From assembly GCF_002001085.1 (NCBI RefSeq), contig NZ_MUNU01000013.1, positions 124,001 through 188,000 on the forward strand: a DNA stretch of 64,000 nt, in the 5' to 3' direction. The DNA comes from Rhodanobacter sp. B05. GTDB taxonomy: Bacteria; Pseudomonadota; Gammaproteobacteria; Xanthomonadales; Rhodanobacteraceae. A model generated the notes under the pieces. It ran no database searches, was not told where the DNA came from, and worked only from the letters and a program-made list of their open reading frames with translations. Made by a program: the position numbers and the translations under genes. Below, in pieces: positions 1 to 64,000 of the stretch. The first letter of the stretch is position 1; every line of letters starts with the position of its first letter.

Positions 1-585
1 GATTTCCTCCGGCGCGCCAGCCTTGACGAACTCGGTCAGCACCTTGCGGCCGTGATGCTGCGGGTCGCGGATCTGGCTGTACAGCTTGCCGTCGGAAAAC
101 GTGCCGGCGCCGCCTTCGCCGAACTGCACGTTCGACTCCGGATGCAGCTCGCGCTGGCGCCACAGGTCCCAGGTATCTTTCGTGCGTTCGCGCACCGCCT
201 TGCCGCGGTCGAGGATGATCGGGCGAAAACCCATCTGCGCCAGGATCAACCCGGCGAACAGCCCGCAGGGGCCGAAGCCGATCACCAGCGGGCGGTGTTC
301 GATCCGCTGTGGCGCCGTGGCCACGAAGTGGTACTCCGTGTCCGGCGTGGGCCGCACCTGCGGGTCATCGGCGAAACGCCGCAACAGCTCCGCTTCGCGC
401 GGGGTGTCGACGTCCACCGCGTAGATCAGCGTGATCGCCCCGCGCTTGCGCGCGTCGTGGCTGCGTTTCGCAACGTGATAATCCGCCAGTTCGGCCGCCT
501 CGATGCCCAGCCGCTGGAGTATCGCGGCGGTGAGACCGGCCTCGCCGTGATCCAGCGGCAGCTTGAGGTCGGTCAGTCGCAACAT
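1..585 (-). CDS. FAD-dependent dehydrogenase (COG2509-like), N-terminal 195 residues only
   Basis: The reading frame stays open from an ATG at 585 to the window edge, so the C-terminal part is missing. A leader of about 98 residues precedes a dinucleotide-binding motif, GFGPCG (residues 103-108), with the acidic end of the Rossmann beta strand in ILDRG. FGEGGAGTFSDGKL (about 155-168) is the typical second FAD-contact segment of this family of uncharacterised flavoproteins. Redox chemistry is expected in the cytosol, but the substrate is unknown. It lies downstream of the DUF1993 gene on the same strand, separated by a strong stem-loop. The family call is from recalled motif pattern; the family has no settled physiological role. 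Confidence 0.8.
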   Translation of the reverse strand, partial: MLRLTDLKLPLDHGEAGLTAAILQRLGIEAAELADYHVAKRSHDARKRGAITLIYAVDVDTPREAELLRRFADDPQVRPTPDTEYHFVATAPQRIEHRPLVIGFGPCGLFAGLILAQMGFRPIILDRGKAVRERTKDTWDLWRQRELHPESNVQFGEGGAGTFSDGKLYSQIRDPQHHGRKVLTEFVKAGAPEEI

Positions 586-632
586 GGGTCAGGAATCCGG
601 GAGCAGGGGTGGTGCCGGATTTTCGCAGATAA

Positions 633-655
633 CGCGCGCAGGAACCCTGCGCGCG
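633..655 (-). terminator. GC-rich stem-loop between DUF1993 gene and flavoprotein gene
   Basis: A 10-bp perfect stem (CGCGCGCAGG / CCTGCGCGCG) closes a 3-nt loop just after the DUF1993 stop. On the minus strand it is followed by TTATCTG rather than a full T tract, so it may terminate weakly or only protect the 3' end. Confidence 0.45.
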
Positions 656-674
656 GGCTCCTGCGCGAATGGTG

Positions 675-1181
675 TCATTCCTTGCCGATGAAATCCGTCT
701 TGCCGATGTCGGTGCCGGCCTCGCGCAGGATGTTGTAGGCGGTGGTGCAATGGAAGAACAGGTTCGGCAGCAGGAACGCCAGCAGGTAGGTCTGTCCGTC
801 GAAGTGCATCTCGCCATTGCGCATCTTCAGGTGGATCGCGCGGGTTTCGTTGCCGTCGATCTGGTCGGCCGAAAAACCCTTGATGTATTCGATCGCGCCG
901 TTGATGCGGGCATGCGCCTGCTCCAGGGTGGTCTCGTTGTCCTCGAACGACTTCGGCTCGGCCCCGGCCAGCCGCGCGCTGCCGCGCGTGGCCATGTCGC
1001 AGGCGATCTGCACCTGCTTGATCAGGGGCAGCATGTCGGGGATCAGCCGCGTCTGCAGCAACACTTCGCCGCTGACGCCCTTCGCGGTTGCGTGTTCGGC
1101 GCCCTTGCCCAGCACGTGGGACAGGTTGCTGAGCGCGCGCACGAAGACGGGAACGGATGCCTGGTACATGGACAGTGTCAT
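675..1181 (-). CDS. DUF1993 family protein
   Basis: A 168-residue soluble protein that looks all-helical, beginning MTLSMYQASVPVF and ending TDIGKTDFIGKE. Family features visible are the N-terminal 'YQASVPVF...L..L' segment, EDNETTLEQAHARI in the middle, and a C-terminal FFHCTTAYNILR helix. DUF1993 proteins resemble DinB-like four-helix bundles, but their activity is unknown. The start ATG overlaps the stop of the upstream MFS gene as ATGA (1178-1181), so the two are almost certainly translationally coupled. That context suggests a role with the exporter, which is only inference. Confidence 0.85.
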   Translation of the reverse strand: MTLSMYQASVPVFVRALSNLSHVLGKGAEHATAKGVSGEVLLQTRLIPDMLPLIKQVQIACDMATRGSARLAGAEPKSFEDNETTLEQAHARINGAIEYIKGFSADQIDGNETRAIHLKMRNGEMHFDGQTYLLAFLLPNLFFHCTTAYNILREAGTDIGKTDFIGKE

Positions 1182-2518
1182 GGGGATTGCTCCGGTGGTG
1201 AGTGGGAAAGAGGCAGGTCGGCAGCAAACGGCCCGTACGACAGGTCCGGGCTGACGGGATTGGCATCGACGACATCGGCGGGCGACGCCCGATGGGTGAC
1301 ACGCCAGGCAATCAGCGCGGCCGCGCCCAGCAGCAGCGCGGCCAGCAGGAAGGCGGCGCCGGGCAGCTTGGCCGCGGGCGCATGGTCGCTGATGAACAGC
1401 GCGAACAGATTGGCGAACAGCGCCGGCCCGAAGATCCCGGCCAGGCTGGCCAGACTGGTCAACGCACCCTGCAGGCGACCCTGTTCGTGCGGGTCGACCT
1501 GGTGGGTCATCAGCGCCTGCGCCGGCGGACCGGCCAGGCCGCCCAGGCACAGGAAGGGGATGCCGAGCAGGAACAGCCAGGCCGTCGGCGCCAGCCCGAA
1601 CAGCACGTAGCCGCCGATGCACAGCACCAGGCCGGCCAGGATCAAGCGCCGTTCGCCGAGGGCGGGCATCAGCCGGCGCACCAGCACGGCCTGCACCAGG
1701 CCGCTGCACAGCCCGACCAGGGCCAGCGTGTAGCCGACCGTCTGCGGGCCCCAGCCGTAGCGATAGTCGGTGTACAGCACGTAGGTCGAGTTCAGCGAGA
1801 ACTGCGCCAGGCTGATCAGGAAAAACACCACGGCCAGGCCGAACACCTGCGGATACCGCCGCAGCAGCGCGACGGCGCCGAACGGATTGGCGTGGCGCCA
1901 GTCGATGCGCGCGCTGCGGCGTTCCTTCGGCAGGGATTCGGGCAGCACGAACCAGCCATAGCAGAAGTTCGCCAGGGCCAGCGCGGCGGAAACCCAGAAC
2001 GGCAGGCGGATCGAGAAATGGCCGAGCAGCCCGCCCAGCGCCGGCCCCACGATGAAGCCGATGCCGAACGCGGCACCGAGCATGCCGAACGCCGCCGCGC
2101 GCTTTTCCTTCGCGGTGATGTCGGCGATATAGGCATTGGCGGTGGAGAAGCTGGCCGCGCTGGCGCCGGAAATCGCGCGGCCGATGAACAGCAGCCACAG
2201 CACCGGGGCCAGCGCCATCACGATGAAGTCGATGCCCAGGCCGAGATTGGAGATCAGGATCACCGTGCGCCGGCCGAAGCGATCCGACAGCGCGCCCTGC
2301 ACCGGCGAGAACACGAATTGCATCAGCATGTACAGCGTGCCGAACGCACCCACCCATACCGCCGCCTTGGCGATGCTGCCGCCAATCAGTTGCACGATCA
2401 GTTGCGGCAGCACCGGAATCACGATGCCGAAGGCCAGCGTATCCAGCATCACCGTCACGAAGATGAAGGCGAGCGCGGCCTGGTGGCGCGGTGGATGGAT
2501 CGAAGGCGACGGGGGCAT
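1178..2518 (-). CDS. MFS transporter, TCR/Tet-like drug exporter family
   Basis: A 446-residue polytopic inner-membrane protein with about 12 hydrophobic segments. The start chosen is the ATG at 2518 (MPPSPSIHPP); an in-frame extension further upstream runs into the hairpin element and is not protein-like. The first helix reads VTVMLDTLAFGIVIPVLP, as in TetA-type exporters. MFS motif A, GALSDRFGRR, is at about residues 75-84, and FIVGPALGGLLG matches the drug:H+ antiporter motif C region. It probably exports a small molecule using the proton gradient; the substrate cannot be told from sequence. Tet-like similarity does not by itself mean tetracycline resistance. It is coupled to the downstream DUF1993 gene. 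Confidence 0.88.
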   Translation of the reverse strand: MPPSPSIHPPRHQAALAFIFVTVMLDTLAFGIVIPVLPQLIVQLIGGSIAKAAVWVGAFGTLYMLMQFVFSPVQGALSDRFGRRTVILISNLGLGIDFIVMALAPVLWLLFIGRAISGASAASFSTANAYIADITAKEKRAAAFGMLGAAFGIGFIVGPALGGLLGHFSIRLPFWVSAALALANFCYGWFVLPESLPKERRSARIDWRHANPFGAVALLRRYPQVFGLAVVFFLISLAQFSLNSTYVLYTDYRYGWGPQTVGYTLALVGLCSGLVQAVLVRRLMPALGERRLILAGLVLCIGGYVLFGLAPTAWLFLLGIPFLCLGGLAGPPAQALMTHQVDPHEQGRLQGALTSLASLAGIFGPALFANLFALFISDHAPAAKLPGAAFLLAALLLGAAALIAWRVTHRASPADVVDANPVSPDLSYGPFAADLPLSHSPPEQSP

Positions 2519-2587
2519 GGGTGTGGCATGGCGATGGAGTGCGCACGATAGCGGAACGGCGCCGCCGCGACATCTGCCGTGGGTGCA

Positions 2588-2759
2588 GGCTAGGAGTCTG
2601 TCGGACTTGGGTTGGCCGGTCTGCGAATCCGCCTGTGCGGTCCATATCCCCGCCGATTCGCCGTCCATAGAACCACTATGGACCGGCGAATCGTCAGGAA
2701 TCTGTCCTCGCACAGCCGAATTCTCGCCTCGACCACCCAAGCCCGACAGACTCCTAGCC
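2588..2759. mobile_element. MITE-like long imperfect palindrome with about 25-bp terminal inverted repeats
   Basis: The ends read GGCTAGGAGTCTGTCGG at 2588 and its complement at 2759, with two mismatches over about 25 bp. The complementarity continues inward, including a second near-perfect arm pair around GATTCGCC/GGCGAATC and CCATAG/CTATGG. The whole about 172 nt can fold as one hairpin with no coding capacity. CTAG is present at both ends, compatible with a target duplication of the IS5-like type. It lies between two minus-strand genes, and the right end overlaps the TAG stop of the alpha/beta hydrolase. No transposase is nearby, so it would be non-autonomous. Confidence 0.65.
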
Positions 2760-3614
2760 CGCGTGCTCGATCCAGTCGGCGACCGCGCGCGGGTGTTCCA
2801 GCTGCAGGTGATGACTGCCGTCCAGATGGGCGACCTGGATGTCCGCCACGCAGGCGACCCGCGCGCGCATCGGCGCCGGCGGCAGGTAGGGCGCGGCAGG
2901 TTGTGCCAGCAGCAGCCGGGTCGGCGAGGTGATGCCGGTCAGCAGCGCGTGCACCTGGGTCTCGGCCAGTCGTACGGCGCTGGCCCGGGTCAGGCGCGGG
3001 TCGCTGCGCCAACGCCAGCCACCGTCGGTTTCGATGAGCCCGCGTTCGACGATGGGCTGCGCCAGCTCGGCCCGCATGCCGCTAGCCATGCAGCGCGCGC
3101 TGACCGCCTGTGCGATATCGCCGAAGACGCGCAGCGGACGACTGTTTTCGGGGCGCGCCGCGAACGCTTCGCGGAAGCGCTGCAGGGTGCGCGAACCGTC
3201 GTCGCCGAGCGGGCCGAGGCCTTCGATCAGCAGCAGCCGTTCAATGCATTCCGGTTCGGCCGCGGCGACCAGCGAGGCGATGCCGGCACCCAGCGAATGG
3301 CCGAGCAAGGTGTAGCGCGACAGCCGCATGGCGTCGGCAGCGGCGCGCACCATCTGCACGTGGCCGAGGTAGTGGTACTCGGCGCCGGCGGGCAGATGAT
3401 CGGAATGCCCGTGGCCGGCCAGATCGAGCGCAATCACCCGGTAACGGCTGGCCAGCAGGGGCGCCACTTTTGCGAAACTGGCGGCGTTGTCGAGCCAGCC
3501 GTGCAGCGCCAGCAGGGGCGGTGCGGCGGCATCACCCCAGGCCTGTCCGCGCAGGGTGAGGTGGGCCAGCGCAACCGTGATTTCAGTCGGCACGCGCGCC
3601 CAGCTCACGTGCAT
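2754..3614 (-). CDS. alpha/beta hydrolase
   Basis: A 286-residue soluble hydrolase. LLALHGWLDNAASF (about 35-48) is the oxyanion-hole strand. GHSLG (105-109) is the nucleophile elbow with Ser107, and GSHHLQLEHP near the C terminus supplies the catalytic His (about 268). No signal peptide is seen, so it is likely a cytosolic ester or lactone hydrolase of unknown substrate. The start overlaps the end of hemH by 32 bp; a GTG at 3593 would reduce this to 11 bp. It is probably cotranscribed with hemH. Its stop codon TAG lies inside the terminal repeat of the adjacent MITE-like element, so the original C terminus may have been altered by that insertion. Confidence 0.87.
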   Translation of the reverse strand: MHVSWARVPTEITVALAHLTLRGQAWGDAAAPPLLALHGWLDNAASFAKVAPLLASRYRVIALDLAGHGHSDHLPAGAEYHYLGHVQMVRAAADAMRLSRYTLLGHSLGAGIASLVAAAEPECIERLLLIEGLGPLGDDGSRTLQRFREAFAARPENSRPLRVFGDIAQAVSARCMASGMRAELAQPIVERGLIETDGGWRWRSDPRLTRASAVRLAETQVHALLTGITSPTRLLLAQPAAPYLPPAPMRARVACVADIQVAHLDGSHHLQLEHPRAVADWIEHAG

Positions 3615-4719
3615 GCCGGCCGGCTTCGAGGCGGCGCTGGCGCGCGGCCGCGGCGTCGTAGTCGATGGCGAATTCGTCCCAGCCCCGGGTGTGCTGCAGG
3701 ACCAGCGCGGCGAGGCTTTCGATCTGCCCGCGGCTGTCGTTCAGCGCGGGGATGTAGCGCAGGGATTCACCGCCCGCGGCGATGAAGAAGTCGCGGTTCT
3801 GCATCGCGATCTCCTCCAGCGTCTCCAGGCAGTCCACCGCGAAACCGGGACAGACGACATCCAGCTTGCGCACGCCTTCGGCGGCCAGCCGGCGCACGCT
3901 GGCGTCGGTGTAAGGCTGCAGCCATCGTTCACGCCCGACCCGCGACTGGAAGCTGACCACCACTTGCGCCTCGCCCAGGCCCAGCCGTTCGCGCAACAGG
4001 CGCGCGGTGGCCTGGCACTGGCAGAAATACGGATCGCCTGCATGCAGGTAGCGTTCGGGGATGCCGTGGAACGAGAGCAGCAGGCGATCGCCGCGTCCGT
4101 GCGTCTGCCACCAGGATTCGATGCTGCCTGCCAGCGCCTCGATGTGACGCGGGTCGTCGTGGTAATCGTTGACCACGCGTATTTCCGGTGGCCAGCGCAG
4201 CGACTTGATGCTGTCGGCCAGCGCGTCGAGCACCGAGCCGGTGGACGTGGCCGAATACTGCGGGTACAGCGGCAGCACCAGCAGGCGCCGCACGCCTTCG
4301 CGCTGCAGCTGCACGATCGTCTGCGCCACCGAGGGTTCGCCGTAACGCATCGCCAGCGCCACGCGAACCGGCGCCGCGGGCCGTTGCCGCAACAGCTCGA
4401 CCTGCAGTCCGTCGGCGAGCGCCTCGCTGCCGAAGCGCAGCGGTGAACCCTGGGTGGTCCAGATCTTCGCGTAGGCATGCGCCGAACGTTTCGGCCGCAG
4501 GCGCAGGATCACCCCGTGCAGGATCAGCCACCACAGCCAGCGCGGGTATTCGATCACGCGCGGATCGGCGAGGAACTGCGCCAGGTACGGCCTTACCGCC
4601 CGAGCCGTCGGCGCGGTCGGCGTGCCCAGGTTGACCAGCAGTACGCCAGCCTGAACGGATGACGCGGGCGGCTCGTGGGAATAGCCATGCAGCCCGGTAT
4701 AGTGGTTGTGTGATGGCAT
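3583..4719 (-). CDS. hemH: ferrochelatase
   Basis: Inserts Fe2+ into protoporphyrin IX, the last step of haem synthesis, at the cytosolic or inner-membrane face. The 378-residue protein carries the family start AGVLLVNLGTPTAP (about 24-37). LSFHGIPERY contains the metal-binding catalytic His218, and PGFAVDCLETLEEI contains the conserved Glu299. Length fits bacterial ferrochelatases, with an N-terminal extension of about 20 residues. The start ATG lies 124 bp from the divergent SYLF-protein gene, so a promoter region is shared. The downstream alpha/beta hydrolase overlaps its 3' end. Confidence 0.97.
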   Translation of the reverse strand: MPSHNHYTGLHGYSHEPPASSVQAGVLLVNLGTPTAPTARAVRPYLAQFLADPRVIEYPRWLWWLILHGVILRLRPKRSAHAYAKIWTTQGSPLRFGSEALADGLQVELLRQRPAAPVRVALAMRYGEPSVAQTIVQLQREGVRRLLVLPLYPQYSATSTGSVLDALADSIKSLRWPPEIRVVNDYHDDPRHIEALAGSIESWWQTHGRGDRLLLSFHGIPERYLHAGDPYFCQCQATARLLRERLGLGEAQVVVSFQSRVGRERWLQPYTDASVRRLAAEGVRKLDVVCPGFAVDCLETLEEIAMQNRDFFIAAGGESLRYIPALNDSRGQIESLAALVLQHTRGWDEFAIDYDAAAARQRRLEAGRHARELGARAD

Positions 4720-4843
4720 CGTGTCAGCCGAAATGGAACCGGTGGTGCTCGGTCAGCGATGGAGTCTGCCACAAGCCCGACATGCCGCCATGCCCACATC
4801 CCCAGATCCGCGAACGATCCCCATGCTGCCGGAGTCACCCAAG

Positions 4844-5530
4844 ATGAAATCATTCCTGCCTCGTTTGCTGCTGCTCGGTCTCGCCCTGCTGTTGCCGGCC
4901 ATGGCCGCGCACGCCGAGGACCCGCCGCTGGTGCGCGCGAAGAACGCCGTGCGCGTGCTCAGCGACATCATGCAGGCGCCGGACAAGGCAATCCCGCAGG
5001 ATCTGCTGCGCGACGCCCGGGCGATCGCGGTGATTCCGGACATGCTCAAGATCGGCTTCGTGTTCGGCGGGCGCCGCGGCGAGGGCCTGATCTCGGTGAA
5101 GAGTCCGGATGGCACCTGGTCGAACCCCAGCTTCATCACCATGACCGGCGGCAGCGTCGGCTTCCAGGCCGGCGTGTCCTCGACCGACGTGATCCTGGTA
5201 TTCCGCACCCAGCGCGGGGTGGATTCGATCGTGCGCGGCAAGTTCACCCTCGGCGCCGATGCCTCGGCCGCCGCCGGTCCGGTGGGGCGCACCGCGAATG
5301 CCTCGACGGACGCCCAGCTGAAAGCCGAGATCTACTCCTACTCGCGCAGCCGCGGGCTGTTCGCCGGCGTGGCGCTGGATGGTTCGGCACTGCGCATCGA
5401 CTACGATGCGAATGCTGCGGTGTATGGCGCCGGCATCACGCCGCGACGCATTTTCGAGGGTGGTGTCACCAACGTCCCCGCGCCCGTGGTCGATTTCCGC
5501 GATCGGCTCGAGGAGTACACTTCGCAATAA
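4844..5530 (+). CDS. SYLF (Ysc84-like) lipid-binding protein, exported
   Basis: A 228-residue protein with a clear signal peptide (MKSFLPRLLLLGLALLLPAMAAHA, probable cleavage after residue 24), so it acts in the periplasm or envelope. The mature part has the SYLF pattern: a helical start, IAVIPDMLKIGFVFGGRRGEG, TMTGGSVGFQAG, then AEIYSYSRSRGLFAGVALDG, from which the domain is named. SYLF proteins bind phosphoinositides in eukaryotes; the bacterial role is not established. The ATG at 4844 is chosen because GGAG sits 9 nt upstream and the signal peptide begins there. It precedes tatABC by 56 bp in the same direction. Confidence 0.9.
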   Translation: MKSFLPRLLLLGLALLLPAMAAHAEDPPLVRAKNAVRVLSDIMQAPDKAIPQDLLRDARAIAVIPDMLKIGFVFGGRRGEGLISVKSPDGTWSNPSFITMTGGSVGFQAGVSSTDVILVFRTQRGVDSIVRGKFTLGADASAAAGPVGRTANASTDAQLKAEIYSYSRSRGLFAGVALDGSALRIDYDANAAVYGAGITPRRIFEGGVTNVPAPVVDFRDRLEEYTSQ

Positions 5531-5586
5531 TTGTCGGCGCGGTTCGCGCCAGTTCGATTTGGCTGGAATCGGCCTGAGAGGTTGAA

Positions 5587-5850
5587 ATGGGTTTTGACAG
5601 CGTGTGGCACTGGCTCCTCTTTCTGGCGATCGTGCTGCTGATCTTCGGTACCAAGAAGATCCGCAACCTCGGCCCGGATCTCGGCGAGGCCATTCGTGGT
5701 TTCAAGAAGGGCCTCAGCGGCGACGACGAGGCGAAGAAGAAGGAAGATGACGAAGTCCGCCGCAAGGAAGCCGAGCAATTGCGTGCGGAACCCGCGCCGG
5801 CCGATCAGGCCAGCAAGCAGAGTCAGCGCGACTCCAGCGAAACCAGGTAG
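5587..5850 (+). CDS. tatA: Sec-independent translocase subunit TatA
   Basis: An 87-residue pore-forming component of the twin-arginine translocase. One N-terminal membrane helix ([15 protein letters not shown]) is followed by the FG hinge, an amphipathic helix ([20 protein letters not shown]) and a charged Lys/Glu/Asp-rich tail. GAGAGG lies about 6 nt upstream. First gene of a tatABC operon, with tatB 24 bp downstream. Confidence 0.96.
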
Positions 5851-5874
5851 GCGCCCGGCGGGCGGCGTGCGGCG

Positions 5875-6315
5875 ATGATCGAGTTCAGCCTCGGCAAACT
5901 GGTACTGCTCGCCCTGATCGCGTTGATCGTGCTCGGCCCCGAGAAGTTGCCGGGCGCGGCGCGCACCGCTGGCGCGCTGCTGCGGCGCGTGCGCAACGGC
6001 TGGGACGATGTGCGCGCCGAGGTCGAGCGTGAGCTCGAGGTCGAGCAGATCCGGCGTGCCGCGCGCGAAGCCGCGGCGCACGCCGAAGCGGCGCAGCAGG
6101 AAGTCAGGGATGGACTGCGCGGAGTGCACGAGCCGCTGGCGGAGGTGGCCAGCGAGGTCGCCGCGACGGGCCAGCCGATGACCGGGCGCGTGATCGAAAC
6201 CGCCGATTCGCTCGAACGCGCCGAGGCCAGCCCGCAGGCGGAGTTGCCGTTGGGTGAACCGGCGCCGCGCGAACCCGCCTCACCAACAAGACGTGCAGCG
6301 CATGACGACGCCTGA
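5875..6315 (+). CDS. tatB: Sec-independent translocase subunit TatB
   Basis: A 146-residue component that works with TatC as the twin-arginine signal receptor. The start MIEFSLGKLVLLALIALIVLGPEKLP has the TatB-type Glu in the membrane helix and the LGPEKLP motif. A long amphipathic, then coiled, charged region and a Pro/Ala-rich tail follow. Its 3' end overlaps tatC by 14 bp, indicating coupled expression. Confidence 0.96.
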   Translation: MIEFSLGKLVLLALIALIVLGPEKLPGAARTAGALLRRVRNGWDDVRAEVERELEVEQIRRAAREAAAHAEAAQQEVRDGLRGVHEPLAEVASEVAATGQPMTGRVIETADSLERAEASPQAELPLGEPAPREPASPTRRAAHDDA

Positions 6316-7084
6316 ACCAGACATGCCGGAATCGGCACCTGAGGGCGACGACCTGCAGCAGGGCCTGTTCTCGCACCTGCTGGAGCTGCGCTCGCGCCTG
6401 CTCAAGTCGATCGCCGCGGTGGTGCTGGTGCTGCTAGCGCTGGTGCCGTTTGCCAATCGGCTCTACACGCAGCTGGCCGCGCCGCTGGTGGCGCGGCTGC
6501 CCGAAGGGGCCCATCTGATCGCCACCGGGGTCACCAGCCCGTTCATCACGCCGCTGAAACTGGCCTTGTATGCGGCGCTGTTCATCGGCATGCCGGTGAT
6601 CCTGTACCAGCTGTGGGCGTTCGTCAGCCCGGGCCTGTACAAGCACGAGAAGCGGCTGGCGCGACCACTGCTGTTCGCGGCGATGGGGTTGTTCTACCTG
6701 GGCTGCGCATTCGCCTATTTCCTGGTCCTGCCGGCGGCGTTCCGCTTCCTCGTCGCGGTGACGCCGAACGGGGTGGAGATGATGACCGACATCAGCCAGT
6801 ACCTCGATTTCGTGATGCTGATGTTCTTCGCGTTCGGGCTGTGTTTCGAGGTGCCGGTGGCGGTGGTGATCCTGGCCGCGATCGGCGTGGTCGACCTGGA
6901 AAAACTGCGCAGCGGGCGACGCTACGCGATCGTCGGCGCGTTCGGCGTCGCGGCGGTGATCACGCCGCCGGACATCACCTCGATGCTGATGCTCGGGATT
7001 CCGATGTGCCTGCTGTACGAGGTGGGTGTGCAGGCGGTGCGCTGGCTGATTCGGCCCGGCTCGCTGAAAGCGGGCGCCGGCTGA
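6302..7084 (+). CDS. tatC: Sec-independent translocase subunit TatC
   Basis: A 260-residue inner-membrane protein with six hydrophobic segments. It is the core signal-peptide-binding subunit of the Tat translocase. The N-terminal SHLLELRSRLLKS is the conserved cytoplasmic recognition region. FVSPGLYKHEKR and the FGLCFEVPV helix are also typical. The start is the ATG at 6302 inside the end of tatB. The operon ends here and faces priA with an 8-bp gap. Confidence 0.97.
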   Translation: MTTPEPDMPESAPEGDDLQQGLFSHLLELRSRLLKSIAAVVLVLLALVPFANRLYTQLAAPLVARLPEGAHLIATGVTSPFITPLKLALYAALFIGMPVILYQLWAFVSPGLYKHEKRLARPLLFAAMGLFYLGCAFAYFLVLPAAFRFLVAVTPNGVEMMTDISQYLDFVMLMFFAFGLCFEVPVAVVILAAIGVVDLEKLRSGRRYAIVGAFGVAAVITPPDITSMLMLGIPMCLLYEVGVQAVRWLIRPGSLKAGAG

Positions 7085-7092
7085 GCGATCGT

Positions 7093-9267
7093 TCAATACA
7101 GATCGATCGGATCGACATCCAGCGACCAGCGGACCTTGCGCGCCGACGGCAGCGCGGCCAGCGCCTGCTGCCATGAGCGGAGCATGCCGCGCAGCACCTC
7201 GCGACGATCCGCCTCGATCAGCAATTGCCCGCGCTGCCGCCCCGCGCGCAACGCCATCGGCGCGGGCATCGGACCGGCGATCTGCAACGACGACTGGGCT
7301 GGAAGCGCGGCGCGGGCGGCGGCGAGGAATTCGTCGACGGGTTCGCGTCGCGGCGCCTCGGCACGCAGCAACACCTGATGGCTGTACGGCGGCAATCCGA
7401 TCTGGCGGCGCTCGGCCAGCAGATCGCGCGCCGCCGCGGCGTAACCGTGGGCGAGCAGGTTGCGCAGCAGCGGGTGTTCCGGCTGGTGTGTCTGCAGCAG
7501 CACGCGGCCGGGTTTGCGTGCACGCCCCGCGCGGCCGGCGACCTGCACCACCAGCTGCGCCAGCCGCTCCTCGGCGCGAAAATCCACGCTGTGCAGGCCC
7601 TCGTCGACGCCGACGATGGCGACCAGGGTGAGGTTGGGCAGGTCATGTCCCTTGGCCAGCATCTGGGTGCCGACCAGGATCGCCGGCTGCTCGTTGTCCA
7701 GACTGGCGAGGATGTCCTCGAACGCGTCCTTGCGGCGGGTGGTTTCGCGGTCCACGCGCAGCACCGGCACCTGCGGGAAGCGCGCGGCCAGGGTTTCCTC
7801 CAGCCGTTCAGTGCCATGGCCCTGCGCGGTGAGGCCGGCCGCGCCGCAGCTCGGGCAGGTCGTCGGCACGCGCCGATGCTGGTCGCAGTGGTGGCAGATC
7901 AGCTGGCGGCGGCCGGCATGCAGGGTCAGTGGACGCGCGCAGTTCGAACACTCCGCGTGCCAGCCGCAGCCGTGGCACAGCAGCACCGGCGCATAGCCAC
8001 GGCGATTGCGGAACACCAGCGCCTGCTCGCCGCGCGCCACCGTCTCGGCAACCGCGGTCAGCAGCGCCGGCGACAGGCCGTGTTCCAGCCGCTGCGCGCG
8101 CATGTCGATGATCTGTACCTGCGGCGCGCGCACCGCGCCGGGGCGGGCGCGCAGATGCAGGCTGCGGTAACGCCCGGCCTCGACGTTGGCCAGCGACTCC
8201 AGCGAAGGCGTGCCCGAACCCAGCAGCACCGGCACGCCCAGCGCGCGGGCGCGCACCACGGCCAGGTCGCGGGCGTGGTAGCGGAAGCCGTCCTGCTGCT
8301 TGTAGGAAGCGTCGTGTTCCTCGTCGACGATGATCAGGCCGGCCTGCGGCAACGGCGTGAAGATCGCCGAGCGGGTGCCCAGGATCACGCGCGCGATGCC
8401 GGCGCGGGCCCGCAGCCAGGCGCGCGCCCGATCGCCTTCTGAGAGGTTCGAATGCAGTACTTCCACCATCACCCCGAGTCGTTCGCGCAGGCGGCGCACG
8501 GTCTGCGGGGCCAGGCCGATCTCCGGCACCAGCAGCAGCGCCTGCCGGCCTTGCGCCAGCACCTGCTCGATCAGCGCCAGGTACACCTCGGTCTTGCCGC
8601 TGCCGGTGACGCCGTCGAGCAGGAACGGCTGGAACCGGTCGAGGCTGGCGCCGATCGCGGCGACCGCCACTTGCTGTTCGTCGCTGAGCTGCGGCGCCGT
8701 GGATGATGGAGGGCGATGAGCGCGTGGCGGCTGCTCGCCGCGTTCGAGCAGGCCCGCCGCCGCCAGTCGGCGCGCAGGCTCGCGCCAGCCGGGCTGGCGC
8801 TCGGTCAACTCCTGCGCGCTCAACGCGCCATCAGCCAGCAGGGCGAGCAATGCCTTGCTGCCGCCACGGCGGCTGCCGGCGTCGTGCGCGCTGCGGCCGG
8901 CCGGAGTGATCGACCAGTATTCCTCGCCGATGGCTGGCAGCGGCCTGGCCTCGCGCAGTGCCAGCGGCAGTGCGTTGGCGCAAGCCTCGCCTGGCGCGCC
9001 CAGCCAGTACTCGGCGGCCCAGGCCAGCGTCTGCATCAGTTCGGCATCGAGCAGAGCCTCATCATCGAGCAGGCGCAGCGCCTGCTTGAGCCGCTTGCCG
9101 TCCACCGTCGTCTCGACTCCGGATTCGACCACCACGCCGACCAGCTTGCCGCGCCCGAACGGCACCAGCACCCGGCTGCCCACGCGAGGCTCGCCCGCGT
9201 CGGGCGGCAGGTAGTCGAAAAGGGTGGGCAGCGGCAGGGGCAGGGCGACGCGAAGAACGGCCGGCAT
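7093..9267 (-). CDS. priA: primosomal protein N' (PriA helicase)
   Basis: A 724-residue DEAH-type 3'-5' helicase that reloads the replisome at stalled forks. The order is an N-terminal DNA-binding domain starting ALPLPLPTLFDYLPP, the Walker A motif GVTGSGKT (219-226), DEEHD in motif II, and HGTERLEE and LVGTQMLAKGHD in the helicase C-terminal region. A zinc-binding insert carries paired cysteines (CHGCGWHAECSNC, CHHCD, CPSCG). Length is normal. It is transcribed from the 431-bp region that carries the DnaA-box cluster, which may link its expression to replication status. Confidence 0.97.
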   Translation of the reverse strand: MPAVLRVALPLPLPTLFDYLPPDAGEPRVGSRVLVPFGRGKLVGVVVESGVETTVDGKRLKQALRLLDDEALLDAELMQTLAWAAEYWLGAPGEACANALPLALREARPLPAIGEEYWSITPAGRSAHDAGSRRGGSKALLALLADGALSAQELTERQPGWREPARRLAAAGLLERGEQPPRAHRPPSSTAPQLSDEQQVAVAAIGASLDRFQPFLLDGVTGSGKTEVYLALIEQVLAQGRQALLLVPEIGLAPQTVRRLRERLGVMVEVLHSNLSEGDRARAWLRARAGIARVILGTRSAIFTPLPQAGLIIVDEEHDASYKQQDGFRYHARDLAVVRARALGVPVLLGSGTPSLESLANVEAGRYRSLHLRARPGAVRAPQVQIIDMRAQRLEHGLSPALLTAVAETVARGEQALVFRNRRGYAPVLLCHGCGWHAECSNCARPLTLHAGRRQLICHHCDQHRRVPTTCPSCGAAGLTAQGHGTERLEETLAARFPQVPVLRVDRETTRRKDAFEDILASLDNEQPAILVGTQMLAKGHDLPNLTLVAIVGVDEGLHSVDFRAEERLAQLVVQVAGRAGRARKPGRVLLQTHQPEHPLLRNLLAHGYAAAARDLLAERRQIGLPPYSHQVLLRAEAPRREPVDEFLAAARAALPAQSSLQIAGPMPAPMALRAGRQRGQLLIEADRREVLRGMLRSWQQALAALPSARKVRWSLDVDPIDLY

Positions 9268-9417
9268 GGTGACCTCGATGGCGGCCCAGTGTAACCGAGC
9301 ACCCCCTCTTACCCAGTCGCAGGGTAGCGGGGCCCGATAGATGCCGAGTTGCGCGCACTTGCTGCCCGGATATCGAGAAGTTTCGGGTAAGTCGCTATGA
9401 CGACGGACTTTTCCCGT

Positions 9418-9452
9418 TTATCCACAATCGCTGTGGATAAGTCTGTGGATGT
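9418..9452. promoter_or_regulatory. cluster of three DnaA boxes
   Basis: TTATCCACA (9418-9426) is a perfect DnaA box. TGTGGATAA (9432-9440) is a perfect box in the opposite orientation. TGTGGATGT (9444-9452) is a third with two mismatches. An AT-rich tract follows about 70 bp on. The cluster lies about 150 bp upstream of the priA start. Confidence 0.75.
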
Positions 9453-9624
9453 GGAGGGGAGGGTGGCCTGCGAAGCCCGCCGTGGCGCCTTCCGCGACGC
9501 CTTGGCCATGTTTTCATCAGGCAAAAAAGTTGTTTATATTCAATATGTTGAAAATAACCATCAGCCGGTGTTCACATAATTGGCAAAGCGCCTTCACATC
9601 GCTTGACAGATATATGACGCTGTG

Positions 9625-9645
9625 CAAAACCCGCCTTCAGGCGCC
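9625..9645 (-). terminator. possible terminator of the DUF3667 gene
   Basis: On the minus strand a short hairpin CGCC-TGAA-GGCG is followed by GGTTTTG. The stem is only 4-5 bp, so this is a weak call. Confidence 0.35.
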
Positions 9646-9698
9646 GTCCGCGAAGGGTCTTCCCGCCGCGTCGCGGGTCTCGGGGCCGTGGCCCGGAG

Positions 9699-10880
9699 TC
9701 ATTCCGCCAAGCCCAGCAGGAAAGCGCCGGCGAAGGCGATTGCCAGCAACCAGCAGTAGCACCAGCCGACGAACAGGTATTTCAGCACCGTCATCGGCCA
9801 GCCTTGCCGGTAGACGCGCTTCTGCATGATCAGCAGGTAGGTCGGCGCCCACAGGCATAGCGCTGCGGTTAGCAGGTTCAGCGGACCGCCCAGCCACGGC
9901 GCATGGGGCTTCAGCGCAACCCCGAGCAGGTGGGTCAGGGTACCCAGCAGCAGGCTGAGGAACAGGAAGGCGTGGCTGTGCAAGGCCACGATCAGATGCT
10001 CCACGTACAGGCGGCGCTTGAACAGGTAGACCAGCTTGAGCAGCAGCGCGAACGCCGGCAGCATGAAGAACATCGCCCCGGGGAGTGCCGCAAAGACCTG
10101 GCCGATCAGGCGCTCGTTCACCGCGGAATGGTCACCCGGGCCGCTCATCGCCGTGAGGTTGTCGTGCAAGCGGGCCGCCGACCGATTCAGGCGCTGGTTG
10201 AGAAAATCGGGCAGCCAGCTCACCTTGATCGGGTCCCAGGGCTGGTCGAACGGGTTGCGCTGCTCCCGATCGGCGGGCGAACGGGTATCGCCGGGAGGCT
10301 TTGGCACTTCGTCCAGGCTGGCAGGAATCACCGCGGTCTTGTCGCCCAGCTCGATGCGTCGCTGCATCGCCTCGCGCACCAGTTGCAGCCGCGCCTTGTC
10401 CAGTTCCTTGCCGGCCAGCGAACCGATCACGGGGATGTCTTGGGTAGGGGTCAGCTGGGCCAGCTGTTTTTTCAGCAGGCGATCCACCTCGGCCGGGGTT
10501 TTTGCGCGCTGGAAGCTGCTGCCCTGCACGTGAACGTCGGGTACGAACAACGCATCACCGCTGTCCAGCGCCAGCGGCAGCACGAAGAACGCCAGCAGGC
10601 ACAGCGCGAACATCAACCGGAACGGCGCCAGGTAGCGCACGCGCCGCCCGGCAAAGTACTCCAGGGTGAGGAAGCCGGGACGCAGGAGCAGCGGTGGCAG
10701 CGTGTGCACCACCCGACCATCGATATTCAGCACCAGGTCGAGGGTGTCCTCCAGCATGCCGTGCACGGGTTTGAGCACGCTGTGCACCGACTGGCCGCAG
10801 ACATGGCAGAACTCCCCCTGCAGCAAGGCGCCGCAATTGGCGCACTGCAGTTCGGTGGGCGTGGTCAGGTCCTGTGTCAT
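9699..10880 (-). CDS. DUF3667 family membrane protein with N-terminal zinc ribbon
   Basis: A 393-residue protein. The N terminus has two CxxC pairs (Cys13/16 and Cys25/28, in CANCGALL and CHVCGQS), a treble-clef-type zinc ribbon. GFLTLEYFAGRRVRYLAPFRLMF, the hallmark of DUF3667, leads into the first membrane helix. A soluble loop of roughly 150 residues is followed by about four more hydrophobic segments at the C terminus. Function is unknown in this family. The ATG at 10880 is preferred over an upstream in-frame ATG because the ribbon begins directly after it. Divergent from the MATE exporter gene. Confidence 0.85.
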   Translation of the reverse strand: MTQDLTTPTELQCANCGALLQGEFCHVCGQSVHSVLKPVHGMLEDTLDLVLNIDGRVVHTLPPLLLRPGFLTLEYFAGRRVRYLAPFRLMFALCLLAFFVLPLALDSGDALFVPDVHVQGSSFQRAKTPAEVDRLLKKQLAQLTPTQDIPVIGSLAGKELDKARLQLVREAMQRRIELGDKTAVIPASLDEVPKPPGDTRSPADREQRNPFDQPWDPIKVSWLPDFLNQRLNRSAARLHDNLTAMSGPGDHSAVNERLIGQVFAALPGAMFFMLPAFALLLKLVYLFKRRLYVEHLIVALHSHAFLFLSLLLGTLTHLLGVALKPHAPWLGGPLNLLTAALCLWAPTYLLIMQKRVYRQGWPMTVLKYLFVGWCYCWLLAIAFAGAFLLGLAE

Positions 10881-10986
10881 CGGGCTGTCCGGGCAAAGGC
10901 GCCGCCGATCTTCGCACACGCGACGCGCGCCGTGGCCGTGACCGATGGCTCAGGTAAAATGCGCGGCCCTGGAGTCTGCTGTGCCC

Positions 10987-12372
10987 ATGAAACCCCTCCG
11001 TCCCGAGCGCGCGCGTCTGCTGCATGAAGTGCGCGCCACCATGCGCCTCGCGTTGCCGTTGATCTGCGCCCAGTTGGCCGCGGTGGGCAGCAACGTGATC
11101 GACGCGGTGCTGGCCGGGCACGTCAGCGCGCATGTGCTGGGCGCGGTGGCGGTGGGCGCCAGCATCTGGTCGCTGGCGATCGTCAGCGGGATCGGCATGA
11201 TGATGGCGGTGCCGCCGTCGGTAGCACAGCTGGATGGCGCCGGCCGGCGCGGCGAAGTCGGCGCGGTGTTCCACCAGGCCTTGTGGCTGGCCCTGGGAAT
11301 GGGGGCCTTGCTGTGGTTTGCAGTGCGCCATGCGGCGCCGCTGATCGACCTGATCGGCGTGACTCCGAGCCTGCGCCATGACGTGCAGCGCTTCCTGCTG
11401 GCGATCAGCTGGGGCGCGCCGGCGCTGACCTGCTACTTCGCACTGCGTGGCCTGTCCGAGGGGTTGTCGATGACCAGACCGTCGATGTATTTCAGCCTGG
11501 GCGGCCTGGCGCTGCTGGTGCCGCTGGGCTACGTGCTGATGTTCGGCAAGCTGGGCATTCCGCCGCAGGGTGCGCATGGTTGCGGCGTGGCGACAGCGAT
11601 CGTGCTGTGGTTGGAGCTGCTGGCGTTTGGCATCTACGTGATCTTCCGGCGCAACTACCGCGGACTTGGCCTGTTCGAGCATGTCGGTGGGCCGAACCTG
11701 CGGCGCATCGGGCAACTGGTGCATATCGGCGCGCCGATGGCGGTGACCCTGCTGGCCGAGGCGGGGTTGTTCGTGGCGACCGCCCTGATCATCGCCACGC
11801 TGGGCGAGGACGTGATCGCCAGCCACCAGGTCGCGATCAACATCGCCTCGCTGTTCTTCATGATTCCGCTCGGCTTGGCGATGGCGATCACCGTTCGGGT
11901 CGGCAATGCGGTGGGCCGCGGCGATGATCGCGGCGTACGCTATGCCGGCTTCTGCGGCATCGGCCTGACCCTGGTGACGCAGGTGTTCTCGGCCGTCCTG
12001 ATGCTGGGCCTGCCGCACTTCATCGCCACGCTGTACACGCACGATCCGAAGGTGATCGCGCTGGCGGCGCAGCTGATCATGCTGGCCGGCCTGTTCCAGT
12101 TTTCCGATGGCGTCCAGGTCGCCGCCAACGGCGCGCTGCGCGGACTCAAGGACACCCGCGTACCGATGGTGATCACCCTGTTCGCGTACTGGGCCGTCGG
12201 CATGCCGGTGGGCTGGTGGCTGGCGTTCCATCACGGCATGGGTGCGCGCGGCATGTGGATCGGCCTGATCGCGGGGCTGTCGGTGGCTGCGGTGATGCTG
12301 TTCACGCGCTTCTGGCGCAGTGCCTGGAAGCAGCGTTGGCGGCGCCATCTGCCGATGACCGCGCCGGCATGA
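10987..12372 (+). CDS. MATE family efflux transporter (NorM-like)
   Basis: A 461-residue inner-membrane protein with about 12 membrane helices in two similar halves. The first half contains LPLICAQLAAVGSNVIDAVLAGHV, the second IGAPMAVTLLAEAGLFVATALI, the usual MATE duplication. Such proteins export cationic compounds using Na+ or H+. The start ATG at 10987 sits just before MKPLRPERARLLHEV; an ATG 42 bp upstream is in frame but less likely. A TAAAAT hexamer at about 10964 could be its -10. Substrate not predictable. Confidence 0.92.
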   Translation: MKPLRPERARLLHEVRATMRLALPLICAQLAAVGSNVIDAVLAGHVSAHVLGAVAVGASIWSLAIVSGIGMMMAVPPSVAQLDGAGRRGEVGAVFHQALWLALGMGALLWFAVRHAAPLIDLIGVTPSLRHDVQRFLLAISWGAPALTCYFALRGLSEGLSMTRPSMYFSLGGLALLVPLGYVLMFGKLGIPPQGAHGCGVATAIVLWLELLAFGIYVIFRRNYRGLGLFEHVGGPNLRRIGQLVHIGAPMAVTLLAEAGLFVATALIIATLGEDVIASHQVAINIASLFFMIPLGLAMAITVRVGNAVGRGDDRGVRYAGFCGIGLTLVTQVFSAVLMLGLPHFIATLYTHDPKVIALAAQLIMLAGLFQFSDGVQVAANGALRGLKDTRVPMVITLFAYWAVGMPVGWWLAFHHGMGARGMWIGLIAGLSVAAVMLFTRFWRSAWKQRWRRHLPMTAPA

Positions 12373-12409
12373 CCGGCTACGCTTGGCGCATGAGCCCGGG
12401 AATCCATGC

Positions 12410-14275
12410 ATGACTTCATCGCTTCCGCCACCGCTGTCACCTCGACGGGGTTTCCTGCGCGGGCTTGGCCATGGCTTGAACATCACCCGCCTGGTCATCA
12501 TCAACCTGGTCTTCTTCGGGTTCCTGCTGATCCTGCTGCTGGTGGTGGTATCCGTCTTAACCGGCGGCCACGTGGTGCAACCGGACAGCGTGCTGGTGCT
12601 CAAGCCGCAGGGCCAGCTGGTCGAGCAATACAGCGCCCCGCCGCTGCAGCGTGCGTTGTCGAGCTTGTCCGGCGAGGACGCGAAGCAGGTCCAACTGCGC
12701 GACCTGGTCGGCGCGATCGACGCTGCCGCGAAGGACAAGCGCATCACCCGCATCCTGCTGTTGCCGGGCGATCTGCAAGGTGGCGGCTTTGCCGCGCTGC
12801 GCGAGGTCGGCGCGGCGCTGGACCGCTTCCGCGCCAGCGGCAAGCCGGTGATTGCATGGGCGGTGAATCTGGACCAGGGCCAGTATTACCTCGCCGCGCA
12901 CGCCGATCGCCTGCTGGTGGATCCGCAGGGCGGGGTCATGCTCACGGGACTGGCCAACTACCGCCTGTTCTACAAGGACCTGCTCGACAAGCTGGGTGTC
13001 GACGTGCACCTGTTTCGCGTCGGCGAATTCAAGAGCGCGGCCGAGCCGTACATCCTCGACCATGCGTCGGTGGAGGCGAAACAGGCCGACAGTTACTGGA
13101 TGGGCGGCCTGTGGGACGGCTACCTGGACGAAGTGGCGGGGCTGCGCAAGATCGAGCCGGCCACCCTGCGCGACGACATCGACAACCTGCCGCAGCATAT
13201 CGCCGGCGCCCGGGGCGACCTGGCCCAGCTGGCGCTGAGCGAGCACCTCGTCGACGGCACGGCGACCCGCGCCGAGCTGATTGCGATGCTGCGCGAGCAG
13301 GGCGTGCCCGCCGGGCCGAAGAACGAGGCGTTCCGCAGCATCGACCTGCCGCAGTACGTGGCCAGCCTGCCCCGGGATGGCAGCGTATTCGCGCCCGGTG
13401 TGGCGATCGTCGTGGCCGAGGGCGAGATTGTCGGCGGCAAGCGGCCGCCGGGTTCCATCGGTGGCGAATCCACCGCGGCGCTGATTCGCGCCGTGCGCGA
13501 GGACAGGCGCACCAAGGCGCTGGTACTGCGGGTCGATTCGCCTGGTGGCGAGGTGTATGCGGCCGAGCAGATCCGCCGCGAGGTCGAACTGACCCGTGCG
13601 GCCGGCATTCCCGTGGTGGTGTCGATGGGCGACGTGGCGGCCAGCGGCGGCTACTGGATCTCGATGAACGCGAACCGGATTTTCGCCGAGCCGAACACCA
13701 TCACCGGCTCGATCGGCATTTTCGGCGTGTATTACTCGGTGCCCGGCACGCTGGCCAAGCTCGGCATCCAGAGCGACGGCATCGCCACCGGGCCGATGGC
13801 GGGTGCGTTCGACATCACCCGCGCGCTGGATCCGAAGGTCGGAGCGGTGATCCAGGCGATCATCGACAAGGGCTATCGTGATTTCGTCGGCAACGTCGCC
13901 AAGGCGCGCGGCAAGAATTACCAGGCCATCGACGCGATCGCGCAGGGCCGCGTGTGGACCGGCCGGCAGGCGCTCGAGCGTGGCCTGGTCGACCAGCTCG
14001 GTGGCCTGCGCGATGCCGTTGTCGACGCGGCCAGCCTGGCCAAGCTGGGCAAGGACTACCCGGTGCGCTACGAGGAGGCGCCGGTGAGTGGTTTCGAGCG
14101 CTTCCTGATCGACATGAACCGTGCCGCCAGCGTGCAGTTGCTGCAATCCTGGGGCGTGCACCTGCCGCGGTGGTTTGCCCAGCTGCCGGCGCTGACACCG
14201 GAATTGCAGTTGCTGCGCAACGCCAAGGCCGGCACGCCGAACATCTACGCGGACTGCCTGTGCGCCCCGCGCTGA
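12410..14275 (+). CDS. sppA: signal peptide peptidase SppA, 67 kDa type
   Basis: A 621-residue inner-membrane serine protease that degrades released signal peptides. One N-terminal membrane anchor (about 26-50) is followed by two tandem peptidase S49 domains. The catalytic dyad is split as in E. coli SppA: Lys208 in VGEFKSAAEPYI of the first domain and Ser412 in VAASGGYWISM of the second. The starting ATG at 12410 gives a normal-length protein. It starts 37 bp after the MATE gene on the same strand and may be cotranscribed with it. Convergent with the next small lipoprotein gene. Confidence 0.96.
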   Translation: MTSSLPPPLSPRRGFLRGLGHGLNITRLVIINLVFFGFLLILLLVVVSVLTGGHVVQPDSVLVLKPQGQLVEQYSAPPLQRALSSLSGEDAKQVQLRDLVGAIDAAAKDKRITRILLLPGDLQGGGFAALREVGAALDRFRASGKPVIAWAVNLDQGQYYLAAHADRLLVDPQGGVMLTGLANYRLFYKDLLDKLGVDVHLFRVGEFKSAAEPYILDHASVEAKQADSYWMGGLWDGYLDEVAGLRKIEPATLRDDIDNLPQHIAGARGDLAQLALSEHLVDGTATRAELIAMLREQGVPAGPKNEAFRSIDLPQYVASLPRDGSVFAPGVAIVVAEGEIVGGKRPPGSIGGESTAALIRAVREDRRTKALVLRVDSPGGEVYAAEQIRREVELTRAAGIPVVVSMGDVAASGGYWISMNANRIFAEPNTITGSIGIFGVYYSVPGTLAKLGIQSDGIATGPMAGAFDITRALDPKVGAVIQAIIDKGYRDFVGNVAKARGKNYQAIDAIAQGRVWTGRQALERGLVDQLGGLRDAVVDAASLAKLGKDYPVRYEEAPVSGFERFLIDMNRAASVQLLQSWGVHLPRWFAQLPALTPELQLLRNAKAGTPNIYADCLCAPR

Positions 14276-14294
14276 AGGGCGCCGGGTAAGGCCG

Positions 14295-14498
14295 CTATTG
14301 CTGTTGCGCCTCGATCTGCTTGCGCTGTTCCTCGGCCTGCTTGTCGACCACCTTCTGCACGTCCTTCGCGCGCTGTTCGTCGGCCTTCATGGCGTCGAAC
14401 GGCGTGGCGACATCGGCAGCCTTGGCCTTGGGCTCCGGCGGCTTGCTGGAGCAGGCGGCCAGGGCCAGCGCACACAGCAGGATCGGCAGCGGCTTCAT
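14295..14498 (-). CDS. small lipoprotein of unknown function
   Basis: A 67-residue precursor, MKPLPILLCALALAACSSKP, with lipobox LAAC and acylation site Cys16. The mature 52 residues are highly charged (Lys/Glu/Gln-rich: QKVVDKQAEEQRKQIEAQQQ) and likely form one long helix. No family recognised. Its promoter region is shared with the divergent SDR gene. Confidence 0.75.
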   Translation of the reverse strand: MKPLPILLCALALAACSSKPPEPKAKAADVATPFDAMKADEQRAKDVQKVVDKQAEEQRKQIEAQQQ

Positions 14499-14596
14499 GG
14501 CAATTCTCGCGGCGGGTAGAGTCGGCGAGTGTCCTGCCAGTCCGGCGCGCAGGCAAGCCTCGCGCGTGATCCAGTCGACGTTGCTAAGCTGGCCGC

Positions 14597-15391
14597 ATGA
14601 ACCTTCCTCCAAACAGCCGCCTGGATGCCTGGCAACTGCATGGCCACACCGCGCTGGTCACCGGGGCCAGCAAGGGCATCGGCCATGCGGTCGCGCGCGA
14701 ACTGGCCGGGCTCGGTGCCGACCTGCTGCTGGTGGCACGTGACGAGGACTACCTGGAACAGGTGAGGGTGGAACTGGCGGACGATTTTCCTGATGTGTCG
14801 ATCTTGGCCTTCGGCGCGGACCTGGCCGAGGCGGAGGAGCGGCTGGCGGTATTCGACTGGATCGCCGACCTCGACGCCTCGGTGTCGCTGCTGATCAACA
14901 ACGCCGGCGGCAACCAGGCCGGCGCCACGCTGGACTACAGCGAAGACGACTATCGCGCCATTTTCGAGCAGAACCTGTTTTCCGCGTTCGAGATGTGCCG
15001 GCTGGCGCATCCGCAGCTGGTGCAGCATGCCAGTGCGGCGATCGTCAACGTGGGTTCGGTGTCGGCCATGACCCACGTGCGTACCGGCTCGCCGTACGGC
15101 ATGAGCAAGGCCGCGCTGCACCAGCTGACTCGCAACCTGGCGGCCGAATGGGCGGTGGATGGCATTCGCGTCAATGCCGTGGCGCCCTGGTACATCCGCA
15201 CCCAGCGCTCCGAGCCGGCGCTGGCCGATCCCGATTATCTGGACGAAGTGCTCGACCGCACGCCGTTGCGGCGCATCGGCGAACCCGAGGAAGTGGCGGC
15301 GGCGATTGCTTTCCTGTGCCTGCCGGCGGCCAGTTACATCACCGGCCAGGTGCTGGCGGTGGACGGCGGGTTTCTCAACTACGGGTTCTGA
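14597..15391 (+). CDS. SDR family oxidoreductase (tropinone-reductase-like)
   Basis: A 264-residue NAD(P)-dependent classical short-chain dehydrogenase. It has TGASKGIG (22-29) for cofactor binding and NNAG (101-104). The catalytic triad is Ser154 with Tyr167 and Lys171 (SPYGMSK). The C-terminal PLRRIGEPEEVAAAIAFLCLPAASYITGQ is typical of this subgroup. Arg/Asp at the end of beta 2 (VARDED) suggests NADPH preference. There is no clear Shine-Dalgarno, but GCTAAGCT lies 8 nt before the ATG, compatible with a leaderless transcript. Substrate unknown. Confidence 0.9.
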   Translation: MNLPPNSRLDAWQLHGHTALVTGASKGIGHAVARELAGLGADLLLVARDEDYLEQVRVELADDFPDVSILAFGADLAEAEERLAVFDWIADLDASVSLLINNAGGNQAGATLDYSEDDYRAIFEQNLFSAFEMCRLAHPQLVQHASAAIVNVGSVSAMTHVRTGSPYGMSKAALHQLTRNLAAEWAVDGIRVNAVAPWYIRTQRSEPALADPDYLDEVLDRTPLRRIGEPEEVAAAIAFLCLPAASYITGQVLAVDGGFLNYGF

Positions 15392-15434
15392 GTGCTTGCC
15401 GGTCGCCTGCGTGTGGCCTCGCCAGCGCGAAGTC

Positions 15435-16379
15435 TCAGAAGTCGGCCTCGTGTTCCTCGGCAGCCAGGCCCACGGTCACTGCGCCCTCGCCGACATTGAC
15501 CATGCCGGTAATGCTCATCGGCGCCTCCATCAGTGCCACGCTGCATTCCTCGCAGGCGGCGCGCAGCTCGGTGTAGCCCGGCAGATGCGCGAGCACGGCC
15601 AGGTCGCCGCCGTAACTCACGCACACCATCGGCACCAACAGGCCGGCGCGTACCCGCCGTGCGACGTAACCGAACAGTGCTTCAGCGCCCTGCTCGAAAC
15701 CGCGTACCTTGCCCACCGGCCCGGTCTCGCCGCGGAAGCAGCGCAGGATCGGCTTGATATCCAGCGCCGAACCCAGCATCGCGCTGAACAGGCTGACGCT
15801 GCGGTCGTTCTTGGTCTTGGCGCGCGCGCGCAGGTAATAGAGGTCGCGCGGCAGCATGTAGCCGTAGCTGTGGTTGGCGATATGCAGCAGCCGTTCGCGT
15901 ATCGTGGCCGGGGCCTCGCCGGCGGCGATCATCCGGCTCGCCTCGTACACCGCCGGCGCGGCACCGGCAAAAATGTTGCGGGTGTCGACCACGCGCATCA
16001 TGAACGGACCGAGGATGCCCGCTTGCTCGCGAACGTGCCGATAATTCTTCAGGATCGCGAAACTCGCCTTGTTGACGTGCTCGTTGATCGGGCTGCGAGT
16101 GGCGGTGATGGTCAGGCAGAACACGCAGTCCTGTTCCAGCACCAGCTTCTCGAGGAACAGCTTCTGCACCTCTTCCACCGGGCAGGGCTCGGTCTCCGCG
16201 GAATGACTGCGACTGCCGAGCCGGCGATCGATGAATCGCTGCAGCTCGCTTGGTTTGCGATCGTCCATGAAGGTTTCGCGGTCGATCTTTACCGTGATCG
16301 GCATGACTGCGATGTCGTGTTGCTCCAGGAACGCCTGCGACAGATCGCAGGCCGCATCGATTGCCAGACCCATCCGCAT
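15435..16379 (-). CDS. DegV family protein
   Basis: A 314-residue cytosolic protein starting MRMGLAIDAACDLSQAFLEQ, where the DegV-type beta strand and Ser/Asp loop bind a fatty acid carboxylate. VMPITVKIDRETFMDD and VDTRNIFAGAAPAVYEASRMIA are further family features. Classical DegV/FakB proteins present exogenous fatty acids to a kinase in Gram-positives; the role in Proteobacteria is unclear and no FakA-like partner is in this window. The start shown is the ATG that begins the conserved strand; an ATG 30 bp upstream is possible. Divergent from amn. Confidence 0.85.
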   Translation of the reverse strand: MRMGLAIDAACDLSQAFLEQHDIAVMPITVKIDRETFMDDRKPSELQRFIDRRLGSRSHSAETEPCPVEEVQKLFLEKLVLEQDCVFCLTITATRSPINEHVNKASFAILKNYRHVREQAGILGPFMMRVVDTRNIFAGAAPAVYEASRMIAAGEAPATIRERLLHIANHSYGYMLPRDLYYLRARAKTKNDRSVSLFSAMLGSALDIKPILRCFRGETGPVGKVRGFEQGAEALFGYVARRVRAGLLVPMVCVSYGGDLAVLAHLPGYTELRAACEECSVALMEAPMSITGMVNVGEGAVTVGLAAEEHEADF

Positions 16380-16528
16380 CACGTATCCCCCGTCATGAAT
16401 GGCAAGCAAAACATAGCATGCTGCAAGTGACTGCGGTGTCGGGAAAAAGTTACCTGCCGACCAGCGCCGCCTGGTCGCGGCGGGTGGGGACCAGCGGCTA
16501 TGATGCGGCCACCGGATCGGGTGCTCAC

Positions 16529-17320
16529 ATGAAGAACAAGCAGGAAATCGTCGCGAACTGGCTGCCCAGATACACCGGCACTGCGTTGGCGGACTTCGGC
16601 CAGCACATCCTGCTGACCAACTTCGGCCATTACGTGGAGCTGTTCGCCCAGTGGCACGGAGTGGAGGTGCACGGACGTGATCGGCCGATGCCGAACGCCA
16701 CCGCCGACGGCATCACCCTGATCAACTTCGGCATGGGCAGCCCCAACGCGGCCACCGTGATGGACCTGCTCGGCGCGATCGCGCCGCAAGCAGCACTGTT
16801 CCTGGGCAAGTGCGGCGGGGTCAAGAAGAAGAACCAGCTGGGCGACCTGGTGCTGCCGATCGCGGCGATCCGCGGCGAGGGCACCAGCAACGACTATCTG
16901 CCGCCGGAGGTGCCGGCGCTGCCGGCGTTCCAGTTGCAGCGCGCGGTTTCCACCATGATTCGCGACCTCGGCCACGACTACTGGACCGGCACGGTGTACA
17001 CCACCAATCGCCGCGTATGGGAACACGACGACACCTTCAAGGAGTACCTGCGGCGCACCCGCTGCATGGCCGTCGACATGGAAACGGCCACGATCTTCGC
17101 CGCCGGCTTCGCCAACCGGATCCCCTGCGGCGCCCTGCTGCTGGTGTCCGACCAGCCGATGATCCCGGAAGGGGTAAAGACCGAGAGCAGCGACCAGCGC
17201 ATCACCGCGCAGTACGTGGAGGCGCATATCCGGATCGGCGTCGAGGCGCTCAAGCTGGTACGTCGCAACGGTCGCAGCGTGAAGCATCTGCGCTTCGAGG
17301 CCGAAGCCGACACGGACTGA
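16529..17320 (+). CDS. amn: AMP nucleosidase, short form
   Basis: A 263-residue member of the nucleoside phosphorylase-like superfamily. GKCGGVKKKNQLGDLVLP carries the phosphate-side glycine loop. VDMETATIFAAGF holds the conserved Glu for ribose recognition, and SDQPMIPEGVKT the base-specific Asp. The family splits AMP into adenine and ribose 5-phosphate. It lacks the N-terminal domain of the roughly 480-residue E. coli enzyme, as in Xanthomonads. TATGAT at 16499 is a good -10 hexamer. It is followed by the CRP-like site and leader of the TonB receptor. Confidence 0.85.
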   Translation: MKNKQEIVANWLPRYTGTALADFGQHILLTNFGHYVELFAQWHGVEVHGRDRPMPNATADGITLINFGMGSPNAATVMDLLGAIAPQAALFLGKCGGVKKKNQLGDLVLPIAAIRGEGTSNDYLPPEVPALPAFQLQRAVSTMIRDLGHDYWTGTVYTTNRRVWEHDDTFKEYLRRTRCMAVDMETATIFAAGFANRIPCGALLLVSDQPMIPEGVKTESSDQRITAQYVEAHIRIGVEALKLVRRNGRSVKHLRFEAEADTD

Positions 17321-17354
17321 CCAGGACCCCGGTCGTGTCAACTGGCTCGGCCTG

Positions 17355-17376
17355 AAATGTGATGCAAATCACATTT
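17355..17376. promoter_or_regulatory. CRP/Clp-type binding site
   Basis: The half-sites TGTGA (17358-17362) and TCACA (17369-17373) are 6 bp apart. Flanking AAA and TTT complete a 22-bp nearly symmetric site, matching the CRP consensus in both half-sites. It is 35 bp past the amn stop and 327 bp before the TonB receptor start. Confidence 0.75.
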
Positions 17377-17703
17377 TCACGCCTTCCTCTCACGAGGTGA
17401 GCGATATATATGTAATAAATTCGTTTAAAAAATATAAATTAAAAGTAATAAAGCCCACGCGGAGCCTCCCCTGATGAGGGTCAACCAGCCGCCTGATGCC
17501 CACTTCGAGGGAACGGCCGCTGAACAAACCGGAGCGGAAAAACGTGTGGAGTGAGTTCACATAGCGTTATTTGCCTGTTAGTATCGGCGCGGATCGGGAG
17601 TTCATGGGTCCGAAACCCATCGGCTTGGGAACGGGCCGGGTCGCAATTCTGGGCAGAACAGGTTCTGGCCCATGACAAAAAAATTAACCGGAGGGTGTCT
17701 TAA
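17377..17703 (+). other. long AT-rich promoter/leader region of the TonB receptor gene
   Basis: A conspicuous AT-rich block (about 17404-17452, with TATATA, TAATAA and A tracts) sits about 40-90 bp after the CRP-like site and is the likely core promoter. About 250 bp of leader follow, including the hairpin ATGGGT-CCGAA-ACCCAT (17604-17620). A strong Shine-Dalgarno GGAGGGTG lies 6 nt before the receptor ATG. No ORF with protein-like sequence is seen here. The length leaves room for RNA-level control, but I recognise no known riboswitch. Confidence 0.55.
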
Positions 17704-20625
17704 ATGAAACTTGGGGTCTCAAAACTTTCTTCGGCAGTCCGCCTGGCGCTTTCGCTGGGTGCTGTCATCGCGGTCGGTGCCTCGGGCACGGCCTTCGCCC
17801 AGGATACGGGCACTCAGGATGCGGCCAGTCAGCCCAGCGCCAAGAAGGCGCAGACGCTGCAGACGGTCGTGGTCACCGGCTCGAACATCCGCCGTGTGGA
17901 TCTGGAAACCTCCAACCCGGTGCTGACCATCGACCGCGCGCAGATCCAGGCCAGCGGCAAGCAGACGCTAGGCGATCTGGTGCAGTCGATCCCGGCGATC
18001 GCCGGCGCGGCCACCAACCCGAACGTCAACAACGGCGGCGGCAACGGTGCATCGACCGTCTCGCTGCGCGGCCTGGGCTCCAACCGCACCCTGATCCTGA
18101 TCGACGGCAAGCGCGTACTGAACAACGACATCAACGCGATCCCGGCCAGCATGGTCGAGCGCATCGACGTGCTGAAGGACGGCGCCTCGGCGACCTACGG
18201 TTCCGATGCGATCGGCGGCGTGGTGAACTTCATCATGCGCAAGGATTTCCAGGGCGCCCAGGTCAGCGTCAACTACGGCGAGTCGGATCGCTCCGACGGC
18301 GCGCAGAAGGGTTTCGCAGCCACCTTCGGTACCTCTTCGGACAAGGGCAACATCGTTGCCGGCATCGACTACAACCACTTCGACGCGGTCTCCTCAGGCA
18401 ATCGCGACTTCTCCAAGTACGCCACCTACCTGTATTCGGGCTCGGTGTTCAATGCCGGTTCCAGCCGCAACCCAAACGGTCGCGCCTACCTGGCTCCACG
18501 GAATGGCGGTGGCAGTGTCACGCTGGCCGGCCCGCAGCCTGGCACCACCACCGCCGCTGACTACCGCCCCTACAACGGTCGTACCGACGCGTACAATTAC
18601 GCCGCGCTGAACCTGATCCAGACCCCGCAGGAGCGTACCAACGTCTTCGTGCTGGGCAGCTACAACCTCACGGACAACGTGACGGCGTACATGGATGCGT
18701 TCTACAACAAGACCACCTCGCATGCGGCCCTCGCTCCGCTGCCGTTCGACGCCAACTCCGATGGCGTGCTGATCTCGAAGGACAACTACTACAACCCGTT
18801 CAAGCAGGACTTCGGTCCAGGCAGCGAGATCGATCCGACGACGGGCAAGCCCACCGTCTACAACTACCTGACCCGCTTCGTCCCGCTGGGTCAGCGCGTG
18901 CTTGACTACTCCACCACCACCGGTCAGATTGTCGCCGGCCTGAAGGGTAACTTCGGCCAGGACAGCAGCTGGCAGTGGAATGCCGACCTGAACTATGGTC
19001 ACCAGAGCACGCAGCAGCGGAGCCCGGGCTACATCTATTACGCCGGCCTGAAGTCTGCGCTGGGTCCGTCGTTCCTGGATCCGACCACCGGCGTGGTCAC
19101 CTGCGGCACGGCCGCCGCCCCGATCGCAGGCTGCACTCCGCTCAACATCTTCAACCTGAACGATCCGCAGACGCTGGCCACCCTGAAGCAGTTCGCCGCG
19201 GCGCCGTTCTACCACACCCTGCAGACCTCGCGTCGTGCCGAAATCAGCGCGAACGGCAGCCTGTGGGACCTGCCGGCCGGCACCATGCAGCTGGCCGTGG
19301 GCGGTTCGTATGACAAGGAATACCAGAACTATCAGGTCGACTACATCGCGCAGACGCGCGGTCAGGATGGCACCTGCTTCATCTCGCAGGAAGCCTGCTC
19401 GACCCCGCTGAGCGGCGGCTTCACCGACAAGGAAGTGTATTTCGAGCTGTTCACCCCGATCCTCGCGGATGTGCCGTTCGCCAAGTCGCTGAACGTGACG
19501 ATCGGCTCGCGCTTCTCGCAGTACAACACCGCCGGCAGCAGCTGGAACCAGAAGTTCGCCGTGGAGTGGCGTCCGGTCACCGACCTGCTGCTGCGTGGCA
19601 CGGTTGCCGGCGTGTTCCGCGCGCCGAACATCAACGAGTTGTACAACGGTGCTGCCGGCAGTGCGCCGCAATTCGCCGACCCCTGCCGCGGTCTGACAGC
19701 GGCGGAGCTGGCGACGCACGCCGTCGCCTGCCAGAACGTGCCGGTCAATTACGCCGGTACCGGCCTCTCGCAGACTACCGGTGTGGTCTCCGGCTCCGTG
19801 GCCGCGGGCGTCAACCTGAAGCCCGAGCACGGCAAGTCGTATGACTACGGCTTCGTGTACGATCCGAGCTATGCCCCGGGCCTGTCCTTCGAGGCGGATC
19901 TGTGGCGAGTCACGCTGGACGACACGATCACCGCGATCGGCGCGCAGACGGTCATGAACAGCTGCTTCGCCAACGACGCCAGCCAGTTCTGTCCACTGAT
20001 CCACCGTCTGGGCAGCGGCGACATCGGCTTCATCGCCGAGCCGACCGTCAACCTGGGCAAGCTGAACACCAAGGGCATCGACTCCAGCCTCAAGTACAAG
20101 ATCCCGCACTTCGACGTGTTCGGTCAGAACTACGGCGACTTGGCCGTGTCGCTGGATTCCACTTACCTCATCCGCTACAACAACGACACCGCGCCGGGCC
20201 AGCCGGGTGACACGGTCTTCCACATGGCCGGCCACTACAACAACCAGAGTGAGTACGGCAACTACACCCGCTGGCGCGGGCTGGCCCAGGTGAACTGGAA
20301 CAATGGCCCGTGGAGCGCCAACTACAACGTGCGCTACATCGGGTCGGTGAAGGTGGGCTGGCCGCTGGGCGCTCCGGAAGGCGTGTCCGGCGATCCGGGC
20401 ATCCCGGGCACGGTGCTCAGGTATGCGCCGGTGATGTATCACAACCTGTCGTTCGGCTATAACCTGGCCGCGTACCATACCCGTTTCGACGTGGGCGTGA
20501 ACAACCTGTTCGACAAGCAGCCGCCGTTGATGTACCAGAACAACGTGCTGAACTCGAATACCGACACCAACACGTACGAGACCATTGGCCGTTACTTCTG
20601 GGGCCGCGTGACCGTGACGTTCTGA
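17704..20625 (+). CDS. TonB-dependent outer-membrane receptor
   Basis: A 973-residue protein with a signal peptide ending AFA (cleavage after about residue 32). A TonB-box-like stretch TLQTVVVTGSNI is followed by a plug domain (about 50-170, with NNGGGNGASTVSLRGLG and RIDVLKDGASATYGSDAIGGVVNFIMRK). A long beta-barrel ends GRYFWGRVTVTF, with a C-terminal Phe for Bam recognition. It resembles the large Xanthomonad/Caulobacter receptors with Gly/Asn-rich plugs, not classic siderophore receptors. Substrate unknown; no TonB/ExbBD pair is adjacent. The CRP-like site and long leader upstream suggest catabolite control. An intrinsic terminator follows, before sulfotransferase and oxygenase genes. Confidence 0.95.
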   Translation: MKLGVSKLSSAVRLALSLGAVIAVGASGTAFAQDTGTQDAASQPSAKKAQTLQTVVVTGSNIRRVDLETSNPVLTIDRAQIQASGKQTLGDLVQSIPAIAGAATNPNVNNGGGNGASTVSLRGLGSNRTLILIDGKRVLNNDINAIPASMVERIDVLKDGASATYGSDAIGGVVNFIMRKDFQGAQVSVNYGESDRSDGAQKGFAATFGTSSDKGNIVAGIDYNHFDAVSSGNRDFSKYATYLYSGSVFNAGSSRNPNGRAYLAPRNGGGSVTLAGPQPGTTTAADYRPYNGRTDAYNYAALNLIQTPQERTNVFVLGSYNLTDNVTAYMDAFYNKTTSHAALAPLPFDANSDGVLISKDNYYNPFKQDFGPGSEIDPTTGKPTVYNYLTRFVPLGQRVLDYSTTTGQIVAGLKGNFGQDSSWQWNADLNYGHQSTQQRSPGYIYYAGLKSALGPSFLDPTTGVVTCGTAAAPIAGCTPLNIFNLNDPQTLATLKQFAAAPFYHTLQTSRRAEISANGSLWDLPAGTMQLAVGGSYDKEYQNYQVDYIAQTRGQDGTCFISQEACSTPLSGGFTDKEVYFELFTPILADVPFAKSLNVTIGSRFSQYNTAGSSWNQKFAVEWRPVTDLLLRGTVAGVFRAPNINELYNGAAGSAPQFADPCRGLTAAELATHAVACQNVPVNYAGTGLSQTTGVVSGSVAAGVNLKPEHGKSYDYGFVYDPSYAPGLSFEADLWRVTLDDTITAIGAQTVMNSCFANDASQFCPLIHRLGSGDIGFIAEPTVNLGKLNTKGIDSSLKYKIPHFDVFGQNYGDLAVSLDSTYLIRYNNDTAPGQPGDTVFHMAGHYNNQSEYGNYTRWRGLAQVNWNNGPWSANYNVRYIGSVKVGWPLGAPEGVSGDPGIPGTVLRYAPVMYHNLSFGYNLAAYHTRFDVGVNNLFDKQPPLMYQNNVLNSNTDTNTYETIGRYFWGRVTVTF

Positions 20626-20643
20626 TCCAGAACTTAGCGTCGC

Positions 20644-20649
20644 TATAAT
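20644..20649 (+). promoter_or_regulatory. consensus -10 hexamer at the edge of the receptor terminator
   Basis: TATAAT lies one nucleotide before the terminator stem (20651). A start 6-8 nt downstream would fall inside the left arm of the hairpin. The only -35 candidate, TTCTGA at 20620-20625, is poor (3 of 6 matches) and overlaps the receptor stop codon. Confidence 0.5.
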
Positions 20650-20650
20650 C

Positions 20651-20684
20651 GAACCGCGCGGTGCAAGCCGCGCGGTTCTTTTTT
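20651..20684 (+). terminator. intrinsic terminator of the TonB receptor gene
   Basis: A perfect 11-bp stem (GAACCGCGCGG / CCGCGCGGTTC) with a 6-nt loop TGCAAG is followed immediately by six Ts. This is a textbook Rho-independent terminator, 25 bp past the receptor stop. Confidence 0.92.
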
Positions 20685-20697
20685 GAGTGGAACGGAT

Positions 20698-22533
20698 TTG
20701 CCCCATACGTACACTGACATCCCACGGATCCTGTCGAGTCTCGAAGAAGGCCGCGTGCAGCAGGCCGAGCAGGCCTGCGAGAACTTGCTGCGAGCCAGGC
20801 CGGATGACGAAGACGGGTTGACCGTGCTGGGCATCGCCCTGCAGCGGTACGGCCGGCCCCTGCGGGCGGCCGCTGTCTACGAGTACCTGCTCGACCGCCA
20901 CCCCGGGCGCATCGGTCACTGGGGTAACCTCGGCAATGCCTTGCGCGAGGCGGGTCGTCACGAGGACGCCGAACAGGCCTATCTGACGGCACTGAAACTG
21001 GCGCCCGACGACCCCATGACCCAGGGCAACCTCGGTCTGCTGTACAAGGAGCGTGCCGATTATGCCAAGGCGCGAACCTGCCTGGTCGCCGCCGCAAGGC
21101 TGCTCCCCGATGATCACGAGATTTGCATCTATGCAGCGATGGCCTGTTGCGAGTGCGGCGACAACCTTGGTGCCGGCCAGCTCACGGCGGGCTGGCGCCG
21201 GTGGTTGCCGCTGGACACGGATCTGAGTATCGACCTGGCCTGGATGTTCACCCAGCTGGGGCGGATTTCCGAAGCCGAGGAACTGCTTGGCGGTTCCCTG
21301 CAACTGAACGGCGCCAGGCCGCGCACGCTGGCACGTCTGATCGGATTGCTGGAACGGGTCAATCGATTGGACGAGGCGGATCGGATCCTGGCCACGCTGC
21401 CGGACCCGCAGACCCTGTCCGATCCGGTGGACCGACTGGAGGTCATCAGTGCGCTCGGCGTCATGGCCATGCGCGGCCGGGATCCGGTCGCGGCCCGGCG
21501 CCTGCTGGAGCGCCTGCTGGAGATGACCAGCGATCCGGCCCACCGCGGCAACCTCTACTTCAGCATGGCCAAGGCCTGCGACAAACAGGGCGATGCCGAC
21601 GCGGCGATGGAAGCGCTGGCCAAGGCGCACGCCGCGCAGATGGTCAGGGCGGCCCAGCTTGTGCCCGAGCTGCTGTTGCCCGGCGTGCAGCCACTGTCGC
21701 CGGCCCTGATCCGCATGACCAGTGCCCAGGTGGCCGGTTGGGAACCGCCCGCGCGATCGAACGGGGACCCACAGTCGCCGATCTTCGTGGTGGGATTCCC
21801 GCGTTCCGGCACCACCATGCTGGAGCAGATGCTCGATGCCCACCCGGCGCTGACTTCGATGGACGAACAGCCGTTCCTCCAGGGCGTCTCCGAGAAGGTG
21901 GTCGGGTTGGGCATGGAATATCCGGAGGGTATCGGCGCGCTCGATCCGGGGATGTGCGCGATGTTGATCCGGCACTATTGGGAGCAGGCAAGCAGTGTGG
22001 TCAAGCTGGAACCGGGCCAGCGGCTGGTCGACAAGAACCCGCTCAACCTGCTGCATCTGCCCTTGATCAGCCGGCTGTTTCCCGATGCGCCGATCATTCT
22101 GGCGCTGCGTCATCCGTGTGACGTGATTCTGAGCTGCTACATGCAGAACTTCCGTGCGCCAGGATTCCAGACCCTGTGTTCGTCGCTCGAGCGGCTGGCG
22201 GGTGGCTATGTCAATGGCATGAACTACTGGGTCTATCACGAGCAGTTGCTGAAGCCGCGGGTGTTGCATTTGCGCTACGAGGATCTGCTGGATCGCTTCG
22301 ATGCCGAAGTCGAGCGCATCGGCCGTTTCATCGGGGTCGAGGATGCTGCGCCGTTGCGCAATTTCCACCAGCATGCGCAACAGAAGGGTTTCATCAGCAC
22401 GCCGAGCTATGCCCAGGTAACGCAGCCGCCGAACAAGCAGGCGGTGGGTCGCTGGCGCCGCTACGAGAAGGCATTCCGACCCCTGCTGCCGGGGCTTAAG
22501 GACATCATGGAGCACTGGGGTTATGACCGCTGA
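20698..22533 (+). CDS. TPR-containing sulfotransferase (first copy)
   Basis: A 611-residue protein with no signal peptide. The N-terminal half is tetratricopeptide repeats (for example HWGNLGNALREAGRHEDAEQAYLTALKLAPDD spans one full repeat). The C-terminal half is a PAPS-dependent sulfotransferase: FVVGFPRSGTTMLEQMLDAHP at about residue 367 is the 5'-phosphosulfate loop, and ALRHPCDVILSCYMQNF is the 3'-phosphate region. The combination resembles tyrosylprotein sulfotransferases with a protein-docking TPR. No ATG fits; the TTG at 20698 follows GTGGA, while a TTG at 20683 lies within the terminator. Its 3' end overlaps the oxygenase gene by 11 bp. Confidence 0.9.
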   Translation: MPHTYTDIPRILSSLEEGRVQQAEQACENLLRARPDDEDGLTVLGIALQRYGRPLRAAAVYEYLLDRHPGRIGHWGNLGNALREAGRHEDAEQAYLTALKLAPDDPMTQGNLGLLYKERADYAKARTCLVAAARLLPDDHEICIYAAMACCECGDNLGAGQLTAGWRRWLPLDTDLSIDLAWMFTQLGRISEAEELLGGSLQLNGARPRTLARLIGLLERVNRLDEADRILATLPDPQTLSDPVDRLEVISALGVMAMRGRDPVAARRLLERLLEMTSDPAHRGNLYFSMAKACDKQGDADAAMEALAKAHAAQMVRAAQLVPELLLPGVQPLSPALIRMTSAQVAGWEPPARSNGDPQSPIFVVGFPRSGTTMLEQMLDAHPALTSMDEQPFLQGVSEKVVGLGMEYPEGIGALDPGMCAMLIRHYWEQASSVVKLEPGQRLVDKNPLNLLHLPLISRLFPDAPIILALRHPCDVILSCYMQNFRAPGFQTLCSSLERLAGGYVNGMNYWVYHEQLLKPRVLHLRYEDLLDRFDAEVERIGRFIGVEDAAPLRNFHQHAQQKGFISTPSYAQVTQPPNKQAVGRWRRYEKAFRPLLPGLKDIMEHWGYDR

Positions 22534-23131
22534 GCAGGCGTTGCCGGGCAACCCGCCGATAACCGACCTGCGCAACTATGTGCAGACCTTCGATGCCACG
22601 CTGCCGGCGGATTTCTGTCGGCAGCTGATCGCCGAGTTTCTGCAGACGACCGCACAGCACGTGGTGCGCAAGCCCGGTTGGCGCGCCGGCCTCGATGCCA
22701 GCGCCTGGACCGAGTTGGATGTTTCGGCGCTGGCCGACGATGCCTTCAAGGGCTTTTTCTACAAGCAGATCGAGGACCATCTCGCGCTGTACAACCAGCG
22801 CCTTGGCCTCACCCTGCCGGTCCCCAACACGCCGCAGGTCTCGCAGATGCGCATCAAGCGCTATGTGGCTGGCACGGGCGAGGGGTTCCAGCCTCACTTC
22901 GACGCGATCTACGAGGTGGCGCATCGTTACCTGGTGTTCCTGTGGTATCTGAATGACGTCGAGGAAGGTGGCGAGACCGAGTTCTGCGACCTCGGTATCA
23001 AGGTGCCGGCACGCACCGGCAAGCTGCTGGTGTTTCCGCCGTACTGGATGTTCCAGCATGCAGGCCGACCGCCGATCTCGGGCGACAAGTACATCCTGTC
23101 GATGTACCTGCTGTTTCCGCAGCAGCGTTGA
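22523..23131 (+). CDS. 2-oxoglutarate/Fe(II)-dependent oxygenase (prolyl-4-hydroxylase-like)
   Basis: A 202-residue double-stranded beta-helix oxygenase without a signal peptide. The iron triad is visible: His125 and Asp127 in FQPHFDAI, and His179 in MFQHAGRPP. Lys189 (GDKYILSMYL) is placed to bind the 2-oxoglutarate carboxylate. NDVEEGGETEFCDLGIKVPARTGKLLVFPP is characteristic of P4H-type hydroxylases. The expected reaction is hydroxylation of a peptide or small molecule with decarboxylation of 2OG; the target is unknown. The ATG overlaps the stop region of the preceding sulfotransferase, so the two are coupled. Confidence 0.9.
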   Translation: MTAEQALPGNPPITDLRNYVQTFDATLPADFCRQLIAEFLQTTAQHVVRKPGWRAGLDASAWTELDVSALADDAFKGFFYKQIEDHLALYNQRLGLTLPVPNTPQVSQMRIKRYVAGTGEGFQPHFDAIYEVAHRYLVFLWYLNDVEEGGETEFCDLGIKVPARTGKLLVFPPYWMFQHAGRPPISGDKYILSMYLLFPQQR

Positions 23132-23183
23132 TGCCGAGTTGCCCTCGCCCGCCATGGACTCGTCATTACATGAAGCGGACACC

Positions 23184-23204
23184 CGTCGATCGGACTTATC
23201 GACG
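23184..23204 (+). other. short hairpin between oxygenase and second sulfotransferase genes
   Basis: A 7-bp stem CGTCGAT / ATCGACG around a CGGACTT loop, 17 nt before the next start codon. No T tract follows, so it is not a terminator; it may lower or tune translation of the second sulfotransferase. Confidence 0.3.
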
Positions 23205-23221
23205 TTGCAGGCAGCGTGCCC

Positions 23222-24910
23222 ATGAGCGGGAATGACGGTCGGGTCTCGCATGGATCATCCGTGACGGCCGCGCAGGCCGAGTGGCGGCCCTCGGCCGCGC
23301 TCGTCGCGCGGGTCGATCGTTACCTCGGCCATGCGGCGGCGATGGGTTCGCAAGCGGCTCTGCAGGCGGCGCGGGCGGACCTGGGGGATGCGCCGGCGGC
23401 GGAATGGCGCGATGTCGCGCGCCAGTTTCTGCAGCGAGGTCAGCCGCTCTTTGCGGCAGCCTTGTTGGAGCTTGCGCGGCAGCAGCAACCGGCGGACTCA
23501 TCGCTGCGTTACTGGCTCGCGCAGGCGTTCTGGCAGGCTGGCGAAACCGGTCGGGCCGAGGCGGAGCTGCGCGGACTTCTGGCTGGCGGGACCCATTCGG
23601 CCGCCAGCTGGCTGCTCGCCGAGGTGCTGCGCGCCGAGGGCCGCCTCAATGCGGCGGCAGCCTGCGTGGCGACCGTTGCGCGGGGGACGACCGACGACAT
23701 GGATGGCGTGCTCGCCTGTATCCAGTTCGTGCGCGAGTCCCATCAGCACGCCCTCGCCGCCGAATTGTGCGAGGAACGATTGGCGCGCGGAGCAGGCGAC
23801 CCGCGGCTGCACGCCGTGGCTGGCCAGATCGAGCAGGAGCTGGGACATTTCGATCGGGCGCGTGCCCACTATGCTGCCGCGCTGGCCGGTGGCATCGACC
23901 TGAACGCGTGGTTCGTGCCCGGATCGCTGGCATCCCTGCAACGCTATGCCGATCGCCAGCATGCGGATTTCGCCCTGTTCGACGCCCATCTCCGCGATCG
24001 CACCCTGTCCGCGCGCGCGCGCGCCTCGGTCCTGTTTGCACTGGGCAAGGCCTGTGATGACATCGGCGCTTACGCCGATGCGGCGCACGCCTGGCGGCAA
24101 GCCAATACCTTGACGCGCCAGACGGTCAGCTGGTCGCGAACACGCTGGCGGGATTTCGTGCGAGATCGCCTGTCCGCCCCACCACTGCAATCCCGTTCTG
24201 CCCGTGTCGATGGCGTGCCGATTTTCGTGGTCGGTTTGCCGCGTACCGGCACCACCTTGATGGCCGAACTGCTTGGCCGCCATCCTGATGTGTGCAATCG
24301 CGGCGAGTTGCCGACGCTGGAATTTCTCGTGCAGCGCCTGGCCGGCCTGGCACCGGCGCAGCGAACGGCACATCTGCAGGAGGCGGCCGGGATCTATCTG
24401 ACCCACTTGCGCCGCGATGATCCACCGGCGAGCCATTACGTCGACAAGAATCCGCTCAATTTCCGCTACCTGGATCAGGTTGCGGCGATGTTCCCGCAGG
24501 CACGGGTCATCCACTGCCGACGCCAGCCGCGGGATACTGCGCTGTCGATCTGGAGCCAGCCGTTCGCACGGGACGACTATGCGTTTGCCAGGGACTTTGG
24601 CGACATCGCGGCGCTGATGGAAGGCTGCAACGAATTGATGAGGCATTGGCGGCAAACGCTGCCATTGCCCATCATCACGGTGGAGTACGAACAGCTGGTT
24701 GCGGATCCGGCAGCAACAGTGAAGGCCTTGTTGCCGCAGTTGGGGCTGTCCGCGCATAACTCATCGGAGCCGAGGGCGAGCACATCCACGCCGATCACCT
24801 CGGCCAGCCTGTGGCAGGCGCGTCAGCCGGTGCACCAACGCTCGGTGTCGCGCTGGCGCCACTATGCGGAGTTGTTGCCCGAACTGGTCGAGTTGTTCGC
24901 CGAGGCGTGA
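23222..24910 (+). CDS. TPR-like sulfotransferase (second copy)
   Basis: A 562-residue protein with helical, TPR-like repeats over the first about 320 residues. A sulfotransferase domain starts at VPIFVVGLPRTGTTLMAELL (about 333-352). It retains the 5'-phosphosulfate loop, the YVDKNPLNFRYL segment also seen in the first copy (LVDKNPLNLLHL), and HCRRQPRDTALSIW for the 3'-phosphate. The repeats are far more diverged than in the first copy, so the two probably have different targets. The start is the ATG at 23222; a GTG two codons upstream is possible. Converges on the beta-hydroxylase gene with a 25-bp gap. Confidence 0.88.
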   Translation: MSGNDGRVSHGSSVTAAQAEWRPSAALVARVDRYLGHAAAMGSQAALQAARADLGDAPAAEWRDVARQFLQRGQPLFAAALLELARQQQPADSSLRYWLAQAFWQAGETGRAEAELRGLLAGGTHSAASWLLAEVLRAEGRLNAAAACVATVARGTTDDMDGVLACIQFVRESHQHALAAELCEERLARGAGDPRLHAVAGQIEQELGHFDRARAHYAAALAGGIDLNAWFVPGSLASLQRYADRQHADFALFDAHLRDRTLSARARASVLFALGKACDDIGAYADAAHAWRQANTLTRQTVSWSRTRWRDFVRDRLSAPPLQSRSARVDGVPIFVVGLPRTGTTLMAELLGRHPDVCNRGELPTLEFLVQRLAGLAPAQRTAHLQEAAGIYLTHLRRDDPPASHYVDKNPLNFRYLDQVAAMFPQARVIHCRRQPRDTALSIWSQPFARDDYAFARDFGDIAALMEGCNELMRHWRQTLPLPIITVEYEQLVADPAATVKALLPQLGLSAHNSSEPRASTSTPITSASLWQARQPVHQRSVSRWRHYAELLPELVELFAEA

Positions 24911-24935
24911 GTCAGCGGAAGTCGCGCGTGGCGCC

Positions 24936-26243
24936 TTACCGCGCGGCGCTGACGTTGAAGTCGCCGATCGCTTCGACCAGGTCGGTCACCGCGGCCTGCT
25001 CGGCCTCGCTGAGGTCGGGGTTCCAGCAGTCGAGGATCAGCACCACTCGCGTCTGGTCGCTGTGGTTCCAGGCTTCGTGTTCGAACGTGTCGTCGAAGGT
25101 GACGCAGCGGTCGGTTTGCCAGACGTGGGTTTCGCCGCCGACCCGCAACGCGCAGTCGGGAGGCACGATCAGCGGCAGGTGCGTCACCAGTCGGGTATTG
25201 GTGACGCCACGGTGGGGCAGGATGTGGGTTCCAGGGCGCAATACCGAAAACAGGGTTTCCGGGGCATGGTCGCGTATGCGCACCAGCGGGGTGGCATCGA
25301 GCAGGGCAGCGGTCTGCGGGCAGCGTGCGCAATGCTCCGCGTGGCGTTCGCCATGGCGAAAGAAGAAAAAGGCATCCCATGCCGCCGGACCCGGGCCGGA
25401 GGCACGAAGATAGCCTTCGGCTTCTTCGCGAAGACCCGTCTGCAGGAACGACTCCAGTGGTTCCCCGCGCTGGATGACCTCACGCAGTTCCGCGCGAATG
25501 CGTTCGCCGGCGGCCTCCAGCCCGGCTTGCCACGGGAAGCGCTCGCGCGCGTAGAACGGTTGCGGCGGCAGGCCCGGGAAGTACAGGAATTTCGGTGCCT
25601 GGCGCGGATCGGGGAGGTTGGTCGGCTGTTCGTGCAGATAAATGGCCAGGCACTGATCCACGCGTTTGAGCTCGTCGCTCCCATAGCGTTCGCGCAACGG
25701 CTGCAGCACCTCGTCGAATGCCTGTCGCCGACCTTGGTCGACGTAGTCCATCGCGTGCTTGACTGCTTCGCGCAACAGCGGCGCGGTCGAGGCATCGCTG
25801 AGCCAGCGTCCCTGCGACTGTGCCGTGTTGATGGCCCTGAAATAGGCAAGCAAGGCGTCATGGCCGTGGTTCAGGCGCTCGAGCGCCACGCCAAGCCGCA
25901 GGCGCGCCGTGAACGTATCCGGCGCGAGTTGCAGGCAGCGGCGCAGGCTTTGCGCGGCTGCCTCCGCGTCACCAGTCGACAACTGCAACGTACCCAGTTG
26001 CTGCAACACGGTCGGTTCATCGGGACGAGCCTGGTGCGCGGCGAGCAGCAGCGCGACAGCCTGTCCGGGTTGCCCGCGGCCGATGCAGGCGCGGGCGAGA
26101 AACTGCAGGGCTTCGGGATCGGCAGGATCGGCTTCGAGCAGGCGCAGAAAGGATTGTTCGGCCAGCAGCAGATCACGGTTCTGCAACTGGATGCGCGCCC
26201 GCTCGCGGTAATCGATTTGACCGTTGCCGTCTGGTTTGCTCAT
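24936..26243 (-). CDS. TPR-fused aspartyl/asparaginyl beta-hydroxylase-like protein
   Basis: A 435-residue cytosolic protein. Residues about 10-140 are TPR repeats (AEQSFLRLLEADPADPEALQFLARACIGRGQ and following). The C-terminal half is an Asp/Asn beta-hydroxylase jelly roll: HILPHRGVTNTRLVTHLPL supplies the first iron-binding His (about 343) and DDTFEHEAWNHSD the second (about 389), with Arg in the following strand for 2OG. These enzymes use two His as metal ligands. It is opposite in strand to the receptor cluster but immediately convergent with it. It follows the glutaredoxin gene by 52 bp and may share that transcript. Confidence 0.88.
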   Translation of the reverse strand: MSKPDGNGQIDYRERARIQLQNRDLLLAEQSFLRLLEADPADPEALQFLARACIGRGQPGQAVALLLAAHQARPDEPTVLQQLGTLQLSTGDAEAAAQSLRRCLQLAPDTFTARLRLGVALERLNHGHDALLAYFRAINTAQSQGRWLSDASTAPLLREAVKHAMDYVDQGRRQAFDEVLQPLRERYGSDELKRVDQCLAIYLHEQPTNLPDPRQAPKFLYFPGLPPQPFYARERFPWQAGLEAAGERIRAELREVIQRGEPLESFLQTGLREEAEGYLRASGPGPAAWDAFFFFRHGERHAEHCARCPQTAALLDATPLVRIRDHAPETLFSVLRPGTHILPHRGVTNTRLVTHLPLIVPPDCALRVGGETHVWQTDRCVTFDDTFEHEAWNHSDQTRVVLILDCWNPDLSEAEQAAVTDLVEAIGDFNVSAAR

Positions 26244-26295
26244 GGTGGCATTCGCCCGCGGTGCGCAGATGGCGTTGTCAGGTGGGCGATTCGTT

Positions 26296-26904
26296 TCACT
26301 TCGTGCCGGGAAACGTCAGGCTGAGGCCCTCGCCCTGCACGGTGGAGACCCAATCGATCACGATGCCGCGGGCACGCTGCGCGCTGGCCGGGTCGAAATG
26401 CACATCGAGGCCGTTGGCGTGCGCCACGATGTCGTGGGCGCCGGCTGGCGCGAGCTGGAAGCCGGCGCTGTGGTCGGGGCCGATCTCCAGGTGCAAGGCC
26501 ACGCCTTGTGCGTTCGAGGTGCCTTGGCGGATCGCCTCGGCGGCGGCGTCGGTGATGGTGATTTCCGGCGGCGTGCGATCCGGTGCGGCCACGCCGAACA
26601 GCGTGTGCAGTTCGCCGCTGCCATACATCTGGCTGATGATGTCGGCGCCGCCGACCAGTTCGCCGCCCACGTACAGTTGGGGAATGGTTGGCCACTCGCC
26701 GTACAGCTTGATGCCCTCGCGGATCTCGGGATCTTCCAGCACGTTGACCGTGTGGTAGTCGGGCAGCAGCTCGTTCAGGGTGTTGGTGGCCGAGGCGGAG
26801 AAGCCGCACATCGGCTGCTGCCGGTCGCCCTTCATGAACAGCACCACGCGGTGGTCCTTGAGCAGGGTTTCGATACGTTCGCGGGTAGTGCTGTCGAGCG
26901 ACAT
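26296..26904 (-). CDS. grxD: monothiol glutaredoxin (Grx4/GrxD type) fused to a degenerate HesB/IscA-like domain
   Basis: A 202-residue protein. Residues 1-105 form a CGFS monothiol glutaredoxin: KGDRQQPMCGFSASA has the single active Cys, followed by WPTIPQLYVGGELVGGADI, which binds glutathione and a bridging [2Fe-2S] cluster. From about residue 112 (PEITITDAAAEAIRQG) the sequence follows the A-type carrier fold. It has no cysteine where IscA/HesB proteins have three, so this part cannot carry a cluster by Cys ligation. A role in Fe-S trafficking is likely for the first domain; the second may be a docking module. The gene lies between the SGNH hydrolase and the beta-hydroxylase, all minus strand. 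Confidence 0.9.
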   Translation of the reverse strand: MSLDSTTRERIETLLKDHRVVLFMKGDRQQPMCGFSASATNTLNELLPDYHTVNVLEDPEIREGIKLYGEWPTIPQLYVGGELVGGADIISQMYGSGELHTLFGVAAPDRTPPEITITDAAAEAIRQGTSNAQGVALHLEIGPDHSAGFQLAPAGAHDIVAHANGLDVHFDPASAQRARGIVIDWVSTVQGEGLSLTFPGTK

Positions 26905-26967
26905 GGGGCGGCTCCGGAAAAGAGGACAATGATACGCCGCCCTAGATGACGGCGCCTTCGGTCGGGT

Positions 26968-27591
26968 TCAAGGCGCCGGGCCCAGGGCCTTGCGCACGAT
27001 CGGAAGGATTGCCTCTACCCACAGTGCGTACTGTGCTGCCGACGGGTGCAGGCCATCGTCGGTCAGCAGCTCCGGATGGCGACGCGAGATCGGCGTGATG
27101 TCGACGAAATGCGCGCTGGCGCGGCGCGCCTGCTCGTTCGCGATCGCGTTGAAGGCATCCAGGGCCGCCGCGATGGCGGCCGGATCGCGTCCCTGGTCGC
27201 GCGCAAAGCGGGTGACGCCCCAGTCGGGGATCGACACCACCACCACCCGTTGCGGGCGATCGCCGGCCAGTGCGATGGCACGCGCCAGCAGGCTGGCGAA
27301 TTCACCGCGGTAGTCCTCGGCACTGCGGCCGCGATACTGGTTGTTGACGCCGATCTGCAGGGTGACCAGGTCGTACGGCGGTGCCAGTACGGAATCGTCC
27401 ATGCCATGCGCCAGCTCGTCCGTGGTCCAGCCGGTGACGGCCACGATGCGCGGATCCTCGATGGCCACGCCGGCCCGGCGCAGTCGCTCGACCAGCACGG
27501 CCGGCCAGCGCGCCTCGGCGGGCACGGCTTCGCCGATGGTGTAGGAATCGCCGAGGGTGAGATAGTGCAGCGGCGGTGGTGCGATTGTCAT
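26968..27591 (-). CDS. SGNH/GDSL-family esterase
   Basis: A 207-residue protein starting close to the GDS block: LTLGDSYTIGE with the nucleophile Ser at about residue 16. Block III is LQIGVNNQYRGR (Asn) and block V is DGLHPSAAQYALW (Asp/His). It belongs to the TAP/lysophospholipase-like branch but has no signal peptide, so it is expected in the cytosol. Ester substrate unknown. Starts 18 bp after the transaminase gene on the same strand, so an operon is likely. Confidence 0.88.
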   Translation of the reverse strand: MTIAPPPLHYLTLGDSYTIGEAVPAEARWPAVLVERLRRAGVAIEDPRIVAVTGWTTDELAHGMDDSVLAPPYDLVTLQIGVNNQYRGRSAEDYRGEFASLLARAIALAGDRPQRVVVVSIPDWGVTRFARDQGRDPAAIAAALDAFNAIANEQARRASAHFVDITPISRRHPELLTDDGLHPSAAQYALWVEAILPIVRKALGPAP

Positions 27592-27609
27592 CGGCGCAGT
27601 CGATGCCGT

Positions 27610-28854
27610 TCAGGCCACGGCAATCGCGGCATCCGCCTGCTCCTGCGCCATGCTCGCCAGCACCCGCTCGATCCGCACGAAGACTTCGCGCAATTGCGCC
27701 GGCGGCGGCAGCAGGGTCAGGCGGAAATGGCGGCTTCGCGGCACGTTGAAGCTGCTGCCCGGCACCACCAGCACCGATTCCTGCTCCAGCAGGCGCAGCG
27801 CGAACGACTCGTCGTCGAAGCGGGGGATCTGTTCGGCACATACCTGCGGGAAGGCATACAGCGCGCCCGCGGGCGCCACCAGGTCGAGATGGCGGCTGGC
27901 GGCGACACCACGCAGCACGGTCTCGCGCGCCTCGTGCAGGCGTCCGCCGGCAGCGGTCAATGCACCGATGGTCGGCGCGTCCTGCAGCGCCGGCAATACC
28001 GCCCACTGCGCGGTCACATTGGGACACAGGCGCAGCGCGGCGAGCAGCTGCAGCGCATCGCGATAGATGGAAGAACGGGCCGGCTCGCCGGACAGGCTCA
28101 TCCAGCCCACCCGGTAGCCACAGGCGCGATGCACCTTGCTCAGGCCGCCGAAGCTGAGGCATGGCAACTCGCCGGCGAGCTCGGCCAGCGGCTGGAAGGT
28201 GGCGCCGTCGTACAGGATCTCGTCGTAGATTTCGTCGGCAAGCAGCAGCAGCCGGTGCCGTGCGGCAATGTCCACCAGGCGTTGCAGCAGGGCGCGTGGA
28301 TAGACCGCGCCGGTGGGGTTGTTCGGGTTGATCAGGACCAGCGCGCGGGTGCGCGAGGTGATCAGCGCCTCGACCTCGTCGGGATCGGGCAGATGAGCAT
28401 GGCTGGCGAGGCAGCGGTAATAACGCGGCTGGCCGCCGTTGAGGATGGTGGCCGCGCTCCACAGCGGGTAGTCGGGACTGGGCAGCAATACCTCGTCGCC
28501 GGGCTGGAGCAGGGCGCGCAGCGCCAGGTCGATCAGCTCGCTGACGCCGTTGCCGATGAATATCCGTTCGGCTTCGACGTGGCGTGCGCCACGGGCGCGC
28601 TGCTGCGCGGCGATGGCCTCGCGCGCCGTTTCCAGGCCTTGCTCGTGACCATACGCCTCGCTGTCGTGCAGATGGCTGGCGATCGCCTCGCGCAGGTGTG
28701 CCGGCGCTTCGAAGCCGTAACGGCCGGGATTGCCGATATTCAGCTTGATGATGTCGTGGCCGGCAGCCTCCAGCTCGCGCGCGCGCCGGGTCAGCGCACC
28801 GCGGATTTCGTAACGGACGTCGGCAAGGTGCGCACTCGGGATGATCGGGGCCAA
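27610..28854 (-). CDS. alaA: alanine transaminase, AlaA-like (class I/II PLP aminotransferase)
   Basis: A 414-residue cytosolic enzyme closely following E. coli AlaA block by block: YEIRGALTRRARELE, IKLNIGNPGRYGFEAP, FIGNGVSELIDLALRALLQPGDEVL, PSPDYPLWSAA, INPNNPTGAVY, and GGLSKVHRACGYRVGW containing the PLP-binding Lys. It interconverts pyruvate/glutamate and alanine/2-oxoglutarate. No ATG is available at the right place; the TTG at 28854 is preceded by AAGAGGA with a 7-nt spacer and gives a normal N terminus. Divergent from rsgA. Confidence 0.88.
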   Translation of the reverse strand: MAPIIPSAHLADVRYEIRGALTRRARELEAAGHDIIKLNIGNPGRYGFEAPAHLREAIASHLHDSEAYGHEQGLETAREAIAAQQRARGARHVEAERIFIGNGVSELIDLALRALLQPGDEVLLPSPDYPLWSAATILNGGQPRYYRCLASHAHLPDPDEVEALITSRTRALVLINPNNPTGAVYPRALLQRLVDIAARHRLLLLADEIYDEILYDGATFQPLAELAGELPCLSFGGLSKVHRACGYRVGWMSLSGEPARSSIYRDALQLLAALRLCPNVTAQWAVLPALQDAPTIGALTAAGGRLHEARETVLRGVAASRHLDLVAPAGALYAFPQVCAEQIPRFDDESFALRLLEQESVLVVPGSSFNVPRSRHFRLTLLPPPAQLREVFVRIERVLASMAQEQADAAIAVA

Positions 28855-29018
28855 CGCCGGTTCCTCTTGAAGTGGGGCGCCGGCAGCAGCGCCGGCCGGG
28901 TCGATGCTAGCAGCGTGATGCAGTGCAGCGCGAGGCCTTTGGCAGGCGAATCGCGGTTCATCGTCGGGCCATGCCCGGGCAGGGCATAATCCACCGACCA
29001 TGCCAACCAAGCCCCGAC

Positions 29019-30074
29019 ATGAGTGACGTCGAAACGATTGAGCGGCTGCGGCATATCGGCTGGCGTGGCGACGCACTGCCCGGTGACGGGCTGCGCCTCG
29101 CCAGGGTGGTCGCGCAGCATCGCGCCGGCTATGAACTGCATGACGGCCGGAACATCTTCGGTGCTCAGCCGGACGGTCATTTTCTCAAGCGTGGCATGGA
29201 TCCGGCCGCGCGCCCTGTGGTCGGGGATTTCGTGGAAGTGGCCGACGGCACGCCGCCGCATATCCTCAGCGTGGCGCCGCGGCGCAGCGTGCTGTCGCGC
29301 GCCGCGGCCGGCGAGCGCTACGAGCGCCAGCTGATCGCCACCAATATCGATTACGTGCTGGTGCTGACCGGACTGGATGGCGACTTCAACCCGGCGCGGA
29401 TCGAGCGCTACCTGTCGCTGACCGAGGATTCCGGCGCGCAGCCGGTGGTGCTGCTGAGCAAACTCGACACGCGCGAGGATGCCGCCGGGAAGATCGCCGC
29501 GCTGCGCGAGCGGCTGCCCGACGGCACGCCGGTCCACGCGCTCAATTGCAAGGATCCTTCCAGCGCGCAATTGCTTGCACCCTACCTGCAGGCGGGCGAC
29601 AGCGCGGTGCTGGTGGGTTCGTCCGGCGCCGGCAAATCCACCCTGACCAACACCTTGCTGGGCACCGCCACCATGGCCACCGCCGCGGTGCGCAGCCATG
29701 ACAGCCGCGGTCGCCACACCACCACCCATCGTGCCCTGCTGCAGCTGCCCAGCGGCGGCTGCCTGATCGATACCCCGGGCATGCGCGAACTGAAGCTCAC
29801 TGGCGAGGAAAACCTCGACCTTTTCGCCGACATCGCGACGCTGGCCGAGCAGTGCCGTTTCGCCGATTGCGGCCACGGCAGCGAGCCTGGCTGCGCGGTG
29901 CAGGTGGCGCTGGACACCGGCGAGTTGAGCGCCGCCCGCTGGCGCAGCTATCTCAAGCTGCACGACGAGCGAGAGGAGCAGGCCGCCACGCTGGAAGCGC
30001 GCCTGCGCCGCCAGCGCGGCGGGCGCCCGATCGAGCCGCCGCGCGGGCATCGCGGGCATCGCGAGAAGGGCTGA
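29019..30074 (+). CDS. rsgA: ribosome small subunit-dependent GTPase A
   Basis: A 351-residue late 30S assembly factor. It shows the circularly permuted GTPase order: an OB-fold start, then LLSKLDTREDA (G4), followed by G1 GSSGAGKS (200-207) and G3 DTPGMREL. A C-terminal zinc motif CRFADCGHGSEPGC follows. The tail is rich in Arg/Gly/His (RRQRGGRPIEPPRGHRGHREKG), likely RNA-contacting. The ATG at 29019 is preferred to upstream in-frame codons because the conserved region starts there. CATAAT at 28985 is a candidate -10. Confidence 0.95.
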   Translation: MSDVETIERLRHIGWRGDALPGDGLRLARVVAQHRAGYELHDGRNIFGAQPDGHFLKRGMDPAARPVVGDFVEVADGTPPHILSVAPRRSVLSRAAAGERYERQLIATNIDYVLVLTGLDGDFNPARIERYLSLTEDSGAQPVVLLSKLDTREDAAGKIAALRERLPDGTPVHALNCKDPSSAQLLAPYLQAGDSAVLVGSSGAGKSTLTNTLLGTATMATAAVRSHDSRGRHTTTHRALLQLPSGGCLIDTPGMRELKLTGEENLDLFADIATLAEQCRFADCGHGSEPGCAVQVALDTGELSAARWRSYLKLHDEREEQAATLEARLRRQRGGRPIEPPRGHRGHREKG

Positions 30075-30141
30075 CCGGCGCGCGCCGGCGCGGCGGAACC
30101 TCTACTATCGTCGTCATCGTCCTGTCGTCGTGGGGGAGCGC

Positions 30142-30621
30142 ATGCAACGGCTGTCGTCTACATCCACCGGGTTCTACAAGCGGGTGTTTCCAGCCTTGTG
30201 GTTCGGATTCCTTGCGTTGTTCTTCGCCTTGGCGCTGTGGGGTCGATGGCGTGCCGGAATCTCCCATGGCGGGCCGCCGGATGTGATGTTGCTGGTGACT
30301 CCCTTGCTGATGGCGGCGTTCGGCGTGGTGCTGTTCCGCCGGCTGCTGTTCGACCTGGTGGACGAGGTATGGCAGGACGGCGACTGGCTGGTGCTGGTCG
30401 ACCGCGGCCAGAAGCGTAGGGTCGCGTTGACCGACGTGGTGAACGTCAATACCGGCAACACCAATCCGCGCCGGATCACCGTGATGCTGCGCACCGGAAA
30501 TCCGTCCAGTTTCAGCTTCATGCCGGCCAGCCCGCGCAGATTTCTCGGTGCCTTCAGGCCGGATCCGATCGCCACCGAGCTGATCAGGCAGGTGGATGCC
30601 CGGCGGCAGGTGGCGCGATGA
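30142..30621 (+). CDS. two-helix membrane protein of unknown function
   Basis: A 159-residue protein with two N-terminal membrane helices (WFGFLALFFALALWG and MLLVTPLLMAAFGVVLF). A soluble C-terminal part of about 80 residues looks like a PH-like beta domain (EVWQDGDWLVLVDRGQKRRVALTDVVNVN...). No family recognised. Either the ATG at 30142 or a GTG at 30130 could start it; GGGGGAG lies between the two. Its stop overlaps the next start as ATGA (30618-30621), so it is coupled to the DUF1704 gene. Confidence 0.75.
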   Translation: MQRLSSTSTGFYKRVFPALWFGFLALFFALALWGRWRAGISHGGPPDVMLLVTPLLMAAFGVVLFRRLLFDLVDEVWQDGDWLVLVDRGQKRRVALTDVVNVNTGNTNPRRITVMLRTGNPSSFSFMPASPRRFLGAFRPDPIATELIRQVDARRQVAR

Positions 30622-31907
30622 AGGCGCCCGATCCCGCCACGGCGCCGGCATTGCGGCGATACGCCGAGCTCGACCAGCGCCTGCTGGCGGCGGTGCGCGG
30701 CATCCACATCCTGCCGACGGTGGCGTGGCCGGCATCGCTGGAAAGCCGCATGATCGAGGCTTACAGCCAGGGACACTTCAGCCTGCCGGAGGTGCTCTAC
30801 CGGGTGCCTGACCTGGGCGAGGCGCGCGCCGAGCTGGCGGCGATCGAAGCGGCTGCCGGTGGCGGCGATGCACAGGATATCGATCCGCTTGGCGATTACC
30901 TGCGACGCAGTGCCGAGTCGTGGCGCATCGCGGCGCAGATGCTCGAGGCGGTGGGCACGGTCGGCGTCACCGCGCCGTCGATTGCCTTGTACGGCAAACC
31001 GGGTGACCTGATTCCCGGCAGCCAGCGCAGCAATCTCGATGCGGCGCGCTATTTCGTCGAGCTGTCCGACGAACTCGGCGCCGATCTGCTGGCCGACGAC
31101 AGCAGCGACTGCCTCAGCGCGGAGACCCTGCGCGACGAACTGGCCGCGACCCTCGATGCGTTCTTCGGTGCCGGCACGATCAACGTGGAGATCGACCCGG
31201 AGCTCACCGCCAAGGCCGCGGCCGGCGCCACCAGGATTCGCCTGCGTGGCGGTGCCAGCTTCAACGAATACGATCATCACCAGTTGCTGGCGCATGAGGC
31301 ATTCGTGCACTCGCTGACCGCGTTGAACGGCAGGCAGCAGCCTTTGCTGGCCTCGTTGGGGCGCACCTCGCCGCGGGTCACCGCGACCCAGGAAGGGCTG
31401 GCGGTGTTCGCCGAACTGATGTCCGGCGCGATCGACATCGGCCGTCTCAAGCGCATCAGCCTGCGCATCCTGGCGATCGACATGGCGCTGAACGGCGCCG
31501 ATTTCGTCGAGGTGTACAAGTTCTTCAGCAGCTGCGGGCAAACCGCCGCCGACAGCTTCCACTCGGCCCAGCGGGTGTTTCGCGGCGTGCCGCCGGGCGG
31601 CGGCGCGGCGTTCGCGAAGGACAATGTCTACCTTTCCGGCCTGCTCACCGTGCACACGTTCTTTCGCTGGGCACTGAAGCAGCGTCGGCTGGACCTGCTG
31701 CGGCATTTGTTCGCAGGCAAGCTGGCCCTGCACGACGTGATCAGCCTGCAGCCGCATTTCGCCTCCGGCGCGATCCTGCCGCCCCGCTGGCTGCCGCCAT
31801 GGATGCAGCACGTGCATGGACTGGCCGGCAAGCTGGCGTTCTCGCTGTTCATCAACGGCATCCACATGAACCGGGTGCAGGAAGACCAGTTGCTGACGAC
31901 GCGCTGA
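30618..31907 (+). CDS. DUF1704 protein (flavohaemoglobin expression-modulating QEGLA motif family), metallopeptidase-like
   Basis: A 429-residue soluble protein. The motif HEAFVH (226-231) is HExxxH, and ATQEGLAVF has Glu259 in the QEGLA signature 28 residues later. This is the zinc-site layout described for the eukaryotic DUF1704 tubulin carboxypeptidases (MATCAP type): two His plus a downstream Glu, with the Glu of HExxxH as general base. A metallocarboxypeptidase activity is therefore plausible; the bacterial substrate is unknown, and the QEGLA name refers to a reported effect on flavohaemoglobin expression. Translationally coupled to the preceding membrane protein, which may be its partner. 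Confidence 0.85.
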   Translation: MKAPDPATAPALRRYAELDQRLLAAVRGIHILPTVAWPASLESRMIEAYSQGHFSLPEVLYRVPDLGEARAELAAIEAAAGGGDAQDIDPLGDYLRRSAESWRIAAQMLEAVGTVGVTAPSIALYGKPGDLIPGSQRSNLDAARYFVELSDELGADLLADDSSDCLSAETLRDELAATLDAFFGAGTINVEIDPELTAKAAAGATRIRLRGGASFNEYDHHQLLAHEAFVHSLTALNGRQQPLLASLGRTSPRVTATQEGLAVFAELMSGAIDIGRLKRISLRILAIDMALNGADFVEVYKFFSSCGQTAADSFHSAQRVFRGVPPGGGAAFAKDNVYLSGLLTVHTFFRWALKQRRLDLLRHLFAGKLALHDVISLQPHFASGAILPPRWLPPWMQHVHGLAGKLAFSLFINGIHMNRVQEDQLLTTR

Positions 31908-32007
31908 CCGGGTCTCCGGCGGCCGGCCCGGCCGGCCCCGGTGCTAAGATCGGCCATGTTCAACTGCTCCGGCAGATGACGTTCCCTCCCCCGAAGAAAT
32001 CGCTTCC

Positions 32008-34299
<2,292 letters not shown>

Positions 34300-34336
34300 C
34301 CGGCGGCGGTCCGTGCGTTCGCGTATGGGCATGCGT

Positions 34337-34366
34337 TTGGCGCGGACTGCGGCAGGTCGCTAAACT
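34337..34366 (+). promoter_or_regulatory. possible sigma70-type promoter of aceE
   Basis: TTGGCG and TAAACT are separated by 18 bp, about 70 bp before the aceE start, in the gap after maeB. Only moderate consensus match. Confidence 0.35.
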
Positions 34367-34438
34367 CAACTGTTGCCGCGCCGGCTCCCCGACGGCGCGA
34401 ATCCCTTGCAGGCACGCTTACGGTGCCGTGGAGACCTC

Positions 34439-37159
34439 ATGGATCAGCTCGAAGATATCCTCAACCAGGACATCGACCCCACCGAAACCCGCGAGTGGAT
34501 GGATTCGCTCGATGCGGTGATCCAGCACGACGGCACCGAGCGCGCGCACTTCCTGCTGGAACGGATGGTGGACACCACGCGACGTTCCGGCGGCTACCTG
34601 CCGTTCGACCCGACCACCGCCTACGTCAACACGATCCCGCCCGCGCAGGAGGCGAAGTCCCCCGGCGACGCCGCGATGGAGTGGCGCATCCGCTGCCTGA
34701 TCCGCTGGAACGCGATGGCGATGGTGGTGCGGGCGAACCGCAAGCCGGGCGAACTGGGCGGCCACATCGCCAGCTTCGCCTCCAGCGCCACGCTGTACGA
34801 CGTCGGCTTCAACCATTTCTGGCGCGCACCGAGCGCCGATCATCCCGGCGATCTGATCCTGCACCAGGGCCATTCCAGCCCCGGCATCTATGCACGCTCG
34901 TTCCTGGAAGGCCGCCTGGCCGAGGATCAGCTCGACCTGTTCCGCATGGAAGTGGTCGGCAAGGGCCGCGCGCTGTCCTCGTATCCGCACCCGTGGCTGA
35001 TGCCGGATTACTGGCAGGTGCCGACGGTGTCGATGGGCCTGGGTCCGATCCAGGCGATCTATCAGGCGCAGTTCTTCAAGTACCTGGAAAACCGCGGGCT
35101 GGTGCCCAAGAGCGACCGCAAGATCTGGTGCTTCATGGGCGACGGCGAATGCGACGAGCCGGAGTCCTTGGGCGCGATCTCGCTGGCCGGCCGCGAAGGC
35201 CTGGACAACCTGATCTTCGTGATCAACTGCAACCTGCAGCGACTGGACGGTCCGGTGCGCGGCAACGGCAAGATCATCCAGGAACTGGAAGGCGTGTTCC
35301 GCGGTGGCGGCTGGAACGCGATCAAGCTGGCCTGGGGCAGTTACTGGGATCCGCTTCTGGCGCGCGACACCAAGGGCGTGCTGCGCAAGCTGATGATGGA
35401 AACCCTGGACGGTGAATACCAGGCCTGCAAGGCCTTCGGTGGCGCGTACACGCGTGAGCACTTCTTCGGCAAGTATCCGGAGACGCGCGAGATGGTCGCC
35501 AACCTCAGCGACGACGACATCTGGCGCCTGAACCGCGGCGGTCACGATCCGCACAAGGTCTACGCGGCCTATCACGCGGCGTCGAACACCAAGGGCATGC
35601 CCACGGTGATCCTGGCCAAGACGGTGAAGGGTTACGGCATGGGCGCGGCCGGCGAATCGCAGAATCCAACCCATCAGCAGAAGAAGCTGGATGAGGAATC
35701 GGTGCGGCATTTCCGCGACCGCTTCCAGATCCCGATCAGCGACGACAAGCTCAAGGATGTGCCGTATTACCACCCGGGCAAGGACTCGCCGGAAGTGCAG
35801 TACATGCTGGAGCGGCGCAAGGCGCTGGGCGGCTTCCTGCCGCAGCGCCGGCGCAAGGCCGAAGCCAAGCTGAAGGCGCCGGAGCTTTCGGCGTTCGAGC
35901 AGATCACCAAGGGCACCGGCGAGCGCGAAATCTCCACCACCATGGCGCTGGTGCGCGGCATCAACCTGCTGCTGCGCGACAAGCAGCTGGGCGAGCGGAT
36001 CGTGCCGATCGTGGCCGACGAGGCGCGCACCTTCGGCATGGAGGGCATGTTCCGCCAGATCGGCATCTATGCGCCGTTCGGGCAGAAGTACAAGCCACAG
36101 GATTCCGATCAGCTGCTGTACTACCGTGAGGACCAGAAGGGCCAGGTGCTGCAGCAGGGCATCAGCGAGGCCGGCGGCATGGCCTCGTGGATGGCCGCGG
36201 CGACCAGCTACTCGATCAGCAACCAGGCGATGCTGCCGTTCTTCATCTACTACTCGATGTTCGGCTTCCAGCGCGTCGGCGACCTGTGCTGGGCAGCGGG
36301 CGACATGCGCGCGCGCGGCTTCCTGGTCGGCGGCACGTCGGGCCGCACCACGCTGAACGGCGAAGGTCTGCAGCACGAGGACGGCCACTCGCACCTGATG
36401 GCCGGTGCGATCCCGAACGTGAAGGCGTACGACCCGACCTTCTCCTACGAAGTGGCGGTGATCCTGCAGGACGGCGTGCGCAGCATGCTGCAGGAGCAGG
36501 AAGACCACTACTACTACATCACCGTGATGAACGAGAACTACAGCCATCCGGACCTGCCCAAGGGCAGCGAGGACGGCATCATCAAGGGCATGTACCTGTT
36601 GCGGGATTCGGGAGTGGGGATTCGGGATTCGAGTAAAGGCAAGAGCAAGGCTGCAACGCCGTGCGTGCAGCTGCTCGGTTCGGGCACCATCCTGCGCGAA
36701 GTGATCGCGGCGGCCGAGTTGCTGGAGAAGGATTTCGGCGTGAAGTCCGACATCTGGTCCTGCCCCAGCTTCGTCGAGCTGCGTCGCGACGGCTTCGATG
36801 CCGAGCGCTGGAACCGTCTGCATCCGGAAGCGGAGCAGCGCGTGCCGTACGTCACCGGCCTGCTCGACGGGCGTTCCGGCCCGGCGATCGCCGCCACCGA
36901 TTACGTGCGCGAGTACGCCGACCAGATCCGTGCCTTCATGCCCGACGGCATGCATTACACCGTGCTGGGCACCGACGGTTTCGGTCGTTCGGACACGCGT
37001 GCGCACCTGCGCGATTTCTTCGAGGTCGACCGCTACTGGATCGCGCACGCGGCGCTGGCCGCGCTGGCGAAGGACGGCAAGGTCAACGCCAAGGACGTCA
37101 GCCGCGCGATCAAGGAATACAAGCTCGACCAGGACAAGCCGAATCCGCTGACGGTGTGA
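34439..37159 (+). CDS. aceE: pyruvate dehydrogenase E1 component, homodimeric type
   Basis: A 906-residue thiamine-diphosphate enzyme that decarboxylates pyruvate and acetylates the E2 lipoyl group. Landmarks are the N-terminal DPTETREWMDSLDAVI (E2-docking region), MGDGECDEPESLGAI with the GDG of the ThDP/Mg motif, ADEARTFGMEGMF, and HEDGHSHL in the active site. The ATG at 34439 has GGAG upstream. Oddly, residues about 721-742 (RDSGVGIRDSSKGKSKAAT) are encoded by a GGGATTCG-repeat stretch inserted in frame where homologues have a short linker before VQLLGSGTILRE. It lies 25 kb from aceF and the E3 gene, so the complex is encoded at two loci. Confidence 0.97.
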   Translation: MDQLEDILNQDIDPTETREWMDSLDAVIQHDGTERAHFLLERMVDTTRRSGGYLPFDPTTAYVNTIPPAQEAKSPGDAAMEWRIRCLIRWNAMAMVVRANRKPGELGGHIASFASSATLYDVGFNHFWRAPSADHPGDLILHQGHSSPGIYARSFLEGRLAEDQLDLFRMEVVGKGRALSSYPHPWLMPDYWQVPTVSMGLGPIQAIYQAQFFKYLENRGLVPKSDRKIWCFMGDGECDEPESLGAISLAGREGLDNLIFVINCNLQRLDGPVRGNGKIIQELEGVFRGGGWNAIKLAWGSYWDPLLARDTKGVLRKLMMETLDGEYQACKAFGGAYTREHFFGKYPETREMVANLSDDDIWRLNRGGHDPHKVYAAYHAASNTKGMPTVILAKTVKGYGMGAAGESQNPTHQQKKLDEESVRHFRDRFQIPISDDKLKDVPYYHPGKDSPEVQYMLERRKALGGFLPQRRRKAEAKLKAPELSAFEQITKGTGEREISTTMALVRGINLLLRDKQLGERIVPIVADEARTFGMEGMFRQIGIYAPFGQKYKPQDSDQLLYYREDQKGQVLQQGISEAGGMASWMAAATSYSISNQAMLPFFIYYSMFGFQRVGDLCWAAGDMRARGFLVGGTSGRTTLNGEGLQHEDGHSHLMAGAIPNVKAYDPTFSYEVAVILQDGVRSMLQEQEDHYYYITVMNENYSHPDLPKGSEDGIIKGMYLLRDSGVGIRDSSKGKSKAATPCVQLLGSGTILREVIAAAELLEKDFGVKSDIWSCPSFVELRRDGFDAERWNRLHPEAEQRVPYVTGLLDGRSGPAIAATDYVREYADQIRAFMPDGMHYTVLGTDGFGRSDTRAHLRDFFEVDRYWIAHAALAALAKDGKVNAKDVSRAIKEYKLDQDKPNPLTV
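36603..36633 (+). repeat. GGGATTCG repeat inside aceE
   Basis: Three GGGATTCG units (at 36603, 36617 and 36624, the last two overlapping by one base) within 31 nt, in frame in the aceE coding sequence. Repeats of this type are commonly seen between genes in Xanthomonadaceae, where they give open frames rich in 'RIPNP'. Confidence 0.75.
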
Positions 37160-37170
37160 GTTTTCTGAAG

Positions 37171-37192
37171 ACCCGCTGACCGGCGGGTTTTC
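37171..37192 (+). terminator. likely aceE terminator
   Basis: Stem ACCCGC / GCGGGT with a TGACCG loop followed by TTTTCC, 12 bp after the aceE stop. Confidence 0.65.
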
Positions 37193-37239
37193 CTTGCCCG
37201 GCAACGCGGTTTTTTGCCTGAACCTTGTCCGTCCATTCA

Positions 37240-37313
37240 CGGGCTCGTGACTACGCTGCCTGCGGTTGGAGGCCATTCCGGATGCAGGGAATGCCGGCAG
37301 GATCACGAGCCCG
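37240..37313. repeat. inverted repeat upstream of the OmpA-like gene
   Basis: CGGGCTCGTGA (37240-37250) and its exact complement TCACGAGCCCG (37303-37313) bracket 52 bp. The interior contains a smaller partial palindrome (GGCCATTCC ... GGGAATGCC). It ends 12 bp before the start codon of the OmpA-like lipoprotein gene, so its RNA could fold over the translation start region. Confidence 0.6.
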
Positions 37314-37325
37314 AGGGTACAGGCC

Positions 37326-37871
37326 ATGCAAAAGATCATGCGCCACTGCATGCTGGCAACTGCCGGCACGACAGCCTTGTTGCTGGCGGCTTGCTGCGGT
37401 CCCAGAGGTTGGGTCATGCAGCCTTCCGCTCCCGCACGACCCTGGCAGGCTGCACCGGCTCCGCCGCCAGCGCCGGAAACCAGCCGCATGACCCTCTCGG
37501 CCGACGCGGTGTTTGCTTTCGGCAAGTCCGACATCGCCAGCGTCAGCGACAAAGGGCGCACCCAGCTCGACCGCCTGGTGCGGCGGCTGCATCGGATCCG
37601 GGATGTTCGTGCCGTGCACCTGGTTGGCTATACCGACCGCATCGGCGGCGATGCCTACAACGATGCCCTGTCACGCCGGCGTGCCGACGCGGTGCGTGAA
37701 TACCTCGTCGCGCACGGCGTGCCGGCCGAGATGATCACCACCGAAGGCCGTGGCGCCGCCGACCCGCAGGTGACGTGCCCGGATCTGTCGGGCAGCCGGC
37801 TGCACGCTTGCCTGGCGCCGAATCGCCGGGTGGTGGTCAGCATCGTGGCGATGAGGCAGACCGAGCACTAG
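37326..37871 (+). CDS. OmpA-family peptidoglycan-binding lipoprotein
   Basis: A 181-residue precursor with lipobox LLLAACCG near residue 21 and a Pro/Ala-rich linker. The C-terminal OmpA domain includes FAFGKSDIASVSDKGRTQLDRL and LVGYTDRIGGDAYNDALSRRRADAVREYL, where Asp and Arg contact diaminopimelate. GRGAADPQVTCPDLSGSRLHACLAPNRRVVV ends the domain, with a likely disulfide. It is expected to be anchored in the outer membrane and to bind the cell wall. Convergent with the MFS gene, 15 bp apart. Confidence 0.9.
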   Translation: MQKIMRHCMLATAGTTALLLAACCGPRGWVMQPSAPARPWQAAPAPPPAPETSRMTLSADAVFAFGKSDIASVSDKGRTQLDRLVRRLHRIRDVRAVHLVGYTDRIGGDAYNDALSRRRADAVREYLVAHGVPAEMITTEGRGAADPQVTCPDLSGSRLHACLAPNRRVVVSIVAMRQTEH

Positions 37872-37886
37872 GTCCCGGTCACGGAC

Positions 37887-39497
37887 CTATTCGGACAACG
37901 CTTCCTGGATCGCCTCCAGTCCGTGACCGCGGGTCTCGATGCCACTGCGCGCGAGCAGCCAGCCGGCTGCTGCCATCGGCAGTGCGATCAGCAGTGCCGA
38001 CAGCATGAAATGTTCGAACATGCCGAACACGCCGAGCAGCGCGCCGAGGATGCCGCCGAATTTCGAGCCACCGGCGATCAGTCCCGCGCCGGTGCTGCGC
38101 AGGTGTACCGGATAGATCTCCGCTGCATACGGGATCAGCGTGGCGATCACCCCGCTGATGCTCAGCAGCAGGACCACCGTGCCGGCCGTGGTGAGCGCCG
38201 CGGAACGCAGGTTGGCCAGATCGATCACGAAGAAGAACAACAGGTCGAGCGCGGTCAGCCCGATGAACAGCACCAGGGTGCGGATGCTGCTCCAGCGCTG
38301 GTAGAACCACACCACCACGCCGATGCCGGGCAGGGCGAGGATCGCCGAGCGCGCCAGCAGCGCGGCGCTGGCCTGGGGGTCGATGCCGAGCTTGACCAGG
38401 TTCGCCGGCAGCCACAGCAGGAAGCCGAAGTTGGCCAGGCCCCACGCCACCGCGCAGACCATCAGGCCCCAGGTGATCGCGGCATGTCGGCCCCGCAGCA
38501 ACTGGCGCATGCCGATGCGTTCGGACGCATCATTCTCCGCGCGAATCACGTCGCTGGCGTGGTGGCTCTGCGCAAGCACCGGCGCGGCGCTGCCCGAGAA
38601 GCGCTGCAGCACCGCACGCGCCTGATCCTCCAGCCCGGCCAGTGCGAGGAAGCGCGGCGACTCGGGGATGTAGCGGTTGAGGAAGACGATCAGCGCGCCG
38701 GTGGGCAGGTTGAGCAGCCACAGCGAACGCCAGCTGTAGGTCGGCTCGAACAGCGTCGCCGCGCCCGAGGCGAGCAGGTAGCCGGCCGAGGTGCCGATGC
38801 CGCCCAGCGCCACCAGCAGCCAGCCGCGATGCCGGGTCGGGATGGTCTCGGCCATCAAGGTGAAGGCAATCGGCAGCATGCCGCCGGCGGCCGCGCCCAT
38901 CATGAAGCACATCACCAGGTTCCAGCCGAACGCCGGCATCGCGCCGCAGATCGCGGTGCCCATGAACATCAGCGCCGACAGCAGGATGCTGGCGCGGCGG
39001 CCGAACAGGTCGCCGAGCCGACCCCACACGATCGAGCCCACCGCGGTGCCGGTCAGCGCCGACAGCGCCAGCCACCCGGCGGTCGAACCGCTGATGCCGT
39101 ATTCGGCCGACAGGCCCGGCATCACGAAACCGATCGTGGCCGGCTTCATCACGTCCACCGCCAGCGCGATCGTCAGCACGGCCACCAGCTTCCAGTGCTC
39201 GCGGTTGAGCGGCACGTGATCGGCGGCGTGGAACGGCAGCGGGTTGCGATCGGGGTGCAGGGTGCGCCGCATCTGCTCCATCCGCGGCATCAGGCCGTAG
39301 GCGGCCAGCAGCACGCCGGTCGGCACCAGCACCATGCCAACCAGCATAAGATGGTCCATCGGCATCCCGGCGAGGCGATAGTGCATCGGCGCCGCCATCG
39401 CCAGCATCGGCAGATGCGCCAGCACGCCGGCCACGATCAGTGCGGTACCCAGCCAGAACGCGACCGGGTGGTGGAAGGAGATGTTTCTGGATGGCAT
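37887..39497 (-). CDS. MFS transporter (sugar/aromatic acid transporter-like)
   Basis: A 536-residue inner-membrane protein with an extra N-terminal pair of membrane helices (residues about 12-35 and 48-70) before a standard 12-helix MFS core. Core motifs are GSIVWGRLGDLFGRR (motif A), PTRHRGWLLVALGG, and RYIPESPRFLALAG, the sugar-porter-type PESPR motif. The start is the ATG at 39497. It is next to an ArsR-type regulator transcribed in the same direction, which may control it. Substrate unknown. Confidence 0.88.
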   Translation of the reverse strand: MPSRNISFHHPVAFWLGTALIVAGVLAHLPMLAMAAPMHYRLAGMPMDHLMLVGMVLVPTGVLLAAYGLMPRMEQMRRTLHPDRNPLPFHAADHVPLNREHWKLVAVLTIALAVDVMKPATIGFVMPGLSAEYGISGSTAGWLALSALTGTAVGSIVWGRLGDLFGRRASILLSALMFMGTAICGAMPAFGWNLVMCFMMGAAAGGMLPIAFTLMAETIPTRHRGWLLVALGGIGTSAGYLLASGAATLFEPTYSWRSLWLLNLPTGALIVFLNRYIPESPRFLALAGLEDQARAVLQRFSGSAAPVLAQSHHASDVIRAENDASERIGMRQLLRGRHAAITWGLMVCAVAWGLANFGFLLWLPANLVKLGIDPQASAALLARSAILALPGIGVVVWFYQRWSSIRTLVLFIGLTALDLLFFFVIDLANLRSAALTTAGTVVLLLSISGVIATLIPYAAEIYPVHLRSTGAGLIAGGSKFGGILGALLGVFGMFEHFMLSALLIALPMAAAGWLLARSGIETRGHGLEAIQEALSE

Positions 39498-39617
39498 GCG
39501 CGAGTCTGTCGGGGGAGGCGGAACGATTCGGGTCCGGGCGGATTCAATGACGATCCGAACCACCGAATCAGTCTGCGTGGAAGCGCTGCCCACCCGTGAA
39601 CGTGATGGATCGGTGCA

Positions 39618-40322
39618 TCATCCCTCAATCCCGAAGCGCGTGCGCAGGTCGCGCCGACCGCTCGGGGTCAGGCGCAAGGCGCGGCTGTCCATGTCCCTCA
39701 CGACCCATCGACGCTTCAGCGCGGCGTCCAGCAGCATCGCGCCCACGGCGCCGCCAAGATGCGGTCGCCGTTCGCTCCAGTCCAGGCAGGCGCAGGCAAA
39801 GCGACGTCGCGACGACCGGGCATGCGCGATGTCCATGCCGAGTTTGGCGAACGCAACGGTACCCGCGTCGGTGAGGTCATACATGCCGTCGCCCCGGGGA
39901 CCGGCGGTCAGCAGGCACAGCGCGATGAAGCGGTCGTGCAGGGCGACGGCGAGGGCGCCCGCCATGTGGTCGTAGCAGGTGCGCGCGGCGCGCAGGCGGT
40001 TCGGGGTATTGGGTTCGAAGCGGGCACGCGGACTCGCGGCGATGATCGACAGTGCCTCCAGCGCGGCAGCCACCTCGGGGCTGGTGAGGCGGTAGTAGCG
40101 ATGCCTGCCCTGGGCTTGCACTTGCAGGAGATGCTTCTGCGCCAGCGTGGCCAGGTGCACGCTGGCGGTCGACGCGCCGACCTCGGCCACGATGGCGAGC
40201 TCGGTGGCGGTACGTGCGTGGCCGTCGAGCAGGCAATACAGCATTCGCGTCCGCGCTGGCTCGGCGATCGCCGCGGCCACCGCGGAAACGCTGATATCGG
40301 CATCGCTGCTGGCTACATTCAT
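39618..40322 (-). CDS. ArsR-family winged-helix regulator
   Basis: A 234-residue cytosolic regulator. The N-terminal about 90 residues are a winged helix: [49 protein letters not shown] is helix-turn-helix and QGRHRYYRL the wing. The C-terminal about 140 residues are an effector part containing [16 protein letters not shown] and several Cys (FACACLDW). The classical ArsR metal motif ELCVCDL is absent, so the effector is probably organic. Divergent from the NIPSNAP operon across a 51-bp gap carrying a palindrome. Confidence 0.85.
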
Positions 40323-40349
40323 GGTTTGATCGTAAGCGAAGTATTCCGA

Positions 40350-40360
40350 CGATTCAATCG
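40350..40360. promoter_or_regulatory. possible operator of the ArsR-type regulator
   Basis: CGATTCAATCG is an 11-bp palindrome in the 51-bp gap between the divergent regulator and NIPSNAP genes. A related GGATTCAATGACGATCC occurs upstream of the MFS gene near 39540. Confidence 0.4.
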
Positions 40361-40373
40361 CGACACTAAGCGC

Positions 40374-40901
40374 ATGAATTCATCCGTTGCCCCGGAAGAA
40401 ACCACGCCGGACGGGCCGGTCATCTCCCCGCCCGGTCTGCCAGGCCGTCGCGATTTCCTGGCCCGTGCCGGCTTTCTGGCCGCGTTTTTCGCCACGGGGA
40501 TGCCGATTGGCGGCGAGCCTGCCGCGTCCAGCACCCTTCAACCGCAACCACCAGGGAGTGCCGCCGTGATGATCACCTGCATCATCCGCTACCAAATCGA
40601 CCCGTTCCAGCGCGACGCCTTCAAGGAATACGCGGAGCACTGGGGCCGCATCATTCCCCGCTGCGGCGGACACCTGGTGGGCTACTTCCTGCCGTGGCAG
40701 GGCACCAACGACGTCGGCTGGGGCCTGATCGGGTTCGACAGTCTCGCCGCGTACGAGGCCTACCAGGAACGGCTGAGGAAGGATCCCGAAGCCCTGAAGA
40801 ATTTCGCGATGGCACAGTCGAGGCGATTCATCCTGCGCGAAGAACGGAACTTCGTCGAAGTCGTGAACGGTACGTTCGACATCCCTGCCGCGGCCACGTG
40901 A
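40374..40901 (+). CDS. NIPSNAP family protein, possibly with Tat-type signal
   Basis: The C-terminal about 110 residues ([35 protein letters not shown]...) are a NIPSNAP ferredoxin-like barrel, a fold found in putative small-ligand enzymes. From the ATG at 40374 the protein has 175 residues and an N terminus with [20 protein letters not shown], resembling a twin-arginine signal (RRDFL plus hydrophobic stretch). Alternatively translation starts at GTG 40566 or ATG 40569, both behind GGGAG, giving the usual cytosolic NIPSNAP. The first of three genes in a likely operon with a racemase-like protein and an esterase. Confidence 0.75.
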
Positions 40902-40917
40902 GCCGCGCGGTGATGAC

Positions 40918-41670
40918 GTGAGGAAAGTCGGCATCCTGGGCGGGGTGGGCTGGCGCGCCAGCGCGGAATACTACGCCGGCCTGTGTCGCCTGGGCGAGGC
41001 ATGGCGATCGCAGGCGGACAAGGCCACCGTCTCGCCGGTGCAGGAAATATCCATAGAATCGCTGGATCAGGCCACGGCAATCGCCTGCCTCGGCGTCGAC
41101 GGCGACGAGGCGTCATGGTCGCGTTTCGATGCCTACCACCGCGACGCGTTGCAGCGACTGCAGGCAGCGGGCGCCGAGTTCGCGATCATGGCCAGTGTCA
41201 CGCCGCACCATCGGCATGCACAGATCGCACGCGGCGTGGGCATCCCGGTCATCGACCTGTTCGAGGCCGTGGCGCGGCAGTGCGCGCGGATCGGCGCGCG
41301 GCAGCTGATGATCCTGGGAACATCGCACACGATGGCGTCGCCGGTATTCCGCGCGGTGCTCGCCCGGCATGGCGTCGAGGGCACGGCTCCGCGCGAGGCT
41401 GCTGCGCGCGCGTTGATCGGTGCATTGATCACACAGCTGCAGCACGGAAACATCGACGGTGTGGCGGCGCGCGTGGGCGGCATCGCGAAAGCCTCGTTCG
41501 CGTCATCGACCGACGCCGATTGCGCGGCATGCCTGGCCTGCACCGAGCTGCCGCTCGCCTTTCCAGGAAGCGCAGCGCAGGAACTGTACGAAACGGCCGG
41601 GGTCAGCTACCTCAACGCCGCCGCGATCCACGTCACCGCCGCGTTCGACTGGGCGGTTTCGGCAGCATGA
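40918..41670 (+). CDS. aspartate/glutamate racemase family protein with one catalytic Cys missing
   Basis: A 250-residue protein starting at a GTG. KVGILGGVGWRASAEYYAGL is the typical start, and ACLACTELPLAFPG holds the second catalytic Cys. The position of the first Cys, usually CNT-H, reads MASVTPHHR, so the two-base racemisation mechanism is unlikely as written. It may be an isomerase, decarboxylase-like or binding variant. Its stop overlaps the next start as ATGA. Confidence 0.85.
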   Translation: MRKVGILGGVGWRASAEYYAGLCRLGEAWRSQADKATVSPVQEISIESLDQATAIACLGVDGDEASWSRFDAYHRDALQRLQAAGAEFAIMASVTPHHRHAQIARGVGIPVIDLFEAVARQCARIGARQLMILGTSHTMASPVFRAVLARHGVEGTAPREAAARALIGALITQLQHGNIDGVAARVGGIAKASFASSTDADCAACLACTELPLAFPGSAAQELYETAGVSYLNAAAIHVTAAFDWAVSAA

Positions 41671-42719
41671 TCGCGCGTGGCCTGCTCCTGCTCGGCAGCT
41701 GGGTGCTGCCAGGGTTGGCGATCGCCAGCGGCGCCGGGTCGCCGACGAGTGGTTTGCAACGCGAGGTGGTGTTCACCGAATACTCGCCGCTCGCTCGCAG
41801 CGACGAGCTGTTGCAACGCCTGCTCAGTCCGTTGAATGCGCTGCGAGTCCGCCGCGAACTGGCGCAGTCGAAGCAGGGCTTGCGCGAGCAGCCGATCGAC
41901 CTTGCGCAGGAAAGGTTTGCCGTCTACGTGCCCGGTGCGCCTGCGCCCGCGCGAGGCTATGCGCTGCTGGTCTTCGTGCCGCCATGGCCGCAAGCCATGC
42001 TGCCGCCAAGCTGGATACCGACGCTGGAACGCCACCACGTGATCTTCGTCAGTGCGTCGCGTTCCGGCAACGACGCCGACGTGATGGATCGCAGAATCCC
42101 GCTGGCACTGCTGGCCGAGCAGAACATCGTGCGACGTTATCGGGTCGATCCGCAGCGCATCTACGTTGGCGGTTTTTCCGGCGGGTCGCGCGTGGCCTTG
42201 CGCGTCGCGCTCGACTTTCCCGACGTGTTCCGCGGCGCCCTGCTGAATGCCGGCAGCGATACGATCGGCAATGCGCAGATTCCGCTGCCGGGCCAGGAGC
42301 TGTTTCATCGCTTCCAGGAATCGACGCGGCTCGTTTACCTGACCGGCCGGCGCGACGACGCGCATCTGCGGCAGGATGTGCGCAGCCAACAGTCGATGCG
42401 GGAATGGTGCGTGTTCGATCTGGCCGATGAAGACATGAGCATGCCGTGGACGGGCCACCAACTGGCCGGGCCGGCCGCGCTCGAACGAGCGCTTGCGGCG
42501 TTGGGGAAACCCGTTCGGCCCGATGCCGCCGCGATTGCCGCTTGCCGTCGTCGCCTTGATGGGAAGCTGGCCGCGCTAGAGCAGCGCATCGACGACCTGC
42601 TGGCCGCTCGCCGCTTCGACGCCGCACGAACCGAGTTGACCCGGATCGATGCGCGCTTCGGCGGCCTGGCGGCGCCGCAAAGCGTCAAGTGGCAGCAGGT
42701 ACTGAATGCGCAGCGTTGA
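41667..42719 (+). CDS. exported alpha/beta hydrolase (PHB depolymerase/esterase-like)
   Basis: A 350-residue precursor with signal peptide MIARGLLLLGSWVLPGLAIA, so probably periplasmic or secreted. VGGFSGGSRVALRVALDFPD is the nucleophile elbow (GFSGG), and LVYLTGRRDDAH fits the acidic-residue strand. WTGHQLAGPAALERAL supplies a catalytic His. Similar to esterase PHB-depolymerase-like enzymes; substrate unknown. Coupled by ATGA overlap to the racemase-like gene. Confidence 0.82.
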   Translation: MIARGLLLLGSWVLPGLAIASGAGSPTSGLQREVVFTEYSPLARSDELLQRLLSPLNALRVRRELAQSKQGLREQPIDLAQERFAVYVPGAPAPARGYALLVFVPPWPQAMLPPSWIPTLERHHVIFVSASRSGNDADVMDRRIPLALLAEQNIVRRYRVDPQRIYVGGFSGGSRVALRVALDFPDVFRGALLNAGSDTIGNAQIPLPGQELFHRFQESTRLVYLTGRRDDAHLRQDVRSQQSMREWCVFDLADEDMSMPWTGHQLAGPAALERALAALGKPVRPDAAAIAACRRRLDGKLAALEQRIDDLLAARRFDAARTELTRIDARFGGLAAPQSVKWQQVLNAQR

Positions 42720-42775
42720 CCGGCCCAGCATTGACCGATCCAGCGTTGATCGGTCCGTGGCGGGCAGGCGCCGGC

Positions 42776-43111
42776 TCAATCCTCGTCGCGGCTGCGGAAG
42801 GCCTGGCGCAGCAGCAGGAATGCGCCGATCGTGCCGGCGACGATCGCAACGGTTGCTGCCGGATGACGATTCACCTGGCGACGCAGGCGGCGATACTGGT
42901 AGTTCGCTTCGTCGGCGAAATCTTCGGCGGCATGCGACAACTGTCGACGATAGTCGTTGCCGTGGCTGCCGAAGCGCTCGCGGATACGCCTGCGCCCGCG
43001 TTCAATCAGGTCCTGCGCACTGCTGCTGGCGCCATTCGCGTAGTCGCGTACGCGCTCTCCGGCACGTCCGGCGGTGTCATGGATCTGTTGTTCGATTTCA
43101 CGGTTGCGCAT
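42776..43111 (-). CDS. DUF883/ElaB-YqjD-like membrane-anchored protein
   Basis: A 111-residue protein: a long charged amphipathic helix region (MRNREIEQQIHDTAGRAGERVRDYA ...) followed by one C-terminal membrane helix HPAATVAIVAGTIGAFLLLRQAF and a charged tail. This is the topology of ElaB/YqjD tail-anchored proteins, which bind ribosomes at the inner membrane in stationary phase. AGGAG precedes the start. Family call by pattern rather than strong motifs. Confidence 0.75.
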   Translation of the reverse strand: MRNREIEQQIHDTAGRAGERVRDYANGASSSAQDLIERGRRRIRERFGSHGNDYRRQLSHAAEDFADEANYQYRRLRRQVNRHPAATVAIVAGTIGAFLLLRQAFRSRDED

Positions 43112-43199
43112 GGCGGGACTCCTCGACATATGGACGCACAGGCTGCCAGCGTCGCCGTGACCGAGGCGTAAACAGGCGGCCATCCGGGCCACGTCCCGT

Positions 43200-43871
43200 T
43201 CAGCCGCCGAGCCGATACTCGCCGCCGCGCTCCAGCGCGCGCCGATAGGCTGGCCGGGCGTGGATGCGTTGCAGGAAGGCATCCAGGCGTGGGTAGTTGC
43301 TGCCGAGTCCGCCACGTGCGGCGAAGGCCTCGAGCGGAAAGCTGAGCTGGATGTCGGCGGCGCTGAGCGAATCGCCGACGAACCAGTCGTGCTCACCCAG
43401 TTCGGCGTCGAGATAGTCCAGGTGCAGCTTCAATTGGGGATCGGTGAACGTGCGGTCGACCTTGTCCGCGATGCCGCGGGCGATCGGCTTCACGAAGAAC
43501 GGTGCCGGTGCCGTCCTGACCCGGTTCAGCACCAGCTTCAGCAGCAGCGGTGGCATCGCCGAGCCCTCGGCGTAGTGCAGCCAGTAGCTGCAGCGCAGGC
43601 GTTCGGGTGTGCCGGCCGGCGGCAGCAGCCTGCCCTCGCCGTAGCGGCCGGCGAGGTATTCGATGATCGCGCCGGACTCGGCCACGGTCAGCTCGCCGTC
43701 GGTGATCACCGGCGACTTGCCCAGCGGATGCGCGAGCCTGAGTTCCGGCGGTGCCAGCATGGTCTTCGGATCGCGCTGGTAACGCTTGATCTCGTACGGC
43801 ACGCCGAGTTCTTCCAGCAGCCACAGGATGCGCTGCGAGCGCGAATGGTTGAGGTGATGGAGGGTGATCAT
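43200..43871 (-). CDS. glutathione S-transferase
   Basis: A 223-residue cytosolic GST. The N-terminal thioredoxin-fold domain has LHHLNHSRSQRILWLLEELGVPYE (catalytic Ser/Asn region), KSPVI (cis-Pro) and VAESGAIIEYLAGRY (Glu-Ser glutathione contact). The C-terminal helical domain includes DWFVGDSLSAADIQLSFPLEA with the conserved N-capping Asp. Likely conjugates or reduces a xenobiotic or peroxide; exact class not assigned. Confidence 0.92.
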   Translation of the reverse strand: MITLHHLNHSRSQRILWLLEELGVPYEIKRYQRDPKTMLAPPELRLAHPLGKSPVITDGELTVAESGAIIEYLAGRYGEGRLLPPAGTPERLRCSYWLHYAEGSAMPPLLLKLVLNRVRTAPAPFFVKPIARGIADKVDRTFTDPQLKLHLDYLDAELGEHDWFVGDSLSAADIQLSFPLEAFAARGGLGSNYPRLDAFLQRIHARPAYRRALERGGEYRLGG

Positions 43872-44006
43872 GTGCGGCTACCGGAAGACATGGTTGTCGT
43901 ATGCGGCGAGCCTGGCCCGCGACGAAAAGAGACCAGCATGGTGGATGGATCGAGGACAGGCAACGAAGCCATGAATGCGCGTTCGCGCAGCAGGGTCGGA
44001 GATGGG

Positions 44007-45881
44007 CTACGGATCAAGCGTGGCCGTGCGCGACAGCACCGACACACCGCGTTCGTCGAAAGCCTCCACCGCCACCACGTAACGCACGCCCTTGTTCAAC
44101 GAGCTCAGCTTCAGTCGGGTCGGCTGGTCGGCGAAACGCTGGTAGCACTCATGCAGGCGATCGGCGGACAGGCCCCAGCGCACGTTGTAACCCACCGCGC
44201 CGGGCACCGCTTTCCACACGATCTCGGCATCGCGCGCGTCGGGCAGGCGGCGTGCGCTCACCAGCACCGGCGCCGGCGGCGGTGGCCCGTCGGCGTTGCC
44301 GAAGACGCGCAGGTCGGCGATCGCGAGGTTCTTCGCGCCGACATGCACGTGCACGTAGCGGAGGTAGCGCAGACGCGTCGGTTGTTCGAGTTCGACATAG
44401 GCGTTGGCGTGGTCGCTGGTGTCGTGCGAACGATCGGCCACGCGGATCCAGTGTTTGCCATCGAGGGAACCTTCGAGCACGAACCGGGTGACGATGTCGG
44501 GCGCGTCGCCATAACGCCCCGATTCGAAATCGGCGTAGTTGATCTGCACCGCGCGCACCGTGCGCGGGCCGCCGAGGTCGAGCGTGAGGGTCTGCCCGGG
44601 CGTGTTCGCGGTCGCCAGCCAGAACGTGCGCGGGTTTTCGTCGGTGGCATCGGCGGCAGGGTGCCCGGCGGTGCTGGACGAGGCCTGTGCGGTCTTGCGA
44701 TACGACAACAGCATCCAGCCGGTGAACGTGCTTTCGCCTTCGCGCAGGCGATGATCGGGCATGCGCTGCGGGAAGTCGCCGAAACGGGTGTCGACCCACA
44801 TCTGGCCGTCCGCATGGAAACCCGCGGGGAACAGGTCGATGCGCCGCTCGAATTTCCAGTTCAGGCCGATCCACGCGGTGCCGGTGTTCCAGTAGTTGCC
44901 GTACGCATCCTGGAAAGTGGAGCCGTGGCCGGCGCCGACGACGAAGCCGCCGGGCTTGTAACCGACCGGGTTATAGGGTGCGTAGTGGAACGGCCCCAGC
45001 GGATGGTCGCCCACGTAGACGCCGGTGGCGTAGACGTTGTACTCGGTGCCGGGCGCGCCGTATTGCAGGTAGTAGCGGTTGCCGTGGCGATTCATCCAGG
45101 CGCCTTCGACATACGGCGCAATCGTGGGGTCGTCGTGATCCTGGCCGAAGCGTTCCCATCCGTGCATGGCGGGATCCGCCTTCAGCAGTGCGACGGGTTT
45201 CGTGATGAAGGCCACCCGCTTGCCCTCGCCCTGGTCGGCATGGTCGGACGCCAGGTCGATCTGCGCGCCGTACAGCGGAAAGACATTGGACGAATCCCAG
45301 TACAGATAGACCTTGCCGTCGCGATCCTGGAACAGGCCCGGGTCCCACGGCCCGGGCGGCAGGTCACCCGGCTTCATCGCGCTCTCGTGGCCGGACCATA
45401 CCGCGCCGGGCACCGGCGGCAGCAGGCGCGTCCAGAACTGCCAGCGGCCTTGCGCCGGATCGGTCGAGTAAAGCAGCGGGCGCGGCTCCATCGCCGCCTG
45501 CATCAGGAACAGCTTGTCGTCGGCGACCAGGGTGGCCGGCGCCACCGGTCCGTCGAAGGGCCAGCGATCCGGCTTGACGAATTGCCAGTGCACGAGATCG
45601 GTCGAGCGCCAGTAGCCGTCGGCGAGGGTCAGAAACAGATACCAGGCATCGTGATAACGCACCACCGCCGGATCCGCGCCGGTGCGGTACGAGATGCCCT
45701 GGTTCATCTGCTCGTAGTTGTAGCGATAGTCCAGGTCGACCGGGTTGGCCCAGGTGCGGCCGCTGATCGATGTGCTGGCGGCCACCGCGCCGGCACCGAG
45801 CAGGCCGGCCACCAGCAAGATGGAGCGGATCGTGCGCAAGCGCGGGCGGTGCCGGATCAAGCGTTGGGCAGTCGATGGCAT
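44007..45881 (-). CDS. GH43-like glycoside hydrolase with discoidin and FN3-type domains, exported
   Basis: A 624-residue precursor with an N-terminal signal/anchor (about 18-36). Residues about 50-380 are a five-bladed beta-propeller: RTGADPAVVRYHDAWYLF has the GH43 general base Asp, PWDPGLFQDRDGKVYLYW the middle acid, and PYVEGAWMNRHGNRYYLQYG the acid Glu. An F5/8 type C (discoidin) carbohydrate-binding domain (about 420-540) and a fibronectin type III-like end follow. It probably acts on arabinan, xylan or related side chains outside the inner membrane. No transporter or other glycosidase is adjacent. Confidence 0.88.
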   Translation of the reverse strand: MPSTAQRLIRHRPRLRTIRSILLVAGLLGAGAVAASTSISGRTWANPVDLDYRYNYEQMNQGISYRTGADPAVVRYHDAWYLFLTLADGYWRSTDLVHWQFVKPDRWPFDGPVAPATLVADDKLFLMQAAMEPRPLLYSTDPAQGRWQFWTRLLPPVPGAVWSGHESAMKPGDLPPGPWDPGLFQDRDGKVYLYWDSSNVFPLYGAQIDLASDHADQGEGKRVAFITKPVALLKADPAMHGWERFGQDHDDPTIAPYVEGAWMNRHGNRYYLQYGAPGTEYNVYATGVYVGDHPLGPFHYAPYNPVGYKPGGFVVGAGHGSTFQDAYGNYWNTGTAWIGLNWKFERRIDLFPAGFHADGQMWVDTRFGDFPQRMPDHRLREGESTFTGWMLLSYRKTAQASSSTAGHPAADATDENPRTFWLATANTPGQTLTLDLGGPRTVRAVQINYADFESGRYGDAPDIVTRFVLEGSLDGKHWIRVADRSHDTSDHANAYVELEQPTRLRYLRYVHVHVGAKNLAIADLRVFGNADGPPPPAPVLVSARRLPDARDAEIVWKAVPGAVGYNVRWGLSADRLHECYQRFADQPTRLKLSSLNKGVRYVVAVEAFDERGVSVLSRTATLDP

Positions 45882-45954
45882 CGGCCGAGAATGCACCGAC
45901 GCTTGTGCGCCTGCAACCGCGGCAGCGTCGGCTTTCGTGCGGTGTGGTGCCGCT

Positions 45955-46872
45955 TCAATAGATCTCGCCGACGCAGCAGCGCAGACTGCCGCCGGCCTTC
46001 TCGATCTCGCCCAGTTCCACCGCGCCGATCGCAAAGCCGTAGTCGGCCAGCGCCGTGCGCTGTTCGTCGGTCAGCGAAGCGGCGGCGCAGGCGCTCATCC
46101 ACACGCGGTCGTTGGACAGGGTGATCGCGTTGCCGGCGAACGCCTGCTTCTGCGCCGGCGTCAGCCAGATCGTGCGTTCGCCGTAAGCCTGCGCGATCGC
46201 CCTGGCCGCGGCCGGATCGCGGAAACCGTCGGCGGCGATGATCGCGGCGCGGCCGGCCAGCAGGGTCAGCACCACGTTGGTGTGGTATTCGGCTTCGGCC
46301 AGCTCGAAGCAATAGGTCAGGCGCAGGTTGAACGCCTGGTGCATCGCGCGTGCGCCGGCCATGTCGCAGCGCTCGCTGAGGCCGCAATAGCCGACGCCGC
46401 GCGCGCGGTCGATGATCAGCGAACCGGTCAGCTCGGCGACCAGGTCGGTGCAGCCGGACAGGTCGATCTCGTCGTAGCCCAGCACCTCGCCGAAGAAATT
46501 CCGGATATCGACGCGAGCGGCCTCGCGCTGGCGCACCGCATGCCGCATGCGGCCCACGATCAGCCGGCCCGGCGCGGTGCCGAACACGTTGTTGGGGAAT
46601 ACCGCGTCCGGCGTGGCCGGATCGCCGGGGAAGGTGATCACCGGCACGTCCGCGCGCAAGGCCTGCGCCAGTGCACTGTGCTGGGCCAGTGCCTGCAGCG
46701 GATCGACTACGTGGCGCATGTCCATGTAGCGGTTGTCCTGCGCCGATTCCGCCGCCAGGCTGAATTCGGCCGGCGCGACCAGGAAAGCCACGCGCGCCGT
46801 GGCCGCGGCGCCGGGCAACGGCGCCAGGGCGGTGAACGCGTCGAGGAAATCGATGGCGGAAGTGGTGATCAC
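45955..46872 (-). CDS. arginine deiminase-related hydrolase (CtlX/dimethylargininase-like)
   Basis: A 305-residue amidinotransferase-fold enzyme starting at GTG with GAGGAG upstream. PDAVFPNNVFGT is the Asp/Asn-rich substrate loop. GSLIIDRARGVGYCGLSERCD and EYHTNVVLTLLAG carry the catalytic Glu/His, and GGSLRCCVGEIY ends with the nucleophilic Cys. Related proteins hydrolyse citrulline or methylated arginines; which substrate applies cannot be told. It lies 19 bp after an MFS gene on the same strand and may be cotranscribed. Confidence 0.85.
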   Translation of the reverse strand: MITTSAIDFLDAFTALAPLPGAAATARVAFLVAPAEFSLAAESAQDNRYMDMRHVVDPLQALAQHSALAQALRADVPVITFPGDPATPDAVFPNNVFGTAPGRLIVGRMRHAVRQREAARVDIRNFFGEVLGYDEIDLSGCTDLVAELTGSLIIDRARGVGYCGLSERCDMAGARAMHQAFNLRLTYCFELAEAEYHTNVVLTLLAGRAAIIAADGFRDPAAARAIAQAYGERTIWLTPAQKQAFAGNAITLSNDRVWMSACAAASLTDEQRTALADYGFAIGAVELGEIEKAGGSLRCCVGEIY

Positions 46873-46891
46873 GGTGCGCTCCTCGGGAGAT

Positions 46892-48157
46892 TCACAGCGT
46901 ATCCGCAGCCGGCGTGGCCTGGAGATTTTCTACGACGTGCAATTGCTGGCGCCGGCGCAGGCTCGGGAACATCGCCATCCACAGGCCCACCACGAGCAGC
47001 GTGCCGATGCCGCCGAGCACGGTGGCGTTCACTGCGCCCAGCCACGCGGCCAGCATGCCGGACTCGAACTCGCCGAGCTGGTTGGAGGTGTTGATGAAGA
47101 TCGCGTTGACCGCGCTGACCCGGCCGCGCATGTCGTCGGGCGTATCCAGCTGCACCAGTGCGCCGCGGATCACCATGCTGACCATGTCGAAGGCGCCCAG
47201 CGCGAACAACGCCAGCAGCGACAGCCACAACGCGGTGGACACGGCGAACACCAGCGTCGCCACGCCGAAGCCGGCCACCGAGGCGAACATGATCGGCCCC
47301 ACGCGCCGCTGCATGTCGTTCCGCGCCAGCCACAGCGACATCAGCAGCGCACCCGCCGCCGGTGCCGCACGCAGCAGGCCCAGGCCCCACGGGCCGGTGT
47401 GCAAGATGTCCCTGGCGAAGATCGGCAGCAGCGCGGTGGCACCGCCGAGCAGCACGGCGAACAGGTCCAGCGAAATCACACCCAGCACGTCGGGCCGTCG
47501 CCGGATGAAGTGCACGCCGGCGAACAGCGTCTTCAGCGTGGCCGGTTCGCGCCGCGGCGGCGCCTGTTCGTAGCGCAGGCGCACCAGCATGGTCACCGAA
47601 ACCAGGTACAGCGCCGCGGCGACCAGGTAGACCACGCCCGGGCCGGCCACGTAGAGGAAACCGCCCAGCGCGGGCCCCATGATCATCGCCGCCTGGCCGG
47701 CCGACGCATTCACCGCCATCGCCCGTGGCAGGATCCGTGCAGGTACCAGCGCCGGCAGCATGGATTGCAGCGCGGGAAACTCGAACGCCTTGGCCACGCC
47801 GATCACGAAGATGAGCGCGAGGATGCCGAGTTCGTGGATGTCGTGCGCCAGGCTCAGGCCGGCCAGTGCCGCGATCGCCAGCCATTCCACAATCTGGCCG
47901 ATCAGCACGATGCGGCGGCGCTCGAACTGATCGGCCACGTGTCCGGCCGGCAGCGCCAGCAGCAACGAGGGCACGAACTGCACCAGGCCGATCAGACCCA
48001 GGTCGAAGGCGCGACCGGTGATCGCGTAGATCTGCCAGCCCACCGCCACCGACAACATCTGGAAGCCGAAGCTGGAGCAGATCCGTGCCAGCCAGAACGC
48101 GACGAAGGCGCGGTGTTGGAGCAGCGAGTCCGCGGCAAGTGTCGTGGGTGATGGCAT
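46892..48157 (-). CDS. MFS transporter, EntS-like exporter
   Basis: A 421-residue membrane protein with about 12 helices. FVAFWLARICSSFGFQMLSVAVGWQIYAITGRAFDLGLIGLVQFVP is the start typical of the EntS/multidrug exporter branch. HVADQFERRRIVLIGQ is MFS motif A, and RGALVQLDTPDDMRGRVSAVNAIFI is the diagnostic second-half motif. EntS exports enterobactin, but no siderophore genes are nearby, so substrate is open. Confidence 0.88.
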   Translation of the reverse strand: MPSPTTLAADSLLQHRAFVAFWLARICSSFGFQMLSVAVGWQIYAITGRAFDLGLIGLVQFVPSLLLALPAGHVADQFERRRIVLIGQIVEWLAIAALAGLSLAHDIHELGILALIFVIGVAKAFEFPALQSMLPALVPARILPRAMAVNASAGQAAMIMGPALGGFLYVAGPGVVYLVAAALYLVSVTMLVRLRYEQAPPRREPATLKTLFAGVHFIRRRPDVLGVISLDLFAVLLGGATALLPIFARDILHTGPWGLGLLRAAPAAGALLMSLWLARNDMQRRVGPIMFASVAGFGVATLVFAVSTALWLSLLALFALGAFDMVSMVIRGALVQLDTPDDMRGRVSAVNAIFINTSNQLGEFESGMLAAWLGAVNATVLGGIGTLLVVGLWMAMFPSLRRRQQLHVVENLQATPAADTL

Positions 48158-48287
48158 GGGTGGTCCCTGGGAGCAGCCATTATCCGGGGTGGCACGACGC
48201 GGGTTCAACCGGAAAGCCCGCATTTGACGCGCCCTTGCCGCTTCAACGCGTAGATTCCGCCCCGTTCCGGTCCACTGGAGGTGCTTC

Positions 48288-48590
48288 ATGGGCAGAGCGG
48301 CAGCATGTGTGTTCACCGACGCGGACGGCATCCGCAAACTCGAGTCGCTGGTGCATCAATTGCCGGCCAACAGCCATGTCGTGGTGCTGCTGCGGGATGG
48401 CAGCAGTTGCGATGGCGTCGTCAGCGTGCGGCCAAGCGTGCAGGTGTTCCGCGACCACGATGATCGCGAAGGCATCAATGCCATCGTAAAGCTGGAACGA
48501 CCGGATGTCCCGGGCTGGAGCCAGCGGATCTGGCTCGACCAGGTGGTGCGGGTCGAGCACCTCGATTCGGGCATGGCCAGCGAGAGCTGA
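48288..48590 (+). CDS. DUF3247 family protein
   Basis: A 100-residue small soluble protein. It has KLESLVHQLPANSHVVVLLRDGSSCDGVVSVRPSVQVFRD and ends in WSQRIWLDQVVRVEHLDSG; the beta-rich pattern suggests an SH3/Sm-like barrel. The family is, as far as I recall, essentially confined to Xanthomonadales. Excellent Shine-Dalgarno GGAGGTG. Function unknown. Confidence 0.85.
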   Translation: MGRAAACVFTDADGIRKLESLVHQLPANSHVVVLLRDGSSCDGVVSVRPSVQVFRDHDDREGINAIVKLERPDVPGWSQRIWLDQVVRVEHLDSGMASES

Positions 48591-48664
48591 GCACGCCACG
48601 GGCAGTTGCGCGCACATGCCGCAGGTTTCAAGCTGGCGGCCTGCAATCGACAGGAATGGCGCGG

Positions 48665-49414
48665 ATGAACAACACACTTCGTCTCGGTCTGCTGGGTGCG
48701 GCTTGCACCGGCCTGCTGGTGGTGGCCTGTTCGCAGCAGTCCGGCGCGCCCGCCCCCACGGCCGGGCAGCAAAAGGCGCAGGCGGACACGGCGGCCGCCG
48801 CGGGCAATCTCGCCACCTATCGGCAGCTGTTGAAGCTGCACAACGACGAGATGGTGGTGACGATGGGCAAGGACATCGTCAGTCGCTTCCCCGGCAGCGA
48901 TGCGGCGAAGGAGGTCGAACAGACCCTGCCGGCGATCGAAAAGCGCTACGCGGCAAATCGCGAGAAAAATCGCCTGGCTGGCCTGTGGACGTATCAGGTG
49001 GCGCCGATGGCCGGCGGCACGCAGTCGACCGCCAGCATCTACAGCACGCGGGCCGGTGACAGCGACCCGGTGCGGCTGGTGTTGCGCCGGCACACGAGCT
49101 GGGGCCAGAGCGCGTTCCTGTATGGCAGCAAGCCCGGCTTCCTCTGTCGCGGCAACTGCACCATCACCGGCAAGGCCGATGGCAAGCCGGTGCGGATCAA
49201 GGCGTTCACGCCGCAAGGCGGGGAACCGGCGCTGATGATCCGCGACGACAAGGCATTCATTGCACTGCTCGAGAAAACCGGGAAGCTGGAGCTGGACGTG
49301 ACTCTGCTCGATGGCAAGCAGGACGAGACCCTGGTCTACGAGGTGGGCGGCTTCGATCCGGCCAAGTGGACGCCCCTGGACAAGGGTCGCAAGGGCAAGG
49401 CCGGCAGGAACTGA
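48665..49414 (+). CDS. lipoprotein of unknown function
   Basis: A 249-residue precursor with lipobox VVAC (Cys22). The mature part has an Ala-rich linker, a helical repeat-like stretch (TYRQLLKLHNDEMVVTMGKDIVSRFPGSDAAKEVEQTLP, TPR-like), and a C-terminal beta domain with two Cys (FLCRGNCTITGKADGKPV). The ATG at 48665 is favoured because AGGA lies 9 nt upstream. Followed by a second lipoprotein gene; both probably in the outer membrane. Confidence 0.8.
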   Translation: MNNTLRLGLLGAACTGLLVVACSQQSGAPAPTAGQQKAQADTAAAAGNLATYRQLLKLHNDEMVVTMGKDIVSRFPGSDAAKEVEQTLPAIEKRYAANREKNRLAGLWTYQVAPMAGGTQSTASIYSTRAGDSDPVRLVLRRHTSWGQSAFLYGSKPGFLCRGNCTITGKADGKPVRIKAFTPQGGEPALMIRDDKAFIALLEKTGKLELDVTLLDGKQDETLVYEVGGFDPAKWTPLDKGRKGKAGRN

Positions 49415-49507
49415 AGTCGGCAAGGTAGGTCCCGGGCAATGCGCCGGCTGGTGCACCGCGCGGGTTCCGATGCGTTGTCCATCATGCATCCTCACGGAGG
49501 TTTTGCC

Positions 49508-49963
49508 ATGTCCAAGACGGGTTTGTCGATCGCTGCCGTGCTGGCCGTCGCGCTCGCCGCATGCTCCAGCGTGCCGTACGCGCAGCGCCAGCAGCAGCGG
49601 CAGGCGGCCTATGCCGCCGCGGCCGGTGCGCCGGTAAAAAGTTTCCACTTCTTCAACATGTGGTCGTGGGAGCCCCTGAGCGACAGCGAACTGGTGGTGT
49701 ACACCCAGCCGAGCCGGGCCTGGCTGCTCGACCTGGACGGACCTTGCCAGAATCTGGAGTTCACCCGGGCGATCGGCCTCACCTCCAGTGTCGGCGAGGT
49801 GTCGACCCGGTTCGACAGGGTGCTGACCGGCCGCGGCTACATCCCTTGCACGATCATGCAGATCCGCCCGATCGACGTGAAGCGGTTGCGGATCGAGCAG
49901 GAGGCGCAGCGCAAGATCAATGCGCAGCCCCGGGAGCCTGCGGCTCCAGCGTCCGGAAGCTGA
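49508..49963 (+). CDS. DUF6491-like small lipoprotein
   Basis: A 151-residue precursor with lipobox LAAC (Cys19), a Gln/Ala-rich linker, then a domain with WEPLSDSELVVYTQPSRAWLLDLDGPCQNLEFTRAIGLTS and GYIPCTIMQIRPID, in which two Cys may pair. GGAGG precedes the ATG. Proteins of this pattern are common in Xanthomonads with no known role. Convergent with the universal stress protein gene. Confidence 0.78.
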   Translation: MSKTGLSIAAVLAVALAACSSVPYAQRQQQRQAAYAAAAGAPVKSFHFFNMWSWEPLSDSELVVYTQPSRAWLLDLDGPCQNLEFTRAIGLTSSVGEVSTRFDRVLTGRGYIPCTIMQIRPIDVKRLRIEQEAQRKINAQPREPAAPASGS

Positions 49964-49981
49964 GCTTCTCGACGCACGACC

Positions 49982-50398
49982 TCAGCGAACGACGGTGACC
50001 GGTACGTGGGCGCGCGCCAGCACGTTGGTCGATACCGAACCGAGCAGCCAGCGCGCCAGCGCGCCGCGTTCGGTGTGGCCGATCACGATGTGGTCGATGC
50101 CGTATTGCTCCACCTGGCTGAGCAGCACGTCGCCCGGGCTGCCGTGGGTCAGTTCGATATCCACCAGGCTGGCCGCGTCGGGCATGATCGTGGTCAGTTC
50201 CGCCAGCAGTTCCTGCGCGCGCTGGGTGCCGGAGTCCGCCATCATCAGCGCGCATGCATCGGCGCCACCTTCGGTGACCTGCAGCACCGACACCACGCGC
50301 ACGCGGCCACCGCCGCAGCGGGCCAGTTCGATCGCAAACTGGAAAGCGCGGCGCGAAGCCTCGGAACCGTCGTACCCCACCAGTGAATACCTGACCAT
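49982..50398 (-). CDS. universal stress protein family
   Basis: A 138-residue cytosolic UspA-type protein. YSLVGYDGSEASRRAFQFAIELA starts the Rossmann-like fold with the nucleotide-binding Asp. The C-terminal GHTERGALARWLLGSVSTNV is the ATP-binding G-x2-G-x9-G-S/T motif, so it likely binds ATP. The ATG at 50398 is preferred; one at 50416 is in frame. Confidence 0.92.
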   Translation of the reverse strand: MVRYSLVGYDGSEASRRAFQFAIELARCGGGRVRVVSVLQVTEGGADACALMMADSGTQRAQELLAELTTIMPDAASLVDIELTHGSPGDVLLSQVEQYGIDHIVIGHTERGALARWLLGSVSTNVLARAHVPVTVVR

Positions 50399-50720
50399 AA
50401 GTTCGTTGCCCTGCAAGTCGATAGCCGGATTCCATCAAGTCGCGGCCGAAGTTCGGTGATATGACAACCCTACGGCGCGGGACCGCGACCAGGCAAGGTC
50501 TGTTCGCGACAGTCTGCACGGCGGCCTGTTATGAGGGCATCAAGGCGGCTCGCCGAAGACGTCCAGCCTGGACGGGCAGCCTGAACGCCGGTTTAGCCTC
50601 GTGCACGCTGTTGTCACGCATGTGTGCACACGATGCCACTGCCAATGCGCGGCACGTCGATCTTTCGCCGGTGTCGCGCAAACGACAGACCCCATTCCCA
50701 CGTAAATCAAGGAGAACGCG
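50399..50720. other. 322-bp divergent intergenic region
   Basis: It separates the universal stress protein gene (leftward) from a secreted-protein gene (rightward) and should hold both promoters. The only structures I see are a 10-bp palindrome GTGTGCACAC (50622-50631) and the Shine-Dalgarno AAGGAG (50709-50714). No coding sequence is convincing. Confidence 0.6.
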
Positions 50721-51179
50721 ATGATCAAGCGTACTGTTGCAATGGCTGCCCTGGTACTTGCCTGTGCAGGCGCGGCGACCATGCTGCCGGTGAACAGCGC
50801 CTACGCCACCGACGCCGGCGTGAAATGCGATCTTGTCTACAACCTGTCGGGCTGGTCGCTGATCTACAAGCACGCCGAGGGCACGGGCAGGATCACCTGC
50901 GACAACGGCCAGCATGCGAACGTAAAGATCGCCGTGGTCGGCGGTGGCCTCACTGCCGGCAAGTACCGCATCAACAATGGCAAGGGCGAGATCAGCAACG
51001 TGCACGGCATCAGCGAGGTCTTCGGCGATTACGCGCAGGCCGGTGCCGAGGCGGGCGTGGTGAAGAGTTCGCAGGCGCAGGTGCTGACCAAGGGCACGGT
51101 GTCACTGGCGCTGGCCGGTACCGGCGAAGGCGTCAACCTGGGTGTCTCGGCCGGCAAGTTCACCATCAGCCGGCGCTGA
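50721..51179 (+). CDS. exported protein of unknown function
   Basis: A 152-residue precursor with signal peptide MIKRTVAMAALVLACAGAATMLPVNSAYA. The mature domain looks all-beta and rich in Gly (VGGGLTAGKYRINNGKGEISNV), with two Cys (VKCDLVYN and RITCDNG) that could form a disulfide. The layout resembles DUF992-type periplasmic proteins but I cannot confirm this. Strong ribosome-binding site and an intrinsic terminator suggest a well-expressed single gene. Confidence 0.75.
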   Translation: MIKRTVAMAALVLACAGAATMLPVNSAYATDAGVKCDLVYNLSGWSLIYKHAEGTGRITCDNGQHANVKIAVVGGGLTAGKYRINNGKGEISNVHGISEVFGDYAQAGAEAGVVKSSQAQVLTKGTVSLALAGTGEGVNLGVSAGKFTISRR

Positions 51180-51200
51180 TACCGCGCAAGCTCCTCGAAC

Positions 51201-51232
51201 AGCAAGGGCGCCTCCGGGCGCCCTTGCTGTTT
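51201..51232 (+). terminator. intrinsic terminator after the exported-protein gene
   Basis: A perfect 12-bp stem AGCAAGGGCGCC / GGCGCCCTTGCT with a 4-nt loop followed by GTTT, 21 bp beyond the stop. Confidence 0.85.
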
Positions 51233-51287
51233 GGCGCGGCGGTACACTGCGGCGACTGCACCGGATTCGATCACGGGAGATTTCGCC

Positions 51288-51341
51288 ATGCGCCGCCTCG
51301 CCTGCCTGCTCATCCTGATCCTGCTGAAGGAGGCGTCCTGA
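51288..51341 (+). CDS. 17-residue hydrophobic peptide coupled to the next gene
   Basis: ATG at 51288 is preceded by GGGAGA (7-nt spacer) and encodes MRRLACLLILILLKEAS, a positively charged start plus one hydrophobic helix. Its stop TGA shares the A of the downstream ATG (TGATG, 51339-51343). Its own codons contain AAGGAGG (51327-51333), the ribosome-binding site of the downstream gene. It could be a membrane micropeptide or a translational leader controlling access to that site. Confidence 0.55.
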   Translation: MRRLACLLILILLKEAS

Positions 51342-51895
51342 TGCCCGTGGCAGTGCGCGCCGAGCCGCTGGCACGCGGCGGACCCGGGTTTGCCGTCTGG
51401 CGCGTGGCGGTGTGGCTGCTGCTGTTGCTCGCCGCGTTCGGTTGCGTGCAATACCTCAGCCATGCGCAACTGCTGTGGACGCAGCGACAGGTGTTTGCGC
51501 CCGGTGCAGTGGCAAGCGCGGCGTTGCGTGGAATGCTCGCCTGGGACATCGCCTATCTGCTGGCCGCATTCCTGCTGATCGTGTTGTGCGCCGGCTGCAT
51601 CCTGCGCCAGGCCTGGGCGCGCCCCGCGCTGCGCGTGGCCGCCGCTTTGCTGGCGTTGTGGATGCTGGCGAGCGGCGGCGCCATGCTGGCGCAGTGGTCA
51701 GCGTTTGCGCGCGCGAGCACCGAGGCGCTCGACCAATTGCACGGCGACGCCACCCTGCAGCAGGCACTGCTGCACGCGCGCTACAGCTACCTGACCGCAC
51801 TGGTCCTGAAAGCGGTCGCCGTGCCGGTGCTGCTGTGGTTGAGCTGGCGATTGGGCGTGCCGGCGGTGCGCGCACAGTTCCGCCACCGTCGCTGA
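51341..51895 (+). CDS. four-helix membrane protein of unknown function
   Basis: A 184-residue protein with about four membrane helices (VAVWLLLLLAAFGCVQYL, DIAYLLAAFLLIVLCAGCIL, VAAALLALWMLASGGAML, YLTALVLKAVAVPVLLWLSW). AAGGAGG sits 7 nt before the ATG. Translation is probably coupled to the 17-residue ORF. No family recognised. Confidence 0.75.
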   Translation: MPVAVRAEPLARGGPGFAVWRVAVWLLLLLAAFGCVQYLSHAQLLWTQRQVFAPGAVASAALRGMLAWDIAYLLAAFLLIVLCAGCILRQAWARPALRVAAALLALWMLASGGAMLAQWSAFARASTEALDQLHGDATLQQALLHARYSYLTALVLKAVAVPVLLWLSWRLGVPAVRAQFRHRR

Positions 51896-51988
51896 TCCGG
51901 CGCTTGTGCGACGTCGGAACAGGCGCCTAGACTCGCGCGTCGGTCATGCGATGCGCTCGACATGGCGTTCAATCGTGGAGGGGAAAAC

Positions 51989-52855
51989 ATGAAACGCTGG
52001 CTTCTCGGTGTGTTCTGTCTGTTGTTGTCGGGCGCGGCGCTGGCGGCCGGAGCCGACGCCGTACGCAAGCGGGTGCAGGCGAGCATGCTGGTCAGTGGCG
52101 CGGTCACGGTGGCGCCGGACGGCAGCCTGAAGAGCTATGTCGTCGATCATCCCGAGCAGCTGCCCGCGCCCGTGGTCGCCCTGATTGCGCGGGATGCACC
52201 GAGGTGGCGATTCGCACCGGTCGTTCGCGACGGTGAAGCGGTGCTGGCGAAGGCGGCCATGAGCCTGCGCATCGTGGCCATGCCGGCGGGTGACGGCAAA
52301 TACACCCTCGGCATTGCTGGCAGTCATTTCGGGCAGCCGGCATCCAACGACGATCCCACCGGCAGGACCATCGGTGCCAAACAGCGACAGGCGCCCGCCT
52401 ACCCAAGGGATGCCGCCCGCGCGCACGTTTCAGGCACGGTCTACGTGGTGATGCGGGTGAACCGCACCGGCGTCGTGGATGAGGAAGCTGCCGAACAAGT
52501 CAATCTGGACGAGGTGGGCAGTGACGTCGAGATGCGACATTGGCGAACCGTGCTTGCCGATGCGGCATTGAACGCGGCGCGGCACTGGACGTTCGCGCCA
52601 CCGACCGCCGGCCCCGAGGCGGCCCGATCCGCCTGGCAGGTCAGGGTGCCGATCACGTTCAGACTGAGCGAATGGGGCCATCCGGAGCCGGCTGAGAAGT
52701 ATGGCGATTGGCATGCGTACGTGCCGGGCCCGCGCAATACTCCCCCCTGGATGCACGAACGGAGTTCGAGCGGCAGCGCCGACGCGCTCGCCGCTGGCGG
52801 TATGGTCGAGGTGGGCAAGGGGTTGCAGTTGATCACTCCGCTCAACGGGGCGTGA
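51989..52855 (+). CDS. exported protein with TonB C-terminal-like domain
   Basis: A 288-residue precursor with signal peptide MKRWLLGVFCLLLSGAALAAG. Residues about 130-235 follow the TonB C-terminal pattern: RQAPAYPRDAARAHVSGTVYVVMRVNRTGVVDE ... ALNAARHWTFAPPT ... VRVPITFRL. It lacks the N-terminal membrane anchor and Pro-rich spacer of an energy-transducing TonB, so it is probably a periplasmic relative rather than a functional transducer. GGAGGGG precedes the ATG at 51989. Confidence 0.82.
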   Translation: MKRWLLGVFCLLLSGAALAAGADAVRKRVQASMLVSGAVTVAPDGSLKSYVVDHPEQLPAPVVALIARDAPRWRFAPVVRDGEAVLAKAAMSLRIVAMPAGDGKYTLGIAGSHFGQPASNDDPTGRTIGAKQRQAPAYPRDAARAHVSGTVYVVMRVNRTGVVDEEAAEQVNLDEVGSDVEMRHWRTVLADAALNAARHWTFAPPTAGPEAARSAWQVRVPITFRLSEWGHPEPAEKYGDWHAYVPGPRNTPPWMHERSSSGSADALAAGGMVEVGKGLQLITPLNGA

Positions 52856-52932
52856 AGCAGGCGCCTGACATTCAGCCCCGGTTGCCGGCTGAGCGGGTAT
52901 CGCTAGGCGGCATCGCCCGTGGAGTTCCTTCG

Positions 52933-53685
52933 ATGCGTTCATGGCTTGCCCTGGTCACCTTGCTTTCGCTGCTGGTGGCAGCACCGCTGCGAGCCGACGA
53001 TCTCGCCACAGTCTGTCATGCGACCAGCAGTTACGACGTGACACTGCGCGCCGACAGCCTGCTGTTCGATCGCCCGTCCCCGGCGCCGACACGGGTGGAG
53101 TTGCAGCATGGCAGCCTGCGCATCGATGGCATCGCCGTGACGCTCGACCCGGAGCAGCAGGATCGCCTGACCCTGTTCGAGCGCGACTTGCGCGCGCTGG
53201 CACCGCGCGTGCGCAAGGTGGCGCAGAACGGCGTGGACATGGCGGTGCAGGCACTGCGTGCCGAGGTGGCGAACCTGGGCCTGGGTGCGGATACCCGTGC
53301 CGAATTCGATCGCCGGCTGAACGCGCATGCGGCCGAGCTGAAGCAGCGCATTGACAACAGCCAGAGCACGCACGACTGGCAAGGCGACGCCATGCAGCAG
53401 TACACCAATCAAGTGGCTGGTGACCTGATGCCCTTGCTGGCCGCGGACCTGGGTCAGCAGGCTGTCAACGCCGCGCTGGCGGGCGACCTGCAGGGCGCGG
53501 CCGACCTGCGCGACCGCGCCAGTTCGCTGGCCACCGAACTGCAGCCGCGCCTGCAACAACGCCTGCAGGCCCTGCGTCCGCAGATCGAGGCATTGTGCCC
53601 GGCGATCCAGCGACTCGGCCGCCTGCAGCAAGGCTTGCGCGACAGCCGCGGCCAGCCACTCGACCTGCTCCAGATCAGTCGCTAG
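52933..53685 (+). CDS. DUF2884 (YggN-like) exported protein
   Basis: A 250-residue precursor with a signal peptide ending APLRA. Family features are CHATSSYDVTLRADSLLFDRP, HGSLRIDGIAVTLDPEQQDRLTLFERDLRAL, a helical middle, and a C-terminal Gln/Leu-rich coiled region. Two Cys at the ends of the mature protein (VCHA, ALCPAI) could pair. Role unknown; periplasmic. GGAG lies 8 nt before the ATG. Confidence 0.82.
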   Translation: MRSWLALVTLLSLLVAAPLRADDLATVCHATSSYDVTLRADSLLFDRPSPAPTRVELQHGSLRIDGIAVTLDPEQQDRLTLFERDLRALAPRVRKVAQNGVDMAVQALRAEVANLGLGADTRAEFDRRLNAHAAELKQRIDNSQSTHDWQGDAMQQYTNQVAGDLMPLLAADLGQQAVNAALAGDLQGAADLRDRASSLATELQPRLQQRLQALRPQIEALCPAIQRLGRLQQGLRDSRGQPLDLLQISR

Positions 53686-53743
53686 GGCGCTCGGCCACCC
53701 CGGGTTAATGCTGGACTCAGTCGCTGCAGGCCACCATGCGGCC

Positions 53744-54214
53744 ATGAAGCTTTCGGCCACCCGGACGCAGGTCGCGTTGCCGGCGCATGCGGCGCAGGCG
53801 GTCTGCCGCGACCTGATTCAGCGCAGCATCGACCTGCGCCAGATGTACCGACAGGCCGCGCAGGTATGCGAACCCGGCTTGCGCACGGTGCTCCTGGAAA
53901 ATGCGCAGACGCTGGATCTCCTGATCGACGATCTGCTGGCACAGGCCTGCGCGAGTGGCGGGCAAGCGTGCGATCCGGGTAGCTGGCGCGGCACCGCCAG
54001 GCGGCAGCTTTCCACCTGGCTGATACGCGTGCTGGCGCGACAGGATCGTGCCTGGTTGCAGACGCTGGCGCATCGGGGAGCCGACTTGCTGCAGGCATTC
54101 GAGGACGCCATCGGGCAGCTTCCGGCCGAGTGGGCGCGCGTCTTGTGCCGCCAGCTGCCGCGGCTGCACGCCATTCACCAGGACATGCACTGCCTGGTTG
54201 GCAGCGCATCTTGA
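53744..54214 (+). CDS. PA2169/DUF2383-like four-helix protein
   Basis: A 156-residue soluble, mostly helical protein. DLIQRSIDLRQMYRQAAQVCEPGLRTVLLENAQTLDLLIDDLLAQA is followed by PGSWRGTARRQLSTWLIRVLARQDRAWLQTLAHRGADLLQAFEDAI, the arrangement of DUF2383 ferritin-like bundles. The usual acidic metal ligands are not obvious. An in-frame ATG at 53708 would add 12 residues. Its stop overlaps the DUF924 start codon (TTGA). Confidence 0.65.
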   Translation: MKLSATRTQVALPAHAAQAVCRDLIQRSIDLRQMYRQAAQVCEPGLRTVLLENAQTLDLLIDDLLAQACASGGQACDPGSWRGTARRQLSTWLIRVLARQDRAWLQTLAHRGADLLQAFEDAIGQLPAEWARVLCRQLPRLHAIHQDMHCLVGSAS

Positions 54215-54801
54215 GCGGCGGCTTGCCGGCCGGTGCAGGCGACATTCTCGACTTCTGGTTCGATCCGGCCCGCGCCGCGCAGTGGTTCGCTGCTGATGCA
54301 TGCTTCGACGGGCAGATCCGCCTGCACTTCGGTGCGGCGGTGGAGGCGGCGGCGCAAGGGCAGTTGGACGATTGGGCGGCGGCCACGCCCGCAAGCTGGC
54401 TGGCGCTGCTGATCCTGCTCGACCAGTTTCCGCGCAATCTTTACCGCGGCAGTGCGCGTGCCTGGAAAGCCGACGTCAAGGCACAGCGCGTCGCCTTGTC
54501 GGGCCTGTCCGACGGCTTCGACCAGTCCTTGCCGCCGCTGCAGCGGGTCTTCGCCTACCTGCCGCTGGAACACGCCGAGGACATGCGCCTGCAGCAGCGT
54601 TCCGTGGTCTTGTTCGAAGCCTTGCAGACCCAGGTGGGCGCCGATGAGCGGGAGCGCTTCGGCGATTTTCTCGACTATGCTCGGCGTCACCGCGAGGTGA
54701 TCGCGCGCTTCGGCCGCTTTCCGCATCGCAACGCCGTGCTGGGTCGCGTCAACACGCCGGACGAGGTGTCCTACCTCGCGCAACCCGGCGCGGGGTTCTG
54801 A
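54211..54801 (+). CDS. DUF924 family protein
   Basis: A 196-residue helical protein. ILDFWFDPARAAQWFAADACFDGQI starts the domain, LDQFPRNLYRGSARAWKAD is its signature, and FAYLPLEHAEDMRLQQRSV and FGRFPHRNAVLGR complete it. DUF924 proteins look TPR-like and are uncharacterised. No ATG fits; TTG at 54211 overlaps the previous stop (TTGA), with TTG at 54223 as alternative. Confidence 0.82.
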   Translation: MSGGLPAGAGDILDFWFDPARAAQWFAADACFDGQIRLHFGAAVEAAAQGQLDDWAAATPASWLALLILLDQFPRNLYRGSARAWKADVKAQRVALSGLSDGFDQSLPPLQRVFAYLPLEHAEDMRLQQRSVVLFEALQTQVGADERERFGDFLDYARRHREVIARFGRFPHRNAVLGRVNTPDEVSYLAQPGAGF

Positions 54802-54858
54802 GCGACGGCCACAACGCGGCAGGGATGTTCCGATCCAACACCGACCAGGGAGCAGGTC

Positions 54859-55167
54859 ATGCGCATATGTCTCATCGTCGCCTTGTTTGTCTTCAGTGCC
54901 GTCGTGCAGGCGTCCAGTACCTTGCGGGTGGGCAACCAGGTGCTCACCGCCGGCGACAGCCAGGAGCGCGTCACCGACCTGCTCGGCAAGCCTTCGTCGA
55001 AATCGCATCGACGCCGCTCGCGCACCCGTGGCAGCCGCCGTGGCGGCGTCAGGGTGATCGACAACAACCAGGGCGGCGAGCAGTGGCGTTACCGGCACGA
55101 CGGCCATGTCACGGTGGTGACCATTGTCGATGGCCGGGTCACCGAGATCGAAGATCACCGGATCTGA
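54859..55167 (+). CDS. DUF2845 small exported protein
   Basis: A 102-residue precursor with signal peptide MRICLIVALFVFSAVVQA. The mature part STLRVGNQVLTAGDSQERVTDLLGKPSSK ... GEQWRYRHDGHVTVVTIVDGRVTEI is typical of DUF2845, an SmpA/BamE-like small fold. A basic Arg/Ser-rich insertion (KSHRRRSRTRGSRRGG) in the middle is unusual. The stop codon is part of the first stem of the following hairpin array. Confidence 0.82.
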   Translation: MRICLIVALFVFSAVVQASSTLRVGNQVLTAGDSQERVTDLLGKPSSKSHRRRSRTRGSRRGGVRVIDNNQGGEQWRYRHDGHVTVVTIVDGRVTEIEDHRI

Positions 55168-55309
55168 GAGGTTGTGAATTTTTCAACCTCTCAGGCCGGC
55201 CATGGAAGGCCGGTCGCGGATCGGTCACGCAAGTGACTGATTCGCGTGAGCGCGTCCGGGCATGTACCGGACACGCGATAGAAGAAAACCACAGGAAGTG
55301 GTTTTCTTC
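55165..55309. repeat. array of five consecutive hairpins
   Basis: Stems in order: TGAGAGGTTG/CAACCTCTCA (55165-55193); CCGGCC/GGCCGG (55196-55213); CGCGGATCGGTCAC-GCAA-GTGACTGATTCGCG (about 55215-55246); CGCGTCCGG/CCGGACACGCG with a bulge (about 55250-55278); GAAGAAAACCAC/GTGGTTTTCTTC (55281-55309). Each has a different sequence, and the hairpins are nearly contiguous. None has a T tract in the usual place. Confidence 0.75.
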
Positions 55310-55401
55310 ACAAGCTCTGAGCGCAAGTCGGGAATCGCGCAAGCCGGTGCGCACGGTCGACGGGCCATGATCCGATTTGATCCTCGCACGCAGCATGGTC
55401 G

Positions 55402-56676
55402 ATGATGTGCATGGCCGACGCCCCGCGGGAGACCGAGATCGCCTTGCTCAAGCTCAATGCCGAACAACTGCGCACGCTGTGGCACGGGGTGCGCAGGGCG
55501 CTGCGAATGGATCTCTGGTTTCCGCAGATACCGCTGGCCGTGCTGATGTGGCTGGGTGGCGTGTGGCTGCTGAAGGCCGATGTGGGGCGCGGCTGGCAGC
55601 ACGACATCACCCGGATCCTCGACGGTTCGCTGCGGATGCCGCCGCGCATGCTGCCGCCGATCCTGATCGGCAGCGGCATGCTGACCATGGCGCTCGGCCT
55701 GCTCTGGCGTTCGCGCATCGCGTGGTTCATGGCGATGTTGCTGGTGCTGACCGCCGCGATCAGCACGCGCTTCGGCGGCCATGCCGGTGGCTATGCGCTG
55801 CTGGCCTATTTTCTGCTGGTGCTCGCTGCGCTGCTGTTCGCCTACCGGCATTTCGATCGCGCCAGCGTCGCGGCAAGCACGCTGTTCGCGTTGACCTCGG
55901 TGGCCATGTTGATCATGTATGCCACGTTCGGCAGCTATTACCTGGGCGCGCAATACAAACCGGCGATCACCGATCTGGTCACCGCGCTGTACTACTCGAT
56001 GGTCACCATGAGCACGGTCGGCTATGGCGACATCGTGCCGCTGACCGCCGAGGCGAAACTGTTCACCGTCTCGATCATCGTGTTGGGCGTCGCGGTGTTC
56101 GCCACCTCGCTGACCGCGGTGATCGCACCGATGGTCAGCCATTCGCTGCAACGCATCGTTTCTCGCAAGGGCCGCCACATGAAACGCGAAAAGCATTTTG
56201 TCGTCATCGGCAACACCGCCCTGGCCATCAATACCTGGCGGGAACTGGCACGGCGTGGCCGCCCCGTGACACGGTTGCTGCGCAAACAGCCGGATGACAT
56301 CGACCTGGACGAGGTGGACGTGGTGATCGGCGACCCGGGCAACACCGACGTGTTGCGCCAGGCCGGCGTGGGCCGGGCGCAGGCGGTGATGGCGATGATG
56401 GATGACGATTCGGAGAATGCGTTCGCGATCCTTGCTGCGCGCGAACTCGGTGGTGGCGCGCGCACGGTGGCCGCGCTCAACGACGGACGCCACCGCAACC
56501 GCATCAAGCTGGCGCAGCCGGACGTGGTGATCGCGCCGCAACTGCTCGGCGGCGAACTGCTGGCGATGCTGCTTACCGGCGAGGAAGTCACTTCCGACTT
56601 CGTGATGAAGAGCGTGTTCCAGGATCTGTCGGCACCCGCGCCATCGCCGGCCGGCACGGAGCCTGCCGCCGGTTGA
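55402..56676 (+). CDS. Kch-type potassium channel with RCK domain
   Basis: A 424-residue inner-membrane protein. After an N-terminal region with several hydrophobic segments, the pore loop has YYSMVTMSTVGYGDIVP, the K+ selectivity filter TVGYGD at about 205-210. A cytosolic RCK/TrkA-N domain follows (KHFVVIGNTALAINTWREL ... VVIGDPGNTDVLRQAGVGRAQAVMAMMDDDSENAF). It matches E. coli Kch in length and order. Start is uncertain: ATG 55402 or ATG 55411. The role of Kch in vivo is poorly known. Confidence 0.9.
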   Translation: MMCMADAPRETEIALLKLNAEQLRTLWHGVRRALRMDLWFPQIPLAVLMWLGGVWLLKADVGRGWQHDITRILDGSLRMPPRMLPPILIGSGMLTMALGLLWRSRIAWFMAMLLVLTAAISTRFGGHAGGYALLAYFLLVLAALLFAYRHFDRASVAASTLFALTSVAMLIMYATFGSYYLGAQYKPAITDLVTALYYSMVTMSTVGYGDIVPLTAEAKLFTVSIIVLGVAVFATSLTAVIAPMVSHSLQRIVSRKGRHMKREKHFVVIGNTALAINTWRELARRGRPVTRLLRKQPDDIDLDEVDVVIGDPGNTDVLRQAGVGRAQAVMAMMDDDSENAFAILAARELGGGARTVAALNDGRHRNRIKLAQPDVVIAPQLLGGELLAMLLTGEEVTSDFVMKSVFQDLSAPAPSPAGTEPAAG

Positions 56677-56772
56677 TCCAGCCGCGCGGCAAGCCGCGCA
56701 AGCCGCGTCGAAAGTGAATCGTGCAGCGCCGGTTTGTTAGGCTGTTCCGGTCTTCACTACGGGGCGAATGCC

Positions 56773-57624
56773 ATGCACGACTTTCTCGCGAACCTGCTCG
56801 GCGCAAAGGTCGCCGACAACCTCACCCAGGTCGGCCTGAACCTGCTGCTGGCACTGCTGGTGTTGCTGATCGGCATCTGGCTGTCCGCGCGGCTGGCCAA
56901 CCTTGTCCAGCGCGCGCTGCAGCGCGCGTCGGTGGACATCACTCTGATCGGCTTTCTGCGCAAGGTGGTCTATGGTCTGCTGATCGCCGTGCTGGTGGTG
57001 ATCGCGCTCAACATGGCCGGTGTGTCCACCGCGCCGCTGGTTGCCGCGCTGGGCGCCGCCGGGCTGGCGATCGGACTGGCCTTGCAGGGCTCGCTGAGCA
57101 ACCTCGCCTGGGGCGTGCTGCTGGTGATCTTCCGCCCGTTCCGGGTCGGCGACTACGTCACGGCCGGGGGCATCGATGGCACGGTGGAGAGCATCAACCT
57201 GATGCACACCTTGCTGCTGCTGCCGGATGGTCGCGAGGCGATCGTGCCGAACGGCAAGATCGGCAGCGACGCGATCCTCAACTACAACCGTCGTGGTACG
57301 CGTCGCTTTGACTTTACCGTGCGGATCGGCTTCAAGGACGACATCGGCGCCGCGATGGCCGAGATCAGGCACTTGTTCGAACAGGACGAACGCATCCTCA
57401 AGGACCCCGCGCCCGGCGTGTGGACGTCCGAACTGGGCGAGAGCTCGGTCGACCTGATCGTGCGCGCCTGGACCAGGTCCGGCGATTTCTGGGCCGCCAA
57501 GACCGACCTGTTGCGGGCGATCAAGGATCACTTCGACAAGGTGGGCATCAGCATCCCGCTGCCGCAGCGCCAGCTCACCGTGGTCGAGGGCAAGCTGCCG
57601 GATGCTGCGGCGAAACACAGCTGA
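56773..57624 (+). CDS. mscS: small-conductance mechanosensitive channel
   Basis: A 283-residue MscS-type channel that releases osmolytes on hypo-osmotic shock. Three N-terminal membrane helices are followed by the pore helix APLVAALGAAGLAIGLALQGSLSNLAWG with its Ala/Gly packing. The beta domain FRPFRVGDYVTAGGIDGTVESINLMHTLL comes next, then the C-terminal domain ending in ISIPLPQRQLTVV. Length is close to E. coli MscS. Convergent with the ABC/M1 gene. Confidence 0.95.
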   Translation: MHDFLANLLGAKVADNLTQVGLNLLLALLVLLIGIWLSARLANLVQRALQRASVDITLIGFLRKVVYGLLIAVLVVIALNMAGVSTAPLVAALGAAGLAIGLALQGSLSNLAWGVLLVIFRPFRVGDYVTAGGIDGTVESINLMHTLLLLPDGREAIVPNGKIGSDAILNYNRRGTRRFDFTVRIGFKDDIGAAMAEIRHLFEQDERILKDPAPGVWTSELGESSVDLIVRAWTRSGDFWAAKTDLLRAIKDHFDKVGISIPLPQRQLTVVEGKLPDAAAKHS

Positions 57625-57669
57625 CTTTGAGACGCAGCGGTCCGCCCCGGCCGTTGCGCCGACCCGCAT

Positions 57670-60600
57670 CTACTCCACCATCACCGCCCGCCGATTGTCG
57701 CTCGATACCTTGTCGATCAGCTCGTTGTACGGATCGATGCCGGCCTGCGCGGGCTTGCCGTCGACGGTGACGGTGATCGTGCTGTCGCCGTCCTTCACCA
57801 GCTGCTTTTGCAGATACAGCGGCTTGCCGTCCTTGCCGGCGCCGGGCGAGGCGGCGAACACGCCGATGTCGATCGGGAAGTCGATCTTGCCCGGGGTTTC
57901 CTTGCCCTTGCCGTCGACGTAGACCTTGCCGGCGTGCAGCTTCATGGTCACTTCGTACTTGCCGTCCGGCAGCTTCTTCGCGGTCGCGTCGGTGATGCGA
58001 TTGTCGAACAGGGTGATCTTCCAGAAGAAGTCGTCCAGCATCGGCTGCCACTGCGGCCCCAACGCCTTGCCCAGCGCGTCCATGAACTCCTGCGAGTCGG
58101 TGTACGGTGGTTGCTGGAAGCCCTTGTCGATGAGGAACTGCTTCAGCATCGCGTCGAGCTTGTCCTCGCCGACATAGTCCTGCAATGCGTAGAACACCAT
58201 CGAGCCCTTGCGGTAGTGGATATAGGCCTGGTTCTCCACTTTCGCCAGCGGCTCCTCGGCACGATCCTCGGTGGCGCGGCCGACCAGGTAGGCGTCCAGT
58301 TCGTACTTGAGGAACTTGCGCATCTGGTCAGCGCCGTATTTGTGCTTCATCACCATCAGCGACGAGTACTGCGCCAGCGATTCGCTGAGCATGGTCGAGC
58401 CCTGCATGTTGGCGCCGATCACCCGATGCGCCCACCACTGGTGCGCGACTTCGTGCGCGGTGACATCGTAGACGTAGTCCAGCTTCGATTTGTCGCGCAG
58501 GTCGGCGATGAAACCGATCGACTCGGAGAACGGGATGGTGTTCGCGAACGACTGCGCGAAGGTGGCGTAGCCGGGGAACTCGACGATGCGCAGCTGCTTG
58601 AACTGGTAGGGCGTGTAGTGGCTGTCGTAGTAGTCCAGCGAGTCCTCCGCGCTTTCGATCATGCGATCCACGTTCCAAGCATGCGCCGGGTTGTAGTAGA
58701 CCGAGATGGCGACCCCGTCGTGCTCCGCCTGCTTCACTGCATAGCGCGCCGATAGGTACGCGAAGAAGTTCAGCATCGGCTGTTCCATCTTGTAATGGAA
58801 GTAGCGCCGGCCGTTGGCGGTCCACTCCTTCTGCAAGGTGCCCGGCGCCAGCGCGATCTGGTCTGCGGCGGTGGAGACGGTGGTGTCGAAGCTGATCCAG
58901 TCGGCGTCGTTGCTGATGTAGGTGTTGGCGCGCGCCTTTTCGTCGCCCAGCGGCGGCATGCGCGGTACATCCATCTTCAGACCATACTTGCGCCGGTCAT
59001 TGCGATCGGTGAGCTGCACCTGCGACTGGTAACCGAATTGCGGCATCACCTGGTTGTTGAAGAAGGTGCCGTTGTAGGCGAGGAAGGTGCCGGCGGGGCT
59101 GTTGGTGAAGCCCTTTGGCGCGTATTCCAGGGTGAAGTCGAACGGCATCGACGCGCCCGGTGCCAGCGGGGTCTTCAACTTGTAGATGGTGAAGCCAAGT
59201 GCCTTGTCGGCGCTGACCGTGTCGTGCGGCGCGAAACTCAACGACTTCACCGCGAACCCGTCGGTGAAGTTCACGTACAGCTCGCTGATCGGCGTGTCGT
59301 GCTTGTTGACCAGGGTGTAGTGGACGCGGAGATCCAGTTTGCGCTGGTACGGGTAGATGTCGACATCGGCTTGCACCGCGGTGATCCGCGGTTGCGGCGC
59401 GTCCTTGTATTTGGCGTACTTCTTCTCGTAGTCGGCCTGCTCGATCTTCTGCGTGGTGCTGCTCTTGAACTGGTTCAGTACATTGGTGTTGTAGTAGATC
59501 CAGCTGCCGCTGCCGATGAAGGCAAGCAGGCCCAGCGCCAGCGCCACCGCGGCCGGTGCATGCAGGCGGGCTCCGGCTTCGCGCAGGCGCTCGCGCCATG
59601 ACTGGCCGGTGCCGCGTACCCAGAACAGCGCGGCCAGCACCAGCAGCACCACCGCGCAGGCGGCCCAGTAGAAATCGAACCACAGCACGGCCTTGAGGAA
59701 GTGACCATAACCATTGAGGTCCGAATACGGTGCGCCGGGCGTGGTGCCGTAGTTGTAGATGTGCTGTTCCCAATGCAGCAGATCGAAGCCGATCGCGCTG
59801 AGCACCAGCCAGACGATGGTCAACAGGTAGCCGAGGAACTTGTTGTTCGACAACACCTGCAGGAAGACGGCCAGCACCGCCAGCAGCGCGAACGGGATCG
59901 CCTGCAGCGCCAGGGTCTCCAGGTACAGGCCGGGTTCCAGGTGGGTATAGCCGTGGCCCAGCTGCCAGCCGATGCCGACCACGGCGCCGACCACCAGGAA
60001 CGCCACGATCACCGCCAGCAGGGCACCCAGCTTGGCGGTCAGCGGCACCCAGTCCGGCACCGGGAACGCGTCGCTGACTTCGGCCGAGCGCTGGCTGCGC
60101 TCGCGCCAAACCAGCTCGCCGGCGTAGAAGGTGATGATGATGTACAGCAGCCACTGGAAGCCGCCCTGCACGTTGTCCAGCACCTGGTGGGTTACCGGAT
60201 ACGTCGCCGTGCCGTAGATCTGGCCGGACAGCAGGAAGGCGCCAAACAGGTTGGCCAGTCCCAGCGCCAGCATGATCAGGAACGGCACGCCACGCAGCAC
60301 GCTCAGCGTGTCGAACGCGAACAGGGTGCGCAGCTGCAGCAAATGGGCGCGCAGATTGTTGCCCAGTTGCACCTTGGGCAAGGTCAGTGCGGCAGCGATG
60401 ACCTGCGGTCGCAGCATCGGCGGTTCCGCCCGCTTCTTGCGCCGAGGCAGCTTCAGCCCTTCGCGGTTGGGCCGGAACAGCGCCGCGGTGACACCGAGCA
60501 TGGCCAGGCTCACGCCTGCCCACAACACGCGATTGAACAGCAGCACGCCGCTGAGCGCCGGCAGCACGTGATTGGACTGGTCGGCCGACCAGTAACGGGT

Positions 60601-61257
60601 GACGACGGCCAGGGTGCGCCCGCCGAACGGATCGAGCATGGCGGCGAGGTAATGGTTGTTGACGTCCTTGGTCAGCTGGCCCACCACGCCCTGCAGCACG
60701 AAATAGACGATCACGCCGATATAAGTGGCCAGCAGCGAGCGCGTGGTGGTCGCCAGCAGATACAGCAGGGCGGCGATGAACAGCATGTCCGGCACCACCA
60801 TCACGCCGAATGCCCAGGCGTAGCCGTGCCAGTCCGTCGGCCCCAGGCGCGCCGCGTCCACCCAGGGCATCATGCCGCCCAGCGCGATGCCCAGCGCGCA
60901 GGCCAGCATGATCGCCAGCGAGGCGGCGTAGCCGGCGGCGAAGCGCCCGCCCAGATAGGCGCCGCGACTCATCGGCGTGGCGAAGATCAGTTCCGAGGTG
61001 CGCTGGTCGAAGTCGCGCAGCGCGGCGCCCGCGACGAAGATGGTGACCAGGAAGATGCTCAGCACGGTGAGCACGCTGAGCAGGCGCACGATCACCAGCG
61101 GCGCATTGCGCAGCACGTTGCCGCTGGCGCCGCCGAGGATCACCGCGTCGGTGCTGGCCAGCGCAAACGCCAGCGCGCAGAACGCGACGGCGACAATCCA
61201 GAACAGCGGCGCCTTCAGCTGCTGGCGCAATTCAAAACGAAGTATCTCGAAGAACAT
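57670..61257 (-). CDS. ABC transporter permease fused to an M1-family aminopeptidase
   Basis: A 1195-residue inner-membrane protein. Residues 1 to about 600 form two ABC-2-type permease units (MFFEILRFELRQQLKAPLFWI ... and a second starting near LRTLFAFDTLSVLRGVPF), with roughly 12-14 helices in total. After a further membrane helix (about 585), a large periplasmic M1 peptidase domain follows. HEVAHQWWAH carries the zinc ligands His935 and His939 with Glu936, and MLSESLAQY carries the downstream Glu ligand. This known fusion type presumably couples peptide processing with export, but its substrate is unknown. Its ATPase is encoded immediately upstream, separated by a REP-like palindrome. Confidence 0.92.
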   Translation of the reverse strand: MFFEILRFELRQQLKAPLFWIVAVAFCALAFALASTDAVILGGASGNVLRNAPLVIVRLLSVLTVLSIFLVTIFVAGAALRDFDQRTSELIFATPMSRGAYLGGRFAAGYAASLAIMLACALGIALGGMMPWVDAARLGPTDWHGYAWAFGVMVVPDMLFIAALLYLLATTTRSLLATYIGVIVYFVLQGVVGQLTKDVNNHYLAAMLDPFGGRTLAVVTRYWSADQSNHVLPALSGVLLFNRVLWAGVSLAMLGVTAALFRPNREGLKLPRRKKRAEPPMLRPQVIAAALTLPKVQLGNNLRAHLLQLRTLFAFDTLSVLRGVPFLIMLALGLANLFGAFLLSGQIYGTATYPVTHQVLDNVQGGFQWLLYIIITFYAGELVWRERSQRSAEVSDAFPVPDWVPLTAKLGALLAVIVAFLVVGAVVGIGWQLGHGYTHLEPGLYLETLALQAIPFALLAVLAVFLQVLSNNKFLGYLLTIVWLVLSAIGFDLLHWEQHIYNYGTTPGAPYSDLNGYGHFLKAVLWFDFYWAACAVVLLVLAALFWVRGTGQSWRERLREAGARLHAPAAVALALGLLAFIGSGSWIYYNTNVLNQFKSSTTQKIEQADYEKKYAKYKDAPQPRITAVQADVDIYPYQRKLDLRVHYTLVNKHDTPISELYVNFTDGFAVKSLSFAPHDTVSADKALGFTIYKLKTPLAPGASMPFDFTLEYAPKGFTNSPAGTFLAYNGTFFNNQVMPQFGYQSQVQLTDRNDRRKYGLKMDVPRMPPLGDEKARANTYISNDADWISFDTTVSTAADQIALAPGTLQKEWTANGRRYFHYKMEQPMLNFFAYLSARYAVKQAEHDGVAISVYYNPAHAWNVDRMIESAEDSLDYYDSHYTPYQFKQLRIVEFPGYATFAQSFANTIPFSESIGFIADLRDKSKLDYVYDVTAHEVAHQWWAHRVIGANMQGSTMLSESLAQYSSLMVMKHKYGADQMRKFLKYELDAYLVGRATEDRAEEPLAKVENQAYIHYRKGSMVFYALQDYVGEDKLDAMLKQFLIDKGFQQPPYTDSQEFMDALGKALGPQWQPMLDDFFWKITLFDNRITDATAKKLPDGKYEVTMKLHAGKVYVDGKGKETPGKIDFPIDIGVFAASPGAGKDGKPLYLQKQLVKDGDSTITVTVDGKPAQAGIDPYNELIDKVSSDNRRAVMVE

Positions 61258-61278
61258 GAGTGATCCTGTCTGGTCGCT

Positions 61279-61365
61279 GTAGGAGCCCGCTGGCGGGCGA
61301 TGCTCTTGTCTTAATGCCGTAACGAAAGATCGGAGCAAGAGCATCGCCCGCCAGCGGGCTCCTAC
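61279..61365. repeat. paired REP-like palindrome (GTAGGAGCCCGC type)
   Basis: A 30-nt arm (61279-61308), beginning GTAGGAGCCCGCTGGCGGGC, and its exact complement (61336-61365) enclose 27 nt. Each arm also has its own small GCCCGC/GCGGGC stem. This is the GTAGGAGC... REP type widespread in Pseudomonas and Xanthomonadales. It sits between the ATPase and permease genes of one transport unit, so it may act in mRNA stability or partial termination. Confidence 0.85.
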
Positions 61366-61384
61366 GGCAGGATATCGGGCAAGC

Positions 61385-62269
61385 TCAGGCGGCCCGCGCG
61401 GTGGCCTGCGCGCGCAGGCGGCCGAAGTAGACGTCTTCCAGATCCGGTGCGACGGGTTCGAAGCCTTGTTCCGGCAAGCTGTCGGCCAGCACGTGCAGCA
61501 GGGTGCGGCCGCCGGCGAGGCGGGTCGACAGGATGGTCATGCGCGCCCGGTAGCCGTCCAGTTCGGCCTTGTCGATCGTGCGCCGCCAGACCCGGCCTTC
61601 CAGCGAACGGATCGCCTCGGCCGGCTCGCCGGTGAGCAGCAGCTGGCCCTGGCCGATGATCGCCATCCGCGAGCACAGGTCGGTGACGTCCTCCACGATA
61701 TGCGTGGACAGGATCACCACCATCCGCTCGCCCAGTTCGGCCAGCAGGTTGAGGAAGCGGTTGCGCTCCTCCGGGTCGAGACCGGCGGTGGGCTCGTCGA
61801 CGATGATCAGGCGCGGCTCGCCGATCAGCGCCTGGGCGATGCCGAAGCGCTGGCGCATGCCGCCGGAGTAAGTGCCCAGCTTGCGCTTGCGCACGTCCCA
61901 CAGGTTGACCTGGCGCAGCAGCGCCTCGACCAGTTCGCGCCGCTCGCTCTTCACGGTGACGCCCTTGAGCACGGCGAAGTGCTCCAGCATCGCCTCGGCC
62001 GAGACCTTCGGGTACACGCCGAATTCCTGCGGCAGGTAGCCGAGCAGCCGGCGGGTGGCCTGCTTGTCGGCGAGCAGATCCATCTCGTCCAGCTTGATCG
62101 TGCCCTCGTCGGGATCCTGCAGCGTGGCGATCGTGCGCATCAGCGACGACTTGCCGGCACCGTTCGGGCCGAGCAGGCCGAACATCCCGCTGGGGATGTC
62201 CAGCGACACGCCACGCAGGGCTCTGACGCCGTTGGCATAGGTTTTGGACAGGTCACGAATGGTCAGCAT
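61385..62269 (-). CDS. ABC transporter ATP-binding protein
   Basis: A 294-residue cytosolic ATPase. Walker A GPNGAGKSS, Q-loop YLPQEFGVYP, signature YSGGMRQR and Walker B LIIVDEPTAGLDPEE are all intact, with STHIVEDV as the H-loop. A C-terminal domain of about 90 residues follows. It should energise the adjacent permease/M1 fusion; the two are 127 bp apart with the REP-like palindrome between. Confidence 0.93.
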   Translation of the reverse strand: MLTIRDLSKTYANGVRALRGVSLDIPSGMFGLLGPNGAGKSSLMRTIATLQDPDEGTIKLDEMDLLADKQATRRLLGYLPQEFGVYPKVSAEAMLEHFAVLKGVTVKSERRELVEALLRQVNLWDVRKRKLGTYSGGMRQRFGIAQALIGEPRLIIVDEPTAGLDPEERNRFLNLLAELGERMVVILSTHIVEDVTDLCSRMAIIGQGQLLLTGEPAEAIRSLEGRVWRRTIDKAELDGYRARMTILSTRLAGGRTLLHVLADSLPEQGFEPVAPDLEDVYFGRLRAQATARAA

Positions 62270-62430
62270 GGGTTCCTTCCGGTGCCGCGTGCTGCGGCGT
62301 GAACAGGGCTCAGGTTACGGTACAGGGCCGCGCGACGCGTCCGCTCAAGGTCATGGATACGCCGGCGCATGGTGGGTTGCGAGGTCCCGACCTTACACGA
62401 TCCGGCATGCGCAATGCCCGCCCCCTTCGT

Positions 62431-62436
62431 TATGAT
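62431..62436 (+). promoter_or_regulatory. possible -10 element of the aceF operon
   Basis: TATGAT, 60 bp before the aceF start and in the gap after the divergent ABC ATPase gene. No good -35 hexamer is seen. Confidence 0.35.
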
Positions 62437-62495
62437 TGACCTCTTGTATGCAGCCGCCATCCCCGAGCGGTGCGCCATCGCCAGCAGGAGTCACC

Positions 62496-63839
62496 ATGGC
62501 CGACCTCAAAGAAGCCCGCGTTCCCGATATCGGTCACGAGGGCGTCCCCGTCATCGAAGTGCTGGTCAAGGCCGGCGACAAGGTCGAGAAAGAACAGAGC
62601 CTGATCACGCTGGAGTCGGACAAGGCGACCATGGAAGTGCCTTCGCCCTATGCAGGCGTCGTCAGGGAAATGAAGCTGAAAGTCGGCGACGAAGTCTCCG
62701 AGGGTGCGGTGATTGCCATCATCGAAGCGGAAGGTGCCGCCGCTGCCGAGCCTGCCGCTGCCAAGCCTGCGGCCCCTGCTCCGGCTCCAGTGGCGCCCGC
62801 GCCCGCAGCCGAGCCCGCCCCCGCGCCGGTGGTCGGTCAGGGCGTGCAGCCCGGCAACGCGCCCGAGGGTGACGTGCCGCCGCAGGTGCGTCCCCCGGTG
62901 GACGCCCGCATCGTGATGCCCGGCGACGTGCCCTACGCCAGCCCGGCGATCCGCGCCTTTGCGCGCGAGCTGGGGGTGGATATCCAGCAGGTGAAGGGCA
63001 GTGGTCGTGGCGGCCGTATCCAGCGTGACGACGTCAGCGCATATGTGAAGCATGCGCTGGCTTCCGGCGCGCGCCCGTCGACGGGTGCCGCTGCCTCGCT
63101 CGGCGGCCTCAGCCTGCTGCCGTGGCCGAAGGTCGATTTCGCCAAGTTCGGCGCGATCGAGGAGAAGCCGCTGTCGCGCATCCAGAAGATCTCCGGCGCG
63201 AACCTGGCGCGCAACTGGGCGATGATCCCGCACGTCACCCAGCACGAGGACGCCGACATCACCGAGATGGAGGCGTTCCGCAAGAAGCTCGGTGAAGAGA
63301 ACAAGGATCTGAAGATCTCGCCGCTGGTGTTCCAGATCAAGGCGGTGGTCGCCGCGCTGAAGCAGTTCCCGCAATTCAACGCCTCGCTCGACGAGTCGGG
63401 CGAGAAGCTGATCCTCAAGAAGTATTTCCACATCGGCATCGCCGTGGACACGCCCGACGGGCTGGTGGTGCCGGTGATCCGCGATTGCGACAAGAAGGGC
63501 CTGGTCGACCTGGCCCGCGATCTCGGCGAGATTTCGAAGAAGGCGCGCGACAAGAAGCTCGGCCCGGCCGAGATGTCCGGCGGTTGCTTCTCGATCAGTT
63601 CGCTCGGCGGCATCGGCGGCACCTACTTCACGCCGATCGTCAACGCGCCGGAAGTCGCCATCCTCGGCGTGTCCAAGTCGGTGACCAAGCCGCTGTGGAA
63701 CGGCAAGGAATTCGCACCGCGACTGGTGCTTCCCTTGTCGCTGTCGTACGACCACCGGGTGATCGACGGCGCACTCGCCGCGCGTTTCGCCAGCTTCCTC
63801 GCCAACCAGCTCGGCGACATCCGCCGGCTGCTGCTCTGA
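62496..63839 (+). CDS. aceF: dihydrolipoyllysine acetyltransferase (pyruvate dehydrogenase E2)
   Basis: A 447-residue core subunit of the pyruvate dehydrogenase complex. It has one lipoyl domain (residues about 3-80, lipoyl Lys in [11 protein letters not shown]), an Ala/Pro linker, and an E3/E1-binding domain ([34 protein letters not shown]). The catalytic domain ends with [15 protein letters not shown], containing the active-site His and Asp. E. coli AceF has three lipoyl domains; here there is only one, with another on the downstream E3. GGAG precedes the ATG. E1 is encoded 25 kb upstream. Confidence 0.96.
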
Positions 63840-63854
63840 CCGGAGGCGACGACG

Positions 63855-64000
63855 ATGGCCAACACGATCGAAATCAAGGTTCCCGATATCGGCGGTCACG
63901 ACGGCGTGCCGGTGATCGAGGTGCTGGTGAAAGCCGGCGACACGGTGGCGAAGGAGCAGAGCCTGATCACGCTGGAGTCGGACAAGGCGACCATGGAGAT
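63855..64000 (+). CDS. lpdA: dihydrolipoamide dehydrogenase with N-terminal lipoyl domain (partial)
   Basis: Only the first 48 residues are in the window. They form a lipoyl domain, [24 protein letters not shown] ... [13 protein letters not shown], with the modifiable Lys. A gene with this start right after aceF, with a 15-bp gap and GGAGG, is in Xanthomonads an E3 carrying its own lipoyl domain. The E3 identity is inferred from position, because the FAD domain lies outside the window; a second E2-like gene is the less likely alternative. Confidence 0.75.

Follow-up and report, generated by a model that had tools for sequence, protein, structure and literature searches.

Genes for a TonB-dependent receptor (TBDR) and for enzymes that add sulfate or hydroxyl groups travel together in the Xanthomonas group and in some of its relatives, and in one clade of these receptors a loop motif, P-x-D, tracks the presence of a prolyl 4-hydroxylase-like oxygenase gene (P4H). 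The locus from which the analysis started lies in a window of 64,000 nucleotides, the whole stretch analysed, from the 3.8 Mb genome of Rhodanobacter sp. B05, and comprises the receptor, two TPR-sulfotransferases (ST1 and ST2), P4H and a TPR-aspartyl/asparaginyl beta-hydroxylase (AspH) (Table 1). We read it, with a probability of about one half, as a receptor-plus-modifier module, in which P4H would hydroxylate the linked receptor and the sulfotransferases and AspH would modify further loop residues.

Table 1. Features of the receptor locus, in window positions.
Feature	Positions	Strand	Basis or remark
TBDR, TonB-dependent receptor, 973 aa	17704..20625	+	Pfam Plug and TonB_dep_Rec_b-barrel; proposed substrate
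R255 codon, P4H-associated column	18466..18468	+	0.94 vs 0.02; predicted extracellular loop 227-308
A344-P-L-P347-F-D349 codons, P-x-D motif	18733..18750	+	Motif counts, n=104; predicted start of extracellular loop 344-397
Y443 codon, P4H-associated column	19030..19032	+	0.87 vs 0.05; start of predicted extracellular loop 440-501
Terminator-like hairpin, 12-bp stem and T tract, between TBDR and ST1	20651..20684	+	Hairpin scan
ST1, TPR-sulfotransferase, 616 aa from TTG 20683	20683..22533	+	Pfam TPR and Sulfotransfer_3
P4H-like Fe(II)/2OG oxygenase, 202 aa	22523..23131	+	PF13640, 2OG-FeII_Oxy_3
ST2, second TPR-sulfotransferase, 564 aa	23216..24910	+	Pfam TPR and Sulfotransfer_3
TPR-aspartyl/asparaginyl beta-hydroxylase (AspH), 435 aa	24936..26243	-	TPR and Asp_Arg_Hydrox, PF05118 1e-49

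All five genes of the original prediction, including the full-length receptor and the convergent AspH, were recovered as intact open reading frames in their predicted places, with the 11 bp overlap between ST1 and P4H borne out. ST1 is given a TTG start codon, although its start may be a later TTG at 20698 because the alignments of its relatives begin near residue 9. The intergenic gaps of the locus measure 57, 84 and 25 bp, and 383 bp are free upstream of the receptor. As had also been predicted, PAPS synthesis is absent from the cluster, the single APS-kinase match lying elsewhere in the genome, and no gene for a substrate peptide was seen in the cluster among open reading frames of at least 60 aa. 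Nor do the enzymes carry a signal peptide, as judged by eye, so that modification would come before export. The region holds five terminator-like sites against 6.3 expected from shuffles, a count that is not unusual by itself; a hairpin with a T tract was found at 61 of 95 TBDR-ST junctions, which are not all independent since some loci were counted twice, against 1.0 expected from base shuffles. Hairpins at these junctions may leave the receptor in excess over the enzymes.

Both sulfotransferases retain the PAPS-type loops (FPRSGTT and LPRTGTT) and the sulfotransferase domain. Their predicted likeness to tyrosylprotein sulfotransferases holds, in that these are the nearest solved sulfotransferases by sequence (TPST1/2), but the similarity is weak (E ~1e-8 to 1e-6) and ST1 and ST2 carry an added TPR domain. 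In P4H, the residues H125-x-D127, H179 and K189 are invariant across 23 aligned sequences, and the model has the fold of a peptidyl-prolyl 4-hydroxylase with the HxD...H and Lys pattern, its nearest folds being viral vCPH, the P4H enzymes of P. putida and B. anthracis, and PHD2. AspH combines a TPR domain with a PF05118 domain that keeps the Fe-ligand histidines, and its active site (HxG...FDDxFEH) is retained on alignment with solved AspH (1.6e-27). Human AspH is an enzyme of the endoplasmic reticulum that acts on EGF-like domains; the bacterial protein shares its domain order and active-site motifs but, by eye, has no signal peptide. An EGF-like spacing in one cysteine-bounded loop of the window receptor was considered and rejected: four loops were viewed, in a comparison that took every second sequence of a 64-member clade, and the spacing is not conserved.

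AspH and the sulfotransferases could also modify lipids in the manner of LpxO or OlsC while the receptor is just co-regulated. AspH does match the NCBIfam profiles for OlsC (5e-32) and LpxO (5e-18); however, with 111 bits against a curated cut-off of 450 and 65 bits against 500, both matches fall far short. Since, in addition, the AspH domain matches a solved AspH that has an N-terminal TPR region, and the sulfotransferases lie closest to enzymes that sulfate protein tyrosines, we regard a lipid substrate as improbable. Fusions of Asp_Arg_Hydrox and sulfotransferase domains, a sign of coupled hydroxylation and sulfation, occur as two tandem open reading frames in this genome (L062:8137-12012, contig C15 at ~230.6-234.5 kb), where none of the genome's 35 Plug matches falls, and again inside a Steroidobacter-type cluster (L120).

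Conserved linkage outside this genome, on which the original prediction was to stand or fall, is present, and both Xanthomonadales and Steroidobacter/Solimonas-type genomes show it strongly. The P4H subfamily was scanned with the alignment of 23 P4H sequences in one genome per species, and neighbouring genes were called with models built from hits of the same analysis. There were 149 stretches with a gene for a P4H relative, and the best 80 of them gave 79 P4H loci, mostly from these same groups, the nearest by P4H identity being those of Rhodanobacter. Among these 79 loci from the best 80 stretches, a sulfotransferase lies within 5 kb of P4H in 74 and within 200 bp in 70 (median gap to the nearest 4.5 bp, n=74), AspH lies within 5 kb in 48, and a TBDR within 5 kb in 64, usually with one sulfotransferase gene between it and P4H. 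The enzyme set differs between clusters while the TBDR is their commonest non-enzyme member. When the same set was restricted to the 57 loci with full 5-kb flanks, a sulfotransferase was found in 53, a TBDR in 51 and AspH in 38; six full-flank loci lacking a TBDR or a sulfotransferase are AspH-P4H pairs (L117, L119, L129 and L135) or ST-P4H pairs (L133 and L151). A second P4H-AspH pair occurs in this genome (contig C18, L031:9649-11558), with no sulfotransferase called nearby, and L032, L033, L117 and L135 hold similar pairs. Further hydroxylase types also appear in TBDR loci, namely a TPR and 2OG-FeII_Oxy_5 protein (L153:6981-8519) and an Ofd1-like 2OG oxygenase (L120:15773-16507).

A search from the sulfotransferase side gave the same picture. 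Of 109 ST1-like genes in 149 relatives, at least 78, from 55 genomes, have a TBDR no more than 600 bp away, directly upstream in at least 75; the 78 are a lower bound because scoring covered at most five candidate TBDRs in each genome, and some of the 31 genes without a listed TBDR within 600 bp are at contig ends. This genome contains 35 Plug-domain receptors and 13 sulfotransferase matches, and seven of its eight long non-fusion sulfotransferases (at least 523 aa) are clustered with a TBDR (two each in L057 and the window, one each in L058, L059 and L060, but not that of L061). On the receptor tree, those receptors of this genome that are linked to a sulfotransferase are spread over four groups. 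In its L060 cluster (TBDR-ST-AspH, contig C16), a methyltransferase gene lies directly 3' (L060:12138-12971), and elsewhere on that contig six related TBDRs are found in ~40 kb (L069/L070/L158, C16:145-190k), with no Sulfotransfer_3 match there.

Could the neighbourhood be coincidental, a hotspot that gathers unrelated genes? The module occupies one shared site in four Rhodanobacter/Dyella-type loci, and members of the P4H subfamily (at E below 1e-60) occur in only six of 45 genomes from the genus, counting this one. The same families are, however, linked in different genera as well, and with the genes arranged differently, and the linkage counts from the P4H side and the sulfotransferase side both contradict a hotspot, which we consider highly improbable.

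The broader idea that TPR-sulfotransferases in general are tied to TBDRs was rejected. In a sample of the phylum, where Sulfotransfer_3 matched at 1e-15 or better in 90 of 150 genomes, 40 sulfotransferase loci were taken, one per genome with long contigs preferred; two came from the same order. A TBDR was present in 12 of these 40 stretches (10 within 150 bp) and absent from 28, with three stretches cut by contig ends and TPR domains not confirmed singly, as against 2 of 20 arbitrary control stretches from the first 20 genomes of the set. The contexts of TPR-sulfotransferases across the phylum otherwise vary (22 loci viewed). In three genomes (L182, L224 and L227), the TPR-sulfotransferase gene directly adjoins one for a short protein that carries a PCPCGSGKKYKKCC-like motif of SEC-C type, and in L213:1554-12910 a TPR-sulfotransferase stands among TPR-like genes with, by eye, a flagellin-like gene near, where flagellin modification is possible. 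Near the TBDR-associated clusters, a DUF4097 protein (for example L092:14380-15387, and 14 further loci) may be a positional neighbour, part of a regulator cassette or an alternative substrate, and L145:4231-5493, like six further loci, encodes an outer-membrane protein of the OmpA family that has thrombospondin type 3 repeats.

The evidence that singles out the receptor came from an alignment of 104 receptors of the window's clade, 63 from P4H loci and 41 from TBDR-ST loci with no P4H in the stretch. P-x-D (residues 347 and 349) was present in 60 of the 63 receptors with P4H and in none of the 41 without, four of which come from genomes with a P4H elsewhere (G000, G025, G057 and G058). The three exceptions admit a post hoc explanation: in L133, P4H lies behind a second sulfotransferase, and L092_101 and L101_312 are second receptors of their loci. 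The alignment left out nine other-clade second receptors in P4H loci, none of which has P-x-D and which, counted in, would give 60 of 72, as well as eight TBDRs shorter than 800 aa in L077-L155 and TBDRs below ~900 aa in L228-L267. The contrast is seen within this genome too, where the P4H-linked receptor reads APLPFD and an ST-linked, P4H-free paralogue (C16:217914) reads APSPTAAG.

Presence of P4H changed about five times on the tree, and only about five independent changes carry the signal. Of every single column and i,i+2 pair tested, P-x-D differs most in frequency between receptors with and without P4H. With labels simulated on the tree under 4-6 or exactly five changes, and each simulation scored by its top feature, whether a single column or an i,i+2 pair, none of 4000 reached P-x-D and seven of 4000 reached the best single column; looser label simulations gave 0 of 4500 for the pair motif and 6 of 4500 for the best single column. 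By likelihood ratio P-x-D ranks first of 364 pair motifs (22.65), but T665 scores 22.64, weakly associated columns reach 19-27 with an AspH or extra-ST label, and P-x-D is unexceptional by this measure alone. Since unrelated labels give similar ratios, this Pagel-type ranking is weak and more weight was given to the simulations. Comparable columns were not found for the other enzymes in the 104-receptor alignment, either for AspH (best difference 0.52) or for the number of sulfotransferases or extra sulfotransferases, and no residue can be assigned to ST1 because all 104 receptors have a sulfotransferase called in their locus.

A prediction for further receptors was written beforehand, and receptors less than 90% identical to the training set were counted. 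All four held-out receptors with P4H have P-x-D (L269, L288, L289 and L290, with 60%, 80%, 58% and 56% identity to training); of the ten P4H-bearing places in the written prediction only L269 passed the identity filter, and L288-L290 were added when 10 genomes were searched subsequently. L270-L277 (more than 90% identical to training), the incomplete L268 and a second incomplete receptor in L274 were excluded. Among P4H-free receptors, P-x-D was found in none of the eight in L280-L287; L278 and L279, predicted to be without P-x-D, keep it and are misses, leaving eight of ten right, and they are quoted as cases, being 95% and 89% identical to training, respectively. In both of these Xanthomonas-type genomes a C-terminal P4H remnant of 34-36 residues lies downstream of the receptor (L278:4491-4598 and L279:14087-14188), which fits, as a post hoc explanation, a recent loss of P4H. 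In the G091 family (10 genomes), receptor and P4H occur together in three genomes and are both missing from seven; the two genes lie side by side in G102, are separated by 250 kb in G091 and are on separate contigs in G131.

The AF2 model of the receptor (pLDDT 81.6) has PfeA/PirA/FepA-type receptors as its top Foldseek matches, at 14-16% identity. By DSSP on this model, residues 347-349 are among the first of the long loop 344-397, which follows the strand 326-343, while R255 and Q300 fall within the stretch 227-308 and Y443 opens 440-501; such long loops would be extracellular by the usual TBDR topology. R255, Q300 and Y443 track P4H nearly as strongly as P-x-D, so that the two receptor types differ over the entire loop region, which is perhaps a ligand site.

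That several loop residues besides the proline track P4H bears on the main rival, in which the enzymes make or process a ligand of the receptor, be it a self-made metallophore-like or sulfated molecule or a peptide, and the loop signature binds its hydroxylated form. A multi-residue signature is explained equally well by modification of the ligand and by modification of the receptor. The clusters of a methanobactin genome-mining study reportedly hold both TonB-dependent proteins and sulfotransferases. The available text of such a study names both (PMC3621798), and in the part of the CciT-CciO paper at hand the authors' models have the dioxygenase make or oxidise the receptor substrate or remove an inhibitor (PMC12004947). 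However, in the mapped clusters, where most neighbours are without domain annotation, we noticed neither an NRPS or precursor peptide nor any exporter or inner-membrane transporter; the TPR domains would suggest protein substrates; and in the P4H-free L230, a single case, the proline is the motif residue that has been lost, with R255, Q300 and D349 kept. We thus regard a modified ligand as possible but doubtful.

Alternatively, the enzymes could act on a different protein, secreted or at the surface, for which the motif in the receptor loops may serve as a docking site. Candidates would be the DUF4097 protein, found in 15 loci and within 2 kb of a sulfotransferase or P4H in 14 of them, and the OmpA-family protein, found in seven loci and as close in four; the stretch shared by a TPR-sulfotransferase and a flagellin-like gene points the same way. 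The DUF4097 gene is, however, absent from the window locus, and it may be a mere positional neighbour since it often occurs with ECF sigma and anti-sigma-like genes beside a PEPCK-like gene. We consider such a protein an unlikely substrate.

The original prediction had named the receptor, a secreted peptide or the imported ligand as what the locus modifies. The receptor itself is now favoured because its loop motif tracks the P4H gene; hydroxylation and sulfation themselves we infer. The covariation with P-x-D suggests that P4H hydroxylates a prolyl residue in a protein, and the receptor would be that protein, with Pro347 rather than Asp349 as the probable site. Cytosolic P4H would hydroxylate Pro347, where the extracellular loop begins, while the receptor is still nascent or awaiting export; the TPR-sulfotransferases and TPR-AspH, which probably act on the same receptor, would modify other residues of its loops, among them possibly tyrosines or the newly added hydroxyl. 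Sulfation too would then target the receptor, which would reach the outer membrane in modified form. The fuller proposal, that the receptor is hydroxylated by P4H and AspH and O-sulfated by the TPR-sulfotransferases on its extracellular loops in the cytosol, with each enzyme matched to one receptor, is put forward tentatively.

In its gene arrangement the locus resembles CciT-CciO of Caulobacter, PiuA-PiuC and Fiu-YbiX, in which a TBDR gene adjoins, and is co-conserved with, that of a cytoplasmic 2OG/Fe(II) dioxygenase; conserved adjacency of this kind was seen in 64 of the 79 P4H loci (best 80 of 149 stretches), CciT-CciO being compared by gene arrangement and enzyme class. In contrast, the sulfotransferases and AspH of the window locus are absent from the available passages on CciT-CciO (PMC12004947). 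According to these passages, CciT function strictly requires cciO, the oxygenase acts on a ligand or inhibitor in all three models and on the receptor in none, and the authors call open the molecular reason why an outer-membrane receptor needs a cytosolic dioxygenase (PMC12004947); parts of a companion paper report that neither Fe nor Cu transport depends on CciO, whose function they give as unknown (PMC12004943). For bacterial sulfation, the accessible text on RaxX-RaxST of Xanthomonas describes an enzyme that sulfates the protein product of a neighbouring gene (PMC6637879). That product, RaxX, is a small peptide, unlike anything noticed beside the sulfotransferases of the window, which are of the TPR type. 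Likewise, the peptidyl-prolyl 4-hydroxylases are the closest folds to the window P4H, but its proposed partner is a membrane receptor, whereas titles of P4H structure entries name EF-Tu as a bacterial partner.

Among the titles and abstract openings searched, no report of a TPR-sulfotransferase/TBDR module was found, and passages of a text on post-translational modification enzymes contain neither TPR nor TonB (PMC4414956). Relative to the parts of the texts compared, the company of sulfotransferases and AspH and a receptor motif that tracks the hydroxylase are new. TonB-dependent receptors serve nutrient uptake, and phages, bacteriocins and siderophore drugs also enter the cell through them. 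Modification of their loops may affect ligand binding, escape from phages or bacteriocins, or signalling. If true, modification of the receptor would add a fourth model to the open question of CciT-CciO and PiuA-PiuC, and a loop motif whose presence follows that of the hydroxylase gene offers a single-residue test of that answer. If sulfation is added, this would be, as far as the literature search shows, a new kind of outer-membrane protein modification.
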